The notes below the pieces were generated by a model. It was not told where the DNA came from and did not search any database. It saw only the letters and a program-made list of their open reading frames with translations. From Gammaproteobacteria bacterium (GTDB taxonomy: Bacteria; Pseudomonadota; Gammaproteobacteria; Thiohalomonadales; Thiohalomonadaceae), in contig JANJXC010000038.1 in the NCBI GenBank assembly GCA_024709225.1, positions 1 through 64,000 on the forward strand: a stretch of 64,000 nt of DNA, given 5' to 3'. The translations under genes and the position numbers were made by a program. Shown here in pieces: positions 1 to 64,000 of this stretch (within the stretch, counting starts at the first letter, position 1; each line of letters opens with the position of its first letter).

Positions 1-247
1 GGAAGCGGCGGGTCAGCCACCGGGCGATGGCGGCGCGCAGCTCGACGCGGCCCTTGGTCAGCGGGTAGTTGGCCAGTCCGCCCAGATTGGCGACCAGCTC
101 GTCGCGGATGAAGGCGGGCGGCTGGTGCTTGGGCTCGCCGATGGACAGCACGATAGGGGACAGTGCCTCCGGCGGCGTCACCCCGGCCTTGAGCTGGGCA
201 AGCTTTTCAAAGGGATAGGGCTGTAGCCTGTCGAGGTCCGGGTTCAT
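1..247 (-). CDS. dapC: N-succinyldiaminopimelate aminotransferase, N-terminal part (runs off the window)
   Basis: The first 82 residues of a PLP-dependent aminotransferase are visible; the rest lies beyond the left edge. The protein opens MNPDLDRLQPYPFEKL and continues with ...LSIGEPKHQPPAFI..., the typical start of proteobacterial DapC, which transaminates N-succinyl-2-amino-6-ketopimelate in the succinylase branch of lysine and diaminopimelate synthesis. The PLP lysine is not in the window. dapC often lies near glnD and map in gammaproteobacteria, which supports the call. Here it is separated from them by a VOC gene, a lipoprotein gene and rlmA. The family assignment rests only on the N-terminus. 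Confidence 0.75.
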   Translation of the reverse strand, partial: MNPDLDRLQPYPFEKLAQLKAGVTPPEALSPIVLSIGEPKHQPPAFIRDELVANLGGLANYPLTKGRVELRAAIARWLTRRF

Positions 248-345
248 TGTCGGGCGCTGGTTTGGGGCCGGAGACTGGGAGTTGAAAAACGGCCCCGTAG
301 TATAAGAGGATGCCTTCTGGCCGTCCAATTAAGTCAGGAACTTTC

Positions 346-705
346 ATGAAGTTGCACCACGTCAGCCTGCTCGTCGCCAACACCGCCCGTGCCCTGGCCT
401 TTTACCGCGGCATCCTCGGCCTGAGCGAGGCGCCGCGCCCCGACCTCGGCTTCCCCGGCGCCTGGCTAGACGTCGGCGGCCAGCAGATCCACCTGCTGGA
501 GCTGGCCAACCCCGATCCGGTCACCGGTCGCCCGGACCATGGTGGCCGCGACCGCCACGTGGCCCTGACCTGCCCCGAACTGGATACCCTCATTGCCCGC
601 CTGGAGGCGGCCGGCATCCCCTACACCCGCAGCCGCTCCGGCCGCGCGGCGCTGTTCTGTCGCGACCCGGACGGCAATGCCGTCGAGTTGATCGCCGAAC
701 AATAA
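346..705 (+). CDS. VOC (glyoxalase/bleomycin-resistance) family protein
   Basis: A 119-residue single-domain vicinal oxygen chelate protein. The start MKLHHVSLLVAN is preferred over an upstream ATG at 310 because the family begins with this beta strand, which carries a candidate metal His, and because a short purine run (CAGGA) lies just upstream. Further family signs are FYRGILGL near residue 25 and the C-terminal RDPDGNAVEL, whose Glu is the usual third metal ligand. Such proteins are metal-dependent lyases, isomerases, dioxygenases or resistance proteins, so the substrate cannot be predicted. It is divergent from dapC and nothing nearby points to a pathway. Confidence 0.8.
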   Translation: MKLHHVSLLVANTARALAFYRGILGLSEAPRPDLGFPGAWLDVGGQQIHLLELANPDPVTGRPDHGGRDRHVALTCPELDTLIARLEAAGIPYTRSRSGRAALFCRDPDGNAVELIAEQ

Positions 706-978
706 TCTGGGTATAACGCTACGACTAGGCAGGGATAGCCCCGGCCCCACATGCCACTCCGGCAGGGCTGCAAACTAAAGGATGTGCAGCTGTGTATACC
801 AAGGCCATCCCCCCGCCGTGTCTTAGCCGCTCCACGTATTGTCTGCAGCGATGGTGTGCCGCAATCAGTGGGGCGACCGCCATGTACCTTCCGCAATTGC
901 AGGCTTTGTCTCTGCCGGCCTGGGGCACGGCGGCCACGATTTCGAGTGTGCTTGTTACCACAAAAAGGGAGCGTGTTT

Positions 979-1416
979 ATGAAAAGCATATTACTGGCAG
1001 CTGTTGTCGTTTCGAGCCTGGTTGGCTGTGCATCGGTGCCGATGGGGGATGAAAAGCAGGATGCCGCACTGAAGACATTCGCGGCCCCGGCGGGGAACAA
1101 GGCGGGTGTCTATATCTACCGCAACGAGGCGATGGGGGCGGCGGTCAAGATGGATGTGGAGCTTGACGGTGTGCCCATCGGACAGACGGCGGCCAAGACC
1201 TATCTCTACAAGGAGGTTACGCCGGGCAAGCACACTATCGCGTCGAAAGCGGAAAACACCGACACCCTCGAGATCGACGCCAAACCGGGCACGCTGAGCT
1301 ATATCTGGCAGGAGGTGAAGATGGGGCTGCTGTATGCGCGCACCAAGTTGCACCTGATGGATGCCGCGGAAGGCAGGAAGGGTGTGCTTGAGACCAAGCT
1401 GGCAGAAACCAAGTAA
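979..1416 (+). CDS. DUF2846-type lipoprotein
   Basis: A 145-residue protein with a signal peptide ending in a lipobox (LVGC, Cys about residue 16), so it is expected to be lipid-anchored in the envelope. The mature part has the DUF2846 pattern: an early ...AGVYIYRNE... strand, VELDG-VPIG in the middle, then TYLYKEVTPGKHTI. This domain is a small beta-rich fold of unknown role, common in proteobacterial lipoproteins. The start at 979 follows an AAAGGGAG Shine-Dalgarno; the longer upstream reading frame lacks a signal peptide. It stands alone, with about 270 bp of non-coding DNA before it and 230 bp after it. Confidence 0.75.
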   Translation: MKSILLAAVVVSSLVGCASVPMGDEKQDAALKTFAAPAGNKAGVYIYRNEAMGAAVKMDVELDGVPIGQTAAKTYLYKEVTPGKHTIASKAENTDTLEIDAKPGTLSYIWQEVKMGLLYARTKLHLMDAAEGRKGVLETKLAETK

Positions 1417-1646
1417 CGGTCCTTCATCCGGCGTTGCGGGCGCCCGGGCATACCGACTCCGGCGCCCGCATCGACAGACTGGGTGTGGGGTGCGCGGTAA
1501 CCTGCGCGGAATCTGCAGTGCCGCGGGGCAGGGAACGGTGTCATGGCGGCACTCTGAACCGCCCCCTGGGGCCCACGCCTATGGCGTCAGCCAGTCCCGC
1601 CGGTGCACGGTTGTTGCCGCATAGCGCCGCATATCTGCGGCACGGT

Positions 1647-2495
1647 TCAACCCCGTTCCAACACCCGAAACTGCACGTCCACGGTCAGCCGGATGCTTTC
1701 CAGTTGCGCGGCCGCCTCCTTGCCGGCATGTGTGGCACGAAAAAGATGCGGCGTCATGCGCAACAGATCCGCGATCTGTGCACGATTGAGTTCGGAGGTC
1801 TGATAGGTCAGCGTCTGGCTGTCGATGAGCTCGAATCCTTCCTGACGTGCCTTGTCGAGGCCTGGTGGCGGTGATTTCCGCACCTCCGGATAGATGACTT
1901 CGCGCAGTTCGATCAGGTGTTCCGGGCCGGCATCGACCAGGAGTAGTTTTCCGCCCGGTTTAAGTATCTTGGCGAACGCGTCGTAAATCGGGAAGCCGAA
2001 CATGCACAGGATCAGGTCGACGGACTGCGGCAACAGGGCGGGGTTGTTGTTGGAGGCGACCAGCCAGGTGATGTCTTTGTTGCGGCGGGTGGCGGCGATG
2101 ACGGCGGGCTTGGCGATATCGAGGCCGATGAGGCTGGCCTCGCGTCCGCTCCCGTCCAGTGCGCGACTCAGCTGATCGAGGTAATAGCCTTCGCCACAGC
2201 CGGCGTCCATCACACACACCTCACCCGTGGGCAGGTGGCGCTGGACCAATGCATTGACCTGCCGGGAGATGGGCTCATAGAAACCCGCATCGAGAAAGCG
2301 GCGGCGCGCCTCGACCATGTCGGTACTGTCGCCCGGTTCGCGTGACTTCTTGTTCTGTACCGGCAGCAGATTGACGTAGCCCTGGCGCGCGATATCGAAG
2401 CTGTGGCCGTTGGCGCAACGCAGTTGCCGTTCCGCCGGAGCCAGCGGCAGCCCGTCGAGGGGGCAGGCGAGATTGGTTGCCCTGTTCAGTTGCAT
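1647..2495 (-). CDS. rlmA: 23S rRNA (guanine-N1)-methyltransferase, RlmA family
   Basis: 282 residues. RlmA methylates N1 of a guanine in helix 35 of 23S rRNA (G745 in E. coli). The N-terminal zinc-binding motif and its extension are clear: CPLDG at residues 11-15, RCANGH at 26-31, then GYVNLLPVQNKKSREPGDS, close to E. coli RlmA. The SAM-binding motif VMDAGCGEGYY follows near residue 95. The second Cys of the usual CPLC zinc ligand pair is Asp (D14) here. The gene lies 88 bp downstream of glnD on the same strand, with a repeat element between them. The related family member TlrB methylates G748, so the exact target base is inferred from similarity to RlmA. Confidence 0.85.
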   Translation of the reverse strand: MQLNRATNLACPLDGLPLAPAERQLRCANGHSFDIARQGYVNLLPVQNKKSREPGDSTDMVEARRRFLDAGFYEPISRQVNALVQRHLPTGEVCVMDAGCGEGYYLDQLSRALDGSGREASLIGLDIAKPAVIAATRRNKDITWLVASNNNPALLPQSVDLILCMFGFPIYDAFAKILKPGGKLLLVDAGPEHLIELREVIYPEVRKSPPPGLDKARQEGFELIDSQTLTYQTSELNRAQIADLLRMTPHLFRATHAGKEAAAQLESIRLTVDVQFRVLERG

Positions 2496-2521
2496 CTTGG
2501 CGTTCTCTTCTTCGCCCCAGA

Positions 2522-2577
2522 AAATTCAAAATTTAAAAAGATCGTGGCTGGTTTCTGATGTTTTGAATCTTGAATTT
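2522..2577. repeat. Tandem-unit inverted repeat element A (ATTCAAR units)
   Basis: The two arms, 2522-2538 and 2561-2577, are complementary at 14 of 17 positions and are built from ATTCAAG/ATTCAAA-like heptamers. The element begins 6 nt after the glnD stop codon and lies upstream of rlmA. Element E between rnhB and dnaE uses the same unit. Confidence 0.7.
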
Positions 2578-2583
2578 CGTCTC

Positions 2584-5232
2584 TCACGCCGTCAACAGCT
2601 CGGTGATGCGCTGGCGCAGATTTTCCATTTGCGCGGCATCGCGTAGCGGCTGGTTGGCGGCATCGGTGACGAAGAAGATGTCTTCCACGCGTGCGCCGAG
2701 GGTGGCGATCTTGGCATTTTGCAGGCGCACACCGCATTCCATCATGGCCTTGCCGATCTGCGACAGCAGGCCGGGGCGGTCGGAGCTGACCACCTCCATG
2801 ACGGTGCGGTCGTTGTAGGGGTCGGGCTGGAATGTGACCTGGGTGGGGATGGTGAAATGCCGCAACTGGCGCGGCAGGCGCCGTTCCACCTTTTGCGGCG
2901 GCGTGTCGGGGTGTGCCAGCACGCTGCGCAGGGTGCTCTCCAGTTCCTGGATGCGCCAGGCCTCGCTCACCGGGGCGCCGTCTTCCTCCAGCACGATATA
3001 GGTGTCCAGGGTGTAGCCGTCGCGTGAGGGCATGATGCGCGCATCGGTGATGGTGAGGCCCATCTGGTCCAGGGTGCTGGTGGTGAGGGCGAACAGGTTG
3101 TCGCGCCGTGGCGTATAGATGAACAGTTCGGTGCCGCCGTGCTGGGTCTGCTGGCGGATCAGGATCAGCGGCTGTGCGTCGGCCGGCGCGGCGATGATGG
3201 CCTCGGTATGCCAGGCGATGGCATCGATGGTGTAGCGCAGGAAATAGTCGTCGTCGAGGCGTGACCACAGCGCGTCGATGGCCTCGGCCGAGACGGCACG
3301 GTCACGCACGCGCCGGCGCGCCTCTTCCTTGGTTTCGGCAATCAGTTCGTCGGCATCGATGGGGTTGGTGAGGCCGCGGCGCAGGGCATTGCGCGTGCTG
3401 TTGTACAGGGTGTTGAGCAGGGTGGCCTTCCAGGAATTCCACAGTGTGGGACTGGTGGCGCGGATGTCGGCCAGGGTGAGCAGGTAGAGATAGTCCAGAT
3501 GCACGCGGTCGCCCACGGTGGCGGCGAAGGCATTCAACACGTCGGGGTCGCTGATGTCCTGGCGCTGGGCGGTGCCGGACATCAGCAGATGGTTGCGCAC
3601 CAGCCAGGCGGCGAGGCGCGTGTCGTAGTCGGACAGCTGGTGATTGCGGCAGAATGCCACGACCTCCTCGGCGCCCAGTTCCGAGTGATCGCCGCCACGG
3701 CCCTTGGCGATGTCGTGGAACAGGGCGGCGACATACAGCACCTCGCGCTTGGGGATCTGGTCCATCAATTCGGCGCACAGCGGGAATTCCGCGCGGTATT
3801 GTGGATAGGCGTAGCGGCGCACGTTGCGCAGCACGAACAGGGTGTGCTCGTCCACGGTGTAGACATGGAACAGGTCGTGCTGCATCTGGCCGACGATGCG
3901 GCCGAAGGCGGGCAGGTAGGCGCCGAGCAGGCCGAAGCGGTTCATGTGGCGCAGGGCGGTATGCACGCCGCGCGGCTGGCGCAGCAGTTCCATGAACAGG
4001 CTGCGGCAGCGCAGGTCGGCGCGGAAATCGTCGTCGATGAGGTGCAGGTGGCTGCGGATCAGGCGGATGGTTTCGGCGCGGATGCCTTTCAGGTGTTCGT
4101 GCTGTGCGAGCAGCAGGAACAGCTCCAGCAGGGCGAAGGGCTGGCGGCGGAACACCAGGTCGCTGCTGACCTCGAGAAAGCCGTTGCGTGCCTGGAAGCG
4201 GCGGTTGATGGGAACGATCTGTGCCGGCTCGTCGGCGAGCAGGATCTTTTCCTGGAACAGCTGCAGCAGCATTTCATTGAGCTGGCCCAGCTCCATCACC
4301 GTGCGGTAATAGCGCTTCATGAACTGCTCCACCGCCAGCGTCGCATTTTCGTCCTTGTAGCCGAACTGGCGGGCGAGGGCGCGCTGGTGGTCGAACAGCA
4401 GGCGGTCTTCGCGGCGGCGGGCGAGCAGGTGCAGGCCGAAGCGGATGCGCCAGAGGAAATTCTGGCCCTCGATGAGGGCGCGGTACTCGGCCGGGCTGAG
4501 AAAGCCGTGCCCCACCAGGTCGTCCAGGGTCTGGCCGCCGAAGTGGCGCTTGGCCACCCAGCCGATCATCTGGATGTCGCGCAGCCCGCCTGGCCCCTCC
4601 TTGATGTTGGGCTCCAGGTTGTAGGCGGTGTCGTGGAACTTGTGGTGGCGGGCGATCTGCTCTTGCCATTTGGCGGCGAAGAAGTCGCGCACCGGCCAGA
4701 TGCGGTCGGGGCCGACCACCTGACGCATGGCGTAGTACAGGCTGGCGTCACCGCCCAGGAGGCGCGATTCCATCAGGTTGGTGGCGACGGTGATGTCGGC
4801 CTGGCCCTCGCGCTCGCAGTCCTCCACCGTGCGTACGCTGTGGCCCACCTCCAGCCCCATGTCCCACAGGAACAGCAGAAAGCACTCCAGCGCCGGGTGC
4901 AGGGCCGGCAGTTCCCCCCCCGGCAGCAGCACCATCAGATCCACGTCGGAATGGGGGTGCAGTTCGCCGCGGCCGTAGCCGCCCACCGCCACCAGGGCGG
5001 CCTGCTGCTCATATTTCCCCATGATGCGGTGCCAGGCGCGGGCCAGCAGCTGGTCCATCACCCAGGCGCGTCCCCGCACCAGCTGGACGATGGGGGCGCC
5101 GCGTTCGAAGCGCCGTGCCAGCACCGCCTGGGCATGGCGCAGGGTATTGCGGAACAGCGTCAGCGCAGGGGTGGTATCCGCAAGAGCGGCGTCAAAGGCC
5201 GAGCCGTCAAAGAGGACGTCCTTTTCCATCAA
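2584..5232 (-). CDS. glnD: Bifunctional [protein-PII] uridylyltransferase / uridylyl-removing enzyme
   Basis: 882 residues, a normal length for GlnD, the glutamine sensor that uridylylates and deuridylylates PII proteins and so sets glutamine synthetase activity. Domain order is complete. The nucleotidyltransferase motif GGYGRGELHPHSDVDLMV lies around residues 82-100. An HD phosphohydrolase domain (LFHDIAKGRGGDHS) lies around 510. Two ACT domains fill the last 200 residues, the second ending near RPGLLSQIGKAM and ARVEDIFFVTD. The start lies 4 nt after the map stop, so the pair is translationally close. The long open frame on the other strand here is a GC-driven shadow. Confidence 0.97.
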   Translation of the reverse strand: MMEKDVLFDGSAFDAALADTTPALTLFRNTLRHAQAVLARRFERGAPIVQLVRGRAWVMDQLLARAWHRIMGKYEQQAALVAVGGYGRGELHPHSDVDLMVLLPGGELPALHPALECFLLFLWDMGLEVGHSVRTVEDCEREGQADITVATNLMESRLLGGDASLYYAMRQVVGPDRIWPVRDFFAAKWQEQIARHHKFHDTAYNLEPNIKEGPGGLRDIQMIGWVAKRHFGGQTLDDLVGHGFLSPAEYRALIEGQNFLWRIRFGLHLLARRREDRLLFDHQRALARQFGYKDENATLAVEQFMKRYYRTVMELGQLNEMLLQLFQEKILLADEPAQIVPINRRFQARNGFLEVSSDLVFRRQPFALLELFLLLAQHEHLKGIRAETIRLIRSHLHLIDDDFRADLRCRSLFMELLRQPRGVHTALRHMNRFGLLGAYLPAFGRIVGQMQHDLFHVYTVDEHTLFVLRNVRRYAYPQYRAEFPLCAELMDQIPKREVLYVAALFHDIAKGRGGDHSELGAEEVVAFCRNHQLSDYDTRLAAWLVRNHLLMSGTAQRQDISDPDVLNAFAATVGDRVHLDYLYLLTLADIRATSPTLWNSWKATLLNTLYNSTRNALRRGLTNPIDADELIAETKEEARRRVRDRAVSAEAIDALWSRLDDDYFLRYTIDAIAWHTEAIIAAPADAQPLILIRQQTQHGGTELFIYTPRRDNLFALTTSTLDQMGLTITDARIMPSRDGYTLDTYIVLEEDGAPVSEAWRIQELESTLRSVLAHPDTPPQKVERRLPRQLRHFTIPTQVTFQPDPYNDRTVMEVVSSDRPGLLSQIGKAMMECGVRLQNAKIATLGARVEDIFFVTDAANQPLRDAAQMENLRQRITELLTA

Positions 5233-5236
5233 TGGG

Positions 5237-6004
5237 TTAAATCACTTCGCCCTGGCGCAGGGTAAGCACCTCGTAAGCGCTGTCGGTGACCAGGATGGTG
5301 TGCTCCCACTGGGCGGACAGGCTGCGGTCCTTGGTCACCACGGTCCAGCCGTCGGGCAGCAGTTTGATCTGGCGCTTGCCGGCGTTGACCATGGGCTCGA
5401 TGGTGAAGGTCATGCCCGGGGTCAGCTCCAGGCCGGTGCCGGGGTTGCCGTAATGCAGCACCTGGGGGTCTTCATGGAACTCCTTGCCGATGCCGTGGCC
5501 ACAGTACTCGCGCACGATGGAGTAGCCGCTGGCCTCGGCGTGGTGCTGGATGGCGTGGCCGATATCGCCCAGGCGCACCCCCGGCCGCACCATGCGGATA
5601 CCCACCAGCAGGCATTCATGGGCGACACGCACCAGCCGCTCGGCCTTGATGGCCGGCTTGCCCACCAGGAACATCATGCTGGTGTCGCCGTGGTAGCCGT
5701 CCTTGATGACGGTGATGTCCAGGTTGACGATATCGCCGTCCTTCAGCTCGCGGTCGTTGGGGATGCCGTGGCAGACCTGGTGGTTGATGGAGGTACAGAT
5801 GGACTTGGGGAAGCCGTGGTAGTTGAGCGGCGCCGGGATGGCCTGCTGCACGTTGACGATATGGTCGTGGCACAACCGGTCCAGCTGGTCGGTGGTGACC
5901 CCGGGCTGGACGTGCGGCGCGATCATGTCCAGCACTTCGGCGGCCAGGCGGCCGGCCACGCGCATTTTTTCCTGTTCTTCCGGGGTCTTGATGGTGACGC
6001 TCAT
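5237..6004 (-). CDS. map: Type I methionine aminopeptidase
   Basis: 255 residues. Removes the initiator methionine from new proteins. All five dinuclear metal ligands are recognisable: Asp in NLDITV, Asp in HGDTSMM, His in CGHGIG, Glu in TIEPM and Glu in QWEHT. The start MSVTIKTPEEQEKMR is chosen by alignment with other type I enzymes; the frame is open for 35 more codons upstream, but that stretch overlaps the divergent promoter region of rpsB. It is the first gene of a map-glnD unit and is transcribed away from rpsB, a conserved arrangement in gammaproteobacteria. Confidence 0.96.
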   Translation of the reverse strand: MSVTIKTPEEQEKMRVAGRLAAEVLDMIAPHVQPGVTTDQLDRLCHDHIVNVQQAIPAPLNYHGFPKSICTSINHQVCHGIPNDRELKDGDIVNLDITVIKDGYHGDTSMMFLVGKPAIKAERLVRVAHECLLVGIRMVRPGVRLGDIGHAIQHHAEASGYSIVREYCGHGIGKEFHEDPQVLHYGNPGTGLELTPGMTFTIEPMVNAGKRQIKLLPDGWTVVTKDRSLSAQWEHTILVTDSAYEVLTLRQGEVI

Positions 6005-6061
6005 GCAGCGATTCCTGGGGGTAGTCGGCGGCGGGATGGCCGCGTCGGGACGGGTATGCCG

Positions 6062-6090
6062 TTGTTGCGGAACGGTGATTATGGTATAAA
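6062..6090 (+). promoter_or_regulatory. Probable sigma-70 promoter of the rpsB operon
   Basis: A -35 element TTGTTG (6062-6067) and a -10 element TATAAA (6085-6090) are separated by exactly 17 nt. The -10 is followed by a GC-rich discriminator (GCGCGGC), a pattern typical of ribosomal promoters under stringent control. It sits in the divergent map/rpsB intergenic region. Confidence 0.65.
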
Positions 6091-6097
6091 GCGCGGC

Positions 6098-6227
6098 TTC
6101 AATAGGCAAACCCGCTTTTATTGAGAGTCAGTAAATCCGCACACGTGCCGTCACGGTGACCGGGGTGCCCCACGGGGTCGGTCAACGGGGTACGTGGAGG
6201 CCCAACCCTAAGTAGGAGTTAGTAGAG
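6098..6227 (+). promoter_or_regulatory. rpsB 5' leader, candidate S2 autoregulatory region
   Basis: About 130 nt of leader separates the predicted promoter from the rpsB start. It is rich in short G/C stems (for example CGGGGTGCCCCACGGGGTCG). In gammaproteobacteria the rpsB leader is known to bind excess S2 and repress rpsB-tsf. Position and length fit that role, but I have not folded the RNA or matched the consensus base by base. A good Shine-Dalgarno (AGGAG) lies about 10 nt before the ATG. Confidence 0.45.
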
Positions 6228-6965
6228 ATGGCAAACGTCACCATGCGTCAGATGCTGGAAGCCGGCATTCATTTCGGCCACCAGACCCGTTACTGGAACC
6301 CGAAGATGGCCCCCTTCATCTTCGGTGCCCGCAACAAAGTCCATATCGTCAACCTGGAAAAGACCGTCCCGCTGTTCAACGACGCGATGAATTTCCTGGG
6401 TTCCATGGCCGCCAAGCGCGGCAACATCCTGTTCGTCGGCACCAAGCGCCAGGCCCGTGACATCATCGCCGCCGAGGCGCAGCGCGCCGGCATGCCCTAT
6501 GTCAATCACCGCTGGCTGGGCGGCATGCTGACCAACTTCAAGACCGTCAAGCAGTCCATCAAGCGCCTGAAGGACCTGGAGGCGATGGAGGCGGACGGCA
6601 GCATGAACCGCGTCTCCAAGAAGGAAGCCCTGCTGATGCGCCGCGAGATCGAGAAGCTGCAGCGCTCCATCGGCGGCATCAAGGACATGGCCAGCCTGCC
6701 GGACGCCCTGTTCATCGTCGACGTCGGTCACGAGAAGAACGCCATCGCCGAGGCCAAGACCCTGGGTATCCCGGTGATCGGCGTGGTCGATACCAATAAC
6801 AGCCCGGACGGCGTCGACTACGTCATCCCCGGCAACGACGACGCCATCCGCGCCATCACCCTGTACGTGCAGTCCGCTGCCGACAGCATCCTGGCCGGCC
6901 GCAGCGCCTCGTCCACCGGCGGCATGGCGGGCGAGTTCGTCGAGGTTGAAGAAGCTGCCCGTTAA
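6228..6965 (+). CDS. rpsB: 30S ribosomal protein S2
   Basis: 245 residues. It starts [19 protein letters not shown], the universal S2 N-terminus, and contains the conserved [14 protein letters not shown] segment and [23 protein letters not shown] near the end. S2 binds late to the head of the small subunit, bridging to S1. It is the first gene of the translation/lipid operon and is followed by a terminator-like hairpin before tsf, as in other bacteria. Confidence 0.98.
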
Positions 6966-6987
6966 GCCGGGAGCCTTCCAGTGACAC

Positions 6988-7014
6988 AAAAAAGGGGGCC
7001 TTGCCCCCTTTTTT
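6988..7014 (+). terminator. Intrinsic terminator/attenuator between rpsB and tsf
   Basis: A GGGGGCC-TT-GCCCCC stem is preceded by six A and followed by six T, giving a symmetric A-tract/stem/T-tract hairpin. It lies 22 nt after the rpsB stop. Because tsf and pyrH follow on the same strand, it probably acts as a partial terminator that sets the S2:EF-Ts ratio. Confidence 0.8.
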
Positions 7015-7082
7015 GAATGTATTGCCGAATTGGCGGCCCCGGCCGCCCACAGATTTCTGATTTTTTAGCGAGGATTACAAAG

Positions 7083-7970
7083 ATGGCTGAAATTACTGCT
7101 GCCCTGGTCAAGGACCTCCGCGAGCGCACCGGCGCCGGCATGATGGAGTGCAAGAAGGCCCTGACGGAAACCAACGGCGACATCGAGGCCGCCATCGAGC
7201 ACATGCGCAAGGCCGGCATGGCCAAGGCCGACAAGAAGGCCGGCCGTACCGCGGCCGAAGGCCTGATCGTGGTCAAGACCTCCGCCGACGGCAAGCGCCT
7301 GGTGATGGTGGAAGTGAACTGCGAAACCGATTTCGTCACCAAGGGCGACGACTTCCGCAACTTCGTCGCTGCCGTGGGCGACACCGCGCTGAACTCCGGT
7401 GCCAACGACATCGACGCCCTGCTGGCCGCCAAGATGGCCGATGGCCTGACCGTGGCCGACGCCACCAAGGCGCTGATCGCCAAGATCGGCGAGAACTCCG
7501 CCGTGCGCCGCATGGTGGCCTACAACAGCGGCAACCTGCTGGTGAACTACCTGCACGGCACCCGCATCGGCGTGGTGGTCGAGCTGCAGGGCGGCAGCGC
7601 CGAACTGGCCCGCGACGTCGCCATGCACATCGCCGCCAGCCGTCCGCAGTGCGTGTCCGAAGAGCAGGTGCCGGCCGAGCTGATCGAGAAGGAGCGCGAG
7701 ATCTACACCGCGCAGTCCGCCGACAGCGGCAAGCCCGCCGACATCATCGCCAAGATGGTCGACGGCCGCATCAAGAAGTTCCTCAAGGAAGTCACCCTGC
7801 TGGGCCAGCCCTTCGTCAAGAACCCGGACATCACCGTGGAGAAGCTGGTGAAGGACGCCGGCGCCAAGGTCATCGGCTTCACCCGCTTCGAAGTGGGCGA
7901 GGGCATCGAGAAGAAGAGCGTCAACTTCGCCGAAGAAGTGGCCGCCCAGGCCGCCGCGACGGGCAAGTAA
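7083..7970 (+). CDS. tsf: Translation elongation factor Ts
   Basis: 295 residues. EF-Ts is the nucleotide exchange factor that regenerates EF-Tu-GTP. The N-terminal [20 protein letters not shown]-type signature is present as [18 protein letters not shown], followed by the core [10 protein letters not shown]. The C-terminus ends in [10 protein letters not shown], as in E. coli. The start at 7083 follows a GAGG-like Shine-Dalgarno (AGCGAGGATT). The next gene, pyrH, begins 3 nt after the stop. Confidence 0.97.
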
Positions 7971-7973
7971 TCC

Positions 7974-8702
7974 ATGGGTGCCGCCGTCGCCAAACCGGTA
8001 TACCGCCGCGTCCTGCTCAAGTTGAGCGGCGAGGCGCTGATGGGCAAGCAGGGGTTCGGTATCGACCCCGAAGTCGCACAGCGTATTGCCCAGGAAATCA
8101 CCGCCGTGGTCAAGGCCGGGGTTCAGGTAGGCGTGGTGATTGGCGGCGGCAACATCTTCCGTGGCGTCAGCCTGGCCTCGTCCGGCATGGATCGTGCGGC
8201 TGCCGATCAGATCGGCATGCTGGCGACGGTGATCAACTCCCTGAACATGCAGGGGGCGCTGGAAAAGGAGGGCGTGTCGGTGCGGGTGATGTCGGCGCTG
8301 CCGATCCCCGCCGTGTGCGAGGATTACGTGCGTACCCGCGCCATCCGCCATCTGGAACAGGGACGGGTGGCGATCTTCGCCGCCGGTACCGGCAATCCCT
8401 TCTTTACCACCGATTCGGCCGCCAGCCTGCGCGGCATCGAGATCAACGCCGATCTGGTGCTCAAGGCCACCAAGGTGGACGGCGTTTACAGCGCCGATCC
8501 GGTGAAGGATCCCAAGGCGACCCGCTATGCACGTCTGAGCTATGACGAGGTGCTGGAGCGCAAGCTGGAGGTGATGGACGCCACGGCCATCGTGCTGTGC
8601 CGCGACCACGCCATGCCGCTGCGCGTGTTCAACATGAACAAGGCCGGGGCCCTGATGAACATCATGTTGGGTCAGGACGAGGGCACCCTGGTCGAAGCCT
8701 AA
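7974..8702 (+). CDS. pyrH: UMP kinase
   Basis: 242 residues. Bacterial UMP kinase (amino-acid-kinase fold) makes UDP from UMP and feeds pyrimidine and UDP-sugar pools. Signatures are [14 protein letters not shown] at the start, [10 protein letters not shown] around residue 58, [13 protein letters not shown] near 140 and [12 protein letters not shown] near 165. tsf-pyrH-frr is a conserved order. The ATG at 7974 overlaps no other gene and is nearly contiguous with the tsf stop. Confidence 0.97.
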
Positions 8703-8719
8703 GGCTGTGGAGGAAATCC

Positions 8720-9277
8720 GTGATCAATGACATCAAGAAAGACGCCGAAGCGCGCATGAAGAAAAGCGTCGATGCGCTCAAGGGTGAATTGACCAAGCTG
8801 CGCACCGGCCGCGCCCACCCCAGCCTGCTGGAACACATCACCGTGGACTATTACGGCTCCATGGTGCCGCTGAGCCAGGTGGGCAATATCGGTGTCGAGG
8901 ACTCCCGCACCCTGACCATCACGTTGTGGGAGCGCAACATGATTCAGGCGGTGGAAAAGGCCATTCTCACCTCTGATCTGGGCCTCAACCCGAACAGTGC
9001 CGGCACGGTAATCCGCATTCCCATGCCGCCGCTCACCGAAGAGCGCCGCCGTGAACTCACCAAGGTGGTGCGTCACGAGGGCGAGGGGGCCAAGGTCGCC
9101 ATTCGCAATATCCGCCGTGACGCCAACAACGATCTCAAGGAACTGCTCAAGTCCAAGGAGATCAGCGAGGACGACGAGCGCCGTGGTCAGGATGAAGTCC
9201 AGAAACTCACCGACCGTTACATTGTCGAAGTCGACAAGGTCCTGGAGGTCAAGGAAAAGGATCTGATGGAAATCTGA
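8720..9277 (+). CDS. frr: Ribosome recycling factor
   Basis: 185 residues, the same length as E. coli RRF. It splits post-termination ribosomes together with EF-G. The conserved [27 protein letters not shown] and [20 protein letters not shown] stretches are all present. The start is a GTG at 8720 with a strong GGAGGAAAT Shine-Dalgarno; longer frames would run into pyrH. A repeat element starts 1 nt after the stop codon. Confidence 0.96.
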
Positions 9278-9278
9278 C

Positions 9279-9389
9279 AGTTACAAGTGGCAAGTGACAA
9301 GTTGCAAGTGCAGGAAAGACGTCGCTGGCCGGAAATGTTCAACCGTGGAGCTTTTCTTTCTTGAAACTTGCAACTTGAAACTTGTAACT
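9279..9389. repeat. Tandem-unit inverted repeat element B (CAAGTNN heptamers)
   Basis: The left arm (9279-9318) carries four CAAGTNN heptamers in tandem. The right arm (9354-9389) carries the same motif in inverted orientation, so the two can pair over about 35 nt with a 35 nt loop. The element fills the gap between frr and uppS: it begins 1 nt after the frr stop and ends 8 nt before the uppS ATG. Confidence 0.8.
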
Positions 9390-9397
9390 CGCCTTCC

Positions 9398-10150
9398 ATG
9401 TCCGATTCCGAACTCTATACCCGCAAAGTCCCGCGCCATGTGGCCATCATCATGGATGGCAACGGGCGCTGGGCGCGCAAGCGCGGCCTGCCGCGTTTCG
9501 CCGGCCACAAGGCCGGCCTGGACAGCGTGCGCGCCATGGTCAAGGTCTGTCTCAGCCAAGGCGTCGAATACCTGACCCTGTTCGCCTTCAGCAGCGAAAA
9601 CTGGCGCCGCCCGGCAGAAGAGGTGGGGCTGCTGATGAACCTGTTCATGACCGCCCTCGATCGGGAGGTCAAGAAACTGCACAAGCACCATGTGCGCCTG
9701 CGCATCATCGGTGAACGCACCGCCTTCGCCCCCGAATTGCAGCAACGCATCGCCGCGGCAGAACAGCTGACCGCCGACAACACCGCACTGACGCTGATCA
9801 TCGCCGCCAATTACGGCGGGCGCTGGGACATCACCCAGGCGACCCGTGGGCTGGCCGAGCAGGCGGCGCGGGGCGAGATCGCCGCCGACACCATTACCCC
9901 CGAGCTGATCGAATCACGCCTGTCCCTCGCCGGACTGCCCGAACCTGATCTGTTTGTCCGCACCGGCGGCGAGCAGCGCATCAGCAATTTCCTGCTCTGG
10001 CAGCTGGCCTATACCGAATTGTATTTCACCCCGTTGCTGTGGCCCGAGTTCGATGACAAGGCCTTCGCCGCAGCGCTTGAATTTTTTGCCGGCCGGCAAC
10101 GGCGTTTCGGCCGCACCGGCGAACAGGTGGAGCAAATGCTTGATGCTTAA
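9398..10150 (+). CDS. uppS: (2E,6E)-farnesyl-diphosphate-specific ditrans,polycis-undecaprenyl diphosphate synthase
   Basis: 250 residues. Condenses eight isopentenyl units onto farnesyl diphosphate to make the C55 carrier lipid for peptidoglycan and O-antigen. The catalytic Asp is in IIMDGNGRWA (D20). The helix with LTLFAFSSENWRRP and the C-terminal LPEPDLFVRTGGEQRISNFLLWQLAYTE substrate motif follow. The start at 9398 is the family start; ten codons upstream of it are encoded by repeat element B and look spurious. No Shine-Dalgarno is visible (CGCCTTCC precedes the ATG). It overlaps cdsA by 8 nt. Confidence 0.96.
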   Translation: MSDSELYTRKVPRHVAIIMDGNGRWARKRGLPRFAGHKAGLDSVRAMVKVCLSQGVEYLTLFAFSSENWRRPAEEVGLLMNLFMTALDREVKKLHKHHVRLRIIGERTAFAPELQQRIAAAEQLTADNTALTLIIAANYGGRWDITQATRGLAEQAARGEIAADTITPELIESRLSLAGLPEPDLFVRTGGEQRISNFLLWQLAYTELYFTPLLWPEFDDKAFAAALEFFAGRQRRFGRTGEQVEQMLDA

Positions 10151-10961
10151 ATCGCGCGTGTTGACTGCGCTGCTGTTGGCGCCTCTGGCGGTTGCCGCAA
10201 CGTTGCTGCTGCCGAGCAGCTGGTTCGCCATGATCCTCGGGGTTATTTTCTGCATCGGCGCCTGGGAATGGACCGGCCTGGCGCGGCTGGAGCACAAGGT
10301 GCTGCGCCACTTCTACGTGGCATTGTTTGTGGTGTTTTTGATCATGCTGTTTGACGAGGGCACGCTGCGCGGCCTCATGGTGCCTGTTGCGGCAGCCGCA
10401 GCAGTCTGGTGGCTGCTCGCCCTCGCGTTTGTGTCCGCCTATCCGCGGGGCAGCGCAATGTGGTCGTCTTTTCCCAGTCTGATCAGTTTTGCCGGCCTGT
10501 TCAGCCTGCTGCCGGCCTGGCTCGCCCTGGTCGGCTTGCATGCCAATCTCGGCCACGGTTATGTGCTGCTGCTGTTGTGCCTGATCTGGGGCGCAGATAT
10601 CGGCGCCTACTTCGCCGGGCATGCCTTCGGCCGGCGCAAGCTGGCGCCGCACGTGAGCCCGGGCAAGACCTGGGCCGGCGTGGGCGGCGCACTGGCCGCG
10701 GCACTGGTGATCGCGCTGGCCGGCGCATGGTTGCTGCAGCTCCCCAGCCGGGACTGGCCCACCTTGATCATCGTGTCGCTGCTCGCCGTAGCGATTTCCG
10801 TGGTGGGCGATCTCACCGAAAGCATGTTCAAGCGTCTCGCCGGGCTCAAGGACAGCGGCAACATTCTGCCCGGACACGGCGGCATGCTTGATCGCATCGA
10901 CAGCCTGCTTGCCGCCGCGCCGATCTTCGTCCTGGGACTGTTATGGCAGACGCTGCTTTGA
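10143..10961 (+). CDS. cdsA: Phosphatidate cytidylyltransferase (CDP-diacylglycerol synthase)
   Basis: 272 residues and strongly hydrophobic, with about seven to eight membrane segments. Makes CDP-diacylglycerol from CTP and phosphatidic acid, the branch point for all membrane phospholipids. The C-terminal signature is complete: [28 protein letters not shown], with the metal-binding Asp residues. The ATG lies inside the end of uppS and the end overlaps dxr by 19 nt, so all three are probably translationally coupled. Confidence 0.95.
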
Positions 10962-12145
10962 TCGGCGTTACCGTTCTCGGCGCCACCGGTTCCATCGGCC
11001 GCAGTACGCTCGATGTGCTGGGGCGGCACCGTGACCGCTATCGCGTGGTGGCGCTGACCGCCAACAGCCAAGTGGACAGGCTCTGCGAGCAGTGCCTGGA
11101 GCACCGGCCGGATTACGCCGTGATGGCCGATGCCGCCGCCGCAGAGCGGCTCGCCGAGCGCCTGCGTGCCGAGGCGCCGGAGATCACCGTGCTCGCCGGC
11201 ATGGCCGGGCTGGAGCAGGTGGCGGCACTGCCCGAGGCAGATTACGTGATGGCGGCCATCGTCGGCGCCGCCGGCCTGACGCCGACCCTGGCCGCCGCCC
11301 GTGCCGGCAAGCGAGTGCTGCTCGCCAACAAGGAGGCGCTGGTGATGTCCGGCCGCCTGTTCATGGATGCGGTGCAGCAGAGTAACGCCGTGCTGCTGCC
11401 CATCGACAGCGAGCACAACGCCATCTTTCAGTGCATGCCGGCGGGTTTTGCCGACGGCTTCGCGCGGGTCGGCGTGCGCCGCATCCTGCTCACCGCCTCG
11501 GGCGGACCGTTCCGTACCACGCCGTTGGAACAACTGGCGACCGTGACGCCGGAGCAGGCGGTGGCCCATCCCAACTGGAGCATGGGGCGCAAGATCTCGG
11601 TCGACTCGGCCACCATGATGAACAAGGGGCTGGAGGTGATCGAGGCCTGCTGGCTGTTCAACACCACCCCGGCCCAGGTGCAGGTGGTGCTGCACCCGCA
11701 GAGCGTGATCCACTCCATGGTGGAGTACGTGGATGGCTCGGTGCTGGCACAGCTCGGCAATCCCGATATGCGCACACCCATCGCCCATGCCCTGGCGTGG
11801 CCCGAGCGCATGGACTCCGGCGTCAGCAGCCTGGACATGTTTGCAGTGGCGCGACTGGATTTCAGTGCCCCCGACCTGAACCGTTTCCCCTGCCTGCGTC
11901 TGGCGGTGGAGGCGATGGAGGCCGGCGGCACCAGCTCGGCCATTCTCAATGCCGCCAATGAAGTGGCGGTGGAATCCTTCCTGCAACGACGCATCGCCTA
12001 TACCGCCATCCCCCAGGTCATCGAGGCTGTTCTGGCCGAGACGACCGCGCATGGTGCGGAATCGCTGGAACAGATCCTGGCGGATGACGCGGCCGCGCGC
12101 GCCGCGGCCGAACGGCAGGTCACGCTGCGGGACACCAAGCACTGA
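10943..12145 (+). CDS. dxr: 1-deoxy-D-xylulose 5-phosphate reductoisomerase
   Basis: 400 residues. First committed enzyme of the methylerythritol phosphate pathway, supplying isoprenoids to UppS downstream. The NADPH motif GATGSIG is at residues 13-19, the [10 protein letters not shown] segment around 125-135, the metal ligands are in [14 protein letters not shown], and the flexible active-site loop is in [21 protein letters not shown]. The start overlaps cdsA and the stop shares bases with the rseP start. Confidence 0.97.
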
Positions 12146-13512
12146 TGCTGGATTTCCTGCTCACGCCGTTGATGTTCATCATCGCCATCAGTGTACTGAT
12201 CGCGGTGCATGAGTTCGGCCATTACTGGGTGGCGCGGCGCATGGGCGTCAAGGTGTTGCGTTACTCCATCGGTTTCGGCAAGCCGCTGTGGGTGTGGCGC
12301 GGTGGGCGGGATCAGACGGAATACGTCGTGGCGGCGATCCCGCTGGGCGGTTACGTCAAGATGCTCGATGAGCGCGAGGGCGAGGTGGCGCCGCACGAAC
12401 TGGACCGTGCCTTCAACCGCCAGTCGCTGCGCAAGCGCACCGCCATCGTGGCGGCCGGCCCGCTATTCAATCTGCTGTTTGCCGTGCTGGCCTACTGGGC
12501 GATGTTCGTTAGCGGCACGCCCGGCGTGCGGCCCTTGCTCGGCGCAATGGAGCCGGCGAGCCTGGCCTATCAGGCCGGCTTGCGCGCCGAGCAGGAGGTG
12601 GTGGCGGTAGGCGATCGCGCGACCCCGACCTGGGCGGCGGTGCTGGAGTCATTGCTGCCCTACACCCTGCGCAAGGAGGCGGTGGTGCTCACCGTGGATG
12701 ATGGTGGTGTGGAATATCGCTATCGCCTGCCGCTGGATGAGTTGGCTGGCGAGGTCGATGCGGCCACCTTCACCAAGGTCATCGGCCTGCAACCCTATCG
12801 GCCGCATATCGCACCGGTCCTGGATGACATCAGTGCCGGGTCGGCAGCGGCGCAGGCCGGACTGCGTCCGGGCGATGAAATTATCGCCATCGACGGCACG
12901 CCGCTGAACGACTGGGAAGACCTGGTCCTCATGGTGCGCGACAACCCCGGCGTGACGCTGACCTTTGCCGTGCGCCGTGGTGGCGAGGTGCTCGATGTGC
13001 AGGTGCGGCCGCTGGCACAGGAAGCCGGGGGGCGGGTGAGCGGACGCATCGGCGCCAGCGTGCGTGTCGATGCCCAGATCAGCGAGCGCCTGCGTACTGA
13101 GTGGCGTCTCGGCCCGGTGGATGCGCTGGGCGCGGCGCTGCACAAGACCTGGGATATGTCGACGCTTACGCTGCGCATGCTCGGTGAAATGGTGATAGGG
13201 CGGGTATCGACGGAGAATATCAGCGGCCCCATTACCATCGCAGTGTATGCGAAAAGCTCCGCCCTGGCGGGTTTTACCCAGTTTCTGTCCTTTCTGGCCA
13301 TCGTCAGTATCAGCCTTGGTGTGCTGAATCTGCTGCCGGTCCCGATCCTGGACGGTGGTCACCTGTTGTTCTATCTGATCGAGGCGATCAAGGGCAGTCC
13401 ACTCTCCGAGCGCGCCGAGGCACTGGCCGCGCGGATCGGGATCACGCTGATCCTGATGCTGATGACGCTCGCGCTCTATAACGATTTCGCACGCTTGTTG
13501 GGGGGAGAATGA
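12145..13512 (+). CDS. rseP: Site-2 zinc metalloprotease RseP
   Basis: 455 residues. An intramembrane protease that cuts RseA after DegS and so releases sigma E, and clears signal-peptide remnants. The zinc site HEFGH is at residues 22-26 in the first membrane helix, the third ligand is in [11 protein letters not shown] near residue 400, and two PDZ domains lie between them ([20 protein letters not shown] and a second [18 protein letters not shown]). dxr-rseP-bamA is the conserved order; its stop overlaps the bamA start by 4 nt. Confidence 0.96.
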
Positions 13513-15821
13513 AGAAGAGCAGCCCGCAACTGGCGCGTGCAGTGGCTCTGATCTGTGCCGTAGTGCCGTTTGCGGCATCGGCACTGGAGGCCTTCGTCAT
13601 CGACGACATCCGTGTCGAAGGCTTGCAGCGTATCTCCATCGGTACGGTGTTCAATTATCTGCCGCTCAAGCGCGGCGACAAGGTCGACGACCAAGCCACG
13701 GTAGATGCGATTCAGGCCCTGTACCGCACCGGATTCTTCAAGGACGTGGTGCTGGAACGCGAGGGCGATACCCTGGTGGTGTTCGTGGCCGAGCGCCCGG
13801 CCATTGCGGCCATCACCATCGAAGGCAATAAAAGCATCCCCACCGAGCAGTTGCTGGAGAACCTCAAGCGCATCGGCTTTGCCGAAGGCCGCGTCTTCGA
13901 CCGCTCCATGCTGGACAAGGTGGAGCAGGAGTTGCGGCGCCAGTACCTGGCCATGGGCAAGTACGGCATGCAGCTCAAATCCACCATCACGCCGGAAGAG
14001 CGTAACCGTGCCGCCATCCACATCGAAGTGGCGGAAGGTGATGTGGCCACCATTTACCGCATCAATATCGTCGGCAACAAGGCCTTCTCTCGCGATGAAT
14101 TGCTGCGCCAGTTCGAGCTCGGCCCCCGTCCGGCGTTTTCCCTGTTCAGCGACAAGGACAAATACTCCAAGCAGAAGCTGGCCGGCGATCTGGAAACACT
14201 GCGCTCCTGGTACCTCGATCGCGGCTACATCAACTTCAAGATTGACTCCACCCAGGTGTCGATCACGCCGGATTACGAGCACATCTACGTCACCATCAAC
14301 GTGAGCGAGGGCGAGCGGTATACCGTGCGCGACGTGAAGATGGCGGGCGACAGCCTGGTGCCGCACGACATCTTGCGCGAACTGATCAACATCCAGCCGG
14401 GCGATACCTTTTCGCGCAGACGGATCACCGAAAGCACGACGCGCATCAGCGATCGCCTGGGCAATGAAGGTTATGCCTTCGCCAACATCAATGCCATGCC
14501 GGAGCTGGACGAGGAGAAGAAGGAGGTGACGCTTACCTTTTTCGTCGATCCGGGGAAGCGGGTCTATGTGCGCCGGGTCAACGTCCTGGGCAATGCCAAG
14601 ACGCGTGACGAGGTGATTCGGCGTGAGGTGCGGCAGATGGAGGGCGGCTGGATCTCCACCGAGCGCATCAAGCGTTCACGCATGCGCCTGGAACGGTTGA
14701 GTTATATCGAGGGGGTGAGTGTCGAAACCCCCGCGGTGCCGGGTACCGCCGATCAGGTGGATGTGAATTACAGCATACAGGAACGTGATGCCTTCGGCAG
14801 CCTGAGCTTTGGTATCGGTTACGGTGATGCTCAGGGCATGCTGTTCAATGCCAGCGTGTCACAGGACAATTTTCTCGGCACCGGGCAGCGCTACTCCATC
14901 GAGGTCAATAACAGCGACGTCTCCACAGTCTACAGCCTGGATGTCACCGATCCGTACTACACCATGGATGGGGTCAGCCGCAACCTGAATTTCTTCTACC
15001 GCACCACCGATGCCAGCGAGGCCAGTCTGGCCAGCTATTGGACCGACAGCTACGGTGCAGGCATTGCCTTTGGTGTTCCGGTCACCGAGTTCAACACCGT
15101 GCGGTTTGGCGCCTCCTACGAAAATACCTACCTGAAGAATGTGGGAGAGTCCTCGGAGCAGATTCAGGGCTTTGTGGCGGCCAATGGTGATACCTTTGAC
15201 GCCTACAAGCTCGATTTGAGCTGGTCCCATGATACCCGTAACCGCTTCCTGTTCCCCACGGCCGGGCAGCTGGTAACCTTGGGAAGCGAACTGGCGCTCC
15301 CGGCCGGTAACCTGCAGTTCTACAAGTTCCGCTATCGCCACAAGTGGTACACGCCGCTCAGCAGCGCGATTACCTTGTCTGCAGGCGGCGAACTGGGGTA
15401 TGGGCACAGCTACGGCGAAACCGTCGGCAACCTGCCGCCGTTCGAACGGTATTACGCCGGCGGCGCCCGTACCGTGCGCGGCTACCGCTCCAGCAGCCTG
15501 GGGTCTATGGTTACCAAGGATTCGACGGGGGACCCGGTTGGCGGCAATGCCCTGGTGGCGGGCAACCTGGAGTTGATTTTGCCCGGACCCTTTGGGGAAA
15601 ATAACAACTCCCTCAGGCTGGGGGCTTTCATTGACGCCGGTAATGTATACGATACCAGCAACGAGTCGGTGGATTTGAACGAGTTGCGTTACGCCTCCGG
15701 CTTGACCCTGTACTGGATGACCCCGATGGGGGCGATGACCTTTACCGTGGCCAGGGCGCTAAACGCCAAGCCGGAAGACGAAACCGAAAGCTTCCAGTTC
15801 AACCTGGGTACCCTCTACTAA
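13509..15821 (+). CDS. bamA: Outer membrane protein assembly factor BamA
   Basis: 770 residues. Core of the BAM complex that folds beta-barrel proteins into the outer membrane. An N-terminal signal peptide (cleavage after ASA, about residue 21) is followed by [19 protein letters not shown], which opens POTRA 1. Five POTRA domains run to about residue 420. A 16-strand barrel ends in ...[10 protein letters not shown] with a terminal aromatic-rich signal. The RGYRSSSLG loop carries the conserved VRGF-like motif as VRGY. skp follows 11 nt downstream. Confidence 0.97.
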
Positions 15822-15832
15822 GGAGAGGCGCA

Positions 15833-16366
15833 TTGAACAGAATTCCTCTGCTGCTGTTGAGTTTGTGTCTGCTGTGCTTTGCGGCAGCCGGTATTGCTGC
15901 CGAGGCCCGTGTCGGCTTCGTCAACACCCCGCGCCTCCTGGAGCAGGCCCCGCAGGCCAAGGTGGCGCGGGAGCGCCTGGAGCAGGAGTTCGCGCCGCGC
16001 GACAGCGAACTGGCCGCGGCCCAGAAGACCCTCAAGACCCAGGAAGAGAAGCTGGCGCGTGACGGCGCCATCATGAGCGAGGACGAGCGCCGCAAGCTGG
16101 AGCGCGACGTGCTTACCCAGCAACGCGACCTGAAGCGTGCCCGCGAGGCCTTTACCGAAGACCTCAATCTGCGCCGCAACGAAGAGTTTGCCCGCATGCA
16201 GCGCGAGGTGGGAGAAGCCATCGTCGCCATTGCCAAACAGGACGGATATGACCTGATCTTTGAAACCGGCGTGGTCTATGCCAGTGAGCGCGTGGACCTG
16301 ACGGAGCGGGTGCTGGGGCTGTTGCGCCAGCAGTTCGAGGCCATGACCAAGAAAAAGACCAAGTGA
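15833..16366 (+). CDS. skp: Periplasmic chaperone Skp/OmpH
   Basis: 177 residues. Holds unfolded outer-membrane proteins on the way to BamA, encoded just upstream. A signal peptide (cleavage after GIAA-EA, about residue 23) is followed by VGFVNTPRLLEQAPQ and a long charged, coiled-coil segment typical of the Skp tentacles. The start is a TTG at 15833, chosen because an excellent Shine-Dalgarno (AAGGAGAGG) lies 5-8 nt upstream and no ATG is available before the signal peptide. The stop overlaps the lpxD GTG. Confidence 0.92.
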   Translation: MNRIPLLLLSLCLLCFAAAGIAAEARVGFVNTPRLLEQAPQAKVARERLEQEFAPRDSELAAAQKTLKTQEEKLARDGAIMSEDERRKLERDVLTQQRDLKRAREAFTEDLNLRRNEEFARMQREVGEAIVAIAKQDGYDLIFETGVVYASERVDLTERVLGLLRQQFEAMTKKKTK

Positions 16367-17391
16367 GCATCCGCCTCGCGGAACTGGCCGAGCGCATCGG
16401 CGCACGGCTGGCCGGTGACGGCGATTGCGTCATCACCGGTGTGGCCACGCTGATCGGCGCGCAGCCGGGCGGCCTCACCTTTCTCACCAATCCACGCTAC
16501 CGCAAGCATCTGCAGGCCACCCGGGCCTCCGCAGTCATCCTCAAGGAAGACGATCTGCCTTTTTGTCCGACCAACGCCCTGGTCACAGCCAACCCGCATG
16601 TCGCCTATGCCCGCGCCGCCCAGGTGTTTGCCCCGCGCCCCGCGGCCGCGGCCGGCATTCACCCGAGCGCCATCGTGGCGGACTCTGCACGTATTGCGCC
16701 CGATGCCAGCATTGGTCCCCACTGCGTGATCGGTGCCGATTGCGTCATCGGGGCTGGGGCCGATATCGGACCGGGCTGTGTGCTGGAGCATGGCGTCAGT
16801 ATCGGTGCCGGCACCCGCCTGGTCGCCAACGTCACCGTCTATTACGGATGCCGCATCGGTGCCCATGGCCTGATACACGCCGGCGCGGTGATCGGTTCCG
16901 ACGGCTTTGGTTTTGCCAATGAGCGCGGTGTCTGGGTCAAGGTGCCGCAGCTGGGTGCGGTGGTGCTGGGGGATGATGTGGAGATTGGCGCCACCACCAC
17001 CATCGACCGCGGTGCCGTGGAGGACACCGTGATTGAGGACGGCGTCAAGCTGGATAACCAGATCCAGGTGGCACACAATGTGCGGATCGGTGCCCATACC
17101 GTTATGGCTGCCGCCGTGGCCGTGGCCGGCAGCACCGTGATCGGCAAGCATTGTGCGATCGGTGGCTGCACCGGCATCGTCGGGCACCTGGAAATTGCCG
17201 ACGGCATTACCATCACCGGCATGTCGATGGTGAGCAAGTCGCTCAAGGAACCGGGCGTTTATTCGTCGGGCACGCCGCTGGAGCGCAATGATCAGTGGCA
17301 CAAGAATGCGGTGCGCTTCAAGCAGCTGGATGAAATGGCGCGGCGGCTGAAGCAGCTGGAAAAAGAACTGGAAGAACTAAAGAAAGGGTAG
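16363..17391 (+). CDS. lpxD: UDP-3-O-(3-hydroxyacyl)glucosamine N-acyltransferase
   Basis: 342 residues. Adds the second 3-hydroxyacyl chain in lipid A synthesis, to the 2-amino group. An N-terminal uridine-binding domain ([13 protein letters not shown]) is followed by left-handed beta-helix hexapeptide repeats from about residue 100 to 310, with the catalytic His expected in [15 protein letters not shown]-terminal helical extension ([16 protein letters not shown]) closes the trimer. The start is GTG and overlaps the skp stop by 4 nt. With gnnAB present, its substrate may carry an amide-linked chain at position 3. Confidence 0.96.
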
Positions 17392-17395
17392 TGCC

Positions 17396-17842
17396 TTGAA
17401 TACGATGGACATACATGAAATTCTCGAACACCTGCCGCACCGCTATCCGTTCCTGCTGGTGGACAAGGTGGTTGATTACAAGCCCGGCGAATACCTCATC
17501 GGCGTGAAGAATGTTTCCTTCAACGAGCCGTTTTTTACCGGCCACTTCCCGCAGCGTCCGGTATTCCCGGGCGTGCTGATCATGGAGGCACTGGCTCAGG
17601 CCACCGGCCTGCTGGCATTCAAGACCCAGGACAAGAAGCCGGACGGCTCATCGCTGTACTATTTCGCCGCCATCGACAACTGCCGCTTCAAGCAGCCGGT
17701 AGAACCCGGTGACCAGTTGTTCCTGGAGGTCAAACTCCTTACTACCAAGCGCAACATCTGGAAGTTCAGCGCCGAGGCCAAGGTGGACGGCAAGGTCGTC
17801 GCCAGTGCGGAACTGATGTGCGCGGAGCAGGTGACCGCATGA
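17396..17842 (+). CDS. fabZ: 3-hydroxyacyl-[acyl-carrier-protein] dehydratase FabZ
   Basis: 148 residues with the TTG start at 17396, or 145 from the ATG at 17405; the two cannot be separated from sequence alone. FabZ dehydrates 3-hydroxyacyl-ACP in fatty acid elongation and competes with LpxA/LpxD for the same acyl donors. The hot-dog-fold signatures are [33 protein letters not shown] (catalytic His and Glu) and [17 protein letters not shown]. It sits between lpxD and lpxA as in most gammaproteobacteria, and its stop overlaps the lpxA ATG by 4 nt. Confidence 0.96.
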
Positions 17843-18612
17843 GCATCCACCCCACCGCCATAGTCGATCCCAAGGCGCGCATCGGCGCGGGCGTCAGCAT
17901 CGGTGCCTATACGATCATCGGCGCTGACGTGGAAATCGGTGACGGCACCTGGATCGGTCCGCATGTGGTGATCAATGGCCCGACCCGTATCGGCCGCGAC
18001 AACAGGATTCACCAGTTTGCTTCCCTCGGCGAGGCGCCGCAGGACAAGAAGTACAACGGTGAACCGACGCAGCTGGTCATCGGTGATCGCAACCTGATCC
18101 GCGAGTGCGTCACCATGAACCGTGGCACTCCTGGCGGCGGCGGCGTGACTCGCGTCGGCAGCGATGGCCTGTTCATGGCCTACATCCATGTAGCCCATGA
18201 CTGTCAGATCGGCGACAAGGTGATCTTCTCCAACAATGCCTCCCTGGCCGGCCATGTCCATGTGGGCGATCAGGTGATCCTGTCCGGGTTCACCCTGGTA
18301 CACCAGTTCTGCTCCATCGGTGCCCACGCCTTTACCGGCATGGGCAGCGCCATCTCCAAGGATGTGCCGCCCTATCTGATGGTGGCAGGCAATCCGGCTG
18401 AACCGCATGGCATCAATAAGGAGGGCCTCAAGCGGCGCGGCTTTACCCCGCAGGCCATCCAGACCCTGCGCCAGGCCTATAAGGTGCTGTACCGCTCCGG
18501 CCTGCCGCTGGACGAGGCGACGGTGCGGCTGAAGGAAATGGCACAGACCTGCCCGGAGTTGAAGATCTTCGTCGAGTTCCTCGACAACTCCAAGCGCAGC
18601 ATCGTCCGCTAA
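17839..18612 (+). CDS. lpxA: Acyl-ACP--UDP-N-acetylglucosamine(-3-amine) O/N-acyltransferase LpxA
   Basis: 257 residues. First enzyme of lipid A synthesis. A left-handed beta-helix of hexapeptide repeats fills residues 1-190, with the catalytic His in [11 protein letters not shown] and the [10 protein letters not shown] loop, and a C-terminal helical domain follows. The start MSIHPTAIV is preferred to an ORF start seven codons upstream because it overlaps fabZ by ATGA. gnnA and gnnB lie just downstream on the opposite strand, so this LpxA may prefer the 3-amino sugar nucleotide and form an amide rather than an ester; that is inference. Confidence 0.95.
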
Positions 18613-18633
18613 CAAAAAAACAATCTGCCGCAG

Positions 18634-18655
18634 ACGACTACATGGATGTAGTCGG
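18634..18655. terminator. Hairpin downstream of lpxA
   Basis: A perfect 9 bp inverted repeat, CGACTACAT-GG-ATGTAGTCG, lies about 22 nt after the lpxA stop. There is no T-tract after it, so it is at best a factor-dependent or processing signal at the end of the 12 kb operon. Confidence 0.35.
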
Positions 18656-18679
18656 TTGGAAATGTCTGGAACATATTTC

Positions 18680-18737
18680 CCAGACGCAGAGACGCAGAGA
18701 ACATAGGTATCAAACTCTGCGTCTCTGCGTCTCTGCG
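18680..18737. repeat. Tandem-unit inverted repeat element C (ACGCAGAG octamers)
   Basis: The left arm carries two ACGCAGAG octamers (18682-18699); the right arm (18715-18737) carries nearly three in inverted orientation. It lies between the convergent lpxA and lpxB, and the right arm is translated as the last residues of LpxB. Confidence 0.8.
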
Positions 18738-19888
18738 ACAGTGCGGTTTTCAGTCATCGTCAGCAGGTCCAGCACCACGCGGGCGACGTTGTCGGCCCCC
18801 CCGGCAGCGCCGAGTTTTTCCCGTACCGATTTCAACTCTTCCCGCATCTGCGCATTGCGCGCCTCATCATAGACCAGGCTTGCGGCCTCGGCGGCGATCC
18901 GATCCGCCGTCGCGTCGTGCTGTATCAGTTCCGGGGCGATGCGCGCGCCGGCGACGATATTGCACAGGGCAATATGATCCACCTTCACCATGCGCTTCAT
19001 GATCTGATAGCTGAGCGGGGCAATGCGGTAGATCACTGCCAACGGTATACGCATCAGGGCGATCTCCAGCGTCGCGGTGCCGGAGGCGCTCACGATGGCG
19101 TCGCAGGCGGCCATCACGTCATAGGCTCGGCCGGGCACCACCGTCACCGGCAGGTGGCGGCTGGCAAAGTGGGGAGCAAAATCGGCTTCCTGCAGGGTCG
19201 AGGCGCGCGGCAGGATGAATTGCAGATCGGGATGCCGCGCGTGCAGTTGTTCCGCACTATCGAGCAGCACGGGCAGCAGGCGTTTGATCTCGCTGCGGCG
19301 GCTGCCTGGGAACAGACCCAGCACCTTGCGCGTGGAGTCGAGGCCGAATTCGCGGCAGGCCGCGCTGCGATCGAACGGGCTGCCCACTTCCTCCACCAGC
19401 GGATGGCCGACGAAGGTCACCGGTACATGGGCGTTGCGGTAGAACGGCTCTTCGAAGGGAAACACCACCGCCATGTGATCGACCAGTTCGCGGATGCGGT
19501 GTACCCGCTCCTGGCGCCAGGCCCAGATCTGCGGGCTGATGTAATACAGCACCTTGATGCCCAGTTCCTTGGCGGTTCTGGCGAGGCGCAGGTTGAAGTC
19601 GGGATAGTCCACCAGGATCAGCAGGTCGGGCCGTTCCTCGCGCAGCTTGCGCCGCATCAGTTGCAGCGCGCCGTAGATGGTGGGGAAGTGTGCCAGTACT
19701 TCGAATAGGCCGACCACCGCCATGACGCGCGAATCCACCAGCGTCTCCACACCCTCGGCGCGCAGCTGATCGCCGCCAATGCCGAAAAAGCGCAGGTCGG
19801 GCCGCTGCCGCTTCACGGCGCGCACCAACCCTGCGGCGCGGGCGTCACCGGAGGCTTCCCCGGCGATGATCATGATCTTTTCGTTCAT
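18710..19888 (-). CDS. lpxB: Lipid-A-disaccharide synthase
   Basis: 392 residues. GT19 glycosyltransferase that joins UDP-diacyl-sugar and lipid X into the lipid A disaccharide. Signatures are IMIIAGEASGDARAA at the start, QIWAWRQERVHRI, FPFEEPFY with FVGHPLVEEV near the middle, and LGLFPGSRRSEI near residue 185. The start MNEKIMII is the family start; the frame stays open upstream only because it runs through repeat element D. The last nine residues (VAETQRRRV) come from repeat element C. No Shine-Dalgarno is visible. Normally lpxB follows lpxA on the same strand; here it is inverted with gnnA and gnnB. Confidence 0.95.
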   Translation of the reverse strand: MNEKIMIIAGEASGDARAAGLVRAVKRQRPDLRFFGIGGDQLRAEGVETLVDSRVMAVVGLFEVLAHFPTIYGALQLMRRKLREERPDLLILVDYPDFNLRLARTAKELGIKVLYYISPQIWAWRQERVHRIRELVDHMAVVFPFEEPFYRNAHVPVTFVGHPLVEEVGSPFDRSAACREFGLDSTRKVLGLFPGSRRSEIKRLLPVLLDSAEQLHARHPDLQFILPRASTLQEADFAPHFASRHLPVTVVPGRAYDVMAACDAIVSASGTATLEIALMRIPLAVIYRIAPLSYQIMKRMVKVDHIALCNIVAGARIAPELIQHDATADRIAAEAASLVYDEARNAQMREELKSVREKLGAAGGADNVARVVLDLLTMTENRTVAETQRRRV

Positions 19889-19899
19889 AGTGAAAGCAC

Positions 19900-20074
19900 A
19901 TCCAACGCAAAGGCGCAAAGACGCAAAGGACGCAAAGGACGCAAAGATTTCATGGTCCAGTCGAACCAATCAGAACGATGACGTGAGCGGTGTAGGCGAT
20001 CGGTACCCAATACATCTGCCTTTCTGCTTCATCCCCTTTGCGACCTTCGCGTCTTTGCGCCTTTGCGTTGGATT
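19900..20074. repeat. Tandem-unit inverted repeat element D (ACGCAAAG units)
   Basis: The left arm (about 19900-19946) carries five CGCAAAG-type octamers or nonamers; the right arm (about 20034-20074) carries four in inverted orientation. The outer 25 nt of each arm pair perfectly. An 87 nt spacer with no visible feature separates the arms. On the minus strand the element starts about 7 nt after the gnnB stop and ends 11 nt before the lpxB ATG, filling the whole gap. Confidence 0.85.
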
Positions 20075-20080
20075 TGATCT

Positions 20081-21181
20081 TTAACCGCCAACCGCGCCGC
20101 GGATGACGTCGAGCACCTGATCCACCTGGGCATCGGTCAGTTCCGGGTAGATGGGCAGCGACAGGCATTCGCTGGCAACCTTCTCACTCACCGGCAGCTT
20201 GACGCCGCGACAGGTGTCGGCGAAGGCCTGCTGCTGGTGCAGCGGGATCGGATAGTAGATGGCGTTGGCTACTTGCGCCTCGTTGAGCGCCTTCTGGATC
20301 GCATCGCGCCTGGGTGAGAGCAGGGTGTACTGGTGATACACATGGCGACCCTTGCCGTCCTCGAACGGCGGGACGACATCCGGCATCTGCGCCAGGCCGG
20401 CGCTGTAGCGGTGGGCGGCGCGACGGCGGCCGTCGTTGAACTGTGCGATGCGCTTCAGCTTCACGCGCAGGATGACGGCCTGCAGCTCGTCCAGGCGGCT
20501 GTTGTAGCCGATGATATCGTGGTGGTAACGCACCTTGCTGCCGTGGTTGCGCAGCATGCGCAGGGTCTCGGCCAGCTGCGCGTCGTTGGTGGTAATCATG
20601 CCGCCGTCGCCGTAGCAGCCGAGGTTCTTGCTGGGGAAGAAGCTGTGGCAGCCGGCCAGGCCGATGGCGCCGGTCATTCTGTCGCCGTAGGCGGCGCCGA
20701 AGGACTGGGCACAGTCCTCGATCACCTGCAGCTTGTGCTTCTCGGCCAACGCCATCAGCGGCGCCATGTCGGCCGGCTGGCCGAACAGGTGGACCGGGAT
20801 GATGGCCTTGGTACGCGGGGTGATCGCCGCCTCGATGAGATTGATGTCGAGGTTGAAGGTGCGCGGGTCGATGTCGATGAATACCGGCGTGGCGCCCACG
20901 TAGGCGATGGCCTCGGCGGTGGCGATGAAGGTGAAGGGGGAGGTGATCACCTCATCGCCTTCCTTGATGCCGGCGGCGCGCACGGCGAGGTGCAGCGCGT
21001 CGGTGCCGTTGGCGCAGCTGATGGCGTGCTCCACGCCCAGACAGGCCGCGGCCTCTTTCTCGAAGGCCTGCACGTTGGGGCCAAGGATGAACTGGGTGCT
21101 GTCCAGCGCCTGCAACAGGCCGCTGTCGATTTCATCCTTGAGGGTCAGGTACTGACCCTTGAGGTCTACCATGGGGATCAT
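20081..21181 (-). CDS. gnnB: DegT/DnrJ/EryC1 family sugar aminotransferase, probable GnnB
   Basis: 366 residues. A PLP-dependent sugar-nucleotide aminotransferase. Family features are AISCANGTDALHLA (phosphate-binding), VIEDCAQSFGAAY (PLP-ring Asp), the PLP lysine in SFFPSKNLGCYGDGGM, and GYNSRLDELQA. Its place between lpxB and an oxidoreductase matches gnnA-gnnB of Acidithiobacillus ferrooxidans, where GnnB transaminates the 3-keto intermediate of UDP-GlcNAc to UDP-GlcNAc3N for lipid A with four amide-linked chains. The enzyme class is certain. The GnnB assignment rests on context, and a role in another amino-sugar pathway (WbpE-like) is possible. Confidence 0.8.
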   Translation of the reverse strand: MIPMVDLKGQYLTLKDEIDSGLLQALDSTQFILGPNVQAFEKEAAACLGVEHAISCANGTDALHLAVRAAGIKEGDEVITSPFTFIATAEAIAYVGATPVFIDIDPRTFNLDINLIEAAITPRTKAIIPVHLFGQPADMAPLMALAEKHKLQVIEDCAQSFGAAYGDRMTGAIGLAGCHSFFPSKNLGCYGDGGMITTNDAQLAETLRMLRNHGSKVRYHHDIIGYNSRLDELQAVILRVKLKRIAQFNDGRRRAAHRYSAGLAQMPDVVPPFEDGKGRHVYHQYTLLSPRRDAIQKALNEAQVANAIYYPIPLHQQQAFADTCRGVKLPVSEKVASECLSLPIYPELTDAQVDQVLDVIRGAVGG

Positions 21182-21199
21182 GTCTCTTCTCCGCCGGAC

Positions 21200-22147
21200 T
21201 TACAGTCCGGGCTGCTGTTGGAACAATTCGCTGATGTGGATGGCGGTAGCCAGGGCGTCGCGGCCGTCCTCACCGGTGACCGGCGGCTTGCTGCCGGTGG
21301 TGATGGCGTTGAGGAAGGCAATGATCTCCGCCTTGATGGCATCGGAGTTCTCGAAGATGCTTTCCTCGGATTTGATCTCGGGGATGCCGGGGAACATCTC
21401 CTTCTCGCCCTTGCGGTGCACGCTCAGGATCTTGTCCTGGAAGTCCACCGAGATGTAGGCGTCATTCTGGAAGATACGCATCTTGCGCTGCGGCTTCATG
21501 CTGACGCGGCTGGCGGTGACGTTGGCGACGCAGCCGTTCTCGAACTTGATGCGCGCGTTGGCGATGTCCACCTCCCTGGTCAACACCGAGACGCCGTCGG
21601 CATCAATGTGCTTGATGGGCGAGCGCACCAGGCTCTGGATCACGTCGATGTCGTGGATCATCAGATCCAGCACCACGTTGACATCGGCACCGCGTGGATT
21701 GAACGGCGCCAGGCGGTGCGATTCGATGAAGCGTGGCTGGGTGAGCACGCCGTTCAGTGCCAGTACGGCGGAGTTGAAGCGCTCCAGATGGCCTACCTGC
21801 AACACCAGCTTGTGGCGCGCGGCGATGGCGATGAGCTCGTCGGCCTCGGCCACGGTGACGGTGATCGGCTTTTCCAGCAGGACGTGGATGCCGTTCTCCA
21901 GGAAAAATTTGGCCACCTCGTAGTGGCGCTGGGTCGGCACTACGATACTGACCGCCTGCACCTTGCCGGCCAGTTCGCGGTAATCGGTGAGGGCGCTGGT
22001 GCTGCATTCGGCGGCGACGCGGGCGGCGGTCTCGGCGTTGGCATCGACCACCGCTATCAGATCGGAGTTGGGGAGGGCGGCATATTTCTGGGCATGAAAC
22101 CGGCCCAGGTAACCGACGCCGACCACCGCGGTTTTGATCTTGTCCAT
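21200..22147 (-). CDS. gnnA: Gfo/Idh/MocA family oxidoreductase, probable GnnA
   Basis: 315 residues from MDKIKTAVVGVGYLG; the longer frame upstream has no family match. The N-terminal Rossmann motif GVGYLGRFHAQKY binds NAD(P), HVLLEKPITVT carries the conserved EKP lysine, and DLMIHDIDVI gives the catalytic His/Asp region of the family. In A. ferrooxidans GnnA oxidises the 3-OH of UDP-GlcNAc before GnnB transaminates it. It is the first gene of the inverted gnnA-gnnB-lpxB block; gnnB follows 18 nt later. The family is certain and the substrate is inferred from context. Confidence 0.8.
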   Translation of the reverse strand: MDKIKTAVVGVGYLGRFHAQKYAALPNSDLIAVVDANAETAARVAAECSTSALTDYRELAGKVQAVSIVVPTQRHYEVAKFFLENGIHVLLEKPITVTVAEADELIAIAARHKLVLQVGHLERFNSAVLALNGVLTQPRFIESHRLAPFNPRGADVNVVLDLMIHDIDVIQSLVRSPIKHIDADGVSVLTREVDIANARIKFENGCVANVTASRVSMKPQRKMRIFQNDAYISVDFQDKILSVHRKGEKEMFPGIPEIKSEESIFENSDAIKAEIIAFLNAITTGSKPPVTGEDGRDALATAIHISELFQQQPGL

Positions 22148-22283
22148 ACTGTTCCCATCCAGCCTGTAATGGTCCCTGAAAGAAGCCGCAAATGGTCGCA
22201 TTTACCGTACCTCAAAGCAATGCGACATGACGCCAGGCGAGGCACCCGGTATGCTTGCCGCTTCACAAATCCTGAAGGCGGTC

Positions 22284-22880
22284 ATGGAACAGCAATTCGG
22301 TCTGGAGTTCGGCGGCGGCGTGGTGCTGGTGGCGGGGGTGGACGAGGTGGGCCGCGGCCCGCTGGCCGGCCCGGTGGTGACGGCGGCGGTGATCCTCGAC
22401 CCGGCCCGCCCCATCGCGGGGCTGGCCGACTCCAAGAAGCTGAGCGAGAAAAGGCGCGAGGCGCTGGCCGAACTGATCAAGGAGCGGGCGCTGGCCTGGG
22501 CCATCGGCCGTGCCGAGGTGGAGGAGATCGACCGTCTCAACATCCTGCAGGCCACCCTACTGGCCATGCAGCGCGCGGTGGCCGGCCTCAGTCCGGCGCC
22601 GCAACACGCCCTCATCGACGGCAACCGCTGTCCCCAGCTGCCGTGCAGCGCCGAGGCCATCATCCAGGGCGACGGCAAGGTGCCGGCCATCAGCGCCGCC
22701 TCCATCCTGGCCAAGGTCACCCGCGACCGCGAGATGGTGGAAATGGACGCCCTCTACCCCGGCTACGGCCTCGCCGGCCACAAGGGCTATCCCTGCAAAT
22801 CCCACATCGAGGCCCTGGAACGGCTCGGGGTGACGCCGATCCACCGGCGCTCGTTCGGACCGGTCAAACGGCTGTTATAG
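22284..22880 (+). CDS. rnhB: Ribonuclease HII
   Basis: 198 residues from the ATG at 22284, the same length as E. coli RNase HII, with a GAAGGCGG Shine-Dalgarno; a start 19 codons upstream also exists. Removes ribonucleotides misincorporated into DNA and RNA-DNA hybrids. The catalytic residues are in [17 protein letters not shown] (Asp, Glu), in HALIDGN (Asp) and in [15 protein letters not shown] (Asp at the end of the active site). It directly precedes dnaE, as in most relatives, with repeat element E between them. Confidence 0.95.
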
Positions 22881-22953
22881 GGAAATTCAAGATTCAAGAT
22901 TCAAAATTGAAAACTGCGAAGGCGCCCATTTTGAATCTTGAATTTTGAATTCG
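22881..22953. repeat. Tandem-unit inverted repeat element E (ATTCAAG heptamers)
   Basis: The left arm (about 22883-22910) has three ATTCAAG/A heptamers in tandem; the right arm (22927-22953) has three in inverted orientation. The arm begins 0-2 nt after the rnhB stop codon. The unit is the same as in element A, 20 kb away. Confidence 0.8.
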
Positions 22954-23008
22954 CTTCCCCCCTGTCAAGTCTTGCATCTCCCGCCCCAACTCCCGACACT
23001 TGCCCCCC

Positions 23009-26464
<3,456 letters not shown>

Positions 26465-26576
26465 TGTGATGCGCCGGAGGCCCCCCAGTTGTGATGGGGT
26501 CCGTATACGGCCCCAACGGAAACCGCTAAACTAGCGCGAACCATTCAAATAACGACCGTTCACCACTGAATCTCCC

Positions 26577-27536
26577 ATGAACCTGAATTTCCTGGATTTC
26601 GAACAGCCCATCGCCGAACTCGAGGCCAAGATCGAGGAGCTGCGTTTCGTCGGTGACGACAACGAGATCAACATCAGCGATGAAATCGCCCGGCTGCAGA
26701 CCAAGAGCCGCACGCTGACCAAGTCCATCTTCACCAGCCTCACCCCCTGGCAGATCTCCCAGCTGGCGCGTCACCCGCAGCGGCCCTACACCCTGGATTA
26801 CATCGAACGCATCTTCACCGAATTCGAGGAGCTGCACGGCGACCGTGCCTTTGCCGACGACCCGGCCATCGTCGGCGGCATCGCACGCCTCGAAGGCAAG
26901 CCGGTGATGGTGATCGGCCATCAAAAGGGCCACGACACCAAGGAGAAGGTGCGCCGCAATTTCGGCATGCCGCGCCCCGAGGGCTATCGCAAGGCGCTGC
27001 GCCTGATGGAGATGGCGGAGAAATTCAAGCTGCCGGTAGTCACCTTCATCGACACCCCGGGCGCCTATCCTGGCGTCGGCGCCGAGGAGCGCGGCCAGAG
27101 CGAGGCCATCGCCCGCAACCTGTACGTGATGGCGCGCCTCAAGACCCCCATCGTCTGCACGGTGATCGGCGAGGGCGGTTCCGGCGGCGCGCTGGCCATC
27201 GGCGTAGGGGACCGCGTGCAGATGCTGCAATACGGCACCTATTCCGTCATCTCTCCGGAAGGCTGCGCCTCCATCCTGTGGAAGAGCGCGGAGAAGGCGC
27301 CCGATGCCGCCGAGGCCCTGGGCATCACCTCCAGCCGCCTGAAGGAACTGGGCCTCATCGACAAGATCATCGAAGAACCCCTGGGCGGCGCCCACCGCGA
27401 CATCGATGCCGCGGCGGCCAACATCAAGAGCGCACTGGTGGAGAGCCTCAGTGCGCTGTGCAAGGTCTCCCTGCCCAAGCTGCTGGATCAGCGCTACGAG
27501 CGCCTGATGGGATTCGGCAACTTCATGGAAGGCTGA
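26577..27536 (+). CDS. accA: Acetyl-CoA carboxylase carboxyltransferase subunit alpha
   Basis: 319 residues. The alpha half of the carboxyltransferase that makes malonyl-CoA for fatty acid synthesis; the beta subunit AccD is not in the window. It begins [22 protein letters not shown], the usual N-terminus, and carries [31 protein letters not shown] and [16 protein letters not shown], where the biotin/CoA-binding oxyanion loops lie. It follows dnaE as in E. coli. Between them (about 26495-26513) is a near-perfect GGGGTCCG-TATA-CGGCCCC palindrome with no T-tract. Confidence 0.97.
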
Positions 27537-27544
27537 CTTCAGGG

Positions 27545-27666
27545 CAGAGGAAAGATACACGAGAAAAGATACAAGGGAAGGAACTCGCTGCGCTCGTACT
27601 GCTTGAAATGACTGTGCGCGTAGCGCACTCATCCCCATGTATCTTTCCTCTTTCCTCTTGTATCTG
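27545..27666. repeat. Tandem-unit inverted repeat element F (AAAGATACA units)
   Basis: The left arm (27545-27579) has two AAAGATACA units; the right arm (27637-27666) has two in inverted orientation, separated by GAGGAAAGAGG-like spacers. The pairing is less perfect than in B, D or G. A second hairpin, GTGCGCG-TA-GCGCAC, lies inside the loop. The element begins about 8 nt after the accA stop and ends 12 nt before the tilS GTG. Confidence 0.7.
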
Positions 27667-27677
27667 GTTTTACCTAC

Positions 27678-30707
<3,030 letters not shown>

Positions 30708-30708
<1 letters not shown>

Positions 30709-31538
30709 TGAAACTGTGCGGCTTCGACGCCGGTCTGGAACACCCGCTGTTCCTCATCGCCGGTCCCTGCGTCATCGAGAGCGAGCAGCTGGTGCTGGAT
30801 ATCGCCGGCCGCATGCAGGAGATCTGCAACAAACTCGGCATGCCGTACATCTTCAAGGCCTCCTTCGACAAGGCCAACCGCACCTCCAGCGGCAGCTTCC
30901 GCGGCCCCGGCCTGGAGCAGGGCCTGCGCATCCTGGAGCAGGTGAAGAAGCAGTTCGGCCTGCCGGTGCTCACCGACGTGCACGAAGACACCCCGCTGAA
31001 CGAAGTGGCCGCGGTGGTGGACGTGTTGCAGACCCCGGCCTTCCTGTGCCGCCAGACCAACTTCATCCAGAACGTGGCGCGCCAGGGCAAGGCGGTGAAC
31101 ATCAAGAAGGGCCAGTTCCTCGCCCCCTGGGACATGAAGAACGTGGTGGACAAGGCACGTGCGACGGGCAACGAGCAGATCATGGCCTGCGAGCGCGGCG
31201 TGTCCTTCGGTTACAACACGCTGATCTCCGACATGCGCGGCCTCGCCATCATGCGCGAGACCGGCTGCCCGGTGGTGTTCGATGCCACCCATTCGGTGCA
31301 GCAGCCCGGCGGCCTCGGCGGCGCCTCGGGCGGCCAGCGTCAGTTCGTGCCGGTACTGGCCCGCGCCGCGGTGGCCAGCGGCGTCGCCGGCCTGTTCATG
31401 GAGACCCATCCCGACCCGGACCGGGGACTTTCCGACGGCCCCAACATGTGGCCGCTGCACCTGATGGAAGAACTGCTGGAAGGCCTGCAGGCCATCGACG
31501 CGCAGGTAAAACAGCGCCGCTGGCTGGAACAGATTTGA
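30708..31538 (+). CDS. kdsA: 3-deoxy-8-phosphooctulonate synthase (Kdo-8-P synthase)
   Basis: 276 residues. Condenses arabinose 5-phosphate with PEP for the Kdo of the LPS inner core. Signatures are [52 protein letters not shown] and the C-terminal [18 protein letters not shown]. It lacks the Cys metal ligand of the metal-dependent class at the N-terminal position (AGPCVIES has Cys but the other motif is NIKKGQ with Asn), which suggests the metal-independent type. The ATG overlaps the pyrG TGA. Confidence 0.96.
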
Positions 31539-31542
31539 GTTT

Positions 31543-32991
<1,449 letters not shown>

Positions 32992-33018
32992 CATCGTCCG
33001 CCATCGTCCCGGCCGTGA

Positions 33019-33181
33019 GGAGCCTGTCGGCTTATGGTGCCCGTAGCGAGCATGGTGGGAGAACGAGAACAAATTTTTCCAATTTCGAGGTGCATAGTTG
33101 ATCTACGCAACGAGAAATTGGGGAAATTTGGGCCGTTCTACCACCAGCGCAGTAGGAGCATCCATAAGCCGACAGGTTCCT
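33019..33181. repeat. Large imperfect inverted repeat between eno and ftsB
   Basis: Two arms of about 70 nt flank a roughly 20 nt loop. The outer 15 nt are a perfect inverted repeat, CCTGTCGGCTTATGG at 33023-33037 against 33162-33176. Inner blocks also pair (AATTTTTCCAATTTCG with CGAGAAATTGGGGAAATTTG). There is no tandem heptamer, so it is distinct from elements A-H; it resembles a short non-autonomous hairpin element. Confidence 0.7.
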
Positions 33182-33207
33182 AGTGTCGGGACGGTCCGGC
33201 CCCCATC

Positions 33208-33519
33208 ATGAAGCGGCTCCTCGTCGCCATCCTCGTCATCCTCCTGCTGGTATTGCAGTACCGTCTCTGGTTCAGCGACGGCGGCCTGGTCAAGATGTGG
33301 CAGCTGTCCGCGGCGCTGGAACAGCAGAAACAGGAAAACGCCCGTCTGCTTGAGCGCAACCGGGCGCTGGAAGCGGAAGTCATCGACCTCAAGCAAGGCC
33401 TGCAAGCCATCGAGGAGCGCGCCCGCACCGAGCTGGGCATGGTGAAAAAGGACGAAACGTTCTTTCAGGTCATCGACGATCCCAAGTCGCCCCCGGCAAC
33501 GGAGCAGCCCAAGCCATGA
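33208..33519 (+). CDS. ftsB: Cell division protein FtsB
   Basis: 103 residues. Small bitopic divisome protein that works with FtsL and FtsQ. One membrane helix (about residues 4-20, LLVAILVILLLVLQYRLW) is followed by a coiled coil (ALEQQKQENARLLERNRALEAEVIDLKQGLQ) and the ERARTELGMVKKDETFFQV motif characteristic of FtsB. Its last bases overlap ispD, and it sits downstream of eno, as in E. coli relatives. Confidence 0.95.
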   Translation: MKRLLVAILVILLLVLQYRLWFSDGGLVKMWQLSAALEQQKQENARLLERNRALEAEVIDLKQGLQAIEERARTELGMVKKDETFFQVIDDPKSPPATEQPKP

Positions 33520-34205
33520 GTCCACGTCACTGGGTCGTCATCCCCGCCGCCGGCGTCGGCGCCCGCATGAAGGCCGACCGCCCCAAGCAATACCTGCCGC
33601 TGTGCGGCAAGACCGTCATCGAGCACACCCTGAGCTGTTTCACGCAGCATCCCGCCATCGCCGGCATCGTCGTGGCGCTGTCGCCGGACGATCCCTACTG
33701 GCCCGGCCTGCACATCGAATCCCGCCTGCCACTGCACGTCGCCGCCGGTGGCCAGGAACGCTGTCACTCGGTACTCAACGCACTGCACCTGCTGGCACAG
33801 CATGCCGCCAGCGATGACTGGGTGCTGGTACACGACGCTGCGCGCCCGTGCCTAACCCGCCCCGACATCGACAAGCTGTGTGCAGAACTGAATGACGATG
33901 CCGTCGGCGGGATACTCGCCGTCCCGGTGCGCGACACCATGAAGCGCGCCGATGGGGAAGGGCGCATCGGCGCTACGGAAGAACGCAATGGCTTGTGGCA
34001 TGCGCTGACGCCGCAGATGTTCCGCCTCGGTCTGCTGACGCAGGCGCTGGAACAGGCGCTGGCTGACGGATTCGTCGTTACCGACGAGGCCTCGGCGGTG
34101 GAGCATGCCGGATTGCGGCCGAAACTGGTGGAAGGGCGTGCCGACAACATCAAGGTGACGCGGCCGGAGGATCTGGCGCTGGCGGAGTTCTTTCTCGGTC
34201 GCTGA
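33516..34205 (+). CDS. ispD: 2-C-methyl-D-erythritol 4-phosphate cytidylyltransferase
   Basis: 229 residues. Third step of the methylerythritol phosphate pathway. The CTP-binding loop VVIPAAGVGARMKADRPKQYLPL is at the N-terminus, VLVHDAARPCLT near 105 and TDEASAVEHAG near 190. The ATG overlaps the ftsB stop by 4 nt. In most gammaproteobacteria ispF follows directly; here the conserved run stops and a repeat-rich accessory zone begins, so ispF must be elsewhere or beyond the window. Confidence 0.96.
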   Translation: MSPRHWVVIPAAGVGARMKADRPKQYLPLCGKTVIEHTLSCFTQHPAIAGIVVALSPDDPYWPGLHIESRLPLHVAAGGQERCHSVLNALHLLAQHAASDDWVLVHDAARPCLTRPDIDKLCAELNDDAVGGILAVPVRDTMKRADGEGRIGATEERNGLWHALTPQMFRLGLLTQALEQALADGFVVTDEASAVEHAGLRPKLVEGRADNIKVTRPEDLALAEFFLGR

Positions 34206-34236
34206 TGATCGATCCCTCTCGCTATGGCGGGAGTTG

Positions 34237-34312
34237 CTGTCGTAGGAGCGGATCGTATCCGCGATGATTTTGTGCGCTTCGCGCATGCGGGATGGGGGAT
34301 ACCGTGGTCTGC
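34237..34312. repeat. REP-like GTAGGAGCGGAT palindromes downstream of ispD
   Basis: GTAGGAGCGGAT-CGT-ATCCGC is followed by TGCGC-TTC-GCGCA, two short GC-rich hairpins with a GTAGGAGCG lead-in, similar to intergenic REP sequences common in Pseudomonas and relatives. Only one copy is seen here. Confidence 0.45.
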
Positions 34313-34349
34313 CCCCCGGTTGTTACGCGGGTGTATCACTCCGGATTTT

Positions 34350-34455
34350 TCGTAGGTTGGCGCTGACGAAGGAAGCCCAACGAGTCGGTGTGAATTCTGG
34401 CATCGTTCGTCAGTTGGCATGCGGCGCAGTGCGCTGCGCTTATTGCGCCCTACGA
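34350..34455. repeat. Intergenic palindromic repeat (TCGTAGG...CCTACGA)
   Basis: A 106 bp element bounded by TCGTAGG and CCTACGA. Internal parts are GTTGGC...GCCCAAC and GCGCAGTGCGCTGCGC. Its right end supplies the last codons and stop of the neighbouring VOC gene on the minus strand. Confidence 0.5.
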
Positions 34456-34823
34456 GCTGGCTGCATCAGGTGCGCCACCGCGCCGGTGGGGTCGGCGACT
34501 GCAACGATGCGCCCAACGCCCGGCACGTCATGGGGCGGACCAATCACCTTGCCGCCAAGAGCCAGCGTCTTGGCCGCGCATGCATCGGCGTTTTCCACCG
34601 CAATGTAATTATGCCAATGCGAACCGGCAGCCGGGGAGTCTGCGGTCGGATTCATCATGCCCGCAACATCACGACCGTCGACCTGAAACAGCGTATACGT
34701 GCCGAAGCGGCCGGCATCGACTTCTTTCCTCGACCAACCGAAGAGGGCGGCAAAGAACGTCCCGCTGGATTTCTGATCCGGCGTAACCAACTCATGCCAT
34801 ATGAACGGATTTGCATCAGACAT
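34440..34823 (-). CDS. VOC (glyoxalase-like) family protein
   Basis: 127 residues from MSDANPFIWHELVTPDQ; the ORF is open upstream but loses similarity. The VOC pattern is clear: an N-terminal HELVTPD strand, FFAALFGW, YTLFQVDGRDVAGMM, WHNYIAVENADA and a C-terminal VADPTGAVAHLMQP. This subgroup occurs widely as small stand-alone proteins of unknown substrate. Its last few residues (ARRAQ) and stop are encoded by the palindromic repeat at 34350-34455, so the natural 3' end may have been replaced. It lies in the accessory zone next to an IS3 remnant. Confidence 0.7.
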   Translation of the reverse strand: MSDANPFIWHELVTPDQKSSGTFFAALFGWSRKEVDAGRFGTYTLFQVDGRDVAGMMNPTADSPAAGSHWHNYIAVENADACAAKTLALGGKVIGPPHDVPGVGRIVAVADPTGAVAHLMQPARRAQ

Positions 34824-34859
34824 ACGCTTCCTCCGGAACCTCCATTGCTGGAGAAGGTT

Positions 34860-35198
34860 TTGCTGCGACCGAAAAGGCAAAAGGCAAGACCCCGTTATTC
34901 TTATTCGGGCGATTATCAGCGCCTATTACAGGACAACAGCCTGGTATGCAGCATGAACAAGAAGGGCGACTGCTATGACAACGCCGCCATGGAAAGCTGG
35001 AGTCACAGCCTCAAGGTCGAAGCCATCCACGGCGAACGCTATGTCACCCGGCAAGCCGCCAAGGACCATGTGTTTGAGTACATCGAAGTCTATTACAATC
35101 GGAAGTGCCCGCACTCGCGCCTCGGCTATCTCTCGCCCGAGGCATTCGAGCTGCGGCATGTGGCTTAACTGAGTGTCCGAGAAACCGGGGCAGAATCA
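34860..35198 (+). pseudogene. IS3-family transposase, C-terminal remnant with right IS end
   Basis: Residues encoded from about 34900 to 35168 match the end of IS3-family OrfB (DDE integrase): SGDYQRLL, CSMNKKGDCYDNAAMESW with the catalytic Glu, YIEVYYNRKCPHSRLGYLSPEAFE. The first two catalytic Asp residues and everything upstream are missing; the open frame continues 5' only by chance into antisense VOC sequence. About 8 nt after the stop, GTGTCCGAGAAACCGGGGCA (35174-35193) looks like the right inverted repeat of the IS. No left end is visible. Confidence 0.8.
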
Positions 35199-35284
35199 GA
35201 CGGCGCAATGCAATGCGTGGTGGTAGGGATTTGCCGCTGGAGCCTGATCATATGGGCGGCATGAACGCTTCGGCGTATAGTTTT

Positions 35285-35412
35285 ACTGAATATGTGTTCC
35301 GAAATAGTGACCCGGCATAGGCCGCTCCGTGGGCGCCACGCCACGGCGGGCACGGCCAGCCCTGTAACGTGCCGAGTATCATGTGGATACCCATTCGGAA
35401 CGCATATTCAGT
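35285..35412. repeat. Structured ~130 bp repeat, copy 1
   Basis: A 128 bp element whose ends pair over 19 nt with one mismatch (ACTGAATATGTGTTCCGAA on the left). The interior contains CCGTGG-GCGCCACG-CCACGG and is nearly identical to copy 2 at 41395-41526. It lies just upstream of the lipoprotein gene at 35461. The two copies bracket the accessory zone. Confidence 0.85.
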
Positions 35413-35460
35413 GGGATCGGTTCAACGGTAGGGAACAATACGCGGACAGAGGCGGGTCGT

Positions 35461-37344
35461 ATGAAAAATTTATTTCACGCATTATTGTTGTGGGTTATCG
35501 CTGCCTTTGTGGTCGGCTGTGGCGGCGGTGGCGGGGATGCCGGCACCACACCAGAAGTTTCACTCTCATCGATCACGGTGACGCCCAGCAATCCGACCAT
35601 CGCAAGTGGTTCGGCGCAGCAATTCACCGCGACAGGAACCTACTCGGACAGCAGCCAGAGCGATATAACAACCTCGGTGGTCTGGAGCTCTTCCAATACG
35701 AGTGTCGCCACCATCAACAGCACGGGACTGGCTTCATCGCTCAGCGCAGGAACCAGCACCATCACCGCCACCGTCGGTGCGGTCTCTGGTGACACGGTCC
35801 TTACCGTCACGGCAGCGGCGGGCGCCGCAAGGCCGCTGGCAATCATCTCGGCTGCGCCAACGAATGCCAGCGCCGGGACCCCTTACTCCTTCACTGCGGT
35901 CGCGGCCGGCGGCACACCGCCCTATGTCTGGCTTGCGGCAACCATCTCGCCGGATGGCCTGACGAATGGCTTGACCCTCGATACCGCCACCGGCGAGATC
36001 AGCGGTACACCGGTGTATACCGGGACGACGCCATTGATCATCAAGGTTACCGACGCCAACAGCGACTTTTATGTGGCGTAGTACGAACTGACGGTTACCG
36101 GTGTCGGCAGCGACAAGTCGATCACCAATACCCCTCCCGATGGTGTTCAGGGCGCGCCGTACGCCTTCACCTACACAACCGATTGGTCGGCCATCTTGGG
36201 ATGCTCGCCCAATCTCTACGGCGTCGAAGGCAAGATGCCCTCCGGGTTGGACTTCAATCCGCTGTCGGGTGAGTTGACCGGCATCCCGGCGACCGCCGGC
36301 AGCTATGCCTTCCGCCTCTATGCTTCGTCGGGTTCAACAGGGTGCTCCACTGAGCCGCTGGAGACCAACATCCACACATTCACCATGAATGTTGCCGCCG
36401 CCGCACTGCCGACTTCGCCGGCAGGGGCCTCCAACTGGACAAAGAGCGCATCGAACCCGGTACTCACCACCTCGGCTTCAGCTGCGGAATGGGATTCGGC
36501 CTATGTCAGTTCTCCGTCGGTCACCAAGGTGGGGACAAGCTACTACATGTTCTATGAAGGGGGCGGGGAGGCGACCGGTGTCAGGCAGATCGGCTTGGCG
36601 ACCTCCAGCGACGGGATCACGTGGACGAAATCGGAGGCCAATCCCGTGCTGACACCGGGGGCGGCGGGGGCATGGGACGCCTCTTCGGTGCGTTATCCCT
36701 CTGTGCATTACGACGGGAGCGTATTCATGCTGTGGTATCGGGGCGAGGGCGCTGCTGGTTCGCAGATCGGACTCGCCACATCCGCCGATGGCATCAACTG
36801 GACGAAGCAGGCCAGCCCTGTTTTCGGAGACTACATACCCGGGACGGTCATCTATGACGGTACGCAATATGTCATGTGGTATGAGGACGCCGGCACCTTT
36901 GGCAGCGCCACCTCTGCGGACGGCATAGCCTGGACGGATCGCAGTTACATCACATCACCGAATATGACCAGTTATACCTTGACCCGTCCCACGGTGATTT
37001 TCGATGGCACAAGCTATCGCATGTGGTATCTGCGGTTCAGCGTAGGCTCGGACATCTATCCCAGCGCCTTGGGGGCCACCTACACGAGCAGCCTGACGGG
37101 CAGCGGGCTGCTCGAAATGTCCAATGCCACCATCGCCTACGCCTCATCCGCGGATGGAGAGGACTGGACCTTTTACGAGGGAAATCCTGTTCTGGTGATG
37201 GGCGCCAGTGGCTGGGACAGTCCGGGCGTCGGACAGCCGGCAGTCATCAAGGACGGCACTGCCTACAAGATGTGGTACACCGGTGGCGCGATCGTCAACG
37301 GCAATCGCGTGCAGGGGGCCATCGGCTACGCGGCGACTCCATGA
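35461..37344 (+). pseudogene. Lipoprotein with Big2 and He_PIG-like domains and a C-terminal beta-propeller, split by one in-frame amber codon
   Basis: One frame runs for 627 codons except for a single TAG at 36079-36081. Part 1 (206 residues): signal peptide with lipobox (VVGC, then a Gly run), a Big2 domain (ITVTPSNPTIASGSAQQF...SVATINSTGL) and the start of a putative-Ig domain (GGTPPYVW...GEISGTP). After the TAG the same domain type continues (YELTVTGVG...GLDFNPLSGELTGIP), then five blades with repeated WTKSxxNPVL, MWYRG and IGLATSxDGI motifs, like the propeller of GH43/GH32-related proteins. Shine-Dalgarno AGAGGCGGG precedes 35461. It could be a recent nonsense mutation or a readthrough gene. 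A shorter second start at 36196 is unlikely to be real. Confidence 0.75.
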
Positions 37345-37489
37345 TCAAGGGAATATGACGGCGGTTCGAAAGGCACCAACAAGACCGCCTCGCGCCTGCG
37401 ATCGGCACTGGCCTCGCCGAGCCGATCCAGGCGCTTGGGTGCCGTTATGTGCGCTAGCTTGATCTCTGCGTAATAACCGGGGACAGACC

Positions 37490-38841
37490 CTGACGGATCC
37501 CCACAAAACTAAGCGGCCAGCGCATTAGCAAACCGGTCTACCCTAAGTACCCGTAATGCATCACGGTAATCGGTCGATGTCATTTTTATCCACGCCGACG
37601 AGATGACCTCGCAGCCAAGATAAAACGTTGATAACACATTCCTGGTCCGGATGGTATTGGCCTGAAACTGGCGATGCAGCCCCTTTAGTTCCGCAACCTT
37701 CCCGACCAGCCAGGCCGCTAGGGTGGCAAGTGCGCCGATGAGCAGCAGATTCTCCAGGCGATGCGGCTGGCGGCTCATGCAGTCACGGAAACTGAACCCG
37801 TAGCGGTGATTCTTCAAATCGCGAAAGGCCTCCTCAATTTGCATGCGCGCTCGATAGAGTCGAATGACCGCCTTCGAAATCGCTTGGCCACCTGGGAGCG
37901 ATGTAACCAATAGCCAGGGGGTTCGCTCGCGGTCGGCATTCTTCAGACTGTGTTTCATGGCGCATTTGGTGCCAAAGCGGGTCTTCTTGAACCGCCCTGT
38001 CGGCTTGCGTTTCAAGGTATAGGCGTGACAGCGGAGCGGATTGGCCCGCGCCAGTTCGATTTCACCGTGATAGCGAGCAGACGTGGTTGCAGTCGCGAAA
38101 ATGTGCTCCACACGCGTCCAGGCTGTCTCCGTATCGGGATCTCGAAGCATAATGTGCCCGCCGACTCGGCCGACGAAGTCCCAGCCTAGAGCCTGCACCG
38201 CATTGAACCAGGGGTTCTTGAATCCGGCGTCCGTCACGATGATCGGTTGGCACTGCTCGGGGAGAAGGCGTTGTAGCGTTTTAAGGAATCGGTTCTGTAC
38301 CCGTCGATTGGCCGACTTTGACTGTGGGTGGACTTCTTCATATAACGTCAGGACCCGTCCCTCGACCGCTGCCGCGGCCCGTAGCTTCTGGAATGCGCGA
38401 TCGTCGCTCACATCCGACCAATCGACCAAGATCACCGGGCGCCGCGTTTTGCCGAGCGTTATTGAGATCAGCGCCCGATAGAAAACGTTACGCTCGCTGT
38501 GAAGGTGTGGATTGCCAATAAGCCGGTCGGCTTTCTTGATTTGATGCTTCGGTGCTGTACTCCCGCGCAGCGAACGACCCAGGCCGGTCACCGTCAGCAC
38601 GCGCCCCCGCAGCAGGGCATTGACCATTGATATCACCGCATCCATGCGCCGCTCGTGCGTTTCTTGACAGTGCGTCCGTAAATGTTTATCCAGTAGGTGG
38701 GTGGCATGCATGGGCGAGACTCCTTTGCGACGATCATTTTGTTTGTTTGGCGACTACAAAAAGATCATTTCTCGCCTTGCATGTCTACCAGTTATTTCAT
38801 AAGCGCTTGTTTTGGATCGTTATTTTGTGGGGAGCCGTCAG
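37490..38841 (-). mobile_element. IS4-family insertion sequence, complete
   Basis: A 1352 bp element. The terminal inverted repeats are CTGACGGATCCCCACAAAA (37490-37508) and its complement at 38823-38841, with one mismatch. It is flanked by a perfect 9 bp target duplication, GGACAGACC, at 37481-37489 and 38842-38850, which is the expected size for IS10/IS50-type IS4 elements. It has inserted into the left REP of the RayT unit. Confidence 0.92.
37509..38711 (-). CDS. IS4-family transposase
   Basis: 400 residues and intact. DDE motifs are present: Asp in ILVDWSDVS (about residue 96), Asp in IVTDAGFKN (about 162), and the IS4 signature Y-x2-R-x3-E-x6-K fulfilled exactly in YRARMQIEEAFRDLK (about 294-308). 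The frame fills the element between the inverted repeats. With intact ends and a perfect target duplication, it is a recent insertion and probably still active. Confidence 0.95.
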   Translation of the reverse strand: MHATHLLDKHLRTHCQETHERRMDAVISMVNALLRGRVLTVTGLGRSLRGSTAPKHQIKKADRLIGNPHLHSERNVFYRALISITLGKTRRPVILVDWSDVSDDRAFQKLRAAAAVEGRVLTLYEEVHPQSKSANRRVQNRFLKTLQRLLPEQCQPIIVTDAGFKNPWFNAVQALGWDFVGRVGGHIMLRDPDTETAWTRVEHIFATATTSARYHGEIELARANPLRCHAYTLKRKPTGRFKKTRFGTKCAMKHSLKNADRERTPWLLVTSLPGGQAISKAVIRLYRARMQIEEAFRDLKNHRYGFSFRDCMSRQPHRLENLLLIGALATLAAWLVGKVAELKGLHRQFQANTIRTRNVLSTFYLGCEVISSAWIKMTSTDYRDALRVLRVDRFANALAA

Positions 38842-38916
38842 GGACAGACCACGGTTTATCAGCCCAGCTAGACGTTGATACTCTCGGCATAGCCATTCAA
38901 GAACAAGTAGGTCCTC

Positions 38917-39596
38917 ATGCCACGCCGCGCCCGCCTGGCCATTCCCGGCATTCCCTGGCACATCATCCAGCGGGGCAATAACCGCGCCGCCTGCTTTTAC
39001 GCCGAGGACGACTATCAGCGCTATCTGGATACGCTGCGCGAACAGGCGCAGAAGCATGGTTGCCTGATCCACGCCTACGTCCTGATGACCAATCACGTTC
39101 ATCTATTGCTGACGTGACGCCCGGGAAGCCGGACAGCGCGGCCTTGCTGATGAAGCACCTCGGTCAACGCTATGTGCAGTACATCAACCGAACCTACCGG
39201 CGCAGCGGTACGTTGTGGGAAGGGCGGTTCCGGTCCTGCCTGGCCCGCGATGAGGAGTATGTGCTCGGCTGTTATCGCTACATCGAGCTCAATCCGGTAC
39301 GGGCAACGATGGTGGAGCATCCGCGCGACTATCCGTGGTCCAGTTACCGTGCCAACGGTGATGGAGGCTCACGCCGCACTCGGACTATTTACGCCTGGGG
39401 GCCACTGCGGAGGCCTATCGCGCACTGTTTACTGCCCATATCGAACCGGAGCTGCTGGCAGAGATTCGCCATGCCACCAACGGCAATTTCGCCCTTTGGT
39501 TCGCAACGATTCAAGGATGAGGTGGCGCTGATGTTGGGGCGGCGGGTGGTGCCGGGCAGGTCCGGACGGCCACGGAGCGGGGAGGGGCCGGGCTGA
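38917..39596 (+). pseudogene. RayT (REP-associated tyrosine transposase), frameshifted
   Basis: A Y1 HUH transposase-like gene. The N-terminal part reads MPRRARLAIPGIPWHIIQRGNN and ends in MTNHVHLLLT with the HxH metal motif, then hits a stop at 39117. The sequence resumes in another frame with PGKPDSAALLMKHLGQRYVQYINRTYRRSGTLWEGRF (catalytic Tyr region) and GCYRYIELNPVRA. It moves to a third frame from about 39375 (DYLRLGATAEAYRALF...EPELLAEIRHATNGNFAL), then returns near 39500 for RFKDEVALMLGRRV. So there are at least three frameshifts and the protein is dead. REP sequences flank it on both sides. Confidence 0.88.
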
Positions 39597-39617
39597 AAGC
39601 CGTGGTCTGTCCCCGGG
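39596..39617. repeat. Right REP of the RayT unit
   Basis: AAAGCCGTGGTCTGTCCCCG at 39596 onward is the inverted copy of the left REP, which reads CCGGGGACAGACC (37477-37489) joined to ACGGTTT (38851-38857) once the IS4 copy is removed. The two match in 19 of 20 positions. Confidence 0.8.
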
Positions 39618-39666
39618 CGGGAGCTTCGGATATATTCGGTGGTATCAACGCCGCGGAGCTATCCCG

Positions 39667-40011
39667 ATGATGCCGGAACGCTTGAAGGATTGGATGATGC
39701 TGGGCCTGCTGCCGATCGTAGGCCTGGCCCTGGCGTTCTGGCTGTTGTTGCAGGGACACGGCCTCATGGGATGGGGCGTGGCGTCACTGGCGTTGTGCAT
39801 GGTGCTCTATTACGTGGCGCATTCCGGCGGCAGGGTACTGCGTCGTCGGGAAATTGCCGCCCGCGTCCCTGCCTGCCTGTTCTCGCCGCCGTTGATTGTG
39901 TTGGTATTCGGCGGGAACGGTAATGGGGAGCGCGCCATCGCCCTGGCCGCGTGCCTGGTCATCATTCTGTTGCCGCTTATCGAGCAGCAGCTGTATCGAC
40001 CGAGCGAATAG
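39667..40011 (+). CDS. Small integral membrane protein, unknown function
   Basis: 114 residues with about four hydrophobic segments (LGLLPIVGLALAFWLLL, MGWGVASLALCMVLYYVA, VPACLFSPPLIVLVF, AIALAACLVIILLPLI), a short basic loop (GGRVLRRREIAAR) between the second and third, and no recognised motif. The start at 39667 is MMPERLKDW. It lies 13 nt upstream of the rhomboid gene on the same strand, so the two are probably co-transcribed and may work together. Confidence 0.6.
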   Translation: MMPERLKDWMMLGLLPIVGLALAFWLLLQGHGLMGWGVASLALCMVLYYVAHSGGRVLRRREIAARVPACLFSPPLIVLVFGGNGNGERAIALAACLVIILLPLIEQQLYRPSE

Positions 40012-40024
40012 CGCCCCGACGCTT

Positions 40025-41401
40025 ATGTTTCTGATGATTCCCCACAGTGCCGACGTCGGTTGGGGGCGCATGCCCTGGCTGGTGTTCGCGTTGATGGCTT
40101 TGTGCACAGCCATTTATTACGCCCAGTACACGAACAACGCGGCCATCGAAGCCGGCTTCAAGGCCTATTGCTACACGCCTGATGATCCCGCCTTGGACTC
40201 CGGGCAGGGCGCCAGCCTGCGCAGCGAGCCGGAGTATTGCATGTCGGTTCTGGGTGTCATGCACCAGCGGCCGGACAAGGAGGCCTACCGCGAATACATG
40301 CTTCTGGCCGGCAACGAGATGACCGTTCCGGAGCGGCGCCAGCGCTATGAGGCCCACATCGCGGACCTGTTTGCCGAATACGAGCAGGTACGCCAGTTGG
40401 TCACGCCGAGCCTCGATGCGAAGTTGATGACCGACCCGCTGTCCTTCAACCCGTGGCGTGCCATTACCTCGGCACTGGCGCACGGTAGTTGGTGGCATCT
40501 GATCGGCAATCTGATCTTCTTCTTTGCCTTCGCGCCGACGCTGGAGATGGTTGTCGGCAGCCGCCTGCGATTCGCTGCGGCGATGGTGGCGATCGCCCTG
40601 ATCACTGACCTGGCCTATTACGGCACCGTACACTTGTTTGATCTCGCGCCATTGCCGACGCTGGGATTTTCCGGCGTGGTCATGGGCATGATCGGTTTGT
40701 CCGGCTATCTGGTGCCCAACGTCCGCATCCGTACCTTTGTCTGGGTGCTGCATTTTGTCCGTAATGTTTATCTGCCCGCCTGGTTGCTGGCGGCGTGGTA
40801 CATCGGCTGGGATGCCTGGTACATGATCACCGACACGGGCAGCTCCGGCACCAACTTCATCGCGCATGTGTTCGGTGGCATCAGCGGCTATCTGATCGGC
40901 CGCTTCTGGTTTGCCGGGCGGAAACAGGAGGTGGCCGATGAAGTCGCCGATGAGATCGAGTATCGCCGCGCCAGACGCGCGGATGCCTTGGGCGTCCTCG
41001 ATTCCTATAAGTCACGCAACCGGCACAGCATCAACGCCGACCGCGAACTGGCGGCACGGCGCGAGTTCGCCGTCTTCGTTGACCAGGTCTACCATGCTGT
41101 CGAATCCGGTAACGACGCGCTGGCCATCAACCTGCTGCTGAGCCGCTATGACGAATACCGTCACGCCATCGAGTTATACGAAGAAATTTACGCACAGATG
41201 CAGACCTGGCGACAGACCCGGACAGTCCTGTGCCTGTCGCGGCTGTTGATTACCGAGTACATCGCCTCGCGCAAGTACGCCAAGGCCAGTGCGGTGGCAC
41301 AGCGGGCGCGGGAGAATGCAGCGGACTTCGCGTTTGCAGAACCGGGGCAGGGCGAGCTGCTTGCCGCGGTGGCGCAGCCAATTTCGCATCAGCCGCGCTA
41401 A
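40025..41401 (+). CDS. Rhomboid-family intramembrane serine protease with soluble C-terminal domain
   Basis: 458 residues. The rhomboid core lies at about 150-300: HGSWWHLIGNLIFFFAF supplies the loop and the oxyanion His/Asn region, LGFSGVVMGMIG contains the catalytic Ser, and FIAHVFGGISGYLIG the catalytic His. A first membrane helix near residue 20 and about 120 residues of soluble loop precede the core. After the last helix, about 150 charged residues with helical character (YHAVESGNDALAINLLLSRYDEYRHAIELYEE) suggest a helical-repeat domain. ATG at 40025 is chosen because the frame upstream overlaps the small membrane gene. The stop codon is inside structured repeat copy 2. Substrate unknown. 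Confidence 0.85.
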   Translation: MFLMIPHSADVGWGRMPWLVFALMALCTAIYYAQYTNNAAIEAGFKAYCYTPDDPALDSGQGASLRSEPEYCMSVLGVMHQRPDKEAYREYMLLAGNEMTVPERRQRYEAHIADLFAEYEQVRQLVTPSLDAKLMTDPLSFNPWRAITSALAHGSWWHLIGNLIFFFAFAPTLEMVVGSRLRFAAAMVAIALITDLAYYGTVHLFDLAPLPTLGFSGVVMGMIGLSGYLVPNVRIRTFVWVLHFVRNVYLPAWLLAAWYIGWDAWYMITDTGSSGTNFIAHVFGGISGYLIGRFWFAGRKQEVADEVADEIEYRRARRADALGVLDSYKSRNRHSINADRELAARREFAVFVDQVYHAVESGNDALAINLLLSRYDEYRHAIELYEEIYAQMQTWRQTRTVLCLSRLLITEYIASRKYAKASAVAQRARENAADFAFAEPGQGELLAAVAQPISHQPR

Positions 41402-41526
41402 ATATGTATTCCGAAATAGTGACCAGGCATAGGGCGCCCCGTGGGCGCCACGCCACGGCGGGCCCGGCCCGCCCGATAACGTGCCGAGTCCCAGGTGGAT
41501 ACCAGTTCGGAATGCTTATTTAGCGC
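41395..41526. repeat. Structured ~130 bp repeat, copy 2
   Basis: Near-identical in the middle to copy 1, but the ends pair as GCGCTAAATATGTATTCCGAA with the complement of TTCGGAATGCTTATTTAGCGC. Three stem positions differ from copy 1 on both arms, so pairing is kept. The element contains the rhomboid stop codon. Confidence 0.85.
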
Positions 41527-41722
41527 TTAGGTTGAACTGGCGCAGGTTCTGCGGCCCGGTGTGGCCTCACTGCGCGCCTGCCGTTGGTCCAGTCATGCCG
41601 CTATTGCTTCCGGCGTAACGACAGCTTCCTTGTTGGCCTATCGGCTCTACCAGTATGTCCGGTAGTTTGATTTCTCTGGGAAGCATGGCCCGAAGTTGGG
41701 TGACTCTTTCACTTGCCCCCAA
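41527..41722. other. Intergenic region without a recognisable gene
   Basis: 196 bp between structured repeat copy 2 and the stop of the minus-strand gene at 41723. An AGTTGGG...CCCAACT inverted pair (about 41693-41727) could be a weak terminator. No ORF with family features, tRNA or promoter was seen. Confidence 0.4.
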
Positions 41723-42328
41723 CTACTGTCCATAGCGGCGCCGATCCTCATAGTGGCGTTCGGTGTCTTGCCACTGGCGGGTTGTCTCCCGGTGCAGCCG
41801 CTGTTGTGTTTCACGCAGCTGTTCCATCTGGCGGGTGGCGGTATCGGAGGCGGTGTTGCCGCTACCCGCCGCGGGCAGCGCCTTGGCGGCCTCGTAGGCC
41901 TCGCGCGAGGTGAGCCTGTCTGCTGCGATCCATTCGGAGCCTAGTTGCTGGTTGTCGTAGACAACGCACAGCGTACCGTCCTTGCGCGAGCCGACCGCGC
42001 GTGCGGGCTCGACGATGCCGTACCACTTCACGAATACCGGGCGGCCTTCGGCCTGCTCGCCGGCACATGCGCCGCGCTGCTCGGTGATGTCGGGCTGGGC
42101 CCACTGCTTGGTTGCCGGCGCACCCGGGCGCTCCGGGGCCCGTGGCGCCGACCAGGTTTCGGGTTTCTGCGGCTGCGACCAGACCTCCGTCTTTGACGGG
42201 GCGGACCAGACCTCGGTTTGCGGGGCGGCGGACCAGTTCTCTGTCGTGGTGGGCTGTGACCAGGGTTGCGCGGCCTCGGCCGTGGCTAGCGCAAAGCAGG
42301 CGGAAATCAGGGCCAATCGCTTGGACAT
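41723..42328 (-). CDS. Secreted protein with Trp-Ser-x-Pro nonapeptide repeats, unknown function
   Basis: 201 residues from MSKRLALISACFALATAEAA, a signal peptide. The mature N-terminus has five 9-residue repeats of the form xWSxPxxTE (WSQPTTTEN, WSAAPQTEV, WSAPSKTEV, WSQPQKPET, WSAPRAPER). A central segment (VFVKWYGIVEPARAVGSRKDGTLCVVYDNQQLGSEWIAADRL) reads like a small beta domain. The C-terminus is a charged, probably helical stretch (QLRETQQRLHRETTRQWQDTERHYEDRR). The two Cys residues could form a disulfide. I do not recognise the family; it is likely periplasmic. Confidence 0.65.
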   Translation of the reverse strand: MSKRLALISACFALATAEAAQPWSQPTTTENWSAAPQTEVWSAPSKTEVWSQPQKPETWSAPRAPERPGAPATKQWAQPDITEQRGACAGEQAEGRPVFVKWYGIVEPARAVGSRKDGTLCVVYDNQQLGSEWIAADRLTSREAYEAAKALPAAGSGNTASDTATRQMEQLRETQQRLHRETTRQWQDTERHYEDRRRYGQ

Positions 42329-42488
42329 ACGGGGTTCCTGGTTGGGAATCGGCCCCAATGATATACCGGGCTATTGCCGTTCGGCATCCGGTTCGGCCGC
42401 CGGTGTGCGTGGAGGATGGGGGGGCTTGTGCCGTTGCGGGTGGACAGTGGCCAGAGGGTGTCTTGCTTCTGGCCCCGGCCGGGATGCG

Positions 42489-43376
42489 TCAGGCGGTCTT
42501 GGCCTTGATGGCCTTGACTGCTTGCACGGCGCCGACCATGACGGCGCCCACCACCAGCCCGGCGAGCAGTTCGCCGGCGATGGCAGGCAGGGCCTCGAGC
42601 AGGTGATGCACGGCCGCGATGTTGTGCACGTACATGCCGCCGCCGACCAGCAGCATGGCGATGGTGCCGACGATACTGAGCAGGCGGATCACCTGGGGCA
42701 GGGCGGCAACGAGGAGCTGGCCGCTCCGCTTCAGGCTGCGCGCGCCGAGCCCGCCATCGTTGCCGGCGCGGGTGATGAGATGCAGGCCGGCGTCGTCCAT
42801 GCGCACCAGCAGGGCGACCAGGCCGTAGACGCCGACGGTGGCGAGCAGGGCGATGAAGCTGACCACCATGATCTGCATCGGCATGGATTTATCCACCACG
42901 GTGCCGAGGGCGATGACGATGATCTCGATGGAGAGGATGAAGTCGGTGCGTACCGCTGCCTTGATCTTCGCCGCCTCGCGCTGCAGCAGCTCCTGCCGCG
43001 AGCCGGTTTCGCGCGCGGCGATCTCCGTGTGCTGGCCGTGGCGGCCGGTGAGCATTTCGTAGACCTTCTCGACACCCTCGTAACTGAGGTAGGCGCCGCC
43101 GATGAGCAGGATCGGCACGATGAGGCTGGGCAGGTAGGCGCTGAGCAGGAGGGCGAGGGGCAGGATGATCAGCTTGTTGATGAACGAGCCCTTGGTGATG
43201 GCCCAGATCACGGGCAGCTCGCGGCTGGCGTGAAAACCGGTGGCCTTCTCGGCGTTCACCGCCAGGTCATCGCCCAGCAGGCCGGCGGTCTTCTTGGCGG
43301 CCACCTTGCTCATTACCGCTGCATCGTCGAGCAGCATCGCCACGTCGTCCAGTATCGCGAAAATTCCACCGGCCAT
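42489..43376 (-). CDS. DUF808 family inner membrane protein (YedI-like)
   Basis: 295 residues with the DUF808 opening MAGGIFAILDDVAMLLDDAAVMSKVAAKKTAGLLGDDLAVNAEKATGF, followed by about six membrane helices (LIILPLALLLSAYLPSLIV, IPILLIGGAYLSYEG and others). The family is widespread and its role unknown. The start is taken at this motif, not at the ATG ten codons upstream. It stands alone between a secreted protein gene and a divergent pseudouridine synthase-like gene. Confidence 0.88.
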   Translation of the reverse strand: MAGGIFAILDDVAMLLDDAAVMSKVAAKKTAGLLGDDLAVNAEKATGFHASRELPVIWAITKGSFINKLIILPLALLLSAYLPSLIVPILLIGGAYLSYEGVEKVYEMLTGRHGQHTEIAARETGSRQELLQREAAKIKAAVRTDFILSIEIIVIALGTVVDKSMPMQIMVVSFIALLATVGVYGLVALLVRMDDAGLHLITRAGNDGGLGARSLKRSGQLLVAALPQVIRLLSIVGTIAMLLVGGGMYVHNIAAVHHLLEALPAIAGELLAGLVVGAVMVGAVQAVKAIKAKTA

Positions 43377-43538
43377 GTATTTGTCTCTGGGGTTCGGGTG
43401 TGCCAATGGCGCGCATTATAGGCGATTCACCGGCAGGGACACCGCGGAGGCGTGGCCCTGTTACGGAATTGTGCCGTGGGCGTCCTGCCGACGGTTGCAG
43501 CGGTTACAATGTGCCATCACCGTTCCGGATGCCGCACC

Positions 43539-44252
43539 ATGACCGAATCTCTGCGCCTCGCCAAACGTCTTGCCCACATGCTGCCGTGTTCCCGCCGCGA
43601 GGCGGAGCTGTACATCACCGGCGGCTGGGTGCGGGTGGACGGGGTGATGGTGGACGAGCCGCAGTTCCGGGTAACCGAGGCGCAGAAGATCGAGCTCGAT
43701 GCGCAGGCCAAAGCGGAGCCGCAGGAGCCGGTCACCCTGCTGCTGCACCAGCCGGTCGCAGCCGAGCCGGCGGCGGCGATGAAGCTGATTGCACCGGCCT
43801 CGCACGCGCCGGATGACCCCGTGCAGCGGCAGGTGCTCCGCGGCCACTTCGTGCACCTGACGGCGGTCTTGCCGCTGCAGTCCGGCGCCACCGGACTTGC
43901 GGTGTTCACCCAGGACCGGCGCGTGGCGCGCAAGCTGGCCGATGAGGCACGACCGGTGGAGCAGGAGTATATCGTCGAGGTGGCCGGTGTGATGGCGCCG
44001 GACGGTCTGGCGCTGTTGCAGCACGGTCTCAGCCTCGAGGGACGGGCGCTGCCGGCGCTCAAGGTGAGCTGGCAGAGCGAACACCGGCTGCGCTTCGCCC
44101 TGAAGAACCCGCGTCCCGGCCAGATCCGTTTCATGTGCGAGCAGGTCGGGTTGCAGGTGGTGGCGCTGAAGCGCATTCGCATCGGCCGCCTGCCGATGGC
44201 GAAGCTGCCGCCGGGACAGTGGCGTTATCTGGATCCGCGGGAGCGGTTTTAG
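43539..44252 (+). CDS. RsuA/RluF-like pseudouridine synthase with S4 domain, catalytic Asp not evident
   Basis: 237 residues. An N-terminal S4 RNA-binding domain (LRLAKRLAHMLPCSRREAELYITGGWVRVDG) is followed by a RsuA-type core: VTLLLHQPV, EQEYIVEVAG, LPALKVSWQSEHRLRFAL, and QIRFMCEQVGLQVVALKRIRIGRLPM, which fits the family end to end. In active members the core contains GRLDxxTSGL; here the matching segment is VLPLQSGATGLAVFTQD, with Gln where the catalytic Asp is expected. RNA target unknown; it may be an RNA-binding protein without synthase activity. Confidence 0.8.
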   Translation: MTESLRLAKRLAHMLPCSRREAELYITGGWVRVDGVMVDEPQFRVTEAQKIELDAQAKAEPQEPVTLLLHQPVAAEPAAAMKLIAPASHAPDDPVQRQVLRGHFVHLTAVLPLQSGATGLAVFTQDRRVARKLADEARPVEQEYIVEVAGVMAPDGLALLQHGLSLEGRALPALKVSWQSEHRLRFALKNPRPGQIRFMCEQVGLQVVALKRIRIGRLPMAKLPPGQWRYLDPRERF

Positions 44253-44285
44253 CGGGCGCTGAGGGGACTGTTGCCGTCGCCGGCA

Positions 44286-44525
44286 CTACACCACGTCGGG
44301 TTCGGCATGCACCGAGTCCAGGGCATCTTTCAGCGTCTCTTCGGGCAAGGCGTTGAGCATCTCCGACAACACCTCGGCGGCGTTCACGGCCCCCGGCGGC
44401 AAGGTCTGGGCATCGGTGTTCGCCACCAGCACGGCGGCGGCACCCACCACACGCAGCAGGGTTGCCCGTTCGCCCATCAACATTTCGATCTCTTTGCTCA
44501 ACAGCGCGACTTCTTGCTTGTTCAT
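44286..44525 (-). CDS. Small uncharacterised protein
   Basis: 79 residues starting MNKQEVALLSKEIEMLMGERATLLRV, a predicted helix, followed by a hydrophobic GAAAVLVAN segment and an acidic C-terminal helix (EVLSEMLNALPEETLKDAL). No signal peptide and no known domain. It is convergent with the pseudouridine synthase-like gene. The codon pattern and a good start support it as real. Confidence 0.6.
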   Translation of the reverse strand: MNKQEVALLSKEIEMLMGERATLLRVVGAAAVLVANTDAQTLPPGAVNAAEVLSEMLNALPEETLKDALDSVHAEPDVV

Positions 44526-44649
44526 CGTGGCCTCTCGGGATTGGCATGGGGCACAGCGGCGCGCCGCCGCGCGCATATTCACTATGTATCCATCATGCCT
44601 GAATGGTCCGTCCCCGACCATGCCTTTTGGTACCCGGCGGCGCGGAGTG

Positions 44650-45168
44650 TCACGGCGTTTGCAGCCGGGATGGCGCGGCATCCTCGCTGCGCGCCGCTGC
44701 CAGACGCCGCAGCAGCGGTGCAAACGATACGATGGCGATATGGATCAGCACCAGGGCCAGGGAACCTTCCGCCAGGCCATCGTGCAGGTCTTCCCATTTC
44801 CACCAGTCCGCCGCCAGGCCGCTGAGCGATACCAGTACCATCACGCCGAGGATCAGCAGCCCGGAGAGCGGCGCAAAGGGCGTGCGCCCGCGCAGCACGC
44901 CGAGCCGGCCGCTGAGCAGCTGGCGGGCGAAATTTTTCCACTGCGCGGCGCGGGGCAGCGGCAGGGCCCAGGGGGCGCGCTGACCGGCGAGGCGGGCGAT
45001 GATGAGTCGCACGGCGAGCAGCGCCAGGGCGGCATAACCGGAAAATTCATGCAGTGCCGGCGCGCCCTCCGCGGTGAGATAGGCGACGGTATAGGCGCCG
45101 ACGAACAGGCCGTGCCAGAACAGCAGCAGATCAAATGCCGTGGGAATGCGCAGTCTAGTCATCGTCAT
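44650..45168 (-). CDS. Cytochrome b561-type membrane protein
   Basis: 172 residues, four membrane helices. Candidate haem ligand His residues lie in FWHGLF (helix 1), ALHEFSGY (helix 2), EDLHDGL and VLIHIAIV (helices 3-4), the usual pattern of two-haem b-type cytochromes, with RLIIARLAG after helix 2. It likely moves electrons between the quinone pool and a periplasmic partner. The start at 45168 overlaps the end of the tiny upstream gene by 14 nt, so the two are coupled. Confidence 0.8.
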   Translation of the reverse strand: MTMTRLRIPTAFDLLLFWHGLFVGAYTVAYLTAEGAPALHEFSGYAALALLAVRLIIARLAGQRAPWALPLPRAAQWKNFARQLLSGRLGVLRGRTPFAPLSGLLILGVMVLVSLSGLAADWWKWEDLHDGLAEGSLALVLIHIAIVSFAPLLRRLAAARSEDAAPSRLQTP

Positions 45169-45325
45169 GTTCCTCCTGTCTGTCGTGGTGTTCGCTGTCG
45201 CCGAGGCCCATGACGCCGGCCACGCTGGGAACAAAGCCGCGATCATAGAAGGTGCCGTAGGCGAGGGTAACGGCGGTCATGAACAGCACGCCGAACAGAA
45301 CCTGGTGCAGTGCCTTGTCGAACAT
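45155..45325 (-). CDS. Tiny membrane protein with acidic/His-rich tail, coupled to cytochrome b
   Basis: 56 residues: one membrane segment (VLFGVLFMTAVTLAYGTF) and a C-terminal DSEHHDRQEEHDDD tail rich in His, Asp and Glu. It has no recognised family. It overlaps the cytochrome b start by 14 nt, suggesting translational coupling, and the tail could bind a metal. The ORF continues 31 codons upstream, but MFDKALHQV with its membrane helix is the better start. Confidence 0.5.
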   Translation of the reverse strand: MFDKALHQVLFGVLFMTAVTLAYGTFYDRGFVPSVAGVMGLGDSEHHDRQEEHDDD

Positions 45326-45471
45326 AGCCCCTCCGAAATGTCTGCTATTGCCTGACATGCTACGGGGTGGAGCTGAAACCAAGCTGAATGTGATGCGGCA
45401 CGGGAGAGACGCTGGCAACAGGCCGTCGGCGCCATTAGAATCCTTCCATACTCAATCAGGAAGGAAGATCC

Positions 45472-46086
45472 ATGGCCCCTCAGTCACCAGCCTATGAACG
45501 CGCGGTTGCCCTCATCGATGCCGCCAACGCCGAAGACCCCAATATCGAACTGGCCGACGGCAAGGAATGGCCGAAGGAACTGCTGTATTCCCAGCGCATG
45601 TCCGACATCCTGCAGCGCTACACGCCGGAGGCGGACGAGGCGCAGCGGCTGGCGATCCATGCGCAACACATCCAGCGCTGGAAATCGCCGCGCAGCGACT
45701 ACCCCATGGACCGTAACGGCTACCTGCAGTGGCGCACCCATCTCTACAAGTTTCACGCCGAGACCGCCGCGGCCTTGATGGCACAAGCGGGTTGCAGTGC
45801 GGAGGATATCGATCGGGTGAAACAGGCGGTGGGCAAGCGGGCGCTGAAGGTCAACCGCGATACCCAGTTGCTGGAGGATGTGGCCGGCCTGACCTTCATC
45901 GAGCACTACATGCTGGAGTTCGCCGGCAAGCATCCGGAATACGACGAGGCCAAGTGGATCGACATCATCCGCAAGACCTGGAAGAAGATGTCGGAGCGCG
46001 CGCATCAGTTTGCGCTGTCCGGCGGCATCCGGCTGCCGGAACCGCTACTGCCGCTGATTCAGAAGGCGCTGGCGCCGGCGGAGTGA
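45472..46086 (+). CDS. DUF4202 family protein
   Basis: 204 residues and close to the family over its whole length: AVALIDAANAEDPN, ELLYSQRMSDIL, LAIHAQHIQRWKSPRSDYPMDRNGYLQWR, LKVNRDTQLLEDVAGLTFIEHYMLEFA, then the C-terminal IIRKTWKKMSERAH. The family is cytosolic and alpha-helical; conserved His residues (HAQHIQRW, FIEHYM) suggest a metal or HD-like site. Function unknown. The start follows AGGAAGATCC. It is convergent with the sulfide dehydrogenase operon, with a terminator between. Confidence 0.88.
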   Translation: MAPQSPAYERAVALIDAANAEDPNIELADGKEWPKELLYSQRMSDILQRYTPEADEAQRLAIHAQHIQRWKSPRSDYPMDRNGYLQWRTHLYKFHAETAAALMAQAGCSAEDIDRVKQAVGKRALKVNRDTQLLEDVAGLTFIEHYMLEFAGKHPEYDEAKWIDIIRKTWKKMSERAHQFALSGGIRLPEPLLPLIQKALAPAE

Positions 46087-46098
46087 ACCCGGCGCCAG

Positions 46099-46140
46099 AC
46101 AACGCCGCTGCGGTCCACGACCGCAGCGACGTTGTGTTTT
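46099..46140. terminator. Bidirectional terminator between the DUF4202 gene and fccB
   Basis: A 17 nt stem (46099-46115 with 46119-46135, 16 of 17 paired) around a 3 nt loop, with GTTTT after it on the plus strand. It lies between two convergent genes and probably ends both transcripts. Confidence 0.75.
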
Positions 46141-47434
46141 ACTCCATCATGTCGTTGATGACGTTCTTGAACCAGCTGTGGGCGTAGCTCACCTCGCGCC
46201 TGCGGATCTCCGGGCTGGCGTTGGCCGGTGATACGCCGCCGGAGTTGGGCATTTCCTCGATGGAGTTGTTGGCGGCATCCAGGGTATAGACCGCCGCCAC
46301 CGAGATACCGAAGTCCTCGCCCACCACGCTGTAGCAGGTGTTGACGAAGGTCGGATCGCCCGGCTCGCGGCCGAGGAAGCGGGCGACGATGGCCGCGGCG
46401 GCCACCTTGGCCTGGGAGTTGGCGGCATAGGCCGACTTGGGCATCTTCGCCGCACTGGAGGCGTCGCCCAGCACGTAGATGTCCTTGTGCCGCTTCGATT
46501 CGAAGGTGCGCTTGTCCACCGGGCACCAGTCGCCATCGACCAGGTCGGCGGCGAAGGCGATGGCACCGGCCTTCTGCGGCGGGATGATGTTCACCACATC
46601 GCCCTGGAATTCCTCGATCTCCGCCTGCAAGGTCAGCGTCGACGGGTCGACGGATTCCACCTTGCCGCCGGCGGCGGCCCCCACCCATTCGATCATGCTG
46701 TTGCCAGTGCCGTAGCCATACAGCTTGGTCCAGCCCTCGACATACAGCCCCTGCTTGGAGAAGGCATCCTTGGCATCGAGGATGATGATCTTGGCGCGCG
46801 GGTTGTGGTGCTTGCAGTACATGGCGATCTGCGAGGCACGCTCGTACGGCCCCGGCGGGCACTTGAAGGGATTGGGCGGCGCCACGATGATGACGCGGCC
46901 GCCCTGGCGCATGGCCTGCAACTGGCGACGCAGGATCTTGGTCTGCGGCCCGGCGTTCCAGGCATGGGTGATGGTCTCGCTCGCCGCCTCGTCATAGCCG
47001 TCGATGGCGCCCCACTTGAAGCCGATGCCGGGTGACACCACGCAGGCGTCGTAGTCGAAATTCCTGCCGCCGGCCGTCGTCACGCTCTTCTTCACCGGGT
47101 CGATGCCTACCGCCATGTCCGTGACCACCTCTACGCCATGGCGGCGCAGGCCGTCATAGTTGAAGGTGATCGACTCCAGCGTGCGCTCGCCGCTCAGCAC
47201 CTCGTTGCTCATGAAGCAGCTGGTGTAGGTGGTCTTGCTCTCGATCAGCGTCACCGCCAGGCTCGGGTCGAGCTTGCGCAGGTACTTGGCGACGGTGCAG
47301 CCGCCCACGCCGCCGCCCACCACCACCACGCGGCGCGCGGCGCCGAGGGCGATGTGCGGAAAGCCGAGGCCGGCACCCAGCGCGGCCACGCCGCCGGCGC
47401 TGCGAATGAAATCTCTACGCGTAATCTTCGTCAT
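46139..47434 (-). CDS. fccB: Flavocytochrome c sulfide dehydrogenase, flavoprotein subunit
   Basis: 431 residues. A Tat signal (TRRDFIRSAGG) sends the folded FAD protein to the periplasm. The FAD-binding GGGVGGCTVAKYL begins near residue 38. The redox-active Cys pair of FccB is present, in NPFKCPPGPYERASQ and NTCYSVV. The C-terminal FCSD domain follows. It oxidises sulfide and passes electrons to its cytochrome c partner, encoded upstream in the same operon. Sulfide:quinone oxidoreductases are related but lack this C-terminal domain and the Tat signal. Confidence 0.92.
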   Translation of the reverse strand: MTKITRRDFIRSAGGVAALGAGLGFPHIALGAARRVVVVGGGVGGCTVAKYLRKLDPSLAVTLIESKTTYTSCFMSNEVLSGERTLESITFNYDGLRRHGVEVVTDMAVGIDPVKKSVTTAGGRNFDYDACVVSPGIGFKWGAIDGYDEAASETITHAWNAGPQTKILRRQLQAMRQGGRVIIVAPPNPFKCPPGPYERASQIAMYCKHHNPRAKIIILDAKDAFSKQGLYVEGWTKLYGYGTGNSMIEWVGAAAGGKVESVDPSTLTLQAEIEEFQGDVVNIIPPQKAGAIAFAADLVDGDWCPVDKRTFESKRHKDIYVLGDASSAAKMPKSAYAANSQAKVAAAAIVARFLGREPGDPTFVNTCYSVVGEDFGISVAAVYTLDAANNSIEEMPNSGGVSPANASPEIRRREVSYAHSWFKNVINDMME

Positions 47435-47455
47435 GATTCGTGGTCCTCGCAGCGA

Positions 47456-48034
47456 TCAGTGCTGGCTGGCGTAGTAGTGGATGAGCGCAGGAATCGCCTG
47501 CTTGCCGTCGTCGGCGATCGCCGCATCCACCTTGCGCTTCATCTTGCGCGGCCAGTCGCGCTTACCGGACATGAAGTCATCCATGGTGTGCTGCAGATAG
47601 GGCATCCACTGCCCGGCCAGCGTGCCGGCGTCGCCGGGGCGACCGCCGTCCTCGTGACACTTCTCGCAGTGCTTGTCGTGCAGGATCTTGCCGCGCGCGG
47701 CGAGCGCCGCATCGTATTTCTGCGGCAGCAGGTGCAGGCGCTGTCTGGCGAAGAACCAGGCCATATCCTCCAGCTGCTGCGTGGTATAGCCCTTGGCGAT
47801 GCGGTTCATGATGGAGGAGTTGCGCTTGTCGGCCTGATAGTCCTTCATCGCATCGACGAACACCTCCGGGTCCATGCCGGCAATGGACGGCATCGACGGT
47901 CCCACGCTGGAACCGTCGGTACCATGACAGCCGGCACAGGTGAAGGCCAGCGCCTCGCCGCTGGGTGCGGCGGTGGTCATCGCCGGGGCCAGCGCCAGCA
48001 CGGCCAGCAGCAGATTGCGTACAGTCTTGGTCAT
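47456..48034 (-). CDS. Dihaem cytochrome c, probable FccA-type subunit
   Basis: 192 residues with a Sec signal peptide (cleavage after TAA, about residue 23) and two CxxCH haem sites, CAGCH at 33-37 and CEKCH at 123-127, one per cytochrome c domain. Met ligand candidates (PSMPSIAG, QWMPYLQ) follow each. The order and 21 nt spacing to fccB fit FccA, which receives electrons from the flavin. A general c4-type dihaem cytochrome is the alternative. Confidence 0.82.
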   Translation of the reverse strand: MTKTVRNLLLAVLALAPAMTTAAPSGEALAFTCAGCHGTDGSSVGPSMPSIAGMDPEVFVDAMKDYQADKRNSSIMNRIAKGYTTQQLEDMAWFFARQRLHLLPQKYDAALAARGKILHDKHCEKCHEDGGRPGDAGTLAGQWMPYLQHTMDDFMSGKRDWPRKMKRKVDAAIADDGKQAIPALIHYYASQH

Positions 48035-48051
48035 GATGTCGTCTCTTCAGG

Positions 48052-50040
48052 CTAGTCCGGCATGGTCATCAGGCCGATCAGCACCAGCGTCAGCAACGCC
48101 AGGCCGGCCATGATCAGTACGCTGGTGATGAACGAAGCCGCCAGGTCGGCGCGACGCGACGGACGCTTGACCAGATGCTTGTCCAGTTCACCGGCCGCCA
48201 CCAGGCGCTCGTATTCGAGGCGATGGTCGTGCTTGAACTCCTCGATGGGGATCGCACCGGTGAAGATGGTGGTGCTCATCGGAAAGCGCTCCGGCCGGAA
48301 GTGCACGTTGAAGAAGTGCACCGAGTTGAGGAAGATGGCCGCCAGCAGCGCCTCTTCCGCATGGATCAGCGTGGCGATGTTGAACATCCAGCCCGGCAGG
48401 ATGGTGGCGGTCGCCTCCGGCGCAAACAGGATGATGCCGGAGGAGCCGATCACCGCGGTACCCCAGAACGGCGCCCAGTAGTCGAACTTCTGCCAGTAGG
48501 TCCAGTGGCAGAACTCGGGACGCGGGCCGCGGCCGAGGAACCACTTGAACATGCCGCGCAGGTCATCCCAATCCTTCCAGTTGGGCAGCATGGAGGTGCC
48601 GCCGAACCACTCGAACGTCTGGCGCTTGCGCCAGATGTTGGTCAGCGCGATGGCCAGATGCGCCACGAAGATGCTCAGCCACAGCACCGCGGCGGTGCGA
48701 TGCACGATGCCTTCCACCTGCGGTCCGCCGAGGAAGTTGACCACCGCCTTGGCCCACGCGGTGTGGGAGAACAGCAGGGTGGTGCCGGTCAGGATCAGGG
48801 TCATGGTGGCGATGGCGAACAGGCCGTGGATCCAGCGCCATACCGCCGGGAAGCGACGGAAGTAGACGATATCGGGCCGCTCGCGATCTTCGATGAAGCC
48901 CTTGCCCTGGATGCGATCCATCACCTCGCGGTACAGCCACAACAGCACGTGCACCCAGAAGAAGGCGATGACGCCGAAGATCAGTGCCTGCATGAATACC
49001 TTGGCGATCCACAGCGCCGGGTAGTTCTCCGCATCGTCCGCATCACCGTGCGGCCAGAAGCTGAGAAAGTTCTCGTTGGCGTCGGTATGGCAGTTGCGGC
49101 AGTTCTCCAGCCGGTTGTTGGCATGGATCTCCGAGGTTGGGTCGTCCTTGCCCTTGATCTCGTGGCCGCCGTGGCAGTCGTGGCACTTGGCGGTGTTGGT
49201 GTAGCCGAGGCGGTGCACCTGGCCATGATAGGAGGCGAAGTAGGTGCGCTGGGCATCCTCATGGCAGTCGCCGCAGTTCTTGGTGATCGCCTTCTTGGCG
49301 GCATCGCCCTCGGGCGAGGTGATGGCATGGGTGGTGTGGCAGTCGGAGCACACCGCCGCCTTGCTGTCCTTCTTCTCCAGCACCGCCTTGCCGTGATCGG
49401 AGGTGCGGTATTCGTTCAGCTGCTTTTCGTGGCAGCTACCACACAGCTCGGGATTCTTCAGGCGGTTTTCCTCGCGCTGCTGGGTGCCCAGCTTGCCGAC
49501 GGTGTGGGCGTCGTGACAGTCGTAGCAGGTGGCGTTGGTGCGGGACTCGTCCAGCTTGCTCGGCTGGGCGTGGACCGATCCCATGAAGCTGTCGATCTGT
49601 TCGACGACGACCTTCAGCCGCTCGTGCTCGCCGCTCGGATCGTCCTTGTGCTTTTCCCAGGTACTGCGATGGCACTCGACGCAACCGACGATCACCTCCG
49701 GCGCCTCGCGGTGCGGCACGCGGCTGATGGTGGTGTGGCAGCTGTTGCAGCGCTGCTCGCCGTGCACGCTCGCCTCGATCTGGTCGCGGTGCACGAAGAT
49801 ATTGACCTTGCTGCCGTCGTCGCGGACGTCGGTCTTTTCCTTTTCGTCGCCATGGCAGGTCAGGCAGCGCTCGTTGGGGATGATGCGCTTGCCCGTCGCA
49901 GGATCGAAGTGCTGGAGGATCGTCTCGCCTTCCGGCGCCGCGTTTTCTGCATGGGCCGCAGGCGTGATGCACAGGCTGAAGACGGCTGCCCAGAGGCAGG
50001 CCAACGCCGTGGAGGCGATGCGTCGGGGCATCGTATTCAT
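48052..50040 (-). CDS. Multihaem cytochrome c fused to a cytochrome b membrane domain
   Basis: 662 residues. After a signal peptide come nine CxxCH sites in the first 350 residues (CLTCH, CNSCH, CVECH, CYDCH, CGSCH, CSDCH, CGDCH, CHDCH, CRNCH). Then six membrane helices follow with a formate-dehydrogenase-gamma-like cytochrome b fold: conserved His in RWIHGLFAI, GIVHRTAAV, LIHAEEAL and SVHFFNVHF. It is the first gene of an operon with the dihaem cytochrome (17 nt gap) and fccB, so it probably passes electrons between quinone and the sulfide dehydrogenase. Strong Shine-Dalgarno AAAGGAAA precedes MNTMPRR; the longer ORF upstream is not supported. Confidence 0.85.
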   Translation of the reverse strand: MNTMPRRIASTALACLWAAVFSLCITPAAHAENAAPEGETILQHFDPATGKRIIPNERCLTCHGDEKEKTDVRDDGSKVNIFVHRDQIEASVHGEQRCNSCHTTISRVPHREAPEVIVGCVECHRSTWEKHKDDPSGEHERLKVVVEQIDSFMGSVHAQPSKLDESRTNATCYDCHDAHTVGKLGTQQREENRLKNPELCGSCHEKQLNEYRTSDHGKAVLEKKDSKAAVCSDCHTTHAITSPEGDAAKKAITKNCGDCHEDAQRTYFASYHGQVHRLGYTNTAKCHDCHGGHEIKGKDDPTSEIHANNRLENCRNCHTDANENFLSFWPHGDADDAENYPALWIAKVFMQALIFGVIAFFWVHVLLWLYREVMDRIQGKGFIEDRERPDIVYFRRFPAVWRWIHGLFAIATMTLILTGTTLLFSHTAWAKAVVNFLGGPQVEGIVHRTAAVLWLSIFVAHLAIALTNIWRKRQTFEWFGGTSMLPNWKDWDDLRGMFKWFLGRGPRPEFCHWTYWQKFDYWAPFWGTAVIGSSGIILFAPEATATILPGWMFNIATLIHAEEALLAAIFLNSVHFFNVHFRPERFPMSTTIFTGAIPIEEFKHDHRLEYERLVAAGELDKHLVKRPSRRADLAASFITSVLIMAGLALLTLVLIGLMTMPD

Positions 50041-50691
50041 CTGCAAATTTCCTTTGGATGGTCGCGCAGCCCAAGTGCTGGCGCATGTATTGTTATTCAG
50101 GGAGGGCGCCGCATCCCGGCAAACCGGCAGATACGCCGATGTCATCCCCCCTGACTACTCCGTTGACCTGCCTGGCCTGCCGGAGCGTGCTCTTCACCTG
50201 CCGCAAGTTGCGCCCGGCAAATCATCAGCACGGCTCATGACAGCCAACACGCGGGTCAGCGTGTGGAAGGCGGCGCGGCCCCGTGGGCAGGCCCCGAATC
50301 CTTCAATCAGTCGCTCAAGCAAGGAGAGTGCCAGGTGCAACTATGGCAGAAGCGTGCGGAATATTCGCTGACAGCGTTCATTTCACATACTGTCATGACA
50401 CGTGGCATATGACATGTAGCTGGTACATGCCATATTTGGCGTACAACATCACTCTGATAATGATGCAACCTGTGGTAAATACGGGCATTTATCAATAAAT
50501 CACGCGTCATGTGCGCGGACAGAGACGGTGGGGCCGCGGTCGCTGGCGGTGTCGGTTTGCTCCGGCAAGGCACCACTCGTCGCACCGTGGCTGTGGCCCC
50601 GTGCACAGGCGGATAGGCGGATTGATGCTACCATCCGCAGCAATTTTTCGCGGCCGGCGCCATCCCGCGGCCGGAACATTGAGAGTGTCCG
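50041..50691. other. Divergent intergenic region of the sulfide dehydrogenase operon
   Basis: 651 bp with no supported gene. It holds a 10 bp perfect palindrome TGTCATGACA (50391-50400) and a 12+12 bp inverted repeat (50407-50418 with 50424-50435, 5 nt loop). The rest shows no riboswitch or tRNA pattern that I recognise, and the ORFs inside it have no family features. Confidence 0.5.
50391..50435. promoter_or_regulatory. Candidate operator palindromes upstream of the sulfide dehydrogenase operon
   Basis: TGTCATGACA at 50391-50400, and ATATGACATGTA-GCTGG-TACATGCCATAT at 50407-50435 with 11 of 12 positions paired. The two share TGACATG/CATGACA words. They lie between the minus-strand cytochrome operon and the plus-strand gene at 50692, so they could control either. 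The regulator is unknown. Confidence 0.4.
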
Positions 50692-51306
50692 ATGAGCGAT
50701 GCAGTGAAGCACACCCGTGCCGGCCGGCGATTTCGCATGCAGGGCTACCAGCTGGATGAACACCCGCGCGCCGTGATGGCGGTGCTCCTGTTCGTCGTCC
50801 TCGCGGCGTATGCCTTCATCGACACGTTTCTCACGCCGGGCAGCGGCTATCTGGGTACGCCGCCGTACTGGCTGTTCGCCTTGAGCGGCGCCGCGGCGGG
50901 TGGCGGCACTTTTTTCTGGCTGTACCGCGGTGCGGTGCCACGCAGCGAGGCCGCCGGTGTGGCCGCCCTGGTGGCCATCGCCTGGGCCGGCGCGTTCTAT
51001 CCGGGGTGGCTGCGCATCAATGAGGCGGGCGGTGGCGAGTATCTGCACCACAGCTATCGTCTCGAGGCCGGCCTGACCTTGCATCCTGCCGACACCGCGC
51101 TGCCGCTGTTGTCGGCGCCGCTCGATGCGGAATACTGGCGTGCGCAAGCGGTGGGCGGCCAGTGGGACATCGAAATACGACAGGGTTGGTCGGGACAGTG
51201 GATGTACCGCCGGCAGTCGCTGCAAGACCGCATCGATGCCTACTATGCGCGCGCTGCCTTCATGGAGGGGATACTGCAAGGACAGCCAGGACCGGGGCGG
51301 AATTAG
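50692..51306 (+). CDS. Uncharacterised membrane protein
   Basis: 204 residues. Three hydrophobic segments (AVMAVLLFVVLAAYAFI, WLFALSGAAAGGGTFFWLY, AAGVAALVAIAWAGAFYPGW) are followed by a soluble C-terminal half (EYLHHSYRLEAGLTLHPADTALPLL, YYARAAFMEGILQG). No known domain. It is divergent from the cytochrome operon and upstream of a tRNA. Start chosen as the first ATG of the frame; GCGATG precedes without a strong Shine-Dalgarno. Confidence 0.6.
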   Translation: MSDAVKHTRAGRRFRMQGYQLDEHPRAVMAVLLFVVLAAYAFIDTFLTPGSGYLGTPPYWLFALSGAAAGGGTFFWLYRGAVPRSEAAGVAALVAIAWAGAFYPGWLRINEAGGGEYLHHSYRLEAGLTLHPADTALPLLSAPLDAEYWRAQAVGGQWDIEIRQGWSGQWMYRRQSLQDRIDAYYARAAFMEGILQGQPGPGRN

Positions 51307-51395
51307 CATGCCAGCCGCACACAGGCTGGCCGGGACGCGCAGGGCGTGATGAAGAGGCAACAGGATTCCCGGTGAACGGCGCCGGGAGCGAAATA

Positions 51396-51471
<76 letters not shown>

Positions 51472-51613
51472 ATGGAGGCGCGCAATTCTATCCAGTTAAG
51501 CGGGCCTGTCAAGCCTTGCCGCCGGCGATTCGGATTTACACCGCGGCACGCAGTTACAATTCCCATCTCCCGGGGCTGTGTCCTCGGCCCCTGCCCATTG
51601 ACGAGACCCCATT

Positions 51614-52435
51614 GTGATAGATGGCCCGCTGTTGACGATCAAGATACACCGCGCCATGCAGGCGGCGCGGCGGACGGGCGTGACGGTGCTGGAATGCTCG
51701 CTGGATCTGGAGCGTTCCACCACCACGGTGCAACTGGGGGCGGAGGACTGGCTGTGGCAGGGCAGGCGCTATCCCTATCTTGAAAACTGCAAGGAACGCA
51801 CGGTTTACCGCTGGGGCGACGACGGCTTCGAGCCGGTGGCGCGGTTCACCACGTCACTGATCAAGCTGGTGCCGACGGAGTGGGGGGCGCCGACCTTCGA
51901 AATCGATGGCATCAAGATGTTGCCGACGGCGCAGGTGTCGCCCTATGCCGATGCCGAACGGAAGGTCGGATTGATTCAGCCGCGCGGCAAGGTGATCCTC
52001 GATACCTGCGGTGGCCTGGGCTATTTCGCCGCGTGGTGCATCCAGGGGCAGGCCAGGCAGGTGCTCTCGTTCGAGAAAAATCCCGATGTCATCTGGATGC
52101 GCCGCTGCAATCCCTGGTCGCCGCAGGCAGGCGGCGTGCTGGTATTGCGCCAGGGCGATATTGCGCAGGAGATCGCGGCGTTGCCCGATGCGTCGGTGGA
52201 TGCCGTGCTGCATGATCCGCCGCGCTTCGGCATTGCCGGCGAACTGTATGCGCAGGCCTTCTACCATCATCTCGCCCGTGTGCTGAAACGCCGGGGCAGG
52301 CTGTTTCATTACACCGGCACGCCCAACCGGCTCACCAGCGGGCGCGATGTCCCCAATGAAGTGGCCAAGCGGCTGCGGCTGGCGGGCTTTGCCACCGAGT
52401 TGGTGGGGGATGGGGTGCTGGCGGTAAGGAGCTAG
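51614..52435 (+). CDS. Class I SAM-dependent methyltransferase-like protein (spermine synthase-like)
   Basis: 273 residues. About 110 N-terminal residues of unknown fold (LLTIKIHRAMQAARRTGVTVLECSLDLERSTTTV) precede a Rossmann SAM-binding domain: VILDTCGGLGYFAAWCI (motif I), VLSFEKNPDV (acidic motif II), VDAVLHDPPRFGIAGEL (motif IV, DPPR) and LKRRGRLFHYTGTPN. The DPPR motif suggests a nucleic-acid base or amine substrate. It resembles a conserved family found in archaea and some proteobacteria with no assigned substrate. GTG start at 51614; none of the ATGs upstream fit. Confidence 0.75.
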   Translation: MIDGPLLTIKIHRAMQAARRTGVTVLECSLDLERSTTTVQLGAEDWLWQGRRYPYLENCKERTVYRWGDDGFEPVARFTTSLIKLVPTEWGAPTFEIDGIKMLPTAQVSPYADAERKVGLIQPRGKVILDTCGGLGYFAAWCIQGQARQVLSFEKNPDVIWMRRCNPWSPQAGGVLVLRQGDIAQEIAALPDASVDAVLHDPPRFGIAGELYAQAFYHHLARVLKRRGRLFHYTGTPNRLTSGRDVPNEVAKRLRLAGFATELVGDGVLAVRS

Positions 52436-52466
52436 GCCGGCCTGCGCCGCTGGAGCATGCGGGCAA

Positions 52467-53033
52467 TCAGAATCCCAGGGTCAGCCCGGTGGTGACGGCG
52501 GCGTAGTCCTCGCCCTGCGTGCCCCCCCCTGGCGGACGGTAGTCGTCAATGCGGCCGGCGCTGTAGTTGAGAAACCAATGGGTCGTCGTCGCGGCATAGC
52601 GGGTCAGTTCGTAACCGAGGCCCAGGGTGTAGCCGCGGCCCTCGCTGTTGTCCACGCCCGGTTCATTGTTGCGGTGGATGACACCGCCGCCTGCAACCTT
52701 GATGAACAGGTTCGAGGTGGCCGTGGGCCAGTAGCGCACTACGCCAAACAGCTGCAGCAGGCTTTCGCCCTTGGCAGGGTCGAGCAGCTTGCCGGAGCGG
52801 ATGCTCCAGCCGCTCGCCTCGATGCCGAGCTGCAATTGCGGATGCAGCGTGTAGCCGCCGGCGAGACCAAGATACAGGCGCGTGCTGCTGCGCGCGGCGG
52901 CCACCTCCGGCTGCAGCCGCAGGCTGCCGAAACCGATATCGACACTGCCCCAGTAACCCTCGCGCACAGCCGCGTCAGCCGCGTACAGCGGCGTTGCCAG
53001 GAGCGGGCCGAGCAGCACAAGCAGATAGCGCAT
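52467..53033 (-). CDS. Small outer membrane beta-barrel protein
   Basis: 188 residues from MRYLLVLLGPLLATPLYAADA, a signal peptide. Alternating beta strands follow (YWGSVDIGFGSL, STRLYLGLAGGYTL, LQLGIEASGWSI, SNLFIKVAGGGVI, GRGYTLGLGYEL), and the protein ends in a terminal Phe (VTTGLTLGF), the BAM recognition pattern. It resembles the OmpA/OmpW-like eight-stranded barrels. No ligand can be inferred. Confidence 0.75.
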   Translation of the reverse strand: MRYLLVLLGPLLATPLYAADAAVREGYWGSVDIGFGSLRLQPEVAAARSSTRLYLGLAGGYTLHPQLQLGIEASGWSIRSGKLLDPAKGESLLQLFGVVRYWPTATSNLFIKVAGGGVIHRNNEPGVDNSEGRGYTLGLGYELTRYAATTTHWFLNYSAGRIDDYRPPGGGTQGEDYAAVTTGLTLGF

Positions 53034-53186
53034 GGCACGTTGCTTTGTCAGGGCGGGAGCGTAATTGACTATAGCACGCGGCTGCACGTCTTCCTGACGG
53101 GATAACTCGTGTGTTGGCGGCGCAACTGGCCTATGCTGGCGGCGGGATGTCATGCGTTTTGCAGGGCATCGAAAGTGGAGAGCACT

Positions 53187-53576
53187 ATGGAAGGCATCAG
53201 CGACATCAAGATAACCGGGATAGATGAAACACGCCGGCCACGGTTGCACAAGGAGCCCTACATCAATCTGTATTTCACGCTCTCACATCAGGCCCCGGCC
53301 GCCTGGTGCGCGGATTTCAACCGGCTGTTCGGGAAACACAAGTACACGCCGAAGATTACGGAAAGCGAGGGGCGCTTCATCGAGGCCTGGGTGCGCGCGC
53401 CGGACGAGATCCCCAGCCTGCTGGCCGAGCTGAAGGCCGGGGTGAAGCAGTGCAGCGAGGAATTCATCGCCCGGATCAACGCCGCGACTGCCGCGGGCAA
53501 TGCCGGTAACAAGGTCGAGGATGTCGGCGAACAGGCCCGCCTCAATGCGATCATCGCCGGACTGAAGTTTGATTGA
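53187..53576 (+). CDS. Uncharacterised protein
   Basis: 129 residues, cytosolic, starting MEGISDIKITGIDETRRPRLHKEPYINLYFTLSH. A central WCADFNRLFGKHKYTPKI and EGRFIEAWV look like a ferredoxin-like alpha/beta fold, and the C-terminal third is helical. No known family. AAAGTGGAG Shine-Dalgarno precedes the ATG. It is 24 nt upstream of the next gene, on the same strand. Confidence 0.6.
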   Translation: MEGISDIKITGIDETRRPRLHKEPYINLYFTLSHQAPAAWCADFNRLFGKHKYTPKITESEGRFIEAWVRAPDEIPSLLAELKAGVKQCSEEFIARINAATAAGNAGNKVEDVGEQARLNAIIAGLKFD

Positions 53577-53600
53577 GCCGGTCCAGGTAGCGGAGACGAC

Positions 53601-54506
53601 ATGACGGCTGTGCGGGTGCTGTATCGATACGTCTGGCATCTTGCGTGCTGTGTGCTGCTCTGTGGCGCTGTCGTCTGGAGTCCGGCCAGCGCCGCCGCAG
53701 AATGCATCGAGACGCCGCGCCTGATCGTGTGCGACCTCACGCAGGGGGCGCTGTCGCAGGAGCGCTTTGCGGCGTTGGCGCAGGGCACGGCGGCGGCCTT
53801 GCAGCAGGTGCTCGATTTCTGGTCGGCCGACGACGGCACCGCGCGCTTCGGCAAGATTCGTGTCGAGTTTGCGCCGCCGCGCCGCGGTTACTATGCCACC
53901 GAGTTCCACATGCAGCGCTCGCCGGCCGGTCGCCTGCGTGTCATCCGGGTATGGGGCGCCGTGCAGGCGCCGCAGGAGTTGGTGCACAAGCTCACGGTGG
54001 CCATTTTTCCCACCGCAGACAAGCTGGTCCGCAACATGATGGGCGGCGCCATGGAAGCCAGGCTGGGCAACCGCCAGAGTTTCCCCGGCTGCGGCTATGC
54101 CGCGGCCAGTTGGGTGCTGGCGCTGCGTGACGCCGGGGCCTATGTGCCGTTGCATGAACTGGGCAGCGGGCACGAGGCGTGGGGGATGGCGGTGGGCAGC
54201 CAGGGTTGGCTCTATGCGACGGATCGACGCCGGCAGCACGCCACCTATGCCGAGGCCGTGGCGTTCGGCGAATTTCTGCTCGACAGCCACGGCAAGGAGG
54301 CGCTGGCCCGTTTCTATCAACTGGCGCAGCGACGCGGTGAGCGGCCGTGGCAGGAGGTGTATGGCCAGCCGCTGGCGGCCCTGGAGCAGCGGTGGCTGGC
54401 ACGGATGGAAGAGGAGCGCGCCACGCGCGCGGCCGAGCTCCGCGCGGTGAGCGCGCTGTGGTCGGCGGACGCGGATACCTGCCCGGCGCAACGGCCGGGC
54501 GACTAG
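53601..54506 (+). CDS. Exported protein with degenerate gluzincin-like peptidase pattern
   Basis: 301 residues. An N-terminal signal/anchor (HLACCVLLCGAVVWSPASA) is followed by a peptidase-MA-like layout: IRVEFAPPRRGYYA, then QELVHKLTV where active relatives have HExxH, then MMGGAMEARLG in place of the W-x-x-EG motif, then FPGCGYAAASWVLALRD. The first metal-ligand His is Gln here, so it is probably not an active metalloprotease. The similarity is weak and inferred by eye. Confidence 0.55.
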   Translation: MTAVRVLYRYVWHLACCVLLCGAVVWSPASAAAECIETPRLIVCDLTQGALSQERFAALAQGTAAALQQVLDFWSADDGTARFGKIRVEFAPPRRGYYATEFHMQRSPAGRLRVIRVWGAVQAPQELVHKLTVAIFPTADKLVRNMMGGAMEARLGNRQSFPGCGYAAASWVLALRDAGAYVPLHELGSGHEAWGMAVGSQGWLYATDRRRQHATYAEAVAFGEFLLDSHGKEALARFYQLAQRRGERPWQEVYGQPLAALEQRWLARMEEERATRAAELRAVSALWSADADTCPAQRPGD

Positions 54507-54530
54507 GCCGGTCTGCCCGCCGTCCGGGGG

Positions 54531-54815
54531 CTACTCGGCGGTGGGTTCGGCGGCCTTTTTGGGGCTGCTCTGGCGCGGCTTCTTGCCGGTGACCACCTCG
54601 AGCAGGCGGGGGGCATGATTCTCCACCAGGGCGGTGGCGAGTTGATGGGCGCTTTCGGTAGGCAGGGTGACGCCGGCATCCTGGGCCGCCAGTTCGAGCA
54701 ATTCCGCCAGGTTCTCCTGCTGCTCCAGGCGGGCATCATAGGCTTCGGCCTCGGCACGGTTGTCGAACATCGTCATCGGGTCCTTGTCGCTAGCATATTT
54801 AACGATCACAGCCAT
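54531..54815 (-). CDS. yebG: YebG family DNA-damage-inducible protein
   Basis: 94 residues. It begins MAVIVKYASDKDPMTMFDNRAEAEAYDARLE, close to the E. coli YebG pattern (MAVEVKY, then a DKM/DARL helix), followed by an alpha-helical middle and a basic tail (GKKPRQSSPKKAAEP). YebG is a small SOS-regulon protein of unclear role. A LexA-type box lies about 110 bp upstream (54925-54940). Confidence 0.85.
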   Translation of the reverse strand: MAVIVKYASDKDPMTMFDNRAEAEAYDARLEQQENLAELLELAAQDAGVTLPTESAHQLATALVENHAPRLLEVVTGKKPRQSSPKKAAEPTAE

Positions 54816-54924
54816 TTTTCAACGGTTCCTTCTGGGTGAGGGTGTTTCATTCCCCGCGCGGAAGCCGGCACGGAGAAGGGCGGCCGCGGATGAGTGCGGC
54901 ATGGCATCGGTACAGCGGCACATA

Positions 54925-54940
54925 CTGTATACATATACAT
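54925..54940 (-). promoter_or_regulatory. LexA (SOS) box upstream of yebG
   Basis: CTGTATACATATACAT fits the gammaproteobacterial LexA site CTGT-N8-ACAG with one mismatch, and the centre is alternating AT as expected. Its place before yebG, a known SOS gene in E. coli, supports it. Confidence 0.75.
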
Positions 54941-55055
54941 GGATAGCTGCAAGCGCGGACAGATGGTCAGCAGCCCGGCCGCCACACGTTCTGCTGCGGA
55001 GGCGGATTTACTGGCCTGGCGCGTGATGCCGGTGTAGGGGACGAGCAGTTACGGA

Positions 55056-55148
55056 AAAAGAACGTTTCCCGTTTCCCGTTTCCCGTTTTCCGGGAAAAAC
55101 AACGGTCAACGGTCAACGGAAAACTTAAAACTTAAAACTTAAGATTTA
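55056..55148. repeat. Tandem-unit repeat element H (three different heptamers)
   Basis: Four GTTTCCC-type units (from about 55064) run into GTTTTCCGGGAAAAAC, then three AACGGTC-type units, then three AAAACTT units that decay directly into the stop codon of the minus-strand gene at 55146. Each block is a tandem heptamer but no two blocks share a sequence. There is no clear outer inverted pairing except the central GTTTTCC/GGAAAAC. Confidence 0.8.
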
Positions 55149-55826
55149 GAATCCCTTGCGCAGCAGGGGCAACATCTTGCCGAGGATGTCGTCCACGCCC
55201 ATGCCGACCAGGTGGGTGAGGGAGACATAGGACTGCAGGGCGTTGATGCTGGCGTCTTCCTTCGACGCGGCGCGCAGCCGCTTCATGAAGTGGATGTTGA
55301 CGGTCTTCAATTCGGCGTAAAGCTGTTCCAGTTCCTTCAGTTCCCAGTCCGGCTGCGCGTTGCCTTCCCGCAGGCTCAGATACTGCTTGACCAGGTAGGC
55401 GCCGGCCAGGCGGTGGAAGGTTTCCTCCAGGTTGGCGAAGGGCAGGTGGAAGTAGGCGAGGGGTTTGAGGCGGGTGAGGATCGGGCAGGCGCTGGAGGCC
55501 ATGATGACGCCGAAGATCGAGTTGAGAAAGGTCTGTGAGTCGGTGTTCTTGAAATAGCTGCGCTGGCGGGTGTGGACCCAGACATCGGCGCGCTGGATGG
55601 ACAGCGTCTGCACGAATTGTTCGGCGATCTCTTCGATGTCGACGGCGGCCGGGCAGTAGCGGGCGGTAGCCGGGTCGAGCGGGCAGTTGCTGCAGCGGTT
55701 GCTCTCCAGGCGGGTCCAGTCGGCATGGGGGCCGGTCGCGGCGACGGACGATGGCCGATCGATGTCGATCTCGAAGGCGTAGGAACGTCCGTCTTCCAGC
55801 TTCAGTTGGTAGGTGATGATATCCAT
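55146..55826 (-). CDS. Uncharacterised protein with a Cys cluster
   Basis: 226 residues from MDIITYQLKLEDGRSYAFEIDIDR. An early C-x2-C...YC cluster (RCSNCPLDPATARYCPAA, about 44-61) could bind zinc or an Fe-S cluster. The remainder is alpha-helical (ACPILTRLKPLAYFHLPFANLEETFHRLAGAY). It resembles a conserved protein of unknown function in gammaproteobacteria. Its stop codon is formed at the edge of repeat element H. ORFs upstream of the ATG lack the pattern. Confidence 0.7.
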   Translation of the reverse strand: MDIITYQLKLEDGRSYAFEIDIDRPSSVAATGPHADWTRLESNRCSNCPLDPATARYCPAAVDIEEIAEQFVQTLSIQRADVWVHTRQRSYFKNTDSQTFLNSIFGVIMASSACPILTRLKPLAYFHLPFANLEETFHRLAGAYLVKQYLSLREGNAQPDWELKELEQLYAELKTVNIHFMKRLRAASKEDASINALQSYVSLTHLVGMGVDDILGKMLPLLRKGF

Positions 55827-55941
55827 GGGTCCCCGGTCTCGCGCGGCATGACGATTGGCGGCCAGCATAGCGCGCGGCCATGCCCGGAGACTAGGGGGCT
55901 TGCGCCATGGCCACCCCGGCGGGCGGCTGGCCGCTGCGGGT

Positions 55942-57600
55942 TTACTCCAGGGTTGTGCCGAACAGCGGCAGGCCGTGGGCGGCAATCTGGCGGCGCAGTG
56001 CGTCGTTGAGGTAAAGGGCCGGCACCGGCAGCTCGGTGGCGCGGCAGTGGCGGGCGATCACCGCCATGGCCTCGTCGCGGTGGCGGTATTTGGCCTTGGT
56101 CTGGAACTTGCCCTGACCGTCGGCGACACGCCATTTGTCCTGGCGCCGCTCCATGTTGAGCCAGGGCTCGCGGGTGGCGATGAGAGTGGTCTCCACCTGA
56201 CAGCGAAACGGCTTGCCGAGGCGGTTCAGGGCTTGGGGGATCTCCCGGTCGTAGTGCTGCTTGATGGGCGTCAGGGCGCGCTGGTAGCGCAGCTCCTGGA
56301 TGTCGCCCGGCGGCCAGGCGATGCCGTCAAAGCCGTTTTCACTGGCGTGGATCAGCATCAGCTTCGCGGCGAGGGCGGGCCATTCCTTCTTGAACGGCGC
56401 GTGGGGTACCTGGCCCCACCAGCTGGTGTCGTAGCCGTCGCGCTTGCCGTTCTGGTGCCAGTCGCTCTGGATCTCCTCGATGAACAGCAGTTTGCGCCCG
56501 GCACTGTCGCTGCGGGTGGTGGTGCGGATGTGGAGCAGCACGTTGTGGTCGAAGAAGTGGGCGCCGAAGAACACGCGCTGGTGGTCGGGCAGGCTGACCA
56601 GCCATTCGCGGTAGTCGTGGCCGCCGAACAGGGTGAGGTGGTCGAAGCGGGTATGGTGGCTGGCGCCGCTGCGGATATCGAAGTGCTCGCGGGCGTGGCG
56701 GTCCGCGGCCAGCTTGGCGTCGAGGCTGCTGGTGAAGAACAGCCGGTCGCCGCCCTCGGGATTGGGCACGGCGCGGCCGTAGGGGTCGAGGGCGAACCAG
56801 TATTTGTTCAGCGCCATGGGATGGCCGTTGTCCAGCGTCTTCACCACGCCGACGCGGTAGTTGTAACAGCTGTCCACGTAACGCTGCACGCACAGGCAGC
56901 TGGCATCGAGTTTGAGCGCCGCGCGGTATACCGCCTGATGCGGCATGCGCCGCGCCACCTCGCGGAAATTGAGCCCGCCGTCGGCGCCCCAGATCTGTTC
57001 GGTGCTGAGTTCGAGGCGGGTGTGGCGGAACTGCAGCTGGTGCAGCAGCTGCGCCTTGCTCAGCACGCTGTCCGGCGCCTGGCGCTGCAGGTAGTCCGGC
57101 AGGCCGGACCAGTGCAGCTCTTCCGCGCGCACGCCATTCTGCGTCATGTTGGCCAGGGTGGCGCGCCATTGCGCGGTAGTGGCGCGCGGTTGCGGCAGGG
57201 CGTGCAGGCGTGCACGCAGCAGGCTGAACAGGTGACGCGGCGCCGAGTACAGCCGGGTCGACAGCTGCGGCTGGCCATCGATGAGACGGCGGCGCGCCGT
57301 TTCGATCAGGCGTCGGCGGTCGTCGTGGCGGGCCCAGCGATCCAGGGCGGCCTTGTCGGCGGCGGACCAGTCGGCGGCGTGACGCACGCTGTCCAGGGTG
57401 TAGCCGGAATACTCGTAGTCGTACTCGGTCCAGCCGCTACGGGGGGTGCCGTTGTCGTCACGGTAGCGGTAGAGCACATCCACCAGGGCGTACAGCGCCT
57501 GGTGCTCCGATGCCGGGCCCACGCCCCTGTGCCGCAGGGCGTGGTACTTGGAACGGTCCGTGGACAGGTCGATGACTCTTCCGCTAGGCAATACCAACAT
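55942..57600 (-). CDS. Large uncharacterised protein related to phage polyvalent-protein domains
   Basis: 552 residues, cytosolic. The second half carries a module often seen inside giant phage and plasmid polyvalent proteins: LLFIEEIQSDWHQNGKRDGYD, VPHAPFKKEWPALAAKLMLIHASENGFDGIAWPPG, YQRALTPIKQHYDREIPQALNRLGKPF. The first half includes WHSGLPDYLQ-like and FREVARRMP segments. Here it is a free-standing chromosomal gene without phage neighbours. Function unknown. The start at 57600 is the first ATG and gives MLVLPSGRVIDLS. Confidence 0.65.
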   Translation of the reverse strand: MLVLPSGRVIDLSTDRSKYHALRHRGVGPASEHQALYALVDVLYRYRDDNGTPRSGWTEYDYEYSGYTLDSVRHAADWSAADKAALDRWARHDDRRRLIETARRRLIDGQPQLSTRLYSAPRHLFSLLRARLHALPQPRATTAQWRATLANMTQNGVRAEELHWSGLPDYLQRQAPDSVLSKAQLLHQLQFRHTRLELSTEQIWGADGGLNFREVARRMPHQAVYRAALKLDASCLCVQRYVDSCYNYRVGVVKTLDNGHPMALNKYWFALDPYGRAVPNPEGGDRLFFTSSLDAKLAADRHAREHFDIRSGASHHTRFDHLTLFGGHDYREWLVSLPDHQRVFFGAHFFDHNVLLHIRTTTRSDSAGRKLLFIEEIQSDWHQNGKRDGYDTSWWGQVPHAPFKKEWPALAAKLMLIHASENGFDGIAWPPGDIQELRYQRALTPIKQHYDREIPQALNRLGKPFRCQVETTLIATREPWLNMERRQDKWRVADGQGKFQTKAKYRHRDEAMAVIARHCRATELPVPALYLNDALRRQIAAHGLPLFGTTLE

Positions 57601-57779
57601 GTGGATCTGGCCCCCAGTGCCGGGTCAAACGCTACCGTAATGTCATAGTAAATTACTCATGTATTGACGAGAGTGCAACCCGGCAAATCGTCGGGCCATG
57701 GCGCGTGGGAGCTGCCCCCGGCAAGAGCGACTACTATTAAGGCCTTACACCGCCGCCACATGAAAGGGAGCTCACGACC

Positions 57780-59954
57780 ATGTCAGAGACGACGCCGGGC
57801 GCAACACCCAAGACCGCATTCCTGGTGGTGCATGGCATCGGCCAGCACGACAAGTACGACACCCTGGCGGGATTCGCCGCCGGCCTGCTGCAATCCATGG
57901 ACGGCACCCCGGCATTACAGCGGGTGCTGGTGCCCGTGGGCGAGGGCGTGGACAGCGCCCTGACACTGTCCACGCCCGGGCGGCAGGTGGATATCTTCGA
58001 GTATTACTACCAGCCCCAGCTGCAGCGCAGTGTCGCCGCCGCCGATGTGAGCGCCTTCGTGTTCCACACCATCCGGCGCGTCCGGGCGGCGTACCGCAAA
58101 TATGACTTCCCCGGCAAGCGCGAGGAGCTGCGGCGCAGGCAGGCGGCAAAGGAGCCGGCCGATGCCGAGCTGATCGCGTGGCACTATATGCTCAGGCACG
58201 GCAAGACCCGTGCCTCGGCCCTGCTGGCGCTGCCGCTCATCGGGCTGTACCGCCTGTGGAGCATCGCGCCGGGAATGCTGCAGCGGCCGCTGGAGTGGCT
58301 GGGGTCGTGGCTGCTCGAGACCTATGTGCTGGAGGTGTTCGGCGATCTGGTCGCCTACCTGGCCATCAACCCGAAGGCGCGCCTCCACAGCAAGCGCAAT
58401 GAAATCCTCACCGGCTGTGCCCAGCGCATCGAGCACCTGCTGGGCGCGGGCTATGACGAGGTAGTGGTGGCGGGCCATTCCCTGGGCAGCGTGGTGGCCT
58501 ACGATGCCCTCAGCCTGGTTGCCCGCCATGCGGCCTGCGGTCTGTTCGACGAGACCCGGTGCGACCGACTCAAGGGCTTCATCACCTTCGGCTCCCCCCT
58601 CGACAAGGTGGCCCTGGTGTTCTGGCCGACGGCGGAGGTGGGGAGCTGTGCCGGCACGGCCTGGGACGTGCGCCACGACGCGATCTACGCCGGCATGCTG
58701 CCGCACTTCTACGGCATGCGCAGCGCATGGGTGGAGAAGCAGCTGAAGTCGCCCGTCGCGCAGCCGGACAGCACGGTATTCGATGGCGTGCACTGGGTGA
58801 ACTATTACTGCGACCGTGACCTCGTCTCCGGCTATCTGGACGCCTACGACGGCGTGGAGAACCGCAAGATCGGTATCGCCGATCAGGACATCCATTTGTT
58901 CAAGGCATTTTCCCAGCACAGCATCTACTGGGCCAGCAGCGAGATGTTCGACGGGTTGGTGGCGGAGTTCATCCGCCATGAGCGCATCAGTGCCGTCGGC
59001 GGAGCGGAGGCAGGGCCGTCGCCGCTCACGCATCGGCTCTTCCAGGAGCGGCAGCGGCCGCTGCTCCTCGGCCACCGCGGCGTGCCGCTGCTGCACCAGG
59101 AAAACACCCTCGCCGGCCTGCGCCGGGCACTGGAGCTGGGCATCGACGGCGTGGAGTTCGATGTGTTCAAGACGCGGGACGGCAGGATCGTGGTCTTTCA
59201 CGACGAGGATACCGAGCGCCTCACCGGAGTGAAGGGCAATATCACCGCGATGACCTGGGACGAGGTGTCGCGCCTGCGCATCCAGCGCCGCATCGACATG
59301 GGGGACGACCGCCTGATCGAGTATCCGGATGAGGAGCGCATCCCGCTGCTTGAAGAAGTGCTGGAGGAGTTCCGCGGCAAGCTGCTGATGAACATCGAAA
59401 TGAAGGCCTATGCCCCGAACTGGGGCCGGCGCCATACCGGCACCGAGGTGGCCCGTGTCATCCGCCGCTGCGGCGCCCAGGACTCGGTGGTGGTCACCTC
59501 GTTCGATTTCTTCATGCTCTACTACCTGGAGCGCGAACTGCCCGGTCTCCATTCCGGCTTCGCCTATGACGACGGCATGATGGCCAATGCCGCCGGAGAG
59601 TGGCTGCGGCGCTTTCCGGAATTTGCCGGCGACCTCGCCCTCGCCCCCGGCAATCAGAACGACCTCAGCTTCCTCAACTTCGTGCTCGAGGGCAATGCCG
59701 TCGGCAAGGCCATCGGTTCGACCCTGGTGGATGTGGAATACACCCTCATCGACACCGACACCGTGGCGCGCTTTCACGCCAAGGACATGCTGGTGGGTGC
59801 CTATACGGCGTTCCCGCTGGACACCCGCTACGTGCGCTACCCGGAGGAGGATCAGGTGGAGGTGGTGCGGCGCCTGACGGAGCGGCGCGTGGACTGGATC
59901 GAGACCGACGACCCGGAGCGGGTGCTGGAGCTGTATGCGCGCGGCGTGGTGTAA
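57780..59954 (+). CDS. Fusion of an alpha/beta-hydrolase (lipase-like) and a glycerophosphodiester phosphodiesterase
   Basis: 724 residues. The N-terminal half has FLVVHGIGQHDKYDTL (oxyanion region) and VVVAGHSLGSVVAYDAL (GHSLG nucleophile elbow, about residue 230), with TFGSPLDKVAL after it. From about residue 430 a GDPD domain follows: LLLGHRGVPLLHQENTLAGLRRALELGIDGVEFDVFKTRDGRIVVFHDE contains the paired catalytic His and the metal Glu/Asp, then LLMNIEMKAY and a C-terminal WIETDDPERVLELY. Together they could strip acyl chains and then cut the glycerophosphodiester. No signal peptide is evident. Confidence 0.85.
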   Translation: MSETTPGATPKTAFLVVHGIGQHDKYDTLAGFAAGLLQSMDGTPALQRVLVPVGEGVDSALTLSTPGRQVDIFEYYYQPQLQRSVAAADVSAFVFHTIRRVRAAYRKYDFPGKREELRRRQAAKEPADAELIAWHYMLRHGKTRASALLALPLIGLYRLWSIAPGMLQRPLEWLGSWLLETYVLEVFGDLVAYLAINPKARLHSKRNEILTGCAQRIEHLLGAGYDEVVVAGHSLGSVVAYDALSLVARHAACGLFDETRCDRLKGFITFGSPLDKVALVFWPTAEVGSCAGTAWDVRHDAIYAGMLPHFYGMRSAWVEKQLKSPVAQPDSTVFDGVHWVNYYCDRDLVSGYLDAYDGVENRKIGIADQDIHLFKAFSQHSIYWASSEMFDGLVAEFIRHERISAVGGAEAGPSPLTHRLFQERQRPLLLGHRGVPLLHQENTLAGLRRALELGIDGVEFDVFKTRDGRIVVFHDEDTERLTGVKGNITAMTWDEVSRLRIQRRIDMGDDRLIEYPDEERIPLLEEVLEEFRGKLLMNIEMKAYAPNWGRRHTGTEVARVIRRCGAQDSVVVTSFDFFMLYYLERELPGLHSGFAYDDGMMANAAGEWLRRFPEFAGDLALAPGNQNDLSFLNFVLEGNAVGKAIGSTLVDVEYTLIDTDTVARFHAKDMLVGAYTAFPLDTRYVRYPEEDQVEVVRRLTERRVDWIETDDPERVLELYARGVV

Positions 59955-59973
59955 CGTTCCGCGCCTTTGACCG

Positions 59974-62292
59974 TCAGGGGAGGGCCGCAGCAGTGGCCGG
60001 CGAGGCGCCGTCGGCATGCAATACGGTGGCGAGCAGGCGCTTCAACTTGTCCGCCTGTACCGGCTTGTGGATGACCGCATTCATGCCGGCGGCCAGACAC
60101 GAGACCTGCTGTTCCGGTAGCACGTGGGCCGTCAGGCCGATCACCGGGACCGCGACGCCGTCGGTACGCAGGCGGCGCGTGACCTCCAGCCCGTCCATCT
60201 CGGGCATGCCCAGGTCCATCAGGATCAGGTCGAACGGCTCCTCCCTGACACGGCTCAGGGCCGCCGCGCCGTTGTCGACGGCCACCACCTGATGGCCGTC
60301 GCGTGACAACAGGGTAGCGGCGACCAGACGATTGATGGCGTCGTCATCGACTACCAGGATGCGCAGCGGCGGCAAGGCCAGTCCTTCGTCCTCTGCAGCG
60401 AGTTGGGGCAGCGGGGCGCCGGCGGGCAGCGTCAGCTCCACCACGAAGCGGCTGCCCTGTCCCGGTTCGCTCTCGACCCGAATGTCGCCGCCCATCAGCT
60501 GGACCAGCTCATGCACGATGGCGAGGCCGAGTCCGCTGCCGCCGTAGCGGCGCGCGATGGAACTGTCGGCCTGGTGGAAGCGATCGAACAGGTGTTGCTG
60601 CGCCTCGGTGTCCATGCCGATGCCGCTGTCGCTGACGGTGAAGCGCAGCCGGTGCTCTGCGCCCTGCAGGGTCAGACACTCCACCTGCAGCTGCACCGTG
60701 CCCCGTTCGGTGAACTTGACGGCATTGCCGAGCAGGTTCAGCAGGACCTGGCGCAGGCGCCCCGGATCGCCCGTCAACACCTGCGGCAGCTGCGGGTCAA
60801 TGGTCAGTTGCAGCCGCAGTCCCTTCTTCTCGGCCTGCGCCTGCAACAGAAAGACCAGCTCCTCCAGCAGGGCGCGTGGCTCGAAGTCACTCTGTTCCAG
60901 CCTGATGCGACCGGCCTCGACGCGGGAGTAGTCAAGGATGTCGTCCAGCAGGCGGAGCAGGGCGCTGCCGCTCTGGCCGATGTGTTCCAGGTATTCGCGC
61001 TGCTGCCCGTCGAGACGGGTGCCGCGCAACACGTCGACCATCCCCAGCACGCCGTTGAGCGGGGTGCGGATTTCGTGGCTCATGTTGGCGAGGAAGGTCG
61101 ACTTGGCGGCATTGGCCGCCTCGGCGGCGTCCTTTTCCCGGCTCAGGCGGCGTACCCGATCGGCCAGGGCCAGGGAGAGGAAAAACATTTCAAACAGGAT
61201 CGCCCACACCCCCCACACGCCGGCGTCGATGCTGAGTTCGGTCATTCCCAGCACCCCCAGCATGCCCTTGGTGGTCAGGGCGAGCATGCCGCCCCAGCCG
61301 ATGAGGATGTAACGCGCCTCGGGCTTGTCGCGGGCAATGCCGGCAATCGCCGCGGCGAGCACCAGCAGTGCGAGCAGCAGATGGCTGAGGCGGATCACCG
61401 TGAAAAAGACATGCGGCTCCAGCACCAGCAGCGACAGCGGGGCCAGCAGCACGGCGCCGATGAACATGCGGTAGAGGCGGGCCAGGCGCGGTGCCAGCCG
61501 TGGCAGATCGAGGAAGAAGTAGATGAACAGCGCACCGCACAACACGCCGATGCCGATGCCGGGGATGTTGAGCAGCAGGTAGCGCTCGAGGACCGGCAGA
61601 CCGGCGCCGACCATGCCCAGGGCGGTGAGCAGGTAGACCAGATGGCCGCTGGCATGGCCGACGTAATAGAGATAGGTGGTCAGCCGCAGGCTGAGGCCGA
61701 GAAACAGGTTGTAGCAGATGAGGGCGGCCATGGCGCCGGCGCCGGCCCAGATGGCGAGCATGTGGAAACGGGATTCGGCGCTGGCGACAGCTGCGGGTTT
61801 GATGAAGATCAGGCCGCGGTGCGCGACCGCGGTCTCCAGGCGCAGCACCACGGTGTGGCGGCTGCCGTGCGGCAGCACGATGGGGAAATGATGGCCGATG
61901 GTGTAGTCGGCCTGCCCGGAGCGACCCAGGGCCAGCAGGTCCACCGCCGTATGCAGCACCTGTGTGGTCCCGGCAAAGAGAAACAGCTCGGCCCGTTCGA
62001 TGGAGGTATTGCCCAGGTGCACTACCCAGTTGCTTTCGCTGCCCGGATTCTCCACCTCGGCCACCCACCAGTAACCGCGGGTGGCGATGTCGACCCCCGG
62101 GTGTTGCGGCACTGCGGCCTGCTGCAGCGCCTGTGCCGCATCCCACTCCCGCGTTGGGTCGCTGAGCAGAACGGGGCCGCGCACGATGGGAGAGGGGCTG
62201 TCATAAAACGGTGTGGTGCCCAGCCAGGCCACCAGCTGAAACAGCAGCAGCAACAGCACTGCCCGCATGGTCACGCGCGTGGTGGTTTGCAT
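59974..62292 (-). CDS. Hybrid sensor histidine kinase/response regulator (7TMR-DISM type)
   Basis: 772 residues. A signal/first helix is followed by a 7TMR-DISMED2-like extracellular domain (about 50-180, VENPGSESNWVVHLGNTSIERAELFL), seven membrane helices (about 185-385), a HisKA domain with the phosphorylated His in FLANMSHEIRTPLNGVLG, an HATPase domain (NLLGNAVKFTERG, DSGIGMD, GGSGLGLAIVHELVQLMGG) and a C-terminal receiver (LVVDDDAINRL, phospho-Asp in ILMDLGMPEMDG, Thr/Lys in GLTAH and HKPVQ). The input ligand class is unknown; DISM sensors often sense carbohydrates or other small molecules. Confidence 0.93.
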   Translation of the reverse strand: MQTTTRVTMRAVLLLLLFQLVAWLGTTPFYDSPSPIVRGPVLLSDPTREWDAAQALQQAAVPQHPGVDIATRGYWWVAEVENPGSESNWVVHLGNTSIERAELFLFAGTTQVLHTAVDLLALGRSGQADYTIGHHFPIVLPHGSRHTVVLRLETAVAHRGLIFIKPAAVASAESRFHMLAIWAGAGAMAALICYNLFLGLSLRLTTYLYYVGHASGHLVYLLTALGMVGAGLPVLERYLLLNIPGIGIGVLCGALFIYFFLDLPRLAPRLARLYRMFIGAVLLAPLSLLVLEPHVFFTVIRLSHLLLALLVLAAAIAGIARDKPEARYILIGWGGMLALTTKGMLGVLGMTELSIDAGVWGVWAILFEMFFLSLALADRVRRLSREKDAAEAANAAKSTFLANMSHEIRTPLNGVLGMVDVLRGTRLDGQQREYLEHIGQSGSALLRLLDDILDYSRVEAGRIRLEQSDFEPRALLEELVFLLQAQAEKKGLRLQLTIDPQLPQVLTGDPGRLRQVLLNLLGNAVKFTERGTVQLQVECLTLQGAEHRLRFTVSDSGIGMDTEAQQHLFDRFHQADSSIARRYGGSGLGLAIVHELVQLMGGDIRVESEPGQGSRFVVELTLPAGAPLPQLAAEDEGLALPPLRILVVDDDAINRLVAATLLSRDGHQVVAVDNGAAALSRVREEPFDLILMDLGMPEMDGLEVTRRLRTDGVAVPVIGLTAHVLPEQQVSCLAAGMNAVIHKPVQADKLKRLLATVLHADGASPATAAALP

Positions 62293-62490
62293 TCCGTTGC
62301 CCTGTGTTCCATCGCATTCATGCCGAATGGCGCTTGCCCACCTCTGACAAGGGGAAACAATCCCGCATATATTGTCGGCTGATTATACGGCGGATTACGC
62401 TAAAGGCGAGGACCAGAATTTTGACCGCCTGCACGATTGGGATTTACCCTTACAGCACTTCCCCCTTCTGCGCGCAGATGAGGCACAGGC

Positions 62491-63120
62491 ATGAGCAGCA
62501 CGAATTTCGCAGTAGTCTTCGCCGGCCAGTTGGTCGAGGGCGCCAATGCCGCACAGGTGCAGGCCAATTTTTGCCAATTGTTCAAGGTCGATGCCGCCAA
62601 GGTGGCGCCGATGTTCAGCGGCAAGCCGGTAACCATCAAGAAGGGCGTCGACGAGGCGACGGCGAAGAAATATCAGCAGGCGCTGTTGCGGGCCGGCGCG
62701 CTGTGCCAGATCGTCGACCTGGCGGCCGCCGCGGCATCTCCCGCCGCGCCGCTGTCATCCCCTGCAGCGAGTCCTGCGGCAGCCCCATCGGTACCCGCGC
62801 TCGACGCCAGCCTGGCGGCACCGGGTACGTTGCTTGCGGAGGCGCGGCCGGTGGCGCCCCTGCAGGTGGACACCTCGCACCTGAGCATGGGGGCGGTGGG
62901 CGAGACCCTCGTCGAACCGGCCCCGGCCGCCGAGTTCCGCGCCGACCTCAGCGCGCTGTCCATGGCCGAGGTGGGGGCGCAGCTGGTGGCGCCGAGCAGC
63001 GTCGAGGCGCTGCAGATCGATGTCAGTGCCTTGACCATGGCCGAGCCCGGGGTGGTGTTGAAGGAGCCGGAGCCGGTGGCACCGGCGCAGATCGATACCA
63101 GCAAGATCAGTCTGGCCTGA
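62491..63120 (+). CDS. Protein with an N-terminal alpha/beta domain and 25-residue C-terminal repeats
   Basis: 209 residues. Residues 1-75 (FAVVFAGQLVEGANAAQVQANFCQLFKV, FSGKPVTIKKGVDEATAKKYQQALLRAGA) form a small domain seen at the start of several gammaproteobacterial proteins. A Pro/Ala linker follows. The rest is three full 25-residue repeats with the consensus (V/A/I)DxSxL(S/T)MxxxGxxLxxP, plus partial copies at both ends. There is no signal peptide or membrane helix. Function unknown. Confidence 0.65.
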   Translation: MSSTNFAVVFAGQLVEGANAAQVQANFCQLFKVDAAKVAPMFSGKPVTIKKGVDEATAKKYQQALLRAGALCQIVDLAAAAASPAAPLSSPAASPAAAPSVPALDASLAAPGTLLAEARPVAPLQVDTSHLSMGAVGETLVEPAPAAEFRADLSALSMAEVGAQLVAPSSVEALQIDVSALTMAEPGVVLKEPEPVAPAQIDTSKISLA

Positions 63121-63214
63121 AGAGCGATTTCGAATCCATCAGCCGTCACTCGCAGCGGGCACGGTCCGCCCTATGAAGCAGCAGGAGTGAGATGGATAGC
63201 TATGCGGAACACTG

Positions 63215-63236
63215 ACGGGTAAATATTTCTACCCGT
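63215..63236. terminator. Weak hairpin between convergent genes
   Basis: ACGGGTA-AATATTTC-TACCCGT, a 7 bp stem with an 8 nt A/T-rich loop and no T-tract. It lies between two convergent genes and may slow or end transcription. Confidence 0.3.
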
Positions 63237-63260
63237 GTAAGCCGCTGCTGCCCCCGCGGC

Positions 63261-63911
63261 CTACAGCGTTTCCTTGTAGCGAGCATAGAGCTGGGTCACG
63301 CGGCGCACATAGTTGCGCGTCTCCGCATAGGGCGGGATGCCGCGGTAGCGCTCCACCGCGTCGGGGCCGGCATTGTAGGCGGCGGCGGCCAGGCGGATAT
63401 CGTTGCGGTAGCGTGCCAGCAATTCCTTCAGCAGGCGGCTGCCGCCGTCCAGATTCTGGTGGACATCATAGGGGTTGCGCACGCCCAGTGTGCGCTGGGT
63501 CTTGGGCATGAGCTGCATCAGCCCCTGGGCGCCGGCGCGGGACACTGCCCGGTGATTGAAGTTGGATTCGGCATGCACCACGGCGCGCACCAGGGCCGGC
63601 TCCAGGCCGTGCCGCTCGGCCGCCTGCCGGATCGGGTGGTGATAATCGCGATGGTTCAGCGCCACACGGCTGCTCCAGTCGGAGCCCGACAGCGTGCAGC
63701 CGAGATAGCTCAGCAGACAGTTCGGCTCCAGTTTTTCGTAACGGCCGCTGCGGGGTTTTTCTGCGCTGTAGGTTACCGTGCCGTCGGCGGCGGTGTATTT
63801 GTAGATCTCGGTGGCCACGGCGGTATGGGTCGCGAGCAGCAGCACAGCCCACAGCCCCAGTGGTGAACGCCGGGTGGTAGTGCGCTGGTCTCGGTGTCGC
63901 GATACGTTCAT
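63261..63911 (-). CDS. Lytic transglycosylase (SLT family) with DUF4124
   Basis: 216 residues. A signal peptide (LLLATHTAVATE) is followed by a short DUF4124-like domain (IYKYTAADGTVTYSAEKP) and an SLT domain: LVRAVVHAESNFNHRAVSRAGAQGLMQLMPKTQ contains the catalytic Glu (HAES), and YNAGPDAVERYRGIPPYAETRNYVRRV is the conserved end. It cuts peptidoglycan in the periplasm, producing anhydro ends. The full domain set is present. Confidence 0.9.
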   Translation of the reverse strand: MNVSRHRDQRTTTRRSPLGLWAVLLLATHTAVATEIYKYTAADGTVTYSAEKPRSGRYEKLEPNCLLSYLGCTLSGSDWSSRVALNHRDYHHPIRQAAERHGLEPALVRAVVHAESNFNHRAVSRAGAQGLMQLMPKTQRTLGVRNPYDVHQNLDGGSRLLKELLARYRNDIRLAAAAYNAGPDAVERYRGIPPYAETRNYVRRVTQLYARYKETL

Positions 63912-64000
63912 CTGCTTGCCATTCTGCCGTGTGTCGCTGTCATTCAGTGTATACCGGAGGCGCTCAACTGACAGCCTGCACGGTGCCCAATGCGGTCGAT

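Follow-up and report, generated by a model that had tools for sequence, protein, structure and literature searches.

In CbcL of Geobacter, an N-terminal periplasmic domain with nine bis-His c haems precedes a six-helix dihaem cytochrome b domain of the HydC/FdnI-like type (PMC9129911, PMC6295460). CbcL and the MtoC/MtrH proteins, which are about 35% identical in the literature, belong to a family of EET quinone oxidoreductases (PMC6295460, PMC9129911), and members of this family are described as either oxidizing quinol or reducing quinone (PMC6295460). Electron transfer in the family is seen as bidirectional, and no sequence feature is diagnostic of direction (PMC6295460). CbcL passes electrons outward from quinol to PpcA during metal reduction, and the MtoC/MtrH proteins of Gallionella, Dechloromonas, and Rhodoferax, which are found with outer-membrane conduits, have a proposed role in oxidizing Fe(II) or reducing Fe(III). 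The flavocytochrome c sulfide dehydrogenase FccAB was solved from A. vinosum (PDB code 1FCD) and T. tepidum (PDB code 3VRD) as a soluble two-subunit enzyme. The window analysed here, a stretch of 64,000 nucleotides from a gammaproteobacterium, encoded both of these subunits too, whereas its operon added a membrane quinone cytochrome.

Organization of the operon

Three genes on the minus strand at 46139–50040 were arranged in the order nine-haem/b-type cytochrome fusion, fccA, and fccB, with intergenic gaps of 17 nt (fusion/fccA) and 21 nt (fccA/fccB). The features of the locus are listed in Table 1.

Table 1. Features of the fusion–fccA–fccB operon in the window.
Feature	Coordinates	Strand	Evidence
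Nine-haem cytochrome c / FdnI-like cytochrome b fusion, CbcL/MtoC/MtrH family, 662 aa, signal peptide	48052..50040	-	Nine CxxCH, conserved His, six TM helices (AF2), FdnI fold match
Periplasmic nine-haem domain, approximate, residues ~31–328	49056..49950	-	CxxCH positions; Cytochrome_C7, Cytochrom_c3_2, Paired_CXXCH matches
Six-helix cytochrome b domain, approximate, residues ~341–658	48055..49020	-	Conserved His; AF2 helices; Foldseek FdnI match
fccA, dihaem cytochrome c subunit of flavocytochrome c sulfide dehydrogenase	47456..48034	-	Two CxxCH; 1fcd_C 7.8e-48
fccB, flavoprotein subunit, Tat-type (RR) signal	46139..47434	-	FCSD_central, FCSD-flav_bind; 3vrd_B/1fcd_A; C73, C192, C367
Weak stem-loop/terminator-like sites between convergent fccB and DUF4202	46106..46136	.	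Consensus scan only; called on + strand, near shuffled background

The ATG of the fusion gene at 50040 was accompanied by a GGAA-rich ribosome site, and the mechanical ORF list opened the same frame at 50145, giving 697 aa. Two relatives from one other genus (L004 and L005) had an in-frame stop just 5' of the conserved MPRR start; the listed ORF was therefore over-extended, and the true product is the 662-aa protein starting at 50040. A promoter scan gave no site on the strand of the operon.

Flavocytochrome c subunits

The FccA protein matched the cytochrome subunit of 1FCD (Allochromatium) over the whole mature chain with an E-value of about 1e-47. The FccB protein matched the flavin subunit of 1FCD and 3vrd_B with E-values of about 1e-144 to 1e-145, and contained the Pfam domains FCSD_central (4.7e-47) and FCSD-flav_bind (1.2e-25). 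Residues C73, C192, and C367 of FccB aligned with cysteines of the A. vinosum enzyme, and we take them, by their roles in 1FCD, to be the FAD-linking and redox-active cysteines. Judged by sequence, FccA and FccB are canonical flavocytochrome c subunits. A tblastn search of plasmids and a search of viral contigs with FccA led nowhere.

Structure of the fusion protein

The periplasmic part of the fusion contained exactly nine CxxCH motifs, at residues 59, 98, 120, 172, 200, 231, 256, 286, and 314 in the 662-aa numbering. The only other CxxCH frames in the window were FccA, with two motifs, and one spurious frame; nine motifs in one frame were thus not due to chance, since the window held no other multihaem frame besides FccA. 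When 51 homologues were aligned over their full length, the CxxCH motif columns were conserved, those of haem 2 in 50 sequences. Nine further histidines outside the motifs (H93, H110, H157, H179, H216, H238, H272, H293, and H331) were invariant in the 51 homologues, a pattern consistent with bis-His coordination of all nine c haems. Apparent eight-haem homologues from Rhodoferax and Gallionella kept the checked alignment columns, and their lower count may be an effect of motif spacing. A phmmer search of the PDB with the fusion protein gave weak haem-motif matches only, and the b domain alone gave nothing useful.

The AlphaFold (AF2) model of the fusion had a mean pLDDT of 81.7 and six long C-terminal helices (residues 341–377, 399–423, 440–471, 515–539, 551–580, and 629–658). 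Residues H405, H447, H560, H575, and H580 of this domain were invariant in the 51 homologues, while H364 and H461 were nearly so, the latter being kept in 48 of 51. The best and only significant Foldseek match in the PDB was FdnI (1kqf_C; E 4.7e-4, probability 1.00, TMt 0.75), and the formate dehydrogenase gamma model TIGR01583 matched 46 of the 51 homologues. FdnI, the gamma subunit of E. coli formate dehydrogenase-N, is a dihaem cytochrome b with the same fold as the b domain; it forms a small subunit of its own in that molybdoenzyme, whereas in the fusion the FdnI-like domain was attached behind nine c haems. The three ORFs, the nine CxxCH motifs, the AF2 helices, and the 1FCD matches bore out the original prediction of a sulfide dehydrogenase operon led by a fusion of a nine-haem cytochrome and a six-helix cytochrome b.

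Assignment to the CbcL/MtoC/MtrH family

The fusion shared its domain order and its haem and helix counts with CbcL of Geobacter sulfurreducens (GSU0274) as described in the literature, although its partner genes encode a sulfide dehydrogenase, and was homologous to the MtoC/MtrH proteins over its whole length. It was 43–44% identical, over nearly the full length, to two proteins (L066 and L069) heading Mto-type clusters of Gallionella, which were taken as MtoC-type by cluster content and not by name. Both clusters contained a monohaem cytochrome, an MtoA-like decahaem cytochrome, and an MtrB/MtoB-type barrel, which is the gene content published for mtoC clusters. Because the architecture matches CbcL and the MtoC-type homologues are this close, the fusion is placed among the quinone-linked cytochromes of the CbcL/MtoC/MtrH family.

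The fusion as a new protein architecture was accordingly rejected, the protein being CbcL-type, and the predicted "undescribed" module does not hold for the fusion itself, which is a member of a described family (PMC6295460, PMC9129911). What stood was the pairing with fcc. The family paper contained no mention of sulfide or flavocytochrome (PMC6295460), none of the papers listed by a search of the open-access literature evidently described a CbcL-family/fcc pairing in its title or abstract, and no paper was found for the name PdsA, seen in NCBIfam. The operon thus joins a known enzyme to a known membrane cytochrome family in a recurrent combination that is apparently unreported.

Distribution of the fusion and its linkage to fcc

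The collection scan gave at least 571 relatives of the fusion, of which the best 80 were taken with their flanks. Among 108 homologues examined, 19 immediately preceded fccAB in the same orientation and five lay near fccAB in the opposite one. The remainder were near decahaem (16), tetrahaem (12), or octahaem (8) cytochrome genes, near none of these (19), or had too little flank (29). The original prediction had named a gene found mostly without fcc as evidence against it; this was the case for the whole family, and the fusion is therefore not intrinsically a sulfide enzyme, but it was not the case for the subclade of the gene. All 19 collinear copies fell within one clade of 20 rows (SH-aLRT 99), in which the single member without fcc (L185) started 168 bp from a contig end and had no fcc downstream. 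The clade spanned Chromatiaceae, Sedimenticolaceae, the order of the window, and Betaproteobacteria. The operon is also carried by a cultured bacterium, Thiorhodococcus minor DSM 11518 (L025). In its sister L027 fccAB was divergent, and the next clade had varying sets of divergent fccAB (three rows), a dihaem cytochrome, and an ankyrin protein.

Of 369 evenly drawn gammaproteobacterial genomes, 113 had FccB and 25 had the fusion, and the two were adjacent in six, four of them collinear (G000, which is the source genome, G001, G117, and G366) and two divergent (G236 and G336). Only a minority of fcc loci have the fusion as a partner, and only a minority of the fusion family adjoins fcc, while the bond is nearly fixed within the clade.

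In the FccB tree, the fusion-linked proteins occupied two main places. Sixteen gammaproteobacterial rows formed one clade (99/97), and the betaproteobacterial L026 and L049 formed another with the divergent L027 (100/100). A single clade of fusion-linked FccBs was rejected (AU p=0.017) for a group defined by gene context and with a test chosen after the tree was seen. Between the window and the betaproteobacterial collinear loci, the fusion was 68–70% identical, against 48–49% for FccB. The explanation is either an exchange of FccB within the operon or two origins of the pairing, and both histories argue for a functional bond between the fusion and fcc.

Quinone-linked cytochromes in other fcc operons

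A further 63 fcc loci, chosen for the most part among the highest-ranked FccB matches and so biased to relatives of that in the window, were compared, and 61 of them had enough flank. The expectation that a typical fcc locus contains nothing but fccA and fccB was not upheld: a NapC/NirT tetrahaem gene was close by in 27 of these 61 other gammaproteobacterial loci, 16 of which also had an ankyrin gene, and fccAB stood without such a partner in 34. The source genome had two more copies of fccAB, one of which was among these NapC/NirT loci (G000:C56, L190) and was ordered NapC/NirT tetrahaem, ankyrin repeat protein, fccA, fccB; the order in G195:C85 was identical. Like the fusion operon, these loci have a quinone-linked multihaem cytochrome gene 5' of fccA and fccB, although a tetrahaem NapC/NirT protein and an ankyrin-repeat protein replace the nine-haem c/b fusion. 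As read from gene content, a multihaem cytochrome linked to quinone is part of many fcc operons; it is a NapC-type protein or, in one clade, a CbcL-type protein. Mutual exclusion of NapC and the fusion was considered and rejected, as the two co-occurred in L028, L029, L265, and L044; within the collinear clade they were never found together.

These neighbourhoods bear on whether the fusion serves as an electron hub for the periplasm at large and merely shares a promoter with fccAB. Several donors would be possible for such a hub, as its homologues adjoin varied cytochrome genes (tetrahaem, octahaem, and decahaem). However, the association with fcc was confined to one clade and recurred with two FccB lineages, unlike that of a loosely tied neighbour, and a NapC-type quinone cytochrome filled the same position in other fcc operons, so that co-expression of non-partners appears very unlikely.

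In A. vinosum, the genes Alvin_1095-1094-1093-1092 encode a 4-haem cytochrome, an uncharacterized protein, FccA, and FccB, and are strongly induced on pyrite (PMC11267869). By its published order, this locus would correspond to the NapC/NirT–ankyrin–fccAB arrangement. Alvin_1093 and Alvin_1092 (fccAB) and their neighbour Alvin_1095 were among the genes most induced (PMC11267869), and family members of the fusion occur in Mtr/Mto outer-membrane conduit operons (TIGR03508, TIGR03509, and TIGR03507). Both observations would fit a role in oxidizing sulfide in solid or extracellular form (metal sulfides or S0), in which the fusion takes electrons crossing the outer membrane, as proposed for MtoC, and FccAB is a periplasmic entry point. 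However, the pyrite data come from an operon with a 4-haem cytochrome and not from a fusion operon, the fcc-linked copies, which form a clade of their own, had no neighbour homologous to MtrA or MtrB, and neither mtrA/mtoA nor mtrB/mtoB adjoined the fusion in the window. The locus is not an Mto/Mtr cluster, because the window has no other multihaem gene besides fccA, and oxidation of solid sulfide by this route is considered quite unlikely.

Proposed electron path

The fusion probably wires FccAB to the quinone pool as a specialised inner-membrane quinone oxidoreductase partner, with electrons most likely flowing from sulfide to quinone. Entry of sulfide electrons into the quinone pool through the fusion, as originally predicted, appeared to be the most plausible reading of the sequences, the link being recurrent in Gamma- and Betaproteobacteria. 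Sulfide (HS-) would reduce the FAD on FccB, and the electrons would move to the two FccA haems, then to the nine bis-His c haems in the periplasmic domain of the fusion, and finally through two b haems in the FdnI-like membrane domain to quinone. FccAB would then feed the quinone pool in the manner of sulfide:quinone reductase, and not only soluble cytochrome c. Quinone reduction at the cytoplasmic face, as in formate dehydrogenase-N, would make the step electrogenic, judging only from the FdnI-like fold. The resulting quinol could pass to bc1: the source genome encodes this complex and a MenA homologue, and no counterpart of cytochrome bd subunit II turned up in it, a weak absence in a draft of 110 contigs and 94% completeness. 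The sequences show the order of the genes, the haem sites, the conserved ligands, the fold, the family membership through MtoC-type homologues, and a repeated, clade-specific link to fcc; contact with FccA, complex formation, direction, quinone chemistry and type, and electrogenicity are what we infer here. The two further fccAB copies in the genome could meet the same need, which counts against the role. The haems of CbcL are low-potential, clearly below those of FccA; if the haems of the fusion are as low, electrons entering from FccA would have to move uphill along some of the chain.

The fusion might instead work in reverse, oxidizing quinol and handing the electrons to FccA or other periplasmic cytochromes. 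FccAB or a soluble carrier would then reduce sulfur or polysulfide, or the electrons would go out to another acceptor, as with CbcL in Geobacter. G. sulfurreducens needs its CbcL to export electrons to acceptors of low potential (PMC9129911), no sequence feature in the family is specific to one direction (PMC6295460), and the source genome has the MenA homologue. However, FccB has every catalytic cysteine of a canonical sulfide dehydrogenase, and sulfide donates electrons strongly. Moreover, the fcc-linked clade was found in lineages with a sulfur-oxidizing lifestyle, such as Chromatiaceae and Thiodiazotropha. The quinol oxidase function is therefore considered unlikely. As for the uphill operation that had also been suggested for the fusion, the sequences seemed neither to support it nor to argue against it.

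Going beyond sulfide to quinone transfer, it is conceivable, though doubtful, that FccAB and the CbcL-type cytochrome are joined stably in one membrane complex, which would be a modular, electrogenic sulfide:quinone oxidoreductase with a route to quinone unrelated to that of SQR. The two unrelated quinone cytochromes, of CbcL and NapC type, would then solve the same problem in many fcc operons, and flavocytochrome c in these bacteria would usually pass its electrons to quinone, not to soluble cytochrome c.

The cellular role of flavocytochrome c is unsettled, and a dedicated quinone cytochrome in the operon would provide a concrete, testable electron path for FccAB. The CbcL-type family, known from metal respiration, would be extended into sulfide oxidation. 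The accounting of energy yield from sulfide would change for purple sulfur bacteria and for symbionts such as Thiodiazotropha.

Fcc operons and FccB neighbourhoods

In a frequent type of fcc operon in Gammaproteobacteria, the leading genes encoded a tetrahaem cytochrome of the NapC/NirT type and a protein with ankyrin repeats. NapC was present in 27 of 61 fcc loci, which were mostly top-ranked by FccB, and was accompanied by the ankyrin protein in 16 of these 27. The genome of the window (G000) also carried an operon of this type, and its third fccAB copy adjoined genes for putative heterodisulfide-reductase-like subunits of the HdrB/C/A type, as judged by eye. The FccB nearest to the clade linked to the cytochrome c/cytochrome b fusion protein was located in another genome (G264:C6, L184/L200), lacked the fusion, and had a putative molybdoenzyme and a putative iron-sulfur subunit nearby, also by eye. 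The FccA of the window matched the NCBIfam model 'periplasmic diheme shuttle PdsA' with 100 bits, below the cut-off of 330, and a literature search for the name PdsA found no paper.

Features and loci related to the fcc operon of the window
Feature	Contig	Locus	Coordinates
FccA of the window	JANJXC010000038.1		47456-48034
NapC/NirT-ankyrin-led fcc operon	G000:C56	L190	1837-5430
Further examples of this operon		L197, L202, L204, L235, L238, L239, L243, others
Third fccAB copy	G000:C18	L189	4751-10999
Kit-bearing loci, fusion sister clade		L028, L029, L031/L265, L032/L188, L033, L041, L191

Relatives of the fusion

In split relatives of the fusion, a separate cytochrome b gene adjoined a seven-haem cytochrome c gene (G002:C8, L192; G019:C45, L011 and L016), with identities of ~27% and ~32% to the two fusion halves. 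Elsewhere in the family, an octahaem cytochrome was followed directly by the fusion (L060, L063, L078, L094, L143, L150, L157), and the octahaem cytochromes of L060 and L063 weakly matched a hydrazine dehydrogenase model, with scores below the cut-off.

The sister clade of the fusion shared a recurring kit, composed of a dihaem cytochrome, an ankyrin protein, and at times NapC, with fccAB present or absent. These modules look as if they had been swapped among operons.
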